From: Natronorubrum sulfidifaciens JCM 14089 | GTDB taxonomy: Archaea > Halobacteriota > Halobacteria > Halobacteriales > Natrialbaceae | Assembly (NCBI RefSeq): GCF_000337735.1 | Contig: NZ_AOHX01000026.1 | Coordinates: forward strand, 426,657-461,211 | Direction: 5' to 3' | Length of the DNA stretch: 34,555 nucleotides | In this document: positions 1 through 34,555 of the stretch, one piece after another | Layout: the number at the start of each line of letters is the position of its first letter | How positions within the stretch are numbered: position 1 is the stretch's first letter | Notes under the pieces: generated by a model | What the model was told of the DNA's origin: nothing | Databases searched by the model: none | Seen by the model: the letters and a program-made list of their open reading frames with translations, nothing else | Program-made: the position numbers and the translations under genes

Positions 1-23
1 CCGTCCCCTTGCCATTGGCTCGG

Positions 24-45
24 ACTGTCTGTCACTCGAGACAGT
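24..45. promoter_or_regulatory. Inverted repeat upstream of ABC operon
   Basis: ACTGTCT at 24-30 and AGACAGT at 39-45 form perfect 7-bp arms around an 8-base spacer, about 45 bases before the ABC ATPase start. It could be an operator for the exporter operon or a terminator hairpin of a gene left of the window. No T-run follows it, which mildly favours an operator. The role is inferred. Confidence 0.3.
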
Positions 46-90
46 ACCTGTAACTGTTAACTGCCCAACCAGAGTAGCGAATGCTAACAC

Positions 91-873
91 ATGACATTAA
101 ATGGCGAACCGACTACGGCAGCGGTCACCGCAGCGAACGTCCGCCGAACGTACCGGCTTGCCGAGCCGGTGCATGCAGTCGACGGCATTTCGCTGTCACT
201 TGGTGACGGGTCGTTTACCGCGGTCATGGGACCGAGCGGGTCGGGGAAAAGCACCTTGATGAACCTGATCGGCTGTCTAGACACGCCGACTGCGGGGCGC
301 GTTACGGTCAGTGGCGAAGCGATCGGCGCACTTTCCGACGCCGAGCGAGCACGGCTCCGGGGCACCGAGATCGGATTCGTCTTCCAGACGTTCAACCTCA
401 TGCCGCGGCTGACTGCCGCCGAGAACGTCACCCTGCCGCTGGTCTTTCACGACGCTGTCGAGGCGAGTCGACACGAACGGGCCGAACAGTTACTCGAGCG
501 CGTCGGCCTCGGCGACCGACTCGAGCACACGCCGAGTGAGCTCTCGGGCGGCCAGCGCCAGCGGGTTGCCATCGCTCGGGCGCTCGCAAACGATCCGACG
601 CTCGTGTTAGCCGACGAGCCGACGGGGAACCTCGATACGGAAACGGGTGCCGAGGTTATGGACCTGTTTGCCGAACTCAACCGTGCGGGGACGACGATAC
701 TGCTGGTTTCCCACGAACGACAGGTCGCGGAGTACGCCGATCATATCGTCCACCTCGTCGACGGCTACCTCGAGGAGATCGAACATCTCGGTGCACCTCG
801 AGACGTGGCGGTCGGTCACCAAGCACTCACTGCGACACAGCCGTCCGACGAGGAGGTGCAAACGGACCCATGA
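91..873 (+). CDS. ABC transporter ATP-binding protein (MacB/LolD type)
   Basis: This 260-residue cytoplasmic ATPase powers the permease encoded just downstream. Walker [10 protein letters not shown] is at residues 47-55, a Q-loop at [10 protein letters not shown] near 97-106, the signature LSGGQRQR at 151-158 and Walker B LVLADEP at 171-177, followed by GNLD and an H-loop in LLVSHE. This arrangement is typical of the MacB/LolD/FtsE subfamily, which acts with single-permease FtsX-fold partners in export or mechanotransmission, not import. The ATG at 91 was chosen because the upstream ATG at 81 is out of frame. The stop overlaps the permease start by four bases (ATGA), so the two are almost certainly translationally coupled. 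The substrate cannot be told from sequence. Confidence 0.95.
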
Positions 874-2093
874 ATCTCCGGGAGAGTCTGCGAATCAGTT
901 GGCGTTCGATCCGTTCGCATAAGCTTCGGTCGACGCTGACGACGATTGGCGTTATCATCGGTATCGCTGCTGTGATCACGTTCATGGTACTCGGTGGCGG
1001 GTTCACAGAGAGCGTCGTCGGTGATATCGAAGCCGAACAGGAGCCAGTGATGACCGTCCAGACCCAGACAGAGCCGGAGGCGGGTGTCGGCATCATGCTC
1101 GTCGAGACGCCGATCTACACGGAACGCGATGTCGAGGCGCTCGAGGCGATCGACGACGTCGAGTTCGTCGCCCCGGACGGCTCGCTCGAACTCGCTCAGA
1201 CGGATCTCGGCGACGAGCAGGTAACCGGCGTGATCGGCGCACAGGCGACGACGGCTGATCGGTTCGAGCATTCGACGTTCGTCGAGGGAGAGCCGTTCGA
1301 AGGGGAGGACGAAGCCGTGATCAACGAACAGACCAGCCAGCTGTTCGACGACAACGTCTCGGCTGGCGATGAGCTCTCGCTGACGTTCGAAGACGGTGAG
1401 ACGGCAGACGTCACAGTCAGCGGTGTCGTCGAGGCCGAACTCGGTGAACAGACGCCGCCACAGCTGTTCGTGCCCGTCGACTCCTACTACACGACGACAG
1501 TCGAGACGCCACGTGGCGAAGAAACACGGGCGTATCCATCGCTGGTGGTCGGCACCGAACGCATCGACGACGTCGATCCGGCCCAGGAGGCAGTTACCGA
1601 GTACCTCGAGGACGACTCCGATGCAGCCGAGTTGAAACAGGACGACCACGAGATGCAGGCCCAGACCGTCGAGGATACGATCGAGCAGTTCACCGATATC
1701 GTCGATCAGCTGACGGTGTTCATCGGTGCCGTCGCCGCGATCGCGCTCGTGGTCGGTTCGATCGGGATCGCCAACATCATGATCGTCAGCGTCACCGAAC
1801 GAACCCGCCAGATCGGGATCATGAAAGCCGTCGGGGCGACCAAACGCGACGTGATGCAGCTGTTTCTCGTCGAGTCAGTCATCCTCGGCGTGATCGGTTC
1901 GATCGTCGGCGTCGCCGCCGGGCTCGGTGCTGGCTACCTCGGCGTGTGGCTGCTCGAGTGGCCGATGGCGTACCCGCTCGACTGGGTCGTCATCGCGATC
2001 GTCGTCGGCATCGGTGTGGGTGTCGTCTCCGGACTCTATCCCGCCTGGCGGGGTGCCCGTGTCGACCCAATCGAAGCGCTACGCCACGAGTAG
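870..2093 (+). CDS. ABC transporter permease, MacB/FtsX family
   Basis: A 407-residue membrane protein with the MacB architecture: one N-terminal transmembrane helix (about residues 20-45, after the family-typical motif RESLRISWRSIRSHKLRSTL), a large acidic extracytoplasmic MacB_PCD-like domain (about 50-270), then three helices at the C-terminus. The cytoplasmic coupling segment VTERTRQIGIMKAVGATKRDV and the terminal YPAWRGARVDPIEALRHE are FtsX-family hallmarks. It overlaps the ATPase gene by four bases and should form a 2+2 complex with it. No membrane-fusion protein is encoded nearby, as expected for a single-membrane archaeon. Likely roles are lipoprotein, peptide or drug export; this is family inference only. 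Confidence 0.93.
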   Translation: MNLRESLRISWRSIRSHKLRSTLTTIGVIIGIAAVITFMVLGGGFTESVVGDIEAEQEPVMTVQTQTEPEAGVGIMLVETPIYTERDVEALEAIDDVEFVAPDGSLELAQTDLGDEQVTGVIGAQATTADRFEHSTFVEGEPFEGEDEAVINEQTSQLFDDNVSAGDELSLTFEDGETADVTVSGVVEAELGEQTPPQLFVPVDSYYTTTVETPRGEETRAYPSLVVGTERIDDVDPAQEAVTEYLEDDSDAAELKQDDHEMQAQTVEDTIEQFTDIVDQLTVFIGAVAAIALVVGSIGIANIMIVSVTERTRQIGIMKAVGATKRDVMQLFLVESVILGVIGSIVGVAAGLGAGYLGVWLLEWPMAYPLDWVVIAIVVGIGVGVVSGLYPAWRGARVDPIEALRHE

Positions 2094-2207
2094 TGCCGTC
2101 GGAAGGTCGGCAGCCAACGCCGACCAACACGTCGCTGTCGTGTTCCTCTCGAGCGACGAATGTTCGAGAATCAACAGTATTACCAGCTGGAATCTAATCG
2201 TCAACCG

Positions 2208-2969
2208 ATGATCGGACCACTGCTCGTCCTCGCCGGACTCGGCGCGATCGGCGTTGGCTGCTGGAAGCTCCGGCCAGCCTATCACGTGTATCGCGGCGAC
2301 ACCGACGACGTCGTCACGATTGAACACGCCACGGGCCCCGTCGAACTCGAGGGCACCGCGAGCATTGTTGATGGAACCGTGGCGGCACCGCTGACCAAGC
2401 GTGATTGTCTCGCTTACGAGTACGAGGTCGAAGAGTACCAGTCCAGCGGCAAGAACTCGTCGTGGAACACGGTCGAGACGGGGTCCGACGCGGTCCGGTT
2501 CCGACTCGAGGACGAGACGGCGAGCGTCCAGGTCGATCCCGACGGGGCCACGCTGGCGCTGAAGACGGCAACTACGGTCGAGGTCGACGGCGGCGAACCC
2601 GAACCGGACCCTATCAAGGAGTTCCTCGAGACCGAGTCGGATCTCGAGTCGGAGAACACCGCGCTCGATCTCCGCGTCGTCGAACTCGTGACCGGCAACG
2701 ACCGACGGTATCACGAACGGCGACTCGAGGCGGGTGACGACGGCTACGTCCTCGGCCAGTCGCGGTACGATATCGACGCGCGAGAGACCATGCGAGACGT
2801 GAGTGCAGTGATCGAAGACGGGCCGGAGACGCCGGCGTTCGTCGTCTCTGACTCCCCGCAGGACGGCGCAGCACGACTCCTCGTCAAACCCGTCCTTCCG
2901 TGGCTGGCTGGGGGGCTCGTCGTTGCTCTCCTTGGCGGCTGGCTGGCTACACCGTCGGGGCTCTTCTAG
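2208..2969 (+). CDS. GIDE-domain-like membrane protein
   Basis: About 253 residues: an N-terminal membrane helix (MIGPLLVLAGLGAIGVGCW), a soluble domain, and a C-terminal helix (LPWLAGGLVVALLGGWLA). The middle region begins with GPVELEGTA, then a conserved-looking CLAYEYEVEEY, and ends near a VLGQSRYDIDA stretch. This layout resembles the GIDE/BAM domain of eukaryotic MUL1/MAPL and its prokaryotic relatives, here without a RING finger. Prokaryotic members have no assigned function. An in-frame ATG at 2160 would add 16 polar residues; I prefer 2208 because the protein then opens directly with the membrane helix. It follows the permease by about 115 bases and may be co-transcribed. The family call is from recollection of the motif pattern. 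Confidence 0.65.
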   Translation: MIGPLLVLAGLGAIGVGCWKLRPAYHVYRGDTDDVVTIEHATGPVELEGTASIVDGTVAAPLTKRDCLAYEYEVEEYQSSGKNSSWNTVETGSDAVRFRLEDETASVQVDPDGATLALKTATTVEVDGGEPEPDPIKEFLETESDLESENTALDLRVVELVTGNDRRYHERRLEAGDDGYVLGQSRYDIDARETMRDVSAVIEDGPETPAFVVSDSPQDGAARLLVKPVLPWLAGGLVVALLGGWLATPSGLF

Positions 2970-3061
2970 CGTTTAACCGAGGACTCAAGCGAAAACCGCG
3001 GCCAGTGCGATGGGTCTGCCATCGGTTCGGTTAGGACACGAAAACCTGTTGTCGAAACAGA

Positions 3062-3087
3062 CCAATAGCGCTAGCACTTTCTATTGG
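3062..3087. promoter_or_regulatory. Palindrome upstream of nad operon promoter
   Basis: CCAATAG (3062-3068) and CTATTGG (3081-3087) are perfect 7-bp arms about 50 bases upstream of the probable nadA TATA region. The position suits a regulator of NAD synthesis. A second small inverted repeat (CTGTT...AACAG, about 3047-3061) just before it may instead end the upstream transcript. No regulator gene is adjacent, so the function is inferred. Confidence 0.35.
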
Positions 3088-3135
3088 CGTACCAGTCGGT
3101 GGTTATCACCCATAATCAGATACCGAAGGAAAAAG

Positions 3136-3176
3136 TTATTCAATAGCATCTTGTGATGTCTAGCAACCACAGGTGA
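3136..3176 (+). promoter_or_regulatory. nadA promoter region and Shine-Dalgarno
   Basis: An AT-rich box (GTTATTCAATA, from about 3135) sits roughly 45 bases before the nadA ATG, so the message should have a short leader. GGTGA at 3172-3176 lies six bases before the ATG and matches the anti-Shine-Dalgarno end of archaeal 16S rRNA. This sets nadA apart from the mostly leaderless genes in the rest of the window. Confidence 0.5.
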
Positions 3177-3182
3177 CGTGAT

Positions 3183-4316
3183 ATGGTAAAAATGGAAACG
3201 GCAGAGCTGGAAACCGATCTAAGTTTGTTCAAATACGACTCCCTCGAGCAGTTGCCGCCCCAGTATCGGGACCTCGAGACGTCCGAACGAACCGAACGCA
3301 TCGAGGCGGCACTCGAGGAACTCGGCGACGACGTCGTGATCCTCGGCCACAACTATCAGCGCCAAGAAATCGTCGAACACGCCGACTTCATCGGTGACTC
3401 CTACCAGCTCTCGAAGGAGGCTGCCAACGCGGACGCCGAGTACGTGATCTTCGGTGGGGTGACGTTCATGGCCGAGAGCGCGGACATTATCACCGACGAC
3501 GACCAGACGGTGATCCTCCCGAGTATGGAAGCCTCCTGTCCGATGGCAGGGATGGCCGAAGCGCTGCAGGTCGACGCTGCATGGGCCGAGATCACGGCCG
3601 CAACACCCCACGAGACCATCATTCCGATCACGTACATGAACTCCTATGCGGATCTGAAGGCGTTCTGTGCGAGCCAGGGTGGACTCGTCTGTACCTCCTC
3701 GAACGCCCACAAGGCCTTCGAGTACGCCTTCGAGAAGGGTGATAAAGTCCTGTTCTTGCCCGACAAACACCTCGGGGAGAACACCGCCCACAGACTGGGG
3801 ATGGAAGACGCAATCGCCGAGTGGGACCCGTGGGACCCCGAGGGCAAGGATGCCGCAGCGGTCGCCGAGAGCGACATCATCCTCTGGGATGGCTACTGTC
3901 AGGTCCACGAACGGTTCACGACCGACCACATCGAGCAGGTTCGAGATTCGAACCCGGACGCACAGGTCATCGTCCACCCCGAATGTCGGCGCGAAGTCGT
4001 CGAAGCCGCCGACAAAGCCGGCTCGACAGCCGAAATCTGTCGCACCGTCGAGGAGGCCGACCCCGGCGACACGTGGGCGATCGGCACCGAGATCCACCTC
4101 ACCGAGCATCTCCAGCGCTGGCATCCGGACGTGAACGTCCTCCCGTTGTGTGGGGACGCCTGTATGGACTGCAACGCGATGCGCCAGATCGACCCCAACT
4201 ACCTCACGTGGGTACTCGAGGAACTCGTTGCGGGCCGCGAGCGCAACGTGATCGACGTCGCCCCCGAGGAGAAAGAACTGGCCGGACTCGCCCTCGAGCG
4301 AATGCTCGAGATCTAA
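3183..4316 (+). CDS. nadA: Quinolinate synthase NadA
   Basis: Condenses iminoaspartate with dihydroxyacetone phosphate to quinolinate, the second step of NAD synthesis from aspartate. The 377 residues contain the family signatures ILGHNYQRQEIV, IGDSYQLSKEA, PITYMNSYADLKAF, TSSNAHKAF, LPDKHLGENTA and HPECRREVVEAADKAGST. Likely 4Fe-4S ligands are C119 (in SCPMAG), C170 (in LVCTSSNA) and one cysteine of LCGDACMDCNAM near the C-terminus. That last motif has three cysteines, so the exact ligand is uncertain. It is the first gene of the nadABC operon; nadB starts three bases after its stop. The start is set by the Shine-Dalgarno at 3172; an internal ATG at 3192 is a less likely alternative. Confidence 0.97.
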   Translation: MVKMETAELETDLSLFKYDSLEQLPPQYRDLETSERTERIEAALEELGDDVVILGHNYQRQEIVEHADFIGDSYQLSKEAANADAEYVIFGGVTFMAESADIITDDDQTVILPSMEASCPMAGMAEALQVDAAWAEITAATPHETIIPITYMNSYADLKAFCASQGGLVCTSSNAHKAFEYAFEKGDKVLFLPDKHLGENTAHRLGMEDAIAEWDPWDPEGKDAAAVAESDIILWDGYCQVHERFTTDHIEQVRDSNPDAQVIVHPECRREVVEAADKAGSTAEICRTVEEADPGDTWAIGTEIHLTEHLQRWHPDVNVLPLCGDACMDCNAMRQIDPNYLTWVLEELVAGRERNVIDVAPEEKELAGLALERMLEI

Positions 4317-4318
4317 CC

Positions 4319-5884
4319 ATGACTGAGACACCAGACCACGACACGACGGACGTACTGATCGTCGGCTCCGGCATCGCCGGCTGTGCGGCAACACTCGCGG
4401 CGGCGCGGGCGGGCGCTGATGTCTGCCTCGTGACGAAAGCGCAGCGGCCGGACGACGCGAGCACCGACTGGGCCCAAGGCGGGATCTCGACCACCCGCGG
4501 CGATCCCGAGAGCCTGAAAGCCGACATGCTGGCGGCCAGCGACGACACTGCAGACGAGGACGCGATCGACGTCCTCCTTGAGGAGGCCGACGACGCCATC
4601 GAGGACGTGTTGCTCGAGACCCTCGAGATCGAGTTCGACGAGGGCGACGACGGGTTCGACTACACTCGCGAGGCCGGCCACTCGAGTCGGCGGATTCTCC
4701 ACGTCGACGCGATGACGGGCACGCACATCCTCCGGCCGTTTCTCAACTACCTCGACGACCACGAGCGCGTCGAGATTCGACAGGACACGGCAGCCCTCGA
4801 CCTCATCACTCACGAGGGACGGATCCACGGCGTGCTGACCGACGAGGCGGCCGACGGTCACCCGATCTTCGCCGGCGCGACGATCCTCGCAACGGGTGGG
4901 ATCGGCGAACTGTACTCCCGATCGACGAACCCCGCCGATGCGACGGGCGACGGGATCGCTATGGCTGCGCTGGCCGGAGCCGAGGTGGCCGACCTCGAGT
5001 ACGTCCAGTTCCATCCGACCGCGTACGCCGGTTGCGAGGCACAACGAGACTCGAGGCAGAGCGGCGGAGCCACAGAGCAGGACGATCCGTTTTTGCTCTC
5101 CGAGGCGCTGCGCGGCGAAGGCGCGGTGTTGCGAAACGGCGAGGGCGATCGGTTCATGGCCGACTACCACCCCGACGCCGAACTCGCACCGCGGGACGTC
5201 GTCGCCCGCGCCGTCGCCCACGAACGCGAAGCGACCGGCGAGGTCGTCTTGGACGTGCGCACGCTCGAGGGCGAGTTCGAATCCGAATTCCCCGCGATCG
5301 CACGGATGTGTCGCGACCGAGGTGTCAAGGGCGCAGAAATCCCCGTCGCGCCCTGTGAACACTTCCTCTGTGGCGGAATCGACGTCGACGCGTTCGGACG
5401 AACCTCGCTCGACCGACTCTACGCCGTCGGCGAGTGTTCACGGACCGGCGTTCACGGCGCGAACCGACTAGCGAGTACAAGCCTGCTCGAGGGACTCGTC
5501 TGGGGGCTGCGTGCTGGCGCGGATGCAACGGGTCACGAGCCCGCCGTCGTCGAGGTACCCGACCTTCGTAACAGCGACCCAGACCTGCCTGAACGCTTTG
5601 CCACCGAGAAGGCCATCCGACTCAAGCAGACGATGGATGCGTCGCTGGGCCTCGAGCGCGACCCGGACGAAATCGCCCGCGCGAGCGCCGTTCTCCGGCG
5701 GCTCAAAGGCGAACTCGACGCCTACATTCGCACGCGGACGGCTCGCGAACTGTACGAACTTCGGCACGCCTGTGTCACCGCCTTGCTGATCGCACGGGCA
5801 GCGAGCGAGAACCCCGATTCGAAAGGCTGTCACTACGTCGTTGCCGACTCGAGTGAGACGGTCGACCACACCCATGCTTACTGA
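4319..5884 (+). CDS. nadB: L-aspartate oxidase NadB
   Basis: FAD-dependent oxidation of L-aspartate to iminoaspartate, the substrate of NadA. The 521-residue protein has an N-terminal dinucleotide-binding motif (VLIVGSGIAGCAATLAAARAG), the succinate-dehydrogenase-like signatures DWAQGGIS, EYVQFHPTAY and HGANRLASTSLLEGLVWG, and the C-terminal helical domain of the fumarate reductase/aspartate oxidase family. It begins three bases after nadA and overlaps nadC by 11 bases, so the three genes form one tight operon. Frames open upstream of 4319 are only readthrough of the nadA region in another frame. The oxidase, in place of an NAD-dependent aspartate dehydrogenase, implies oxygen or fumarate as electron acceptor. 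Confidence 0.97.
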   Translation: MTETPDHDTTDVLIVGSGIAGCAATLAAARAGADVCLVTKAQRPDDASTDWAQGGISTTRGDPESLKADMLAASDDTADEDAIDVLLEEADDAIEDVLLETLEIEFDEGDDGFDYTREAGHSSRRILHVDAMTGTHILRPFLNYLDDHERVEIRQDTAALDLITHEGRIHGVLTDEAADGHPIFAGATILATGGIGELYSRSTNPADATGDGIAMAALAGAEVADLEYVQFHPTAYAGCEAQRDSRQSGGATEQDDPFLLSEALRGEGAVLRNGEGDRFMADYHPDAELAPRDVVARAVAHEREATGEVVLDVRTLEGEFESEFPAIARMCRDRGVKGAEIPVAPCEHFLCGGIDVDAFGRTSLDRLYAVGECSRTGVHGANRLASTSLLEGLVWGLRAGADATGHEPAVVEVPDLRNSDPDLPERFATEKAIRLKQTMDASLGLERDPDEIARASAVLRRLKGELDAYIRTRTARELYELRHACVTALLIARAASENPDSKGCHYVVADSSETVDHTHAY

Positions 5885-6686
5885 CACACAGATCGAAGAC
5901 TGGCTCCGGGAGGACCTCGGCCACCACGACGTTACCAACGAGGTGCCGGGTGAGACGGATGGCCGACTCGTCGCGAACGAATCCGGCGTCGTGGCGGGCC
6001 TCGAGGCCGCGCGGGCGGTCTTCGACTATCTCGACGTCGACGTGGTCGACGCGCTCGAGGACGGCACCGCCGTCGAACCGGGCGACAACCTCCTCCGCGT
6101 CGAGGGACCAGCCCGCGGCGTGCTCCGTGGCGAACGCGTTGCAGTGAATCTCGTCGGTCACGCAGCCGGCATCGCGACCGCCACCCACGAGGCCGTCGAG
6201 GCGGCCCGCACCGAATCCGACGACGTTCGGATCGCCGCCACGCGGAAGACGACGCCCGGCCTGCGCGGCCTCGAGAAACGCGCCGTCGTCGCGGGTGGCG
6301 GCGACACCCACCGGCTGGACCTCTCGCATATGGTGATGGTGAAAGACAATCATATCGCCGAACTGGGCCTCGAGGACGCGATTTCTCACTTCCGTGAGCG
6401 CGTTTCCTTCACGACGAAACTCGAGGTCGAGGTCGAAACCGTCGACGACGCCCCGCGGGCGGCCGCAGCGGGAGCGGACATCGTCCTGCTCGACAACATG
6501 GCTCCCGACGACGTCGCGGCGGCTGTCGGCGCACTCGAAGACCACGACGTCCTCGCGGAGGCCAGTGGTGGGATCACTCTCGAGGCCGTCCCGGACTACG
6601 CCGCAACGGGCGTCGACGTGATCTCGATGGGAGCACTCACGCATTCGGCACCGTCGCTCGATCTTTCGTTTCGGACGGGTGCGTGA
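5874..6686 (+). CDS. nadC: Nicotinate-nucleotide pyrophosphorylase NadC
   Basis: Quinolinate phosphoribosyltransferase: converts quinolinate and PRPP to nicotinate mononucleotide with loss of CO2, completing the branch made by NadB and NadA. The 270 residues carry REDLGHHDVTNEV near the N-terminus, GERVAVNLVGHAAGIATAT, AATRKTTPGLRGLEKRAVVAGGG, HRLDLSHMVMVKDNHI and the C-terminal LEASGG-type strand (here LAEASGGITLEAVPDYAATGVD), all standard for the family. The ATG at 5874 overlaps the nadB stop and fits the usual family N-terminus (MLTDTQIEDWLREDLG). It is the last gene of the operon; tRNA-Leu repeats follow about 30 bases downstream. Confidence 0.97.
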   Translation: MLTDTQIEDWLREDLGHHDVTNEVPGETDGRLVANESGVVAGLEAARAVFDYLDVDVVDALEDGTAVEPGDNLLRVEGPARGVLRGERVAVNLVGHAAGIATATHEAVEAARTESDDVRIAATRKTTPGLRGLEKRAVVAGGGDTHRLDLSHMVMVKDNHIAELGLEDAISHFRERVSFTTKLEVEVETVDDAPRAAAAGADIVLLDNMAPDDVAAAVGALEDHDVLAEASGGITLEAVPDYAATGVDVISMGALTHSAPSLDLSFRTGA

Positions 6687-6714
6687 GGCAAGGATTGGGA
6701 CTCGAGTCAACAGT

Positions 6715-6904
6715 GCGAGGGTTCTGATTCAAACCTAGATGCCGCAGTCGCCGCTCACGGTCGTTCGAGTTGGGAGGCGAGAGCTGGGATTTGAACCACG
6801 CCCAGACGGTCCGGGTCACTCGCTTCGCTCGTTTCCCGGGCTGCGACTGGTCTGATTCAAATCCAGATGCTGCAGTTGCCACTCACGGTGTGTTCGCGTC
6901 GACA
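6715..6904. repeat. Stack of tRNA-Leu 3'-end copies
   Basis: Immediately beyond the 3' end of tRNA-Leu (which lies on the minus strand) are partial copies of that end. GCGAGAGCTGGGATTTGAAC at 6777 repeats the tRNA's GCGAGGGCTGGGATTTGAAC with one change, and GCGAGGG at 6715 begins a further fragment. A 39-base segment starting TCTGATTCAAA recurs at 6723-6761 and 6851-6889 with about five differences. The region therefore looks like two successive insertions or duplications at the tRNA end. No integrase gene is present. Confidence 0.75.
6787..6864. repeat. Palindromic element fused to tRNA-Leu T-loop copy
   Basis: A 78-base element bounded by GGATTTGAA (6787-6795) and its inverse TTCAAATCC (6856-6864), both matching the tRNA-Leu T-arm. 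The core starts CACGCCCAGACGGTCC, contains the inner hairpin CCGGG...CCCGG around CGCTTCGCTCG, and ends CTGGTCTGATTCAAAT. A closely similar core occurs beside tRNA-Arg at 25551-25632, but there the ends match the tRNA-Arg sequence. It codes for nothing recognisable. Confidence 0.7.
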
Positions 6905-6988
6905 TGCGAGGGCTGGGATTTGAACCCAGGGACCCCTACGGGAGCGGGTCTTAAGCCCACCGCCGTTGGCCTGCTTGGCTACCCTCGC
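6905..6988 (-). tRNA. tRNA-Leu (anticodon UAA)
   Basis: Read on the minus strand, the 84-base gene folds with acceptor GCGAGGG/CCCTCGC and discriminator A. The anticodon stem is GTGGG/CCCGC around the loop CTTAAGA, giving anticodon UAA. A long variable arm (CTCCCGTAGGGG region) marks it as a class II tRNA. The T-loop GGTTCAAATCC is canonical. CCA is not encoded, so the CCA-adding enzyme at 29159 must complete it. Its 3' end is followed by repeated partial copies of itself. Confidence 0.95.
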
Positions 6989-7080
6989 ACAGAAGTGCAC
7001 TTGAGGATAGTACCCCACCCGGAATGTGCGTTTCGATGTCGATCCCGACTGGATGACACACGCCGTCTTACGGCGAGCCG

Positions 7081-7422
7081 TTACCAGTCGACACTTAGGG
7101 TGCCGTCGCCGTGGGGGTCGGGCGCGATCTCCTCGTCGGTTCGGCGGTCGATCACGTGAATACAGCCGTCGTCTTTTTTCGCCGGGCAGACATCCGCCGC
7201 ACGAACGTTGTGCTCGAGGTCGTCCTCACCGAAGAAGTAGGTGGTCGGCTGGGCGATGCCGGATTTGATAGACATCTCCCAGTTGTCGCTGACCTCGGCG
7301 CACTTGCCCGCGCCGAAGCACTTGTTCGCCTCGAAGATGATCTTGTAGGGCTTTTCCTCGATCGGCGGTGCATCCGACGAGCCGACGTCGCTCGCGCGCT
7401 GGATACCGTCGTCGTCGCTCAT
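7081..7422 (-). CDS. Monocluster ferredoxin, 3Fe-4S type
   Basis: A 113-residue acidic soluble ferredoxin. The cluster motif is C35-x5-C41 (KCFGAGKC) with a distant C79-P (ADVCP). This spacing fits the single-cluster ferredoxin family that usually holds 3Fe-4S because the second cysteine of the classic CxxCxxC is missing. A further cysteine, C87 (DDGCIHV), is present. The tail DRRTDEEIAPDPHGDGTLSVDW is haloarchaeal in character. It stands alone on the minus strand, with no oxidoreductase partner next to it. The ATG at 7422 is the only reasonable start. Electron-transfer partners are unknown. Confidence 0.85.
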   Translation of the reverse strand: MSDDDGIQRASDVGSSDAPPIEEKPYKIIFEANKCFGAGKCAEVSDNWEMSIKSGIAQPTTYFFGEDDLEHNVRAADVCPAKKDDGCIHVIDRRTDEEIAPDPHGDGTLSVDW

Positions 7423-7606
7423 TAGCTGATGGTTCGGCTCCGTGGTCTTTCGCGTTACGGTCGAACGCCGACTGCGTGGCTATATGGTGGCCGCCACCTG
7501 TCGAATCTCAGCCAGCACTGACGGCTCGAGGTGCGTTCATTCAGTCGCCATAACTGTGTGTTATTACGACACGAGGTTTTTGTGTCTGGCGACCGACTAT
7601 CATGGT

Positions 7607-7762
7607 ATGCCTCACGGCCAAGACGTCGAAAACGACACGTCAGAGATTTCATCCGAGTACGAATGTCTCCAGTGTGGACACATTGTCAGGGCCGAAACTA
7701 ATCCCGGTGAATGCGAGAAGTGTGGTGGTGACTTCCACAACCGGGCCAAATCGGTCGAATAG
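7607..7762 (+). CDS. Small zinc-ribbon protein (rubrerythrin-like domain)
   Basis: A 51-residue protein with two CxxC knuckles, C20-LQ-C23 and C36-EK-C39, arranged ECLQCGHIV...GECEKCGGDFHNR like the rubredoxin-like tail of rubrerythrin. Such stand-alone mini-proteins are common in haloarchaea and probably bind zinc; no function is established. I chose ATG 7607 because a T-run at 7577-7581 sits about 28 bases upstream, as expected for a leaderless gene, and because the ATG at 7602 is out of frame. The longer frame from 7442 lacks halophilic protein character. Confidence 0.8.
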   Translation: MPHGQDVENDTSEISSEYECLQCGHIVRAETNPGECEKCGGDFHNRAKSVE

Positions 7763-7840
7763 CCGTTTGCGAGACTGATCGCTCGAGCCGTACTGGCTCC
7801 GATATAAAATGGGACTCGCTCGAGTCGCCGAGCCTCGGCG

Positions 7841-8359
7841 TTACTCGTAGTCGACGGAGACCGACTCGAGGACGACCTCGTCTCGTGGCTTGTCGTTGCG
7901 GTCGGTGTCGACGGAGCCGATCTCGCGGACGACGTCCATCCCGTCAGTGACTTTCCCGAAGACGGAGTGGCGGTCGTCGAGATGTGGCTGGGCGTCGAGC
8001 GTGATGAAAAACTGCGAGCCGTTGGTGTTCGGCCCGGAGTTGGCCATGCTCAGGACGCCTGCATCGTCGTGGCGCAGCTCGTCGTGGAACTCGTCGTCGA
8101 ACTGGTAGCCGGGGCCGCCGCGTCCGGTTTCGGTCGGGTCGCCACCCTGAATCATGAAGCCGTCGATGACACGGTGGAAGGCGACGTCGTCGTACAGCGG
8201 CTCGCCCTCGATTTCCTCGCCCGACTCGGGGTCGGTCCACGTTTTCCCGCCCGTCGCCAGCCCGACGAAGTTATCGACGGTCCGTGGTGCGCGGTCGTCG
8301 TACAGTTCGACATCGATGTCTCCCTTGTTAGTGTGAAGGGTCGCAGTAACGTCTCCCAT
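7841..8359 (-). CDS. Peptidyl-prolyl cis-trans isomerase (cyclophilin)
   Basis: A 172-residue cytosolic cyclophilin that speeds proline isomerisation during folding. Family motifs run in order: [31 protein letters not shown] (active-site Phe-His-Arg included), [31 protein letters not shown] (catalytic Gln and Phe) and [14 protein letters not shown]. There is no signal peptide. The start at 8359 ([22 protein letters not shown]) matches cyclophilin N-termini; a T-rich box (CGTTTTCTG on the minus strand) lies about 30 bases upstream. The longer frame reaching 9238 is antisense to the next gene and is not coding. It is divergent from the hydrolase at 8501. Confidence 0.95.
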
Positions 8360-8500
8360 AGCGTCAGCGACGGCGGGCCGACAGAAAACGGTAGTGGTCT
8401 CGAGTCGCGGTGCCCACGACGAACCCACCGTAAAGCCCGGCAGTCGCAGGTGGCACGAGGCGGCCGCAGATACATACCGGCGGTCGTGGAACGACGCTGC

Positions 8501-9472
8501 ATGGACACTGGAACGCATACGGCCGAGGAGGTCACGCTTGCGCGACTCCCTTCCGGCGTAGAACTCACGACGACGATCCACCGGTATCACGGCATCGAGG
8601 ACGGCCCGACCTGCTACGTTCAGGCGGCCCAACACGGCCGCGAGATCAACGGCGCTGAAACGCTCCGACGGTTTCACGAGCGCCTGTCGCTCGAGGAACT
8701 GTCTGGGACCGTCGTCGCCGTCCCCGTCGCGAACCCGCTGACGTTCGATCGCGTCTCCTACACGACGCCGGAGGTGCTCGACAGCGTCAACCCGAACATG
8801 AATCGGGTCTGGCCCGGCGACGTCGAAGGCAGTCTCCACCAACGTATGGCAGCCCGGCTCTGGGAGGAGATCAGTCAGGCTGACGCTATCGTCGATCTCC
8901 ATACGGGTAGCCCGGATATGCTCCCCCACGTCGTCTATCAGGAAGGTGACGAGGATGCCCGACAGCTCGCGGCAGCGTTCGGAACCGGTCTCTTGCTCTC
9001 CGAACAGGCGAACGACGACGCCAGAGACGAGTGGCACCGGCGCGGGTTCGCGGGGAAACTTCGTGTCGTCGCCGCCGAGGAGGGGATTCCAGCGATCACA
9101 CCCGAACTCGCACACAACAAGCAGATCGTCGAAGCCGTCGTCGAGATCGGTGTCGACGGACTGCTCGACGTCTGTCGCCACCTCGGAATGCTTCCCGGCG
9201 ACATCCCCGAGCGAGCGCAGACGGTCGCTCGCAACCATCTCGGACAGGTCACGGCCACTGAATCAGGGCTGTTCCGCCCGGACCCGACGCTCGAGGTCGG
9301 CCAGTTCGTCAGCGAGGGTACGACGGTCGGGACGGTGTACAATCCGACGACCTACGAGCCGCTCCACGAGGCGTCGACGGATCGAGGCGGCCTGCTCTAC
9401 GTGCTCACACAGGAGGCGACCGTCGTCGCGGGCGACCAACTGGCGAGTGTCGCGTTGGTCCGCGAGCGGTGA
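8501..9472 (+). CDS. Succinylglutamate desuccinylase/aspartoacylase family hydrolase
   Basis: A 323-residue M14-like zinc hydrolase. Predicted zinc ligands are H45 and E48 (HGREINGAE) and H134 (VDLHTGS); the general base is probably E202 ([11 protein letters not shown]). The C-terminal 80 residues form the beta-rich domain found in AstE/aspartoacylase relatives ([20 protein letters not shown]). The family deacylates N-acyl amino acids or similar amides; the substrate is unknown. The ATG at 8501 is preceded by ATACATA at 8470-8476, about 28 bases upstream, consistent with a leaderless message. Sequence upstream in this frame is antisense to the cyclophilin gene and was excluded. Confidence 0.88.
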
Positions 9473-9485
9473 GCGACGCCCCGTC

Positions 9486-10247
9486 TCAGCAGGTCGAAAA
9501 GCCACCGTCGACGACCAGTCCGTGGCCGCTGACGAACGACGCCTCGTCGCTTGCGAGAAAGAGGACTGCGTTCGCGATCTCTTCCGGTTCCGCCAGCCGC
9601 TTGAGCGGGTACTCCTCGGCCATCGCCTCGCGGGCTGCCTCGGGGTCGTCCTGTCCTGCCAGATACTGCTCGAGCAGTTGGGTCTCCGTAAAGCCCGGAC
9701 AGACGGCGTTGGCACGGACGCCGTAGGGACCAGCCTCGGCGGCGATGGTCCGGGTCATGTTCAACACGGCGGCTTTGGTCGTCGAGTAGGCTGCCTGTTT
9801 GGGCAACCCGAGGAAACTCGCCAGCGAGCCGATGTTGACGATCGAGCCGTGGCCCTGTGCTTTCATATGTGGCAGTGCGGCGTGACAGCCGTTCCAGACG
9901 CCGTTGATGTTGACGTCGACGACGAAATCACGGATCTCGTCGTCGATCTCCTCGAGGCTGCTACCGGGGTGACCGATGCCGGCGTTGTTGACCACCACGT
10001 CGAGGCCGTCGTCCTCGGCGACGTCGTCGATGACGGCATGGACGGCCTCGCTGTCGGTAACGTCGAGTTCGGCGAACGTCGCGTCCCCGCCAACGGCTTC
10101 GATCTCGGCGACGGTCTCCTCGCCGCCGTTGGGATCGATATCCGTCACGATCACTCGCGCGCCCTCCTCGGCACACCGTTTGGCCGTCTCCTCGCCGATC
10201 CCTGACGCTGCACCCGTGATAACAACTGTCTTGTTCTCGAGTCGCAT
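9486..10247 (-). CDS. Short-chain dehydrogenase/reductase
   Basis: A 253-residue classical SDR with a Rossmann fold. The cofactor motif TGAASGIG is at residues 11-18, D36 after strand 2 (VTDID) suggests NAD rather than NADP, NNAG is at 87-90, and the catalytic residues are S141, Y154 and K158 (YSTTK). The end VSGHGLVVDGGFSTC is standard. The overall pattern is that of FabG/hydroxyacyl or glucose dehydrogenases; the substrate cannot be assigned. A TTTATATA box (10269-10276, minus strand) lies about 25 bases before the ATG, indicating a leaderless transcript. It is convergent with the hydrolase at 8501, 13 bases apart. Confidence 0.92.
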   Translation of the reverse strand: MRLENKTVVITGAASGIGEETAKRCAEEGARVIVTDIDPNGGEETVAEIEAVGGDATFAELDVTDSEAVHAVIDDVAEDDGLDVVVNNAGIGHPGSSLEEIDDEIRDFVVDVNINGVWNGCHAALPHMKAQGHGSIVNIGSLASFLGLPKQAAYSTTKAAVLNMTRTIAAEAGPYGVRANAVCPGFTETQLLEQYLAGQDDPEAAREAMAEEYPLKRLAEPEEIANAVLFLASDEASFVSGHGLVVDGGFSTC

Positions 10248-10268
10248 ACGCGGTCATCGGACGGACAC

Positions 10269-10276
10269 TATATAAA
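10269..10276 (-). promoter_or_regulatory. TATA box of the SDR gene
   Basis: TTTATATA on the minus strand, centred about 25 bases before the ATG at 10247. This is the clearest archaeal promoter in this part of the window and implies transcription starting at or next to the start codon. Confidence 0.65.
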
Positions 10277-10423
10277 TTGGTTCACTGTTTTCGAGCGACT
10301 ACGACTCGACGGGTGGGAAACTGTGGAGAGATTCTCGTCTCGAAACGACACCAGACGGTGTCCGTGTGTAACGACGCCACCAAAAAAACGCACGACAGTC
10401 GATCGAACAGCGGTCCCTGTCGA

Positions 10424-11494
10424 TCAGAACGCCCGAAGTTCCTCGAGGACCGCTTCAGCGCTGCCATCAGCGATGACGTCGCGAGCCGTCTCGAGGCCCT
10501 CCTCGAGCGAGTCGACGTCTTGGCGGGCGTACATCCGGAACGCGCCGTTGAGCGCGATGGCGTCGGCGAACTCGTCGTCGCGCTCGCCGGCGAGGACGGC
10601 CTCGGTGATCGACGCCGAGTCTGCGGTGACGTCGTCGACCTCGAGGTCTTCGTTTTCCATCTCCATGCCGTACTCGGCGGTTTCGATCTCGTAGTCCTCG
10701 AGTTCGTCGTTGCCTTCGTCCCACTCGGCGACCTTCGTGTAGCCGGGGCGGATGTCGTCGTAGCCCTCCATTCCCTGGAAGAAGATCGCCCGCGAGAATT
10801 CGAGTTCGTCGCTTTCCGCGATGAGGTCGCTCATCTTCTTTGCGAACGCGAGGTGGTAGAACGAGCCGAGGTGGACGTCGGCGTTTGCGGGGTTGGCGAC
10901 CGTTTCGATCGTGTTGACGAACGTGCGCACGCCCATCTGGTCACGTCGCTCGTAGAGGTCCTGAATGCCGGGGTTGAACGCGGGCTGGTAGTAGAAGCCG
11001 AAGCCGGTCTCGTCGACCATGTCGGCGCTTTCCGTTGGCTCGAGTTCTGTCCGCACGCCGAGTTCGTCCAAGACGTGTTTGTACGCCGTAGCCTTCTGTG
11101 TGGGGACGCGATCGCCGGAGTGGACGACGACTGGCGTGCCCGCGGCCGCGGCGACGAGCCCCGCACCGACGCCGAGGACGGCCGAGGAGTGTTTGCCGTC
11201 GTAGTTCGCCCCGCAGTCGACGGGGTCGGCGTCGGGTTCTGCCGTCACGACCGACTCCTCGCGCATGACGTCGGTGTAGGCCGCCAGCTCCTCGGGGATG
11301 TTTCGTTTCCAGCGGTTCGCCAGCCAGAACGCCCCGAGGGTCGTCTCGTCTGGTTCGCCGGCCAGAATGCGCTGGAACGCCTCTCGAGCCTGCGCGTGCG
11401 TCATGTCGTCGGCGGATTTTGGACCGGAGCCGATGACTTCGGTCATCAGCCGTTTGAGCGGCCACTCGCCGAACTCTTGGGATGCCTGCGCCAT
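10424..11494 (-). CDS. Anthranilate phosphoribosyltransferase-like protein (TrpD paralogue)
   Basis: A 356-residue class IV phosphoribosyltransferase/nucleoside phosphorylase II fold. The helical N-terminal domain (MTHAQAREAFQRILAGEPDETTLGAFWLA) and the overall order match TrpD. The PRPP-binding signature GTGGD, however, is replaced by VDCGANYDG (residues 92-100), and the KHGNR loop by VHSGDRV (124-130). True TrpD activity is therefore unlikely; a different phosphoribosyl or base substrate, as in the TrpD2/YbiB group, is more plausible. A 20-residue acidic insert (AEYGMEMENEDLEVDDV) precedes the C-terminus. I chose the ATG at 11494 (MAQASQEFGEWPLKRL) over 11521 because the extra nine residues look like untranslated leader. 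No trp genes are nearby. Confidence 0.8.
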   Translation of the reverse strand: MAQASQEFGEWPLKRLMTEVIGSGPKSADDMTHAQAREAFQRILAGEPDETTLGAFWLANRWKRNIPEELAAYTDVMREESVVTAEPDADPVDCGANYDGKHSSAVLGVGAGLVAAAAGTPVVVHSGDRVPTQKATAYKHVLDELGVRTELEPTESADMVDETGFGFYYQPAFNPGIQDLYERRDQMGVRTFVNTIETVANPANADVHLGSFYHLAFAKKMSDLIAESDELEFSRAIFFQGMEGYDDIRPGYTKVAEWDEGNDELEDYEIETAEYGMEMENEDLEVDDVTADSASITEAVLAGERDDEFADAIALNGAFRMYARQDVDSLEEGLETARDVIADGSAEAVLEELRAF

Positions 11495-11629
11495 GGGCGT
11501 GGGTTCGAACGGACCGGGCAAAAGCCTCCCGTTTCCGGTGGCGACGGCCCCGCCAAATGAGGGGCTAGACGCCGGTTTTCGACACTCGAAGCCGAAAACG
11601 ATACAGGCGGGTTCTCCCTAGGGTCACCA

Positions 11630-12727
11630 ATGAGCAGCCTTTCGGGGGAGTGGCGTGAGGCCATCGACGACGTCGACGCAGCGCTCATCGACGGCTACCA
11701 GAGCGGTGTGCCCATCGAGGAACGCCCGTTCCGTCGGATCGGCACGGAACTCGGCATCGACGAGACGGACGCACTCGAGCGCGTCATCCAACTCCACGAG
11801 TCAGGTATCGTCCGCCGGTTCGGCGCCGTCCTCAACCCGCCGGTGATCGGGTCGTCGACGCTGGCCGCCGTGCAGGCACCCGCGGATCGCTTCGACGAGA
11901 TCGCGGCGATCATCAACGAGTACCAGCAGGTCAACCACAACTACGCCCGCGACCACGAGTGGAACATGTGGTTCGTCGTCACCGCTGGCTCTCAGGCGCG
12001 GCGCGATGAGATCCTCACCGAGATCGAAGCGCACACCGGCTGCGAGGTGCTCAACCTGCCGATGCTGACCGATTACTACATCAATCTCGAGTTCCCCGTC
12101 GTCAACGCAGACCGGTTCGCACGGGAGAGCACGGCCCACCAGTCCGCAGCTGCGACGCCCGGCGACACCGTGAGTCGATCCGTCGACGGCGGTACCGACG
12201 CCTCGGCGACCCACATCAGCGAGGCGGCGACCGGCGACCTCTCCGCGTTCGAAGCCGACCTCTTGCTTGCGAGTCAGGATGGCTTTCCACTCTCGAAAAC
12301 GCCCTATCAGGATCTCGCCGACGAGCTCGAGGCGGACGTCGACAACGTCCTCGAGGCGATCGAGCGCCTTACTGAAACCGGCTGTATCAAGCGTATCGGC
12401 TGTGTCGTCAACCACGTCGTCACCGGCTTCGACTCGAACTGTATGGTCGTCTGGAACGTCCCGGACGACCAGTTAGACGAGTGGGGCCAGCGGGCAGGTA
12501 GCCTCCCATACGTCACGCTCTGTTATCATCGGCCTCGGCGGCCGGAGCAGGACTGGTCGTACAACCTGTTTACCATGATCCACGGCCGCGACGCCGACGC
12601 CGTCGACGCCAAGATCGACGAACTCGCATCGGAGTATCTCCCCGTCGAGCACGAACGGCTTTACTCGACGGAGACACTGAAGCAGACGGGCGCACGCTAC
12701 GAAGAGCTGGTCGGGAACGGATCGTAG
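11630..12727 (+). CDS. Siroheme decarboxylase, AhbA-AhbB fusion
   Basis: Looks like a two-copy Lrp/AsnC regulator but is best read as siroheme decarboxylase, which makes didecarboxysiroheme in the alternative archaeal heme pathway. Half 1 (residues 1-160) has an AsnC-type HTH followed by VNHNYARDHEWNMWFVV. Half 2 (205-365) has a second HTH and VTLCYHRPRRPEQDWSYNLFTMIHG. Both motifs correspond to the His/Tyr/Arg-rich siroheme site of AhbA and AhbB, normally two separate subunits. A polar linker (about 165-205) joins the halves. It lies divergent from the TrpD paralogue; no other heme gene is adjacent. The ATG at 11630 is the natural start. Confidence 0.85.
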   Translation: MSSLSGEWREAIDDVDAALIDGYQSGVPIEERPFRRIGTELGIDETDALERVIQLHESGIVRRFGAVLNPPVIGSSTLAAVQAPADRFDEIAAIINEYQQVNHNYARDHEWNMWFVVTAGSQARRDEILTEIEAHTGCEVLNLPMLTDYYINLEFPVVNADRFARESTAHQSAAATPGDTVSRSVDGGTDASATHISEAATGDLSAFEADLLLASQDGFPLSKTPYQDLADELEADVDNVLEAIERLTETGCIKRIGCVVNHVVTGFDSNCMVVWNVPDDQLDEWGQRAGSLPYVTLCYHRPRRPEQDWSYNLFTMIHGRDADAVDAKIDELASEYLPVEHERLYSTETLKQTGARYEELVGNGS

Positions 12728-12793
12728 CCTCACCGTCCAGACGGCGCAGTTTCGGGCTGCAGAGTTATCCGTTTCGGCGGTGTCACTCGCCGT

Positions 12794-14152
12794 GTGACTG
12801 CCACCACGGCGACGGCGTCGTCGGCCGATCCCTATCGCGGGACGCCGTCGCGGCAAAAACTGCTCGAGATCGCCAGATACTTTCTGTTTATCGGTCTCGT
12901 CGGCTTCGGCGGCCCGCTCGTCCACATCGCGATGATGGAGTCCGACCTCGTCGGCGAGGACAGCCGCGAGTGGACCGACGAGTCGACGTTCATGGAGGGG
13001 CTCGCGATCTGTAACACCCTCCCCGGGCCCGCCTCGACACAGCTAGGGATCTTCATGGGCTGGATCTACGCCGGCAATCTCGGCGCGGTCGTCGCCGGCT
13101 TCTTTTTCATGCTGCCGACGTTCGTCATCGTCGTCTTCTTCTCGTGGCTCTATTTCGCCTATCAGGCGGTGCCGTCGGTCGAAGCGCTGTTTTACGGCAT
13201 CAACCCGGTCGTGATCGGACTCATCGTCGGGGCGTCGTGGTCGATGGCACGGAGTGCGCTCGCGGAGGGACGGGCCGACACCGAGTTTCGGCTCGGCGCC
13301 GAGACGTGGTCGATCGACTACCTGCTGGTAGGACTGCTCGCTGCTGCACTCGTCGTGACGGCCACCATCGGCACCAATCCAGTCGTTCAGTTCGTCGTCG
13401 CCGGGGCGATCGCGGTCGGCATCTACCGCTCGACGTGGGTTCGTCGAAACTGGCGTCGCGTCTCGGTGTGGTCGATCGTCGCGCTTGTCGTCGGCGTCGC
13501 GTTCGCAGTTCGTGATCGGTTATTCGACCTCCTCGGCCCGGCGACACGGCGAACTATCGAAGCGAGCCCGTTGTGGGGACTCCTCCTCGCAATCTGGGCG
13601 AACCCGTGGGTGCAACTGTTCACGTTCATGATCTACACCGGCTCGTTCATCTACGGCGGCGGGCTCGTGTTGATCCCCTTCATCGAACTCTACGTCGTCA
13701 ACGAGTTCGGCTGGATGACCGGCCGCGAGTTCGTCGACGGCATCGCAATCGGCCAACTCTCACCCGGCCCGGTCGTGATGACGACGGCGTTCGTCGGCTA
13801 CAAACTCATGCTCGACACCTATGGGCTGGTCTCGGTCGCCGTCGTCGGGGCGTTCGTCGCGATGGTCGGTGCCTTCGGCCCCTCGTTTGCGTTCATCATG
13901 GGCTTCTTCCCGTACTTCTCGCGCGTCCGGGAGAACGACATCGTCCAGTCAGCACTCATCGGCGTCAACGCCGCGGTCGTCGGGGCGATCCTCGGCGCAA
14001 CCGTGACACTGGCGCTCGAGTCGTTCGTCGACAGCTTCACGGTTGCTCTGGCAGCCGTAACCAGCGTGCTGTTCGTCCGCGACGTTCACGCCGCGTCCCT
14101 CATCCTCGGTGGCGGTGGCGTGGGTATGGCGTGGTACTTCCTCGTCGTCTAA
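12794..14152 (+). CDS. chrA: Chromate transporter ChrA family
   Basis: A 452-residue polytopic membrane protein made of two homologous CHR halves. Half 1 contains FIGLVGFGGPLVHIAMME and the signature NTLPGPASTQLGIFMGW. Half 2 contains GSFIYGGGLVLIPFIELYVV and the matching QLSPGPVVMTTAFVGYKLM. Long-chain ChrA proteins export chromate by sulfate- or proton-linked antiport; some members may carry other oxyanions. Translation appears to start at GTG 12794; the next in-frame Met lies inside the first signature, too late. It follows the siroheme decarboxylase by 66 bases on the same strand with no clear promoter, so they may be co-transcribed without an obvious shared role. Confidence 0.9.
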   Translation: MTATTATASSADPYRGTPSRQKLLEIARYFLFIGLVGFGGPLVHIAMMESDLVGEDSREWTDESTFMEGLAICNTLPGPASTQLGIFMGWIYAGNLGAVVAGFFFMLPTFVIVVFFSWLYFAYQAVPSVEALFYGINPVVIGLIVGASWSMARSALAEGRADTEFRLGAETWSIDYLLVGLLAAALVVTATIGTNPVVQFVVAGAIAVGIYRSTWVRRNWRRVSVWSIVALVVGVAFAVRDRLFDLLGPATRRTIEASPLWGLLLAIWANPWVQLFTFMIYTGSFIYGGGLVLIPFIELYVVNEFGWMTGREFVDGIAIGQLSPGPVVMTTAFVGYKLMLDTYGLVSVAVVGAFVAMVGAFGPSFAFIMGFFPYFSRVRENDIVQSALIGVNAAVVGAILGATVTLALESFVDSFTVALAAVTSVLFVRDVHAASLILGGGGVGMAWYFLVV

Positions 14153-14163
14153 GCGCGAAAAAT

Positions 14164-14219
14164 GGCCCCGTTGTTTTTCCACGTGCGCCCCTGGGGCCGC
14201 CATCCACGTCTTCGGATGG
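14164..14219. terminator. Hairpins between convergent chrA and acyl-CoA dehydrogenase
   Basis: Two inverted repeats fill the gap between the convergent genes: GGCCCC (14164-14169) with GGGGCC (14193-14198), whose loop contains a TTGTTTTT run, and CCATCC (14200-14205) with GGATGG (14214-14219). The T-run is the more likely archaeal termination signal for chrA. The assignment is inferred. Confidence 0.35.
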
Positions 14220-14320
14220 CACGTCTCTGTAGACGACACAGCTGAACAAGCTGACTGCCTAACCAGTTGGGACGAACGTGCGTTCGCTCGAGCGAGCCCG
14301 ACCCGGTCGCAGACGCCGTC

Positions 14321-15460
14321 CTAGAGGAGCTGGTCGGCGATGATGTTCTTCTGGATCTCGCTGGTCCCCTCGTAGATTTTCGTGATACGAGCGTCGCGGT
14401 AGTAGCGTTCGGCCGGGTGGTCCGTGACGTAGCCCGCGCCGCCGTGGACCTGGATACCGTCGTCGGCGACTTCGACCGAAATCTCGCTGGCGAACAGCTT
14501 TGCCATACTCGAGTACTGGGCGGCGACGTCCTGATTGTTGTTCTCGACCTGACTGGCGGCACGGTAGGTCAGCGAGCGGGCGGCTTCGACTTTCGTCGCC
14601 ATCTCGGCGAGTTTGTGCTCGATGGCTTGGAACTCTGCGATTTTCCGGTCGAACTGCTCGCGTTCGGTGGCGTACTCGATGGCGGCGTCGAGCGCCCCCT
14701 GTGCGGCGCCGACGGCCTGTGCGGCGACGCTGGTACGGCCGGACGCAAAGAACTCCATCAGCTGGTAGAATCCTTGATCGACCTCACCGATGACGTTCTC
14801 GGCGGGCACGTGGACGTCGTCGAGGACGACTTCGGCGAGGTCAGAGGCACGAATCCCGAGCTTGTTGTCGATCTTTTCGGTCGAAACGCCGTCAGTGTCC
14901 ATCTCGACGAGGAAGGCGGTGATTCCCCGGTGGCCCTCGCCGGGACTCGTCTTGGCCATCGCAACGCCGACGTCGGCGACGGTTCCGTTGGTGATCCACA
15001 TCTTGTTGCCGTTTATGACGTAGTCGTCGCCGTCTCGCTCGGCCACCGTCTCCATCCCGGCGACGTTCGAGCCGTGTGCGGGTTCGGAGATCATCGAACA
15101 GGAGGCGCTCTCTCCGGCGGCGATTTTCGGGAGCCACTCCTTTTTCATCCACTCGTCGCCGAACTCGATGATCATGTTCGTCCCGAAGCCAGCGCTGCCG
15201 ACGGCCGAGCCGATCCCGGGGTCAGCTCGCCAGAGCTCTTCGGTGACGATCGTACTCGAGAGTTTGTCCATCCCCGCGCCGTCGTACTCGAGCGGGATCG
15301 CCGGCGCGACGAAGTCGTACTCGGCGGCCGTCTTACGCAGTTCTTCGGGATAGAGCTGCTCGCGGTCGTGTTCTTCGGCAACTGGTTTTACCTCGTTTTC
15401 GCCGAACTCGCGGACGGCGTCGCGAATGGCGTGGTGCTCATCGGACAACGTAAATGCCAT
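14321..15460 (-). CDS. Acyl-CoA dehydrogenase
   Basis: A 379-residue FAD flavoprotein catalysing alpha,beta-dehydrogenation of an acyl-CoA, in beta-oxidation or branched-chain amino-acid breakdown. The order of motifs is standard: ALS-type N-terminus (FTLSDEHHAIRDAVREFGENEV), CSMISEPAHGSNVAGMET, GNKMWITNGTVADV, GRTSVAAQAVGAAQGALDAAI, QVHGGAGYVTDHPAERYYRDARI, and KIYEGTSEIQKNIIA, where the Glu of YEGT is the probable catalytic base. The electron acceptor is presumably ETF, not encoded here. ATG 15460 was chosen because the extension to 15655 is basic, cysteine-rich and unlike the family. Chain-length preference cannot be read from the sequence. Confidence 0.95.
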   Translation of the reverse strand: MAFTLSDEHHAIRDAVREFGENEVKPVAEEHDREQLYPEELRKTAAEYDFVAPAIPLEYDGAGMDKLSSTIVTEELWRADPGIGSAVGSAGFGTNMIIEFGDEWMKKEWLPKIAAGESASCSMISEPAHGSNVAGMETVAERDGDDYVINGNKMWITNGTVADVGVAMAKTSPGEGHRGITAFLVEMDTDGVSTEKIDNKLGIRASDLAEVVLDDVHVPAENVIGEVDQGFYQLMEFFASGRTSVAAQAVGAAQGALDAAIEYATEREQFDRKIAEFQAIEHKLAEMATKVEAARSLTYRAASQVENNNQDVAAQYSSMAKLFASEISVEVADDGIQVHGGAGYVTDHPAERYYRDARITKIYEGTSEIQKNIIADQLL

Positions 15461-15610
15461 ACGCGACTGTCGGCTGGAACTGATAAAATCTCTTCGGCGA
15501 ATGTAACCGATAGAAGAACAATATTGGTCTCGAGCTAACACCGTAAGACAATGCACCCGGTGGACCCCGCGGGATCGGTTCGATGTCAGCCGCTCGTCAG
15601 CGTCCCCACG

Positions 15611-15617
15611 TTTATTA
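15611..15617 (+). promoter_or_regulatory. TATA box of the DUF3006 gene
   Basis: TTTATTA centred about 27 bases before ATG 15641. It supports that start over the in-frame ATG at 15551 and predicts a leaderless message. Confidence 0.55.
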
Positions 15618-15640
15618 CTGATTACGGGGCCAACGGGGGT

Positions 15641-16090
15641 ATGCCACACCGACAATCACGGCGGACAGTGCTCCAGACGCTCGGCTCGCTCGGGACGGCA
15701 CTGGTCGTCAGTTCGACAGCCGTCAGTGCAGTTCCCGGCTGTGATGACACATCAGCAGACGACGACCACACTCGAGCGGGTGGCACGGCACCGGCCGAAC
15801 TCCCTGACGGGGCAACCCGGTACATCGCCGTCGTCGATCGAATCGTCGACGGAGAACACGTCGTCTTGTTGCTCGAGCAAGACGGCGACCTCGTCGACCA
15901 GCACGTCGAGCCGACGGCAACGTTCGACGAGATCGCAGAACGAGATATCTTACAGGTCGTACTCAACGACGACTCGCTGCTGGCGTACACCCAACTGTCA
16001 ACACGACCGGGACGCAGTGAGGACACTCGAGACCGGTCTCTCTCCGATCTCGAAGCGAACATCCCATCAGAACCCATGGAACAGTCCTGA
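15641..16090 (+). CDS. Tat-signal DUF3006 protein
   Basis: A 149-residue exported protein. The N-terminus RQSRRTVLQTLGSLGTALVVSSTAVSAVPG is a twin-arginine signal (SRRTVLQ at residues 6-12), the usual export route in haloarchaea; cleavage probably falls after AVSA. The mature part holds a DUF3006-like stretch, YIAVVDRIVDGEHVVLLLEQDGDLVDQHVEPTATFDEIAERDILQVVL (described by its AVVDRIVDGE and ERDILQVVL ends), a small beta domain of unknown function. The C-terminal tail is polar. A cysteine in VPGCDD right after the signal may act as a lipobox-like anchor, but the motif is not convincing. It is monocistronic, upstream of tRNA-Ile on the opposite strand. Confidence 0.72.
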   Translation: MPHRQSRRTVLQTLGSLGTALVVSSTAVSAVPGCDDTSADDDHTRAGGTAPAELPDGATRYIAVVDRIVDGEHVVLLLEQDGDLVDQHVEPTATFDEIAERDILQVVLNDDSLLAYTQLSTRPGRSEDTRDRSLSDLEANIPSEPMEQS

Positions 16091-16240
16091 CGGACTCATC
16101 GGGCCGTTCTAGCGCTCCGTCCCGGATATACGAGACGGAGACAGACACTCGAGTCGCCAGCGCCGCGACCGGAATCGAACATTTAAACTCGAGTTCGATG
16201 CAGAGTTTGCTACTCGAGAAGTTGTACGTCGGAGAACCAG

Positions 16241-16314
16241 TGGGCCAACTCGGATTTGAACCGAGAGCCTCCACCTTATCAGAGTGGCGCTCAACCTGAT
16301 TGAGCTATTGGCCC
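16241..16314 (-). tRNA. tRNA-Ile (anticodon GAU)
   Basis: 74 bases on the minus strand with perfect acceptor GGGCCAA/TTGGCCC and discriminator A. The anticodon region CCACTCTGATAAGGTGG gives GAU, and the T-arm CTCGGTTCAAATCCGAG is perfect. CCA is not encoded. A CTTAAA box on the minus strand (16347-16352) upstream is the likely promoter. Unlike tRNA-Leu and tRNA-Arg in this window, no palindromic insert lies beyond its 3' end. Confidence 0.96.
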
Positions 16315-16382
16315 GCGTTCGCATTCAGTAGTTGTTCGGTGGTATGTTTAAGAGTTTCTTTCTCCGATCGCCCTGAGATTCG

Positions 16383-17003
16383 CTACCGAGCGGAGGGGTC
16401 GTCTGGATCGTCGTCGAACTCGTCGGCAGTATCCGACGTGCGTTCGGTCCCGAAGTCGATCGTGTACGACTCCTCGCCAGTGTCGTCGACGGAGTAGTCG
16501 TCGGCACCGAGGTCGTACGTACCGCCCGCCCCGCTCTCTCCCGTGCCGTTCTGGGCCCCGTTTTGAGCCATCCCGCCCTCCGGGAAGCCAACAGTCCAGA
16601 CCTTGCCGCTGGCGAAGCCGCCGGGTTTCTTGTCCGCATAGGGGACGATCACGAAGCGTTTGAGCCCCGCACGAATCGGAATTCGAGTGATCGGAAGCAC
16701 CAGTACGAACCCGAGCAGGTCCGTGACCAGTCCGGGTGTGAGCAGGAAGGCACCAGCGGCGATCAGCAGGCCCCCATCGAGCAGTTCGTTCGTCGGCGGC
16801 TTCCCCTCGACTAGTTGCCGTTGCATCTTGCGGATCGTTCGCCGTCCCTCGGCACGGACCAGTAACATCCCGACGAGTCCAGTCAGGACGACCAGCAGTA
16901 TCATCCCGACCCAGTTGATGAAGCCGAACTGAGTGACAACGAGTGCGAGTAACACTGCGTCCAGAAATGGGATGAGCAATAGTGCGAGAATCCACCGGAG
17001 CAT
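16383..17003 (-). CDS. fxsA: FxsA family membrane protein
   Basis: A 206-residue protein with the FxsA core: LIPFLDAVLLALVVTQFGFINW at the N-terminus, a second hydrophobic segment (ILLVVLTGLVGMLLVRAEG), a short cytoplasmic stretch ending in ELLDGGLLIAAGAFLLTPGLVTDLLGFVLVLP, which is the most conserved part of the family, and four membrane segments in all. The C-terminal 80 residues are a hydrophilic acidic tail typical of haloarchaeal versions. In E. coli, overproduced FxsA eases phage T7 exclusion by the F plasmid; the normal role is unknown. It is single-gene, transcribed leftward toward tRNA-Ile. Confidence 0.88.
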   Translation of the reverse strand: MLRWILALLLIPFLDAVLLALVVTQFGFINWVGMILLVVLTGLVGMLLVRAEGRRTIRKMQRQLVEGKPPTNELLDGGLLIAAGAFLLTPGLVTDLLGFVLVLPITRIPIRAGLKRFVIVPYADKKPGGFASGKVWTVGFPEGGMAQNGAQNGTGESGAGGTYDLGADDYSVDDTGEESYTIDFGTERTSDTADEFDDDPDDPSAR

Positions 17004-17112
17004 GCCACAGTATAGCCGGTGGAGAGTGAAAACGCTTTACTCTCGTGTTTTACAGGATGAGCGAAACGATTGCGGTCGGGCGTGGGGCCCTCGAGTCATG
17101 GAGATGTCGACT

Positions 17113-17198
17113 CTATAGTAACAACTGAAACGGTTTACACACCGATCGCACAGCCGTCGTGCGATTGGGTATGCACTGACTTTCAGTGGCTACTATAG
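17113..17198. mobile_element. 86-bp MITE, copy 1
   Basis: Ends are CTATAGTAACAACTGAAA and the inverse of TTTCAGTGGCTACTATAG, matching at 16 of 18 positions. An internal hairpin (ATCGCAC...GTGCGAT) fills the middle. A second 86-base copy lies at 34029-34114 in the other orientation (about 71 of 86 positions the same), with diverged copies at 34177-34262 and 25334-25405. It has no coding capacity and no clear target-site duplication. It sits about 15 bases before the promoter region of the gene at 17242. Confidence 0.75.
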
Positions 17199-17241
17199 TA
17201 TCGAACGAAGGGCTTACGCCTGCGACAACCGAGGCTCCGGT

Positions 17242-18891
17242 ATGAACGATCCGACGCGTGTCGAGTGGCGCGAGTGGGGACAGGACGCCTTCGACGAGGC
17301 GGCGGAAGCGGACAAACCTGTCTTGCTCTCGCTCACTGCGACGTGGTGTGATCACTGCCACGAGATGGACCGCACGACCTACGCCGAGCCACGAATCGCG
17401 GCGAACATCAACGATAGCTTCGTTCCGGTCCGGGTCGACGCTGACCGTCGCCCGCGCGTGCGTGATCGGTACAACATGGGCGGCTTTCCATCGACGGTGT
17501 TTCTCGCCCCCGACGGCTCGATGCTGACCGGCGCGGGCTATCTCGGAACGGACGGGATGCGTCAGGTACTCGACAGCGTCCGCACCATGTGGGACACCAA
17601 CGGAAGCGGTGCCGGACGGATTCCGCGGCCACTCCGAGAAGACAGCCCGCCTGCAGGCGAGTTGACGGCCGATGTCGAAGCCGCAATGCTCGGCCAACTC
17701 ACCGAAACCTATGACGAAACAGCCGGCGGCTGGGGAGACAGCCCGAAGTTCCCGTTGCCCGACGCCCTCGAGTTCGCGCTCAAACGCGACCGAGAGATGG
17801 CGCTGCGGTCGTTCGATGCGGTTAGCGCGAACCTGTTAGACGAGTACGATGGCGGCTTCTATCGCTTTGCGAGTGAATCGAACTGGTCGGGGCTCCACCA
17901 CGAGAAACTGCTTGATTCCAACGGCGCGCTCGTTCGGGCGTTCGCAAACGCCTACCTGCACACGGGCAACGACGAGTATCGAAAGCCAGCCGACCGAACT
18001 ATCGAGTATCTCACGACGACGCTGTGGAACGCCGACGCTGCGGCCTTTGCGAACAGCCAAGCGCCCGGTGAGGCCGACGCACACACCCTCGATGCAACGG
18101 ACCGCGCCGACGCCGACGAGCCGCCGGTCGACGAGGGCGTCTTCGCCGGCCCCAACGGACTGGCCATCGACGGGCTGTGTACGTACTACGCCTACACCGA
18201 CGACGAGCGCGCACGACGCTACGCCGAACGCACCCTCGAGACGCTCCGAACGGATCTGCTCACTGACGGCGTGGCCGCTCACACCCTCGAGCGCGGCGTC
18301 GAACGCGACGCACACGGCGACCCGATTCCGTTGTTGCTCACGCAGGCCCGCACGCTGTCGGCGCTGACGACCGCCGCGAGCACGATCGAACCGAGCGCTC
18401 TCGAGGACGCAACGGCGGTCGCGGACGCGACGATCGACTCCCTCCACGACGAGGACTCGTTCCTCGACGCGCCGGCGGTGGGGGCCGGCCTGCTCGACCG
18501 CCCGCTGCGGCCGCTGGACGCGAACGTCGCCATCGCGGACGGGCTGCTCGAACTCTCGGTGCTGACGGACACACCGCGCTATCGCGACCTCGCGCGGGAG
18601 ACGCTCGAGGCCTTCGCCGGCGCGAGCGATCGCTTCGGTGTCCAGGTAGCCGGCTACGCGACGACCGTCTCGCGACTGCTCGAGGGGCCGCTGGTGATCA
18701 GGGTTGGCAGTGAGCCCGGCAGCGACCTGCATCGGGCAGCCCTGCGACTCGCCGACCACGAGAAGGTCGTTGTTCCCGCCGCTGCCGACCTCGAGCCGGG
18801 GACGGCACGGGTCGAACTCGGCGACCGCGTTTCGTCGGTCGCTGAAACCCCCGACGAGTTGAGTAAACGCGTTCAGAACGTCCACGAGTAA
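17242..18891 (+). CDS. YyaL/DUF255 thioredoxin-fold and (alpha/alpha)6 protein, short form
   Basis: A 549-residue protein of the YyaL/SPATA20 family. Residues 1-130 are a DUF255 thioredoxin fold with ATWCDHCHEMD (C36, C39) and the cis-proline loop GGFPSTVFLAPDG. The rest is an all-helical six-hairpin-glycosidase-like region (GGGWGDSPKFPLPD-type strand, DGGFYRFASESNW, HHEKLLDSNGALVRAFANAY, GPNGLAIDGL). Bacterial members are near 700 residues and end with a cysteine-containing YVC..F.C..P segment; here the end reads GTARVELGDRVSSVAETPDEL, with no cysteine. Function is unproven in any member; a redox or sugar-epimerase-like role is guessed. A weak CTTACG box lies about 28 bases upstream. Confidence 0.88.
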   Translation: MNDPTRVEWREWGQDAFDEAAEADKPVLLSLTATWCDHCHEMDRTTYAEPRIAANINDSFVPVRVDADRRPRVRDRYNMGGFPSTVFLAPDGSMLTGAGYLGTDGMRQVLDSVRTMWDTNGSGAGRIPRPLREDSPPAGELTADVEAAMLGQLTETYDETAGGWGDSPKFPLPDALEFALKRDREMALRSFDAVSANLLDEYDGGFYRFASESNWSGLHHEKLLDSNGALVRAFANAYLHTGNDEYRKPADRTIEYLTTTLWNADAAAFANSQAPGEADAHTLDATDRADADEPPVDEGVFAGPNGLAIDGLCTYYAYTDDERARRYAERTLETLRTDLLTDGVAAHTLERGVERDAHGDPIPLLLTQARTLSALTTAASTIEPSALEDATAVADATIDSLHDEDSFLDAPAVGAGLLDRPLRPLDANVAIADGLLELSVLTDTPRYRDLARETLEAFAGASDRFGVQVAGYATTVSRLLEGPLVIRVGSEPGSDLHRAALRLADHEKVVVPAAADLEPGTARVELGDRVSSVAETPDELSKRVQNVHE

Positions 18892-18947
18892 CGCCAGCAG
18901 GCCCGGCTGTGGCGGGACAACTGTGCCGCTGTCAAACCACCACAGCG

Positions 18948-18953
18948 TTTATG
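18948..18953 (+). promoter_or_regulatory. TATA box of the TrmB-family gene
   Basis: TTTATG centred about 28 bases before ATG 18978. It supports a leaderless start at 18978 over the upstream in-frame candidates at 18909 and 18951. Confidence 0.55.
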
Positions 18954-18977
18954 TTTCTTCGGTTGATCGATCCTCAT

Positions 18978-19781
18978 ATGGCCAGCCTCAGGGATCTCGG
19001 GCTCTCGGAGTACGAAGCGCGAGCGTATCGGGCACTGCTCAACACCGGCCCCACAACAGCCAAGGAGTTGTCTCGTGCGAGCGACGTCCCGATGGGACGG
19101 ATCTACGACGTGTTAAACAGCATCGAGCAGTACAATCTCGTCCGGAGCCAGACCGCAAGTCGGCCGAAGAAGTACGTCGCCGTCGAGCCGTCGACGGCGC
19201 TCGACCGACTGCTCGACGACAAGAAGCGCGAACTCGAGGAAAAAGCAGACCAGTACGAGTCGATCGTCGACGATCTGGCCGACGAACTCGATGCCGCCGA
19301 ACCGGTCGAAGACCAGTTCTGGACCGCCGCTGTCGGTCCGGAGGAGACGATCGACCTGTTGCTCGAGCGGCTTGCAGCCGCCGATGATCACATCGTCATG
19401 GTCTCGGCTGATCCAGCCTCACAGTGGGACGTCGAGGCCGTCAGCGAGACGGTCAACGCCCACCTCGAGGACGCCCTCGACCGAGGTGTCTCGGTCGACC
19501 TCCTGATGACTCGCGAGATGGTCTCGTCGCTTTCCGAAGACGTGGGCAAGCGCTACCGAGCAACCCTTCAACAGCGCGAGGACTTCGACGTGCGGACGAA
19601 CGACGACATCACGGGCTCGTTCAACATCATCGACGGCGTCGAGGTCTGCATTCAGGTGCCGAACCCGCTCTCCTCGGGCGAAGCGTTCGGCATGATCGAC
19701 CTCAAAGACCCCGAGTTCGCCGCGAACGTCAACGAGGAGTTCGCTCCCCGGTGGAACGAAGCAGAGCCGCTCGAGTTCTGA
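18978..19781 (+). CDS. TrmB family transcriptional regulator
   Basis: A 267-residue DNA-binding protein. The N-terminal winged helix (LRDLGLSEYEARAYRALLNTGPTTAKELSRASDVPMGRIYDVLNSI) is the TrmB signature. It is followed by the wing SRPKKYVAVEPSTALDRLL and a coiled-coil dimerisation helix (about residues 80-110, DDKKRELEEKADQYESIVDDL). The C-terminal 150 residues resemble the PLD-like ligand domain of TrmB, but no sugar-binding motif can be read. Haloarchaeal TrmB proteins control sugar and central carbon metabolism. The neighbours (YyaL-like, MptA) do not reveal the regulon. The gene has its own leaderless promoter. Confidence 0.9.
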   Translation: MASLRDLGLSEYEARAYRALLNTGPTTAKELSRASDVPMGRIYDVLNSIEQYNLVRSQTASRPKKYVAVEPSTALDRLLDDKKRELEEKADQYESIVDDLADELDAAEPVEDQFWTAAVGPEETIDLLLERLAAADDHIVMVSADPASQWDVEAVSETVNAHLEDALDRGVSVDLLMTREMVSSLSEDVGKRYRATLQQREDFDVRTNDDITGSFNIIDGVEVCIQVPNPLSSGEAFGMIDLKDPEFAANVNEEFAPRWNEAEPLEF

Positions 19782-19810
19782 GGCGCGGCGTCGAAAACCG
19801 GGCGTCCGGA

Positions 19811-20743
19811 TCAGTTCTCGCCGTTGACTTCTTCGCGTAGCGTCGCCATCTCGACGACGCGCTCGGCGTGGGCGTTGTGCTGGTGGATCGACTCGTCGTT
19901 AGACTGGGCCATCGTGATCACTGCGTCGTCCGGCAGGTGGTCGAACTCGTCGACGACGCCGTCGGCCAGCGCGCGCACGCAGTCCTCGACGAACTTCGCG
20001 TCGGCGTGGGCCTCGTAGGTCATGTGATCCTCGTCGGGCCGTTTCGCGAGGTTGTAGATCCGGGCGCTCATCGAGTCGCGGGCGATGTCGATGATGTCGT
20101 TCAGATCGATCTCGGGGTCGCCGCTGGATTCGACGGTCAGCGTTGCATGCCCTCGCTGGGAGTGACCCGGCTGTGGGACTTCGTCCAAGAACTGCGCGAT
20201 CGTCTCGTCTTCGACGCCGAGGTTCTGGAGCGTCTCCTTTGCACGCGAGGTGGACATTCCCTGCGAGCACGGACAGACGGTCATCCCCGTGACCTCCGCG
20301 CCGATCTCCTCGCGCGTGCCGTCCTCGGTCGCCGTCGCCGAGGCGATGATGTCGACCATGTGTTGGGTCTCACGATCGCTCGCGGGCGTCTGCTCGCGGC
20401 GCATGAACTCCGCTTCCATCGACACTTGCGCTTTCGAGGTGTAGTCGTGTTTCTCGAGGAGTCGTTCTGCGGCTTCCCCACAGACCTCTTCGACGCGGTA
20501 GGCCTCTTCACGGGTTGCATCCTCCAAGATCTCGTCGATGACCTCCATGTTGCGGCTCATGTCCGCACCCTTGCGCCAGGCGGGGAGATCGACGAAGACC
20601 TCGAACTCGGCGGTGAGTACGATCGGGCGTTTTCCCTCGCGGGCGATCTTGACGAGTTTGTCGACGCCGGTGACGCCAACCTGACTCAGTCCGACGGTGA
20701 CGTCGGGCGACGACGCCTGCACGTCCGGCAGCTGGTGACTCAT
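19811..20743 (-). CDS. mptA: GTP cyclohydrolase MptA (FolE2/GCYH-IB family)
   Basis: A 310-residue metal-dependent GTP cyclohydrolase that opens GTP to the dihydroneopterin level, feeding pterin (folate/methanopterin) and, in haloarchaea, archaeosine precursor synthesis. Family signatures include [23 protein letters not shown] at the N-terminus, [11 protein letters not shown], the metal-site [28 protein letters not shown], and [22 protein letters not shown] near the end. The ATG at 20743 ([15 protein letters not shown]) was preferred over 20752, which adds only MRT. It is convergent with the TrmB gene (30 bases apart) and divergent from the nucleotidyltransferase. Confidence 0.93.
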
Positions 20744-20911
20744 TGTGCGCACTCAGGGTAGGACGCGATTCAACCTTTCGGAAGCCGACCTTTTCGAGCC
20801 GATCAGTCGATCGATTTCAGTGCCGGGGCTGGGCCAGCAGCGACTCGGCCTCGAGCAACGACAACTGTCGGCCGTTCAGTACGGTGGGCCGGACTGCAGC
20901 GCTCGAGGTCC

Positions 20912-20945
20912 TTTAAGTGCCTCTGGTCATAAGGTGAAGCTACGA
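20912..20945 (+). repeat. 34-bp promoter-like repeat, copy R1
   Basis: Begins TTTAAGTGCCTCTGGTCAT and ends GAAGCTACGA. The TTTAAGT end resembles an archaeal TATA box and the TACGA end falls where transcription would start (about 27 bases on). It lies directly upstream of the nucleotidyltransferase gene. Three further copies of exactly the same length lie at 21957, 22065 and 22175. Confidence 0.7.
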
Positions 20946-20958
20946 AGGGCATTTGGGC

Positions 20959-21921
20959 ATGGTCCGCCCGCTTTTATTACTCCCACCCGAACGCAGTAGC
21001 ATTGCGTCGGTTCCGACACACGTCTTCGACGCGGTCGACGACACACTGGTGACACTCGAGTCCGAGTACGACGTGACTGTCGCGTTGGCAGTCGCCCGCG
21101 GCAGTCACGCCTGGGGAGCGGCGAGTCCCGACAGCGACTACGATGTCGGCATCGTCTTCGTACCGACCGAGCTGTGCCAGTACGCCCACCTCCGAGGCCC
21201 TACGGAGACCATCAACCGCGAGTACGACGAGATCGACGTTCAGGGCTGGGACGTCCGCACGTTCGCGGGCCTGCTGGCGGACTCCAACGAGGGTGCGATC
21301 GACGTCCTTCGCAGTCCGATCCGCTATCGGACCGTGTACGATCCAGCCGACCTCGCGACCTACCTCGAGCGGACGTATAATCCGATGGAGCTCTATCATA
21401 CGTGGCGTGGCATCGCCACGAGCAACTACCGCAAGTACATCTCGCACCATCTCGTTCGCAGCGACGACGACCTCTTCCCGATCGTCGAGGTGCTCGAGGA
21501 CGCATACGTCGTCGACACCGACGATGGACCGATGACGATCGCAGCCGACGACGAGCGATTCACCGAAACCCAAACTAAACCAACGGTGAAACGAAACCTG
21601 ACGATCACTCGCGCGGCGATGTCGGCCCGCTATCTGCAGGCCACCGGGGAACGTGACGGCCACGAGCTGCCGGCCCTCGAGTTCGAGCGGTTCCTGACCG
21701 AGCAGGCACCCGCGGTCTTCGACGCCGACCGGATCGAGCGAGCCCGTGACCTGCTCGAGCGCAAGCGCGCGGGCGAGGGTGGTGCCACTGTCGGCGACGC
21801 CGTCGGGCGCGAGTTCGCCCACCCGCCTCGAGAGATCGACCCCGCGATACACGCACGCGATGGCCCCGAGATCGAACGGCTAGACGAGTTTATCGACGGC
21901 CTGATCGCTGCGGTTCAGTAG
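20959..21921 (+). CDS. Nucleotidyltransferase (YcgL/DNA polymerase beta superfamily)
   Basis: About 320 residues. The active site AVARGSHAWGAASPDSDYDVGIVFV has the Gly-Ser (48-49) and Asp-x-Asp (D60, D62) of the polymerase-beta nucleotidyltransferase fold, in the YcgL arrangement. The helical remainder includes GWDVRTFAGLL, NEGAIDVLRSPIRYR and NYRKYISHHLV. Target unknown; members are predicted to modify nucleotides or RNA. The start is uncertain: ATG 20959 gives a poor N-terminus (MVRPLLLLPPERSS), whereas a TATA-like TTTTATTA at 20972-20979 would start transcription near 21001, where an in-frame ATT (IASVPTHVFDAVDD) sits. The true start may be a rare codon near 21001. Confidence 0.82.
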   Translation: MVRPLLLLPPERSSIASVPTHVFDAVDDTLVTLESEYDVTVALAVARGSHAWGAASPDSDYDVGIVFVPTELCQYAHLRGPTETINREYDEIDVQGWDVRTFAGLLADSNEGAIDVLRSPIRYRTVYDPADLATYLERTYNPMELYHTWRGIATSNYRKYISHHLVRSDDDLFPIVEVLEDAYVVDTDDGPMTIAADDERFTETQTKPTVKRNLTITRAAMSARYLQATGERDGHELPALEFERFLTEQAPAVFDADRIERARDLLERKRAGEGGATVGDAVGREFAHPPREIDPAIHARDGPEIERLDEFIDGLIAAVQ

Positions 21922-21956
21922 TGCACTCCGTCTCAGCAGTCACGACCCGTTCTCCA

Positions 21957-21990
21957 TTTAAGTGCCTCTGGTCACAAGGTGAAGATACGA
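21957..21990 (+). repeat. 34-bp promoter-like repeat, copy R2
   Basis: Same 34-base unit as R1 with two to three changes (GTCAC, GATACGA). It is followed by GAGAA...TTCTC (a small hairpin at the expected RNA 5' end) and then a larger inverted repeat with GGACAC (22013-22018) and GTGTCC (22037-22042). No coding frame follows, so any product would be an RNA. Confidence 0.7.
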
Positions 21991-22064
21991 CGGGAGAACG
22001 GTCGCTTCTCGAGGACACAACACTACTCAGCGACTGGTGTCCAAACACGTCCTCTCGACATCAC

Positions 22065-22098
22065 TTTAAGTTCCTCTGCCCATAAGGTAGAGCTATGA
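22065..22098 (+). repeat. 34-bp promoter-like repeat, copy R3
   Basis: The most diverged copy (TTTAAGTTCCTCTGCCCAT). Its end reads TATGA instead of TACGA, creating an ATG at 22095 exactly where a leaderless start should be. That opens an 18-codon frame to a TAG at 22149-22151, probably by chance. GGAGA...TCTCC follows as a small hairpin. Confidence 0.65.
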
Positions 22099-22174
22099 CG
22101 GGAGATGGACGTTCTCCGGAACACAGATTCGCGAGTCGTGACTATCGATAGACGTGTGACCTACGTCGCTTCTC

Positions 22175-22208
22175 TTTAAGTGTCTCTGGTCACAAAGTGA
22201 AGCTACGA
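22175..22208 (+). repeat. 34-bp promoter-like repeat, copy R4
   Basis: TTTAAGTGTCTCTGGTCAC ... GAAGCTACGA, 110 bases after R3. A very strong hairpin follows at 22230-22267, so the unit looks like promoter plus terminator of a short RNA of roughly 65 bases. The RNA polymerase epsilon gene begins about 145 bases further on. Confidence 0.68.
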
Positions 22209-22229
22209 AGAGCTTTTCGCGGACCTCGT

Positions 22230-22267
22230 CTCCTCGAGCGCACCAGCGCTGGCACTCGCTCGAGGAG
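22230..22267. terminator. Strong hairpin after R4
   Basis: CTCCTCGAGCG (22230-22240) and CGCTCGAGGAG (22257-22267) are perfect 11-bp arms. The loop itself contains the palindrome CCAGCGCTGG (22243-22252), so the whole forms a nested or cruciform structure. It could terminate an RNA from R4, be the structured core of that RNA, or be a regulatory site of the downstream gene. Only a weak T-rich stretch follows (GTTGTTAT). Confidence 0.45.
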
Positions 22268-22350
22268 TTGTTATCCGGATGGACAGTCGTCGTGAGCGAC
22301 GGTTCGAGACGAGCGAGCCTTTTTCTGTCTGCCTGTCTGAGCGGGACGTA

Positions 22351-23121
22351 ATGAGAGACGACGGTGCTGAACCCGGCCAGTCTGCGGCCGTCGGCGACAG
22401 CCCGCAATCAGCGTACGAGGCGGACCAGCGCCTCGAGACACGACCTGGCTCCGGTTCGCTCTCTCGAGCGGACGTCCAGCGCGATTCGACGGTCCGCCAG
22501 TGGGGCGTCGTCACGCCGAGTGCGACCGTCATCGGCCGTGCGGAGTCGCCCGATGCGGACCTCTCCGAGAGCGTTCGTCGCCTCCACGACGAACAGCACG
22601 CGGCGACGCCGGGCTACAGCGAGCGTGCTCACCGCCTCGATCGTCTTCGGACGACGCAGGCGCTGTGTAACGCCCTCGATGTGACGCCGTGGCAGCGCGA
22701 TCTCGCGTTGGGCGTCATGGATGAGATCGACCTCCGGGAGTTCGGCAGCCAGCGGGCGATCGAAAAAGTCGCGCTGGTGGTGATCCGCCACGTCGTCGAC
22801 GTCGACCGGCAGGCGTACTTCGGGCTGGACGACATCGACGCACAGGCTCTCTCTGCTGAGCGAATGGATGCGTTGTTCGGCCAGTACCGAGCCCACGACA
22901 TCACCGACGAGGAGACGTTCAAACGCCTCGCCGCCGACTACGGACTGGACACGACCAGCCTGAACCGGCTTCGGCGTGTGCTCAAAGCCCAACTCGAGGA
23001 CGAACTCCCGGCCTACGGGCGCAACCCCTACCGCGATCCGAACCTGCCGGACGTGACGAGGACGGCCGAGGGTGGCGACAGTGGTGGCGTGCCGGCAGGC
23101 GAGCATCCGAACGGACGCTGA
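22351..23121 (+). CDS. RNA polymerase subunit epsilon (haloarchaeal)
   Basis: A 256-residue acidic protein matching the haloarchaea-specific RNA polymerase epsilon. Characteristic parts are RLETRPGSGSLSRADVQRDSTVRQWGVVTPSATVIGR near the N-terminus (read from its GSGSLSRADVQRD segment), SVRRLHDEQHA, RLRTTQALCNALDVTPWQRDLALGVM, FGSQRAIEKVALVVIRHVVD, and YGRNPYRDPNLPDV. The helical middle resembles the cyclin-like fold of TFB repeats (inference). Its contribution to transcription is not established. ATG 22351 was chosen over 22279, because the added 24 residues lack the acidic character and a T-rich box (CTTTTTCT) lies about 30 bases before 22351. Upstream is the R2-R4 promoter-repeat array. Confidence 0.85.
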   Translation: MRDDGAEPGQSAAVGDSPQSAYEADQRLETRPGSGSLSRADVQRDSTVRQWGVVTPSATVIGRAESPDADLSESVRRLHDEQHAATPGYSERAHRLDRLRTTQALCNALDVTPWQRDLALGVMDEIDLREFGSQRAIEKVALVVIRHVVDVDRQAYFGLDDIDAQALSAERMDALFGQYRAHDITDEETFKRLAADYGLDTTSLNRLRRVLKAQLEDELPAYGRNPYRDPNLPDVTRTAEGGDSGGVPAGEHPNGR

Positions 23122-23193
23122 TTGGGTCCGATCGGCGCTTGCGAGTCGTTCCGGTTGCCATCGACTTTTCCGCTCTGACGCGTTAGCAGGTGT

Positions 23194-23814
23194 ATGACCG
23201 ATTCAGTCGATCGACTCGAGTGCTACGCCGACTACGTCTGTCCGTTCTGTTATCTCGGCAAACAGTCACTCGAGCAGTACCGCGAGACGCGTTCCGACCC
23301 GCTCGAACTCGACTGGCGGCCGTTCGACCTCCGAAGCGGGAAACGAACTCCGGACGGGTCGATCGATCACGATGTCGACGACGGCAAAGACGACCAGTAT
23401 TTCGAACAGGCCAAACAGAACGTTCGTCGCCTGCAGGCAGAGTACGACGTCGAGATGGCCCAAGAGATCGCGATCGAGGTCGACTCGCTGCCGGCCCAGC
23501 AGGCGTCGTGGTACGTCAAACAGGAGATCCCCGACCAGTGGGCTGCCTTCGACGACGCGATTTACGCTGCGCTCTGGCAGGACGGGCGTGATATCGGCGA
23601 CATCGACGTGCTGGCGGATCTCGCAGCCGACGTCGGGCTTCCAGTCGACGAGATTCGATCGGCGATCGACGACGATGGCGTCCGGACGGACCTCGAGGAG
23701 CGGTTTTCGATGGCCCAGCAACGAGGTATCACGGGTGTGCCGACGTTCATCCACGAGGGACAGGTCGCCCGTGGGGCCGTTCCGCCGACACAGTTCGAGC
23801 GCCTCTTCGAATGA
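23194..23814 (+). CDS. DsbA family oxidoreductase (FrnE-like)
   Basis: A 206-residue cytosolic thioredoxin-fold protein with an inserted helical domain. The redox motif DYVCPFCYLGK has C16 and C19; the cis-proline loop is GITGVPTFIHEG near the C-terminus. This is the DsbA/FrnE (2-hydroxychromene-2-carboxylate isomerase-like) group, which includes polyketide-associated and stress-related thiol oxidoreductases. There is no signal peptide, so it works inside the cell. A short GGTG just before the ATG may help translation. It is convergent with NAD kinase, 33 bases apart. Confidence 0.9.
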   Translation: MTDSVDRLECYADYVCPFCYLGKQSLEQYRETRSDPLELDWRPFDLRSGKRTPDGSIDHDVDDGKDDQYFEQAKQNVRRLQAEYDVEMAQEIAIEVDSLPAQQASWYVKQEIPDQWAAFDDAIYAALWQDGRDIGDIDVLADLAADVGLPVDEIRSAIDDDGVRTDLEERFSMAQQRGITGVPTFIHEGQVARGAVPPTQFERLFE

Positions 23815-23847
23815 TCGAGTCGCGCGAATCGACCTCGGGAGCGACGA

Positions 23848-24705
23848 TTACGACGACTCGAGTTTCTCGAGGCTCGTGACGAAACTCCCCTTCGGGCCGA
23901 CGAGCCGAACCGGATCGGGCGCAAGCGAGACGGTGATGGTCGTGGGTGGCTCGAGTCGACGCCGGTTTCGGCCGTCGCTGATGACGTAGGCGGTGTCGGC
24001 ATCCGACACTGAGATCGTGAGGTCGGTTTCGGGGCTGACGACCAGCGGCGGTATCGACTCGACGGCAGCCATCTGAGTAACGATAAGGGCGTCCGTCGTC
24101 GGGTGGACCAGCGGCCCGCCCTCGCTCAGATTGTACGCGGTTGAGCCCGTCGGCGTCGCCACGAGCACGCCATCGGCGTGACTTTCGCCGTAACACTCCC
24201 CATCGACTCGGGTCTCGACGGTTACACCGCCACCGTGGCCCCGGCGTGGCCCGTGGACGACGATCTCGTTGAGTGCCGGCTCGAGCGTCCAATCGTCTTC
24301 GCCGGTCGCCTCGAGTCGGACGAGTTCGCGGCCCTCGAACGAGCCGGATTCGCGAAACTCGGTGATGAGGTCGGTGACAACTGCAGGGGCATCTTCGGGG
24401 GAGACGGCGTTGAGAAAGCCGACTTCGCCGAGGTTGATCCCGAGAATCGGTGTGGTGTCGACCTCGCGGGCAACGAACAACAGCGTGCCGTCGCCGCCGA
24501 TACTCACGACGAGATCGCGGTCGGTCATCGACGCGACCGGAACAGCAGGGACATCGACCGCCTCGGCGCTTGCGTCGTCGACGACGACCGAGACGGTCGT
24601 CTGTTCGCGGTCGGCGACACGCTCGAGCGTCTCGATCAGTGTCGCAGCGAGTTGCTGTGCACGCGTGTCGTCCCGTTGAGCGACGATCCCGACGGCGATG
24701 TCCAT
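23848..24705 (-). CDS. nadK: NAD(+) kinase
   Basis: A 285-residue enzyme phosphorylating NAD to NADP. Motifs: SIGGDGTLLFVAR (GGDGT at 70-74), GINLGEVGFLNAV, the NE motif as ALNEIVVHG, the second glycine-rich segment HADGVLVATPTGSTAYNLSEGGPLVHP, and PLVVSPETDLTI. The N-terminus MDIAVGIVAQRDD fits the start at 24705. With nadABC at 3-6.7 kb, the window holds the first three steps and the last step (NADP formation) of the NAD pathway, though in separate transcripts. It is divergent from the stress protein gene. Confidence 0.95.
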   Translation of the reverse strand: MDIAVGIVAQRDDTRAQQLAATLIETLERVADREQTTVSVVVDDASAEAVDVPAVPVASMTDRDLVVSIGGDGTLLFVAREVDTTPILGINLGEVGFLNAVSPEDAPAVVTDLITEFRESGSFEGRELVRLEATGEDDWTLEPALNEIVVHGPRRGHGGGVTVETRVDGECYGESHADGVLVATPTGSTAYNLSEGGPLVHPTTDALIVTQMAAVESIPPLVVSPETDLTISVSDADTAYVISDGRNRRRLEPPTTITVSLAPDPVRLVGPKGSFVTSLEKLESS

Positions 24706-24871
24706 TGGCGGCGGCTACCCATCCCATCCCCAAAAACCCATCTGCTGTCACAGCAGTTGCACGAGCCGGGACCGGACGACAGCGACACAAGCCCTGCGAT
24801 CGGTCCTCGAGACGCTTGCGTCGGCGCTCGAGGGGACGTGGTTCCCACCGCTGGAGAACCACAGCAACCCA

Positions 24872-24879
24872 TTTTTAAA
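24872..24879 (+). promoter_or_regulatory. TATA box of the uspA-family gene
   Basis: TTTTTAAA centred about 27 bases before ATG 24903, a textbook haloarchaeal leaderless promoter. Confidence 0.7.
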
Positions 24880-24902
24880 CGCACTCGATTAACTAGTCCT
24901 CA

Positions 24903-25343
24903 ATGTACGACCACATCCTCGTTCCCACCGACGGCAGCGACCACGCAGCAGTTGTCACCGCCCACGCAGCCGAAATCGCGGCGACCAGAGACGCGACCGT
25001 CCACGTCCTCTCGGTCGTCGACGACCGTGCGTTTCTGGTCCTCGATGACGACCGGATCGACGCGGTCCGTGCCGACCTCCGCGCGAACGCACGTGATGCC
25101 GTCGACGATATCGCAACCGAGGCCATCGAACACGGCCTCGAGGTCGAGACGACCATCGACTCGGGCAGCCCAGCGGAGTGTATCGTCGACTACGCTGCCG
25201 AGCACGATATCGACCTCATCGTAATGGGCACGAGCGGCGACGAGTATGAACGAAACGTTGTCGGGAGCGTCTCTCAGCGTGTCGTTCGCGAGGCCTCCAC
25301 ACCTGTTCTTACTGTTGGACCGGACGTCGAAGCTAGCCACTGA
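24903..25343 (+). CDS. Universal stress protein, UspA family
   Basis: A 146-residue alpha/beta nucleotide-binding protein. The N-terminus MYDHILVPTDGSDHA and the phosphate-binding loop VMGTSGDEYERNVVGSVSQRVVREA (G-x2-G-x9-G-S pattern) mark the ATP-binding type. Such proteins usually dimerise and respond to stress or starvation. The last two codons and the stop (AGC CAC TGA, 25335-25343 region) fall within a MITE remnant whose end reads TAGCCACTGA, so the C-terminal VEASH has probably been altered by the insertion. Otherwise the length is normal. It has its own promoter. Confidence 0.92.
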   Translation: MYDHILVPTDGSDHAAVVTAHAAEIAATRDATVHVLSVVDDRAFLVLDDDRIDAVRADLRANARDAVDDIATEAIEHGLEVETTIDSGSPAECIVDYAAEHDIDLIVMGTSGDEYERNVVGSVSQRVVREASTPVLTVGPDVEASH

Positions 25344-25405
25344 ACGTCATTCCACACCCGAGCACGGCTGTGCGATCGGTCTGTAACCCGTTTCAGCTGC
25401 TATAG
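25334..25405. mobile_element. MITE remnant overlapping uspA end
   Basis: About 72 bases of the 86-bp family, in the same orientation as copy 34029. TAGCCACTGA at the left and TTTCAGCTGCTATAG at the right correspond to the family's ends, and CGGCTGTGCGATCGGT in the middle matches the inverse of copy 17113 exactly. The first six bases and a few internal bases are missing. The left end supplies the stop codon of the stress protein gene. Confidence 0.7.
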
Positions 25406-25550
25406 ATTCGTACGATCTCGATAGCGTCCTGATGGTGTCTAGCGGCCGTTCTGAGCTGTGACGTATTTGCTTGAATCCCGTATATAATTCTCCTCCAGCA
25501 CGCACTGCTCGCTGTGTTCGTAGTGTTGTGCTGAAGCAAATCGTCCTGAC

Positions 25551-25632
25551 GGAGATTTGAACACGCCCAGAGGGTCCTGCTCACCTCGCTTCGCTCGGTT
25601 GCGCGGGCTGCCACTGGTCTGCTCAAATCTCC
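25551..25632. repeat. Palindromic element fused to tRNA-Arg T-loop copy
   Basis: 82 bases bounded by GGAGATTTGA (25551-25560) and its perfect inverse TCAAATCTCC (25623-25632). Just before it, CGTCCTGACGGAGATTTGAAC duplicates the 3' end of tRNA-Arg (25694 onward). The core (ACGCCCAGAGGGTCC ... CGCTTCGCTCG ... CTGGTCTG) is the same as in the element beside tRNA-Leu at 6787-6864, but the ends match this tRNA instead. Confidence 0.72.
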
Positions 25633-25640
25633 GAATATGA

Positions 25641-25695
25641 GTTTACACCGACGCGAACGACTCGCTCCGCTCGTCGGTGTTGCGTCGGTGAAAAC
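25641..25695. repeat. Long imperfect hairpin abutting tRNA-Arg
   Basis: GTTTACACCGACGC at the left pairs with GCGTCGGTGAAAAC at the right, with a single unpaired A. The loop contains a second small hairpin, CGAC...GTCG. It separates the palindromic element from tRNA-Arg and reaches its discriminator base. It may end the tRNA transcript or belong to the insertion. Confidence 0.6.
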
Positions 25696-25767
25696 GTCCT
25701 GACGGAGATTTGAACTCCGGTCCCTGGCTCCGCAAGCCAAGAGGATAGTCCACTACCCTACCAGGAC
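25695..25767 (-). tRNA. tRNA-Arg (anticodon GCG)
   Basis: 73 bases on the minus strand. Acceptor GTCCTGG/TCAGGAC (with one G-T pair), discriminator G, anticodon stem TTGGC/GCCAG around TTGCGGA giving GCG, and T-arm CCGGAGTTCAAATCTCCG. CCA is not encoded. A CTTTAAT box (minus strand, 25792-25798) lies about 28 bases upstream of the 5' end. A copy of its 3' 21 bases lies about 150 bases beyond its 3' end. Confidence 0.95.
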
Positions 25768-25791
25768 TCATCTCATCGTAACCGCGTGGAC

Positions 25792-25798
25792 ATTAAAG
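25792..25798 (-). promoter_or_regulatory. TATA box of tRNA-Arg
   Basis: CTTTAAT on the minus strand, centred about 28 bases upstream of the mature 5' end at 25767. Confidence 0.5.
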
Positions 25799-25898
25799 GC
25801 CTTTCGAAAGGAACTCGTCGTATACGGGCTATATCGGCCGATCATGCGTGTCTCAAACTGTCACGAAATGAGTTACTGTTAGCTATCGGATACGTGAG

Positions 25899-25906
25899 TT
25901 TATATA
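25899..25906 (+). promoter_or_regulatory. TATA box upstream of the RPA gene
   Basis: TTTATATA, a strong archaeal promoter match. Transcription would start near 25929, exactly at the ATG of a 48-codon frame and about 148 bases before the RPA gene. A weaker CTTATG box at 26044-26049 is better placed for a leaderless RPA message. Confidence 0.55.
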
Positions 25907-25928
25907 CTAACGCGGGGCCAGCATGGGT

Positions 25929-26075
25929 ATGCGCTCGGACGCGATCGCTGTCCTGCTGACCGGGCAAACCCGCCCTCGAGTGGGCAGTGTGCGACGATCA
26001 TCTACCACCCGACGATGGGCTCGAACACACCGAATGGACAATGCTTATGCGCGGGCTACTCATGCACGAGCATAG
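25929..26075 (+). CDS. Possible short upstream ORF before RPA
   Basis: ATG at the predicted transcription start of the TTTATATA promoter opens a 48-residue frame (MRSDAIAVLLTGQTRPRV...) that stops at TAG 26073-26075, one base before the RPA start codon. This geometry suits translational coupling. The product is strongly arginine-rich, unlike normal haloarchaeal proteins, so it may be a regulatory leader frame or chance. No homologue recognised. Confidence 0.3.
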   Translation: MRSDAIAVLLTGQTRPRVGSVRRSSTTRRWARTHRMDNAYARATHARA

Positions 26076-26076
26076 A

Positions 26077-27510
26077 ATGAGCGACATCGAGGGCGTATAT
26101 GAGGACCTCGAGGCCGACGTCTCTCTCGAGGAGTTTCGCGAGGCCGTCGAGGAGAAAGTCGAGCAGATGGGTGGACTCGCAGATGAGGAGACGGCGGCGA
26201 TGCTCATCGCACACGAGGTCGGCGAGAGCGAGGTCGGCGGTATCGCCGACATCGAACCCGGGATGGAGGAGGCGAAGTTCGTCGCCAAAGTGACGAGTAT
26301 CGGCGAGGTTCGCACGTTCGAACGCGACGGCGAGGACGAAGACGGTCGTGTCGTCAACGTCGAGGTCGCCGACGAGACTGGCGCTGTACGGGCGGCCTTC
26401 TGGGATGAACACGCCGAAGCCGCAATCTCCGAACTCGAGGAAGGGCAGGTGCTGCGGATCAAGGGCCGCCCCAAGGAGGGCTTTTCCGGCGTCGAGATCA
26501 GCGTCGATCAGGTTGAACCCGACCCGGACACGGAGATCGGCGAGGTACAAGTCACCGACACCCACACCGTCGAGGCGCTTTCGCTCGGTCTCTCGAACGT
26601 CAACCTCGTCGGACTCGTCCTCGATACTGGCAGCGTCCGGACGTTCGACCGCGACGACGGCTCCGAAGGAAGAGTGTCGAACCTCACGCTCGGCGATTCC
26701 ACCGGACGCGTACGCGTGACGTTATGGGACGAGCAGGCCGATCTCGCGACGGAGATTGACCCGAACACGACCGTGGAGGTGATCGACGGCTACGTCAAAG
26801 AACGCGACGGCAGTCTCGAACTTCACGTCGGCAACCGCGGAACGGTCGAGGAAGTCGACGAAGATGTCGAGTACGTTCCCGAGAGCACGCCGATCGAGGA
26901 CCTCGAGATCGGCCAGACGGTCGATATCGCGGGCGTCGTTCGCTCGGCCGACCCGAAACGCACGTTCGACCGCGACGACGGCTCCGAGGGGCAGGTGCGA
27001 AACGTTCGCGTACAGGATGCGACGGACGACATTCGTGTGGCGCTGTGGGGTGAGAAAGCCGATATCGATATCGGCCCTGGCGACGAGGTCGCCCTTGGTG
27101 ACGTCGAGATTCAAGACGGCTGGCAGGACGACCTCGAGGCCTCGGCGGGCTGGCAGTCGACGATCACGGTTCTCGAGTCCGAGTCGGCGACGACCGACGA
27201 GGGCGAGTCAACTGGCTCGAGCGACCAGAACGCCGGGCTGTCGGCGTTTTCCGACACTGGGGAGACGGGCGACGAGACGGAACTCGAGGACACTGCAGCC
27301 ACAGGTGACGCGTCCGACGCTGACGAGCCGACGGAGGGCGACGAACTCGAGTTTACCGGTGTCGTCGTACAGGCCGGCACCCCCGTTGTTTTGGACGACG
27401 GCGAGACGACGATGAGCGTCGACACCGACGCCGATGTCGGACTCGGTGAGGAGGTAACTGCCAGAGGGGTCGTCCGCGACGGCCGACTCGAGGCAAACGA
27501 CGTCTTCTGA
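26077..27510 (+). CDS. Single-stranded DNA-binding protein (RPA-like, multiple OB folds)
   Basis: A 477-residue ssDNA-binding protein for replication and repair. After a helical N-terminus (MSDIEGVYEDLEADVSLEEF, VEQMGGLADEETAAMLIAHE) come three OB folds near residues 65-150, 170-260 and 275-365. Each contains RTF(E/D)RDxxxxxG and ends its core with a (F/L)W(D/G)E segment. An acidic, Ser/Thr-rich linker (about 366-430) leads to a short fourth OB-like unit (EFTGVVVQAGTPVVLDDG). No zinc finger is visible. ATG 26077 is the family start; the GTG at 25987 would add 30 residues. The downstream histone, deacetylase and CCA genes form a neighbourhood I recall as conserved in haloarchaea (Haloferax HVO_0519-0523). 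Confidence 0.9.
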   Translation: MSDIEGVYEDLEADVSLEEFREAVEEKVEQMGGLADEETAAMLIAHEVGESEVGGIADIEPGMEEAKFVAKVTSIGEVRTFERDGEDEDGRVVNVEVADETGAVRAAFWDEHAEAAISELEEGQVLRIKGRPKEGFSGVEISVDQVEPDPDTEIGEVQVTDTHTVEALSLGLSNVNLVGLVLDTGSVRTFDRDDGSEGRVSNLTLGDSTGRVRVTLWDEQADLATEIDPNTTVEVIDGYVKERDGSLELHVGNRGTVEEVDEDVEYVPESTPIEDLEIGQTVDIAGVVRSADPKRTFDRDDGSEGQVRNVRVQDATDDIRVALWGEKADIDIGPGDEVALGDVEIQDGWQDDLEASAGWQSTITVLESESATTDEGESTGSSDQNAGLSAFSDTGETGDETELEDTAATGDASDADEPTEGDELEFTGVVVQAGTPVVLDDGETTMSVDTDADVGLGEEVTARGVVRDGRLEANDVF

Positions 27511-27656
27511 AACGGTTTCCTGGAATCACTGACCGCCAATCGCCGACCCGTGCTGGCGATCGGCGGGACATCGGAACACAACCCGTCTGAGGTCACGAGC
27601 AACCACATTGCGCGGCTAGGAAAAGCGTTAAGGGAGTTACCTTCGCCTATCATTGT

Positions 27657-28088
27657 ATGAACGTCGAACTCCCGTTCGCCCCGGTGGATACGATCATCCG
27701 GCGGAACGCGGGCGATCTTCGGGTGAGTGCCGACGCGTCGAAGGAACTTGCAACACGGATCCAAGAACACGGAAGTGAACTCGCGATCGGTGCTGCCGAG
27801 CGAGCGACCGAAGACGGGCGCAAGACGCTGATGGCGGCGGACTTTGGCGTCGAAACGGTCGTCGACAAAGACGGCCTCGAGTTGCCGGTTGCACCCGTCG
27901 ACCGTATCGCTCGACTCGACATCGATGATCGGTATCGTGTCTCGATGGATGCCCGCGTTGCCCTTGCAGACATTCTCGAGGACTACGCGGACAACGTTGC
28001 CCGTGCGGCAGCCATCCTTGCGCGCCACGCTGACCGCCGGACGATCATCGACGACGACATCGAGACGTACTTCTCGTTGTTCGAGTGA
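27657..28088 (+). CDS. hstA: Archaeal histone, tandem double fold
   Basis: A 143-residue protein with two histone folds in one chain, the haloarchaeal form. Fold 1 (residues 1-68) starts ELPFAPVDTIIRRNAGDLRVSADA and fold 2 (73-143) starts ELPVAPVDRIARLDIDDRYRVSMDA; each ends with an acidic-helix segment (LMAADFGVETV, TIIDDDIETYF). One chain therefore folds like a histone dimer. Unlike eukaryotic and methanogen histones it is acidic overall, as expected in a salt-in cytoplasm; in Halobacterium the orthologue behaves more like a gene regulator than a bulk packager. GTTAAG at 27627-27632 lies about 27 bases before the ATG (leaderless). The stop is one base before the deacetylase gene. Confidence 0.95.
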   Translation: MNVELPFAPVDTIIRRNAGDLRVSADASKELATRIQEHGSELAIGAAERATEDGRKTLMAADFGVETVVDKDGLELPVAPVDRIARLDIDDRYRVSMDARVALADILEDYADNVARAAAILARHADRRTIIDDDIETYFSLFE

Positions 28089-28089
28089 G

Positions 28090-29112
28090 ATGCAGTTTGG
28101 TTACAGCGAGATCTGTCTCGCACATGATCCCGGTTCGCGCCACCCCGAGACGCCGGACCGGCTACGAGCGATCCGAGAGCGTCTGAAACGAAAACACGGC
28201 GTCGAGTACGTCGAGGCCGACCCATGCGACATAGAAACGATGGCGACCGTCCACGAACGGGCGTACCTCGAGTCCGTCGAGCAGTTCTGTGCTGACGGCG
28301 GCGGGAACTGGGACCCCGACACGACTGCCGTCGAGGAGACCTGGGATGCGGTTCGCCACAGCGCGGGGCTCGCCTGCTGGGCTGTCGACGCGGCACTCGA
28401 GGGCGACAGTGGCCGGGAGACGCCGTTTTCGATCGGCCGACCGCCGGGTCACCACGCCGTCTACGACGACGCGATGGGCTTTTGTTTCGTCAACAACGTC
28501 GCCGTCGCGGCCCAGCATGCCCTCGATGCCGACGAGCACGACGTCGATCGCGTCGCAATCGTCGACTGGGACGTCCACCACGGGAACGGAACGCAAGATA
28601 TCTTCTATGATCGTGATGACGTCTTCTTCGTTTCGATCCACGAACAGGGGCTCTACCCCGGCACCGGGGCCATCGACGAAACCGGTGAGGGCGCTGGCGA
28701 CGGGACGACGATGAACGTCCCGATGCCCGCCGGCACGGACGACCAAGACTACCTGTCGGCGGTCGAAGGACCGGTCGTCAGCGCACTCTCAGCGTTCGAC
28801 CCCGACTGTCTGCTGATCAGCGCCGGCTTCGACGCCCATCGTCACGATCCGATCTCACGGATTCGACTCTCGACGGAGGCGTATGCCCTCATGACCGACC
28901 GACTGCGAACACTCGCCGACGACGTCGACGCCGCACTCGCCTTTGTGCTCGAGGGTGGGTACGGACTCGATGTCCTCGCTGATAGCGTCGCGATCGTCCA
29001 CGAGACCTTTGATGGCCGCGAACCGATCGAGCCCGACTCGGGCTGTAGTGAGAAAGCCGAGTCGACTCTCGAGGACGTGGCAGACGAACACGGACTCGAG
29101 TTCGGCGGCTAA
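28090..29112 (+). CDS. hdaI: Histone deacetylase family protein
   Basis: A 340-residue zinc-dependent deacetylase of the HDAC/AcuC/acetylpolyamine amidohydrolase superfamily. Active-site elements: GRPPGHHAVYDDAMGFCFVNNVA with H121 and H122, IVDWDVHHGNGTQDIF with zinc ligands D161 and H163, SAGFDAHRHDP with D248, and the catalytic tyrosine Y291 in LEGGYGLD. All catalytic residues are present, so it should be active. It starts one base after the histone stop, so both are almost certainly made from one message. Natural substrates are unproven; the histone or other acetylated proteins are possible. The ATG at 28090 fits the family N-terminus (MQFGYSEICLAHDPG). Confidence 0.95.
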   Translation: MQFGYSEICLAHDPGSRHPETPDRLRAIRERLKRKHGVEYVEADPCDIETMATVHERAYLESVEQFCADGGGNWDPDTTAVEETWDAVRHSAGLACWAVDAALEGDSGRETPFSIGRPPGHHAVYDDAMGFCFVNNVAVAAQHALDADEHDVDRVAIVDWDVHHGNGTQDIFYDRDDVFFVSIHEQGLYPGTGAIDETGEGAGDGTTMNVPMPAGTDDQDYLSAVEGPVVSALSAFDPDCLLISAGFDAHRHDPISRIRLSTEAYALMTDRLRTLADDVDAALAFVLEGGYGLDVLADSVAIVHETFDGREPIEPDSGCSEKAESTLEDVADEHGLEFGG

Positions 29113-29158
29113 CGACCGTTTTCTACGTTTACTCGCGCTGTGTGGCGTGCCTATCGAA

Positions 29159-30562
29159 TCAGGGACGAGGGTCGAAATACAGCGAGAGCGGTTCCGCGAA
29201 CTCCTCGAGTAGCGTCGTGATCTCCTCGCCGAGTAAGACCGTGTACTCGTCTTCGAGCGCCGTCTCGACATGGGCACCGAGGCCGACATCGAAGAGTCGA
29301 TCGCTCTCGAGGAACGCACGCGCCGTGGTAAACTCCCGTGGTCGTTCGGTGACGTATCGGCCGTCTTCGATGAATGGACCATACGCCTCGGGCTCGTCGG
29401 CGTAGGCCTCGTAGAATCCATCGGCATGATTTCGCACGTGGACCGGTGGACCGTCGTGGCGCTCGATAGCCGGCCGCTCGCTGACGGCGAGTTCGACGAG
29501 GACCGCTGCCGTCTCGTCGGCCACCGCTGTCGCCCGAAAGACATCGAAGCCGCGGTCGTCGAGTCCCGTCGTGATCCCATCGAGGGATTTCTCGAGCTGT
29601 GGATAGAGCTGGTCGTCGACGAGGTCCGGCGCGTCGAATCGGATGGCGACAGGAGTCGTGCCGCGGCGCTCGATGTGGTTGCGGAGTTCGACGTCCGTGA
29701 GAGGAGTCGGCTCGTCGGGGTCGAACAGGTCGACCTGTGGCGCGTCGAGGAATCGGCGGGCGTAGTGTTGGAAGCGCGCGACGTTTTCGGCCGAACAGAC
29801 GGCGGCGACGTTGCGTTCGGGATCGGTCGGGTCGATGACGACGAGCGGGTCGTCGAACGTCGCTCGTGCGTGTTCTTCGGGATCGAGTTCGACCGGCGGT
29901 TGCCAGTCAGCTGCGGCCTCGAGCAGCGGCTGGAAGCCGCCGTACTCACAGACGAGCAGTTCGGTGAGATAGCCGCTGAACCCCCGTGTCCGGAGATCGC
30001 TGCCGTACGCACCGATCCCTTTCAGGAACTGTTTCGTGAGTCGAACGTCCGCAGCGAGGTCGTCGTCTAAGCGTTGCTCGAGATACTGCGTGTGAAACGG
30101 CGTCCGGTCGACGGCCGATCGGATCTCGGTTGCCGATTCGAGGCGAAAACAGGGGACGACGTCGATATCGAACCCGTCGACGGTGCCTTTGACGTAAGGG
30201 TGCTCGGCGTACTCCTCGTGGCCCTCGGGCAGCGTTTCGTGGCCGACCTCGAGGCCGTATCGCTCGAGGTCCTCGCGGTCGACCGTCGGGGGAAAGCGAA
30301 CGAAGATGTCGATGTCACGGTCGCCGCTGATCCAAGTGTCTCTGGCCGTCGAGCCGACTTGCAAGACATCGGCGTCCGGACAGCGTTCTCTCGCCGTGTT
30401 CTCGGCGCGGGTGGCAAGTCTCGTTGCGACATCACGGAGGCGTGCTCGCTCCGCTGCGTCCGGTTCGATGCGGTCGGAGACTGCGTTGACGACCGACTCG
30501 ACATCATCGTCGGCCGTCGCCACAGCGTCGTACTCCTCATCTGCAGCTTCCTCCTCGCTCAT
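29159..30562 (-). CDS. cca: CCA tRNA nucleotidyltransferase (archaeal class I)
   Basis: A 467-residue enzyme that adds CCA to tRNA 3' ends without a template. It is needed here because at least three tRNAs in the window lack encoded CCA. The nucleotidyltransferase core has VGSTARDTWISGDRDIDIFVRFP (GS at 70-71, catalytic D83 and D85), then QYLEQRLDDDLAADVRLTKQFLKGIGAYGSDLRTRGFSGYLTELLV (read from its ends), FDDPLVVIDPTDPERNVAAVC, and the tail domain FYEAYADEPEAYGPFIEDGRYV. An acidic 30-residue N-terminal extension is typical of haloarchaea. It is convergent with the deacetylase gene, 46 bases apart. Confidence 0.95.
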   Translation of the reverse strand: MSEEEAADEEYDAVATADDDVESVVNAVSDRIEPDAAERARLRDVATRLATRAENTARERCPDADVLQVGSTARDTWISGDRDIDIFVRFPPTVDREDLERYGLEVGHETLPEGHEEYAEHPYVKGTVDGFDIDVVPCFRLESATEIRSAVDRTPFHTQYLEQRLDDDLAADVRLTKQFLKGIGAYGSDLRTRGFSGYLTELLVCEYGGFQPLLEAAADWQPPVELDPEEHARATFDDPLVVIDPTDPERNVAAVCSAENVARFQHYARRFLDAPQVDLFDPDEPTPLTDVELRNHIERRGTTPVAIRFDAPDLVDDQLYPQLEKSLDGITTGLDDRGFDVFRATAVADETAAVLVELAVSERPAIERHDGPPVHVRNHADGFYEAYADEPEAYGPFIEDGRYVTERPREFTTARAFLESDRLFDVGLGAHVETALEDEYTVLLGEEITTLLEEFAEPLSLYFDPRP

Positions 30563-30657
30563 TGATCGACGATACTCGAGCAGTGCGTGAAAGGGTGTCG
30601 AACACGGTGCAGGGAAAACGAAAGCCCTATCAAATACACCCGGCTACTTGGAGATAA

Positions 30658-30730
30658 GCCGAAGTAGCTCAGATGGTAGAGCACCTCGCTGTTAACGAGG
30701 TTGTCCCAGGTTCGAGTCCTGGCTTCGGCG
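30658..30730 (+). tRNA. tRNA-Asn (anticodon GUU)
   Basis: 73 bases with acceptor GCCGAAG/CTTCGGC, discriminator G, anticodon stem CCTCG/CGAGG around CTGTTAA giving GUU, and T-arm CCAGGTTCGAGTCCTGG. CCA is not encoded. TATCAAATA about 30 bases upstream is a plausible promoter. No repeat copy lies beyond the 3' end. Confidence 0.96.
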
Positions 30731-30864
30731 TCCAACGGTTTTCCGCGGAATCTTCGAACTGACTGGAACGAGTCGTGTTCCGGTCTCGCCGCTTTCCAAG
30801 CGCTCGACTTCTAAGAGCGAGGGCGCTGTACGGATACCGGAAACACAGCGACACGAGACGGACG

Positions 30865-30870
30865 TTTATA
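30865..30870 (+). promoter_or_regulatory. TATA box of the PD-(D/E)XK gene
   Basis: TTTATA centred about 27 bases before ATG 30895. It fixes the start of that gene and argues against the longer frame from 30775. Confidence 0.6.
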
Positions 30871-30894
30871 CCGGAAGCCGCAGCGAATTTCGGT

Positions 30895-31359
30895 ATGCTC
30901 GACCGCACGACCTGCTACGAAAATCTCGAGGAACCACAGAAACGCGGCCACGCCACCGAAGCGATCATCCAATCGGCGTTCGTGTTGCGCGACGTTCCGG
31001 TCCTCGTCCCGACCTACGGTACTGACGCGTACGATCTTGTCGTCGAAGTCGGCGGCCAGTTCCATCGCCTCGAGTGCAAGACCGCCTATCGATCCGGTGC
31101 GGGGACGGTCGCGTTCGAAACCGTTAGCAACCATCACCGACGGGACGACTACGGGGGCTGTGGATACAACGGGCGGGCGGCGTATTTTGCGGTCTACGAT
31201 CCAGTCAACGACAATCGGTACCTGATCCCTGTTTCTGAGGGGACGGGCGAGCGGATGGAACTCCGCTTTCGAGAGACCGCTGCCGACGGCACCCCCACGA
31301 TCGACCGGGCCGAGGAGTATCTGCTCGATGATCGACTCGAGGACCTTCGTCGGTCCTGA
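30895..31359 (+). CDS. PD-(D/E)XK endonuclease, group I intron-associated family
   Basis: A 154-residue predicted nuclease. The fold's active site can be read as E22 (KRGHATEAII), D47 (AYDLVVEV) and E60-x-K62 (HRLECKTAY), followed by the conserved GAGTVAFET and YNGRAAYFAVYDPVNDNRYLIPV strands. The family is named after cyanobacterial homing endonucleases in group I introns, but haloarchaeal members are free-standing; no group I intron is visible here. It could be a repair, junction-resolving or restriction-type nuclease. It stands alone, with its own leaderless promoter, about 165 bases after tRNA-Asn. Confidence 0.82.
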   Translation: MLDRTTCYENLEEPQKRGHATEAIIQSAFVLRDVPVLVPTYGTDAYDLVVEVGGQFHRLECKTAYRSGAGTVAFETVSNHHRRDDYGGCGYNGRAAYFAVYDPVNDNRYLIPVSEGTGERMELRFRETAADGTPTIDRAEEYLLDDRLEDLRRS

Positions 31360-31533
31360 CGGCCACGCAGGTGTCCGGTCGCTGTTCGACCACTTTCGTG
31401 CGGTCCCACCGAGTCGGTTGTCCTGCTCGATGAGTGACCGTCGACCGATCGAGAACCGATCGACGACTGGGTGACACGCGTCGATCCGTTCGAACCGGAA
31501 GAACGACGTGAACTCGCGCCTGCAAACGAGTAC

Positions 31534-32796
31534 ATGAGCGTTCCGGTCACCATCCTCTGTGGCGAACTCGGCGCTGGCAAGACGACGCTGCTATCGCGGC
31601 TCCTCGAGGAAGACGAGCGCGAGATCGCCGTGCTCGTCAACGATGTCGGCGCGGTCAACGTCGACGCGGACCTCGTCGAAGCCCGAACCGATCTGACGAC
31701 CGGCGAGGAGGTCCTCGCCCTCGAGAACGGCTGTATCTGCTGTAGTCTCGGCGGTGAGCTCTCACGGTCGGTCATCCAACTCTGGAAGGAACACGAGTTC
31801 GAGTATCTGGTCGTCGAAGCCTCCGGCGTTGGCGAACCCGAACCGATCGCCCGCCAGTTCGTCCGCGGACCCGCGGGCGGACCGTACGATCTCGACGCCG
31901 TTGTCACCGTCGTCGATGCCCGACGGTTTTACGATCGGTTCGGAGACAGCACTGCCGCAGCGCCGCCGGCCCAACAGGGCACAGACGAGACCGGCAGCCG
32001 TCCGCTGGGCGACCTGCTACTCGAGCAAATCGAGTTCTGCGATCTGCTCGTTGTGAACAAATGCGACCTCGTCTCCGAGGAGGAGCGCGAGCGGGTCGTG
32101 GCGCTGCTCGAGACCCTACAGCCCCGCGCCGACATCGTGACGACCGAGTACGGCGATGTCGACCCCACGATGCTGCTCGACAGCGGTCGGTTCGACCTTG
32201 AGGCAGCATCCGACGCAGCCGGCTGGAAGCAAGCGATCGAAGCCGACGCAGCGCTCGAGGTATCCCACACTGACGACCACAAGACCCCTGTCGATGAGCA
32301 CGACCACAGTGACGGCCACGATCACGGCGGCCACGTCCACCCACCGGAACGCTACGGCATCGAAGTCGACACCTACCATCGGCGACGCCCCTTCCACCCC
32401 GAGCGCTTTCTGGCCGTCCTCGCCGATCTGCCGGCCGGCCTCGTGCGCGCGAAGGGACTGTGTTGGATCGCCGGCCGCGAGCGCCAGGCGATTACGATGA
32501 GCTACGCCGGCACGGAAACGAGCCTCGAGGTCACCGGTCGCTGGATCGCCAGCCTCTCGGCTGACCGGCAGGCGGCGTTCCGCGACACCCAGCCGGACCT
32601 CTCGTGGGACGAGGAGTGGGGTGACCGCGAGACACGACTCGCACTTATCGGTCGAAACCTGTCGATGGACGAGCTCACGGCTCGACTCGATGACTGTTTG
32701 TTGACCGACGCCGAGATGGATGCCGACTGGTCTGTCTTCGAGAACCCCGCCCCGACGGGAATGGGTGACACGACGACGGTTTCGAGCGTCGAATAA
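31534..32796 (+). CDS. COG0523/CobW-type GTPase with His-rich loop
   Basis: A 420-residue G3E-family GTPase, probably a zinc or other metal chaperone. P-loop GELGAGKTT at residues 10-18, VLVNDVGAVNVDADLV (switch region), the metal-binding CICC (C67, C69, C70), VVEASGVGEP, and the G4 motif VVNKCDLV. Between the GTPase and the CobW C-terminal domain is a histidine-rich segment, HDHSDGHDHGGHVH, typical of members that bind zinc, cobalt or nickel. The C-terminal domain runs YHRRRPFHPERFLAVLADLP through GDRETRLALIGRNL. The client cannot be assigned. ATG 31534 was preferred over the GTG at 31471, because family proteins start just before the P-loop. Confidence 0.9.
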   Translation: MSVPVTILCGELGAGKTTLLSRLLEEDEREIAVLVNDVGAVNVDADLVEARTDLTTGEEVLALENGCICCSLGGELSRSVIQLWKEHEFEYLVVEASGVGEPEPIARQFVRGPAGGPYDLDAVVTVVDARRFYDRFGDSTAAAPPAQQGTDETGSRPLGDLLLEQIEFCDLLVVNKCDLVSEEERERVVALLETLQPRADIVTTEYGDVDPTMLLDSGRFDLEAASDAAGWKQAIEADAALEVSHTDDHKTPVDEHDHSDGHDHGGHVHPPERYGIEVDTYHRRRPFHPERFLAVLADLPAGLVRAKGLCWIAGRERQAITMSYAGTETSLEVTGRWIASLSADRQAAFRDTQPDLSWDEEWGDRETRLALIGRNLSMDELTARLDDCLLTDAEMDADWSVFENPAPTGMGDTTTVSSVE

Positions 32797-32878
32797 CCGT
32801 CGCTCGAGTCGACTGCTGGCTCGCTGGAATGCTGCCGCGAGGGGAGAGATTATCGCCTTCCAGCATGGATGTCACAGT

Positions 32879-33472
32879 ATGACAGCCGAGAGAGACGATC
32901 GAAGAACGACGGACGATCACGGCCACGACATCATCAACCCGCTGTACGTCGCCATCGTGACGGTCTCGAGTTCGCGCGCGCAGGCAGCCGAGACGGACCC
33001 GGACGACTCGGGCGGCGACACCATTCAGGCGTGTTTCGAAGCTGAAGGCCACGAGGTACGCGAACGAGTGCTCGTTCGGGACGACTACTCGGCGATCCGC
33101 ACGGCGGTTCGTGGCCTAGTCGCGCGTCGAGAGATCGACATCGTACTCACCACCGGCGGCACGGGCGTCACCGCAGACGACGTCTCACCGGAGGCAACGC
33201 AGTCGCTGTTCGAGCGCGAGTTGCCCGGTTTCGGTGAACTGTTCCGGTCACTGTCGTGGGACGAAGTCGGTACTCGAGCGATGGCTTCGCGTGCAACGGC
33301 AGGCATCGCCGTCGACACGCCGGTGTTCTGTCTCCCAGGAAGTACGAACGCCTGCCAAACCGCCTGTGAGAAGCTCATTGTCCCTGAAGCCCCACACCTC
33401 GCCGGACTTGCGACACGCCATCGACAAGCCGGGACTGATCAGTCGCTGTCGGACTACCAGTCCGACGAGTAA
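32879..33472 (+). CDS. moaB: Molybdenum cofactor biosynthesis protein MoaB
   Basis: A 197-residue MoaB/Mog-fold protein; in archaea MoaB adenylates molybdopterin before metal insertion. Signatures: VAIVTVSSSRAQ, the substrate loop VLTTGGTGVTADDVSPEAT (TTGGTG at 91-96, D100, D101), ELPGFGELFRSLSWDEVGTRAMASRATAGI, and CLPGSTNACQTACEKLI. The ~20-residue acidic/His N-terminus (DDRRTTDDHGHD) and the C-terminal LSDYQSDE are haloarchaeal. TTAT at 32850-32853 lies about 27 bases before ATG 32879. The upstream neighbour is the metallochaperone GTPase, in the same direction; a link between metal handling and Moco is possible but unproven. Confidence 0.93.
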   Translation: MTAERDDRRTTDDHGHDIINPLYVAIVTVSSSRAQAAETDPDDSGGDTIQACFEAEGHEVRERVLVRDDYSAIRTAVRGLVARREIDIVLTTGGTGVTADDVSPEATQSLFERELPGFGELFRSLSWDEVGTRAMASRATAGIAVDTPVFCLPGSTNACQTACEKLIVPEAPHLAGLATRHRQAGTDQSLSDYQSDE

Positions 33473-33583
33473 CACCACGACACGCGTCCCTCGAGTGCGC
33501 CTGCGAGTTGTGTTGCTATCGACCTGTCGCTCGAACAGGACAGCAACGGTTAACTACGGCGCGCGTTTTGCCTCGAATAGAAC

Positions 33584-33691
33584 GGGCCCTTAGCTCAGTC
33601 TGGTTAGAGCGCTCGGCTCATAACACGACTGCACCATGCTGCGGTTGTGTGAGACACCGAGTGGTCGATGGTTCGAATCCGTCAGGGCCCA
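33584..33691 (+). tRNA. Elongator tRNA-Met (anticodon CAU) with intron
   Basis: A 108-base gene; removing the intron leaves 75 bases. Acceptor GGGCCCT/AGGGCCC, discriminator A, D-arm TAGCTCAGTCTGGTTAGAGC, anticodon stem CTCGG/CCGAG around CTCATAA, T-arm GATGGTTCGAATCCGTC. CAU plus this G-rich acceptor indicates elongator tRNA-Met, which carries an intron in haloarchaea. CCA is not encoded. MoaB lies upstream, in the same direction. Confidence 0.94.
33623..33655 (+). other. tRNA-Met intron with bulge-helix-bulge splice motif
   Basis: A 33-base intron inserted after position 37. The splice site is a perfect bulge-helix-bulge: a 4-bp helix CTCA/TGAG flanked by the 3-base bulges TAA and ACA, with the anticodon stem CTCGG/CCGAG outside and the helix CACGAC/GTTGTG inside. 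Cleavage by the archaeal splicing endonuclease is expected after TA in the first bulge and after AC in the second. Confidence 0.9.
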
Positions 33692-34013
33692 TCCGCAAAA
33701 AACTCGTTCTGTGGCCGATCACTATTCGGCTGCAAACCAACGACTGAACCACTCGAGACCACTGCTCTCGGTTTCGGAAACGGGAGCTTCTGAACCGGAG
33801 CCGAACCAGTCACTGGCCCCTGGTCGCTGCCTACTTTTGATTTTCGCATCCGAAACGGGGTGGTCGGCGTGACGGTTGCACCCTGGCCGTCGGTCGATCC
33901 CTCGAGGTGGCGCCATCTGGGTCCACATCAAGACCGGTTTTGCCGTCTTGTCGATACCGATCATAACTGAACTCAGCGACGGCGAGTCGGTTGTACGACG
34001 TCTGAGCCACATG
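33692..34013. other. Intergenic stretch with no recognisable gene
   Basis: No protein of haloarchaeal character, RNA gene or strong promoter could be seen. A minus-strand frame (33722-34093) exists but is basic, lacks recognisable motifs and runs into a MITE, so I read it as non-coding. Confidence 0.5.
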
Positions 34014-34028
34014 CGATAGTAACAACTG
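34014..34028. mobile_element. MITE end fragment
   Basis: CGATAGTAACAACTG matches the left end of the 86-bp family (CTATAGTAACAACTG) and directly touches copy 2. It is either the remnant of an older copy or the scar of insertion of one copy beside another. Confidence 0.55.
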
Positions 34029-34114
34029 CTATAGTAGCCACTGACCGTCACTGCACACCAGCTCGCACGACAGCTGTGTGGTCTGTGTGTCACTCGTTTC
34101 AGTTGTTACCATAG
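34029..34114. mobile_element. 86-bp MITE, copy 2
   Basis: Exactly 86 bases, from CTATAGTAGCCACTGA to TCAGTTGTTACCATAG, in the opposite orientation to copy 17113. The two agree at about 71 of 86 positions by eye, most strongly at both ends and around GTCGTGCGA. Equal length after divergence shows that the element is a defined unit. Confidence 0.75.
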
Positions 34115-34176
34115 GGACTGTTGTCCCGATTTTCTGCTGATAGCCAGCACGGACCGGCGATCGGCGGTCACTGACG

Positions 34177-34262
34177 ACAGCAAGCCCTATGAAACGATGT
34201 GCACACTAGTCGCATAACTGCCGTGCTATCAGGTGTATATTAACGTGCAGTGGCTACTATCG
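34177..34262. mobile_element. Diverged MITE, copy 3
   Basis: The right half (CGCATAACTGCCGTGCTATC ... TGCAGTGGCTACTAT) aligns without gaps to copy 17113, with about 35 of the last 49 aligned bases the same. The left half keeps TGAAACG at the correct register, but its terminal repeat is lost. In the same orientation as copy 1. Confidence 0.55.
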
Positions 34263-34555
34263 CTCTCACAAATCAGCTCCGGGTTTCTCTCTATTCGATA
34301 TTTCTGTCGTGAATTCCTCGAGTGAACGTCTGTTGTCTCGAGAGTAATGGTACAGATATTCCAGAAATACCTTTTGAGTTAGACGATATTCCAGTTTATA
34401 CACTCGCTTGGTACTGACTATCTTCGAAGTTGTGGTTCGAAGGCCTTATGTATGAACCGGGGATTATCGATATAATACGCAGAAGATGAGGACTCCACAC
34501 CTGCGGTCCGCCGTATAGATGGGGTCTGATGTTAGCCTTGGTAGAAGATGTCGAG
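34263..34555. other. AT-richer tail with no recognisable gene
   Basis: Noticeably richer in A and T than the rest of the window. GATATTCCAG occurs twice exactly 30 bases apart (34355 and 34385), and CTTCGAA (34422-34428) with TTCGAAG (34436-34442) form an inverted repeat. TATAATA lies near 34470. Short frames reach the window edge on both strands, but none shows halophilic composition or a motif. It may be the start of a transferred region beyond the window. Confidence 0.4.

Follow-up and report, generated by a model that had tools for sequence, protein, structure and literature searches.

Gene-less double-hairpin units behind haloarchaeal tRNA genes: candidate minimal mobile elements with host-following arms

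The attC sites of integron cassettes follow the consensus GTTRRRY for R' and RYYYAAC for R''. Archaeal integrons are described from 75 MAGs of nine phyla, in a text from which Halobacteria are absent (PMC9668308). The T-loop is a known exchange region of tRNA-targeting integrative elements and serves as such at archaeal att sites (PMC8371274). Here we analyse two small palindromic units at tRNA genes of Natronorubrum sulfidifaciens JCM 14089, found in a 34,555-nt stretch of contig NZ_AOHX01000026.1 (hereafter the window), and compare them with their relatives in other genomes and with known systems.

Anatomy of the units in the window

A first-pass annotation had described two elements with one core, each joined at the T-loop to a duplicate of the adjacent tRNA 3' end and closed by an inverted copy of the same T-arm. 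We found both where it had placed them, on the minus strand, directly 3' of tRNA-Leu(TAA) (6904-6989) and tRNA-Arg(GCG) (25695-25767). The core is common to the two, the duplicated tRNA 3' end is joined to it at the T-loop (GTTCAAAT...), and on the far side follows an inverted T-loop plus T-stem, which reads GGATTTGAA in the Leu unit and GGAGATTTGA in the Arg unit. Along the tRNA strand a unit begins with one hairpin, HP1, continues with a second and conserved one, HP2 (R''-core-R'), and ends in an exact 20-nt copy of the tRNA 3' end. At ~100-150 bp it has room for no ORF and carries no genes. The parts are the following.

6904..6989, minus strand: tRNA-Leu(TAA), host of the first unit; its tail (TTC to discriminator, last 20 nt) is at 6905-6924
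6865..6904, minus strand: HP1 (spacer) of the Leu unit, adjoining the tRNA 3' end, with a GCGAACA..CCGTGAG motif
6856..6864, minus strand: R'' of the Leu unit, GGATTTGAA, the inverted Leu T-loop and T-stem
6796..6855, minus strand: HP2 core of the Leu unit (model match 6789-6862), with L stem CCAGTCG/CGTCTGG containing a T.T mismatch, inner stem and GNA loop
6776..6795, minus strand: R' and tail copy of the Leu unit, a second Leu 3' end (TTCAAATCCCAGCTCTCGCC)
6713..6775, minus strand: decayed second Leu unit, with HP1 at ~6737-6775, an R''-like TTTGAA (6728-6735 region) and an acceptor remnant; core lost
25695..25767, minus strand: tRNA-Arg(GCG), host of the second unit; tail at 25695-25714
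25633..25694, minus strand: HP1 of the Arg unit, a strong hairpin adjoining the tRNA 3' end
25623..25632, minus strand: R'' of the Arg unit, GGAGATTTGA, the inverted Arg T-loop and T-stem
25562..25622, minus strand: HP2 core of the Arg unit (model match 25555-25628)
25542..25561, minus strand: R' and tail copy of the Arg unit, an exact 20-nt Arg 3' end (TTCAAATCTCCGTCAGGACG)

A covariance model (R1) was built from 39 units; the window copies score 99 and 71 bits, partly by construction since both are among these 39. Their predicted DNA folds have z-values of -2.9 and -3.3. HP1 of the Leu copy folds weakly despite its motif. Rfam 15 at curated thresholds finds tRNAs only in the window, the best non-tRNA match (mascRNA-menRNA, 20.9 bits) lying below its 42.5 cut-off.

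Other repeats occur in the window. A 44-nt direct repeat with a consensus like CTTTAAGTGCCTCTGGTCACAAGGTGAAGCTACGA is present in four copies (20911-20954, 21956-21999, 22064-22107 and 22174-22217), which are 75-89% alike, three of them spaced ~110 nt. An 86-nt inverted pair (17113-17198 and 34029-34114; 83% complementary, 16.8 kb apart) belongs to a dispersed intergenic repeat with more partial copies at 34190-34263 and 25334-25402.

Distribution, insertion edges and rearrangements

By BLASTN, 80 of 100 related genomes match the 104-base element. Model R1 finds 12 good copies in the genome of the window: 10 behind tRNAs of the Rfam list, one behind an unlisted tRNA-Pro and one orphan beside a decayed tail. 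Of 80 model matches in five genomes, at least 54 are found downstream of a listed tRNA and on its strand, at a distance of up to 340 nt (~0.4% expected), and several others are at tRNAs outside the list. A survey of 295 genomes of the phylum gave matches in 50 of the 53 Halobacteriales genomes among those listed and in none of the other ~240 genomes. An exact pattern scan of 84,980 species genomes returned 38 loci, all of them (38/38) in Halobacteria by record titles. Judged from these surveys, the cassette family is order-wide in Halobacteriales and confined to them.

For an unbiased count we took the complete sets of 43 tRNA genes from G001 and from G004, two sister genomes in the genus of the window. 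The gene's own 20-nt tail is copied one to three times within 640 nt downstream at 28/43 and 21/43 tRNA genes, giving 43 and 30 tail copies, respectively (control, tails of other amino acids in the same stretches: 2.4%). About half of the tRNA genes in the two counted genomes bear cassettes.

Copying of the tRNA 3' end and insertion at T-arms, both proposed from the window, are borne out by the larger set. The 232 tail copies are 20-nt duplications with sharp edges, from G^TTC to the discriminator base: identity is 83-100% at each of the 20 duplicated bases and lower beyond the discriminator, 84% at the G that precedes TTC, and at chance level three bases before TTC. The exchange edge is at G^TTC.

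Between sister genomes, the sites at Arg-TCG and Ile are cleanly filled in one and empty in the other, His has one extra unit, and filled minus empty is exactly HP1+HP2+tail. The empty sites might also be deletions between 20-nt repeats; with the window genome as a third species, sequence downstream of Ile, Asn and Arg is too diverged to tell gain from loss. In the His array, the difference is at the distal end and not next to the tRNA.

A protein gene can also be the target. In genome G024, a unit lies behind aspS (class II aaRS, Pfam E 8e-34), whose end FPRDRQRLSP* is followed downstream by a copy reading FPRDRQRSSP*, with mostly synonymous differences. This duplication is 33 nt long, and its exchange point is again G^TTC. 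Since the copy reads on to the stop codon, what is duplicated is the restored 3' end of the target rather than a fixed 20 nt, and we rejected a fixed 20-nt target-site duplication on this ground. No other single case argues as strongly as the aspS unit for a Campbell-like, site-specific insertion in which the cassette brings the end of its target with it. A transposase or Cas1-like enzyme with a fixed 20-nt duplication, comparable to CRISPR or casposon insertion, would fit the sharp 20-nt edges at tRNAs and the growth of arrays in tandem. Such an enzyme is nonetheless very unlikely: the aspS duplication of 33 nt has synonymous differences, the complementarity of R'' would be left unexplained and the His array differs at the wrong end, the distal one.

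The idea that the core occurs only at tRNAs and with host-following ends held in part. Copies away from tRNAs exist, and the ends of the aspS copy do follow its target, but the ends are different in a related repeat of Haloferacaceae-like and Salinarchaeum-like genomes.

A second repeat of ~260 nt, present in many copies away from tRNAs, has the same core hairpin between ...GAGGCTGGGGAGG.GTGAGG... and ...GGGTGGGACTCAAAGGGGCAG (loci L290-L293, L296, L297 and L299-L306 in G091, G253, G308, G194 and G174). Related copies are found at L158, L163, L164, L166, L188, L193, L202 and L205 (G084) and at L181, L187 and L192 (G095). Several copies are preceded by a TATA-like TTTATAA. No Rfam family matches this sequence, which has the look of a structured non-coding RNA in many copies, or of a repeat.

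Comparison of individual loci revealed several rearrangements. At Leu-TAG, two genomes have HP1 and tail in common with unrelated cores between the arms; at Leu-TAA, the order of two cores is swapped; and the Ser-GGA unit of G063 holds its core in inverted orientation between the arms. The last is the one bona fide inversion among ~180 units, and inversion as a frequent event was rejected; other opposite-strand matches are chance or belong to neighbouring tRNAs. A core sits directly inside the T-loop of a partial tRNA-Gly in G023.

Partial tRNA-Phe copies, present from the anticodon arm on (L032, also L058; L121; L233), have a different hairpin pair exactly in the T-loop, namely TTCCCGCGAGCGNAGC.AGCGGGAA and a second hairpin.

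We also asked how cores are related among themselves. The nearest core in another genus is at the same tRNA for 20% of units versus 4.7% by chance, an approximately four-fold excess. Cores at different tRNAs of one genome are no more alike than expected, and recent copying between tRNAs within one genome is unsupported by this comparison, in which some loci had been selected for their resemblance to the unit of the window, though those of G001 and G004 had not. In later array units, R'' fits the tail that opens its own unit better than the tail that follows, by 17 to 2, a count biased by the faster decay of distal tails. The proposal that each insertion templates the ends from the tRNA is not supported as worded by these two results, which fit cassettes that arrive with matching tail and arm. 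Cores partly form tRNA-specialised lineages, and templating at insertion is unnecessary.

The HP2 fold and its arms

Aligned to the model, 125 distinct units have standard pairs in 92% of pair cells and 338 double changes in HP2 pairs (shuffled mean 90, 0/500), while the structure slid by one to three columns gives at most 46. This alignment is fitted to the model; a MAFFT alignment (A1) gives the same picture. From outside, the HP2 helix consists of the R stem, a small internal loop with a bulged G, the L stem, another internal loop and a variable tip, often with a C-GNA-G triloop at its end. The L stem, CNAGTCG/CGTCTN'G, has a conserved T.T mismatch, and its N-N' pair occurs as GC 67, as AU 45 and as CG 38 times.

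The pairs also bear on the nature of the folded molecule. With mismatch column 26-59 left out, the inner HP2 stem has 31 GU versus 17 AC, and tRNA stems of the same genomes have 40 GU versus 3 AC (P-value 0.002 for the contrast). So scarce a GU excess leans towards DNA. Close to the R arm, wobble falls on the sense strand; hence the folded strand is probably the tRNA-sense strand, as RNA or DNA. One might suppose a structured RNA made together with the tRNA transcript (a processing signal, decoy or small RNA) and maintained by selection, with copies gained and lost by homologous recombination between tails. The sense-strand wobble is what such an RNA would leave, and all units but one are on the strand of their tRNA. 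Conservation at the same tRNA across genera agrees with it too, as does the related core of Haloferacaceae-like genomes, which is part of a larger repeat in many copies that has TATA-like boxes. However, presence varies between sister species at many tRNAs, GU is scarce in the inner stem by the measure of tRNA stems, no Rfam family matches at curated thresholds, and homologous recombination alone accounts for neither first insertions nor the aspS copy. We regard an RNA function as unlikely.

The arms of HP2 follow the host. In the 172 units whose arm could be recognised, its T-stem portion matches the unit's own tRNA at 3.62 of 5 positions versus 2.53 for other tRNAs (permutation test, sd 0.06, highest of 500 permutations 2.69). 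Units at hosts with a TTCAAA loop have a TTTGA[AG] arm in 140/148 cases; the arm is TTCGAA in 13/15 units at TTCGAA-loop hosts, ATCGAA in 7/7 at TTCGAT hosts (His, Leu-CAA) and CTCGA[AG] in 2/2 at TTCGAG hosts (Asn). Rare T-loops, namely His TTCGATT, Asn TTCGAGT and TTCGAA, are thus tracked by the arm. The co-variation of ends with the host tRNA that had been suspected from two elements is confirmed, and the match exceeds what a universal T-loop would give; fixed ends, or a universal T-loop alone, are ruled out by the permutation and the odd T-loops. The more specific reading of the arm as an inverted T-arm copy stands for the T-loop part and has a weak signal in the acceptor part (3.17 of 7 positions for the own tRNA versus 2.84). 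Its T-stem part is ambiguous: the strands of the stem are complementary, so that the 3' strand copied in inverted form and the 5' strand copied directly read alike.

A target-following arm would be directly accounted for by guide-target pairing. The units could be PATE-like, transposase-free relatives of IS200/IS605, with HP1 and HP2 as left-end and right-end palindromes, R'' as a guide pairing with TTCAA as the site of cleavage or target, and a Y1 (HUH) transposase moving single-stranded circles. Transposase-free PATEs with near-terminal palindromes are abundant in Haloquadratum (PMC3119063), and the clustering of one-base insertions at TTCA^Y would mark a plausible cleavage point. Yet no Y1 transposase is matched in G004, G043 or G084, all rich in units, and only a broken one in the genome of the window, which likewise has many. 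PATEs also lack target duplication, whereas every unit here comes with a duplicated gene 3' end. At 16 Y1 loci the model detects no unit, and Y1 transposons were rejected as the source of units for want of any match. Overall, a PATE-like origin seems to us quite unlikely.

The insertions themselves are a curious feature of the tail copies. Of the one-base insertions, 38/46 lie within the T-loop, and most of these place a pyrimidine between A57 and A58 (TTCA^YAAT) in distal tail copies. They occur at Lys, Ala, Arg, Met, Ile, Phe, Cys and Pro tRNAs and at many loci (e.g. L065, L027, L206, L090). The inserted pyrimidine may be a recombination junction mark or a lock against reuse.

Integrases, a proposed mechanism and known systems

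Tyrosine integrases are present in 9/9 genomes tested. None is tied to the units, and genomes without detected units among these nine also have them. Between tail copies we found no gene-bearing cassette ending in HP2, only ordinary integrase elements. Two elements with an integrase touch the units. At tRNA-Gly(TCC) of G034, a 2.9-kb element with a tyrosine integrase (369 aa, L052 5131-6240) is flanked at both ends by a repeat comprising the tRNA 3' half and a whole HP1-HP2 unit, and elements of this type can hence take units along. A further element of this enzyme family, in G040, has its junction exactly at G^TTCAAATCTGCC of tRNA-Val, beside that tRNA's array; it too encodes a tyrosine integrase.

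Since integrative elements use the same T-loop and carry units, the units could be mere scars (attR remnants) of integrated viruses or plasmids that use tRNA T-arms. This we hold to be quite improbable. HP1 and HP2 are conserved order-wide, and remnants of unrelated elements would share no covarying core. Neither hairpin was found in 50,697 phage records, and the exact pattern gave nothing in IMG/VR beyond one chance coding match. Two plasmid copies are known, on megaplasmids, both at tRNA genes. A virus or plasmid attachment site was rejected on the same searches.

The best explanation in our view, on which we are evenly divided, is that site-specific recombination at G^TTC inserts the units as gene-less cassettes, via a folded attC-like HP2 and a recombinase that acts in trans and is probably of the tyrosine family. 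A cassette would bring at its left end the last 20 nt of a tRNA gene, followed by HP1 and by HP2, whose outer arm R'' would be complementary to the start of the cassette's own tail. The recombinase would join the folded HP2 site, at G^TTC, to the T-arm of a tRNA gene that matches; the tRNA would be restored by the incoming tail and the old tail would be displaced to the far side. Cassettes would accumulate in tandem, and larger integrative elements may carry units within their attachment region. In this proposal, the fold would act as single-stranded DNA, a single enzyme would be responsible and the units would move as circles. The tyrosine integrases in all nine genomes tested, and the elements with such an integrase at tRNA-Val and tRNA-Gly, count in its favour. 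Unit anatomy, exact boundaries, filled and empty sites, arrays, core swaps, the one inversion, the covarying fold and the host-following arms are the sequence-based ground for this proposal. Weighing against it, the persistence of gene-less cassettes across genera lacks an explanation, and the sense-strand wobble fits RNA too.

If true, these would be among the smallest site-specific mobile units known, present in nearly every species of a large archaeal order, and they would rewrite the ends of essential tRNA genes without breakage. Two questions become testable: folded single-strand recombination outside integrons, and an element changing its target through a change of its pairing arm. Anyone annotating tRNAs or mapping att sites in haloarchaea should expect many tail copies other than prophage scars.

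The annotation had known no named family with this behaviour; we likewise found none in Rfam or in the literature searched, subscription papers mostly outside. The order-wide units point to what may be an undescribed kind of minimal mobile element. Like tRNA-targeting integrative elements, the units duplicate and restore the 3' end of the target and use the same sites; unlike them, they are ~100-150 bp without integrase or genes, have a conserved double hairpin and occupy tens of tRNA targets per genome. With PATEs and IS200/IS605 elements they have in common small size, lack of a transposase, near-terminal palindromes (HP1, HP2) and halophile-specific abundance (PMC3119063). However, the units duplicate the target 3' end and have host-following arms of 9-12 nt, and several unit-rich genomes have no Y1 transposase. 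SMR-A of Haloquadratum resembles them in its ~110 bp, inverted terminal repeats and absence of a transposase, but targets PATEs and IS605 elements rather than tRNAs, has prominent inverted terminal repeats of its own and makes no duplication (PMC3119063).

The likeness to integron attC extends to tandem cassettes in one orientation, a one-strand fold with an outer and an inner arm pair and a variable tip (seen by covariation; loops and bulge differ in detail), exchange at G^TT, and an arm complementary to the start of its own cassette. On the other hand, the units have no genes, no IntI was identified and the fixed site is a tRNA gene. R' is GTTC(A/G)AA at essentially all units and not GTTRRRY, so that only GTT and the complementary AAC agree, and the outer arm pairs over ~12 nt and matches the tRNA, which that of attC does not. 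Because GTTRRRY is not followed and no IntI was identified, we do not file the units as an integron. More tentatively, they might belong to a tRNA-anchored, integron-like recombination system of Halobacteriales in which T-arms are the fixed site, folded single-stranded hairpins with target-matching arms are the mobile sites, and a recombinase, host or mobile, shuffles gene-less cassettes across most tRNA genes and occasionally the 3' ends of protein genes.
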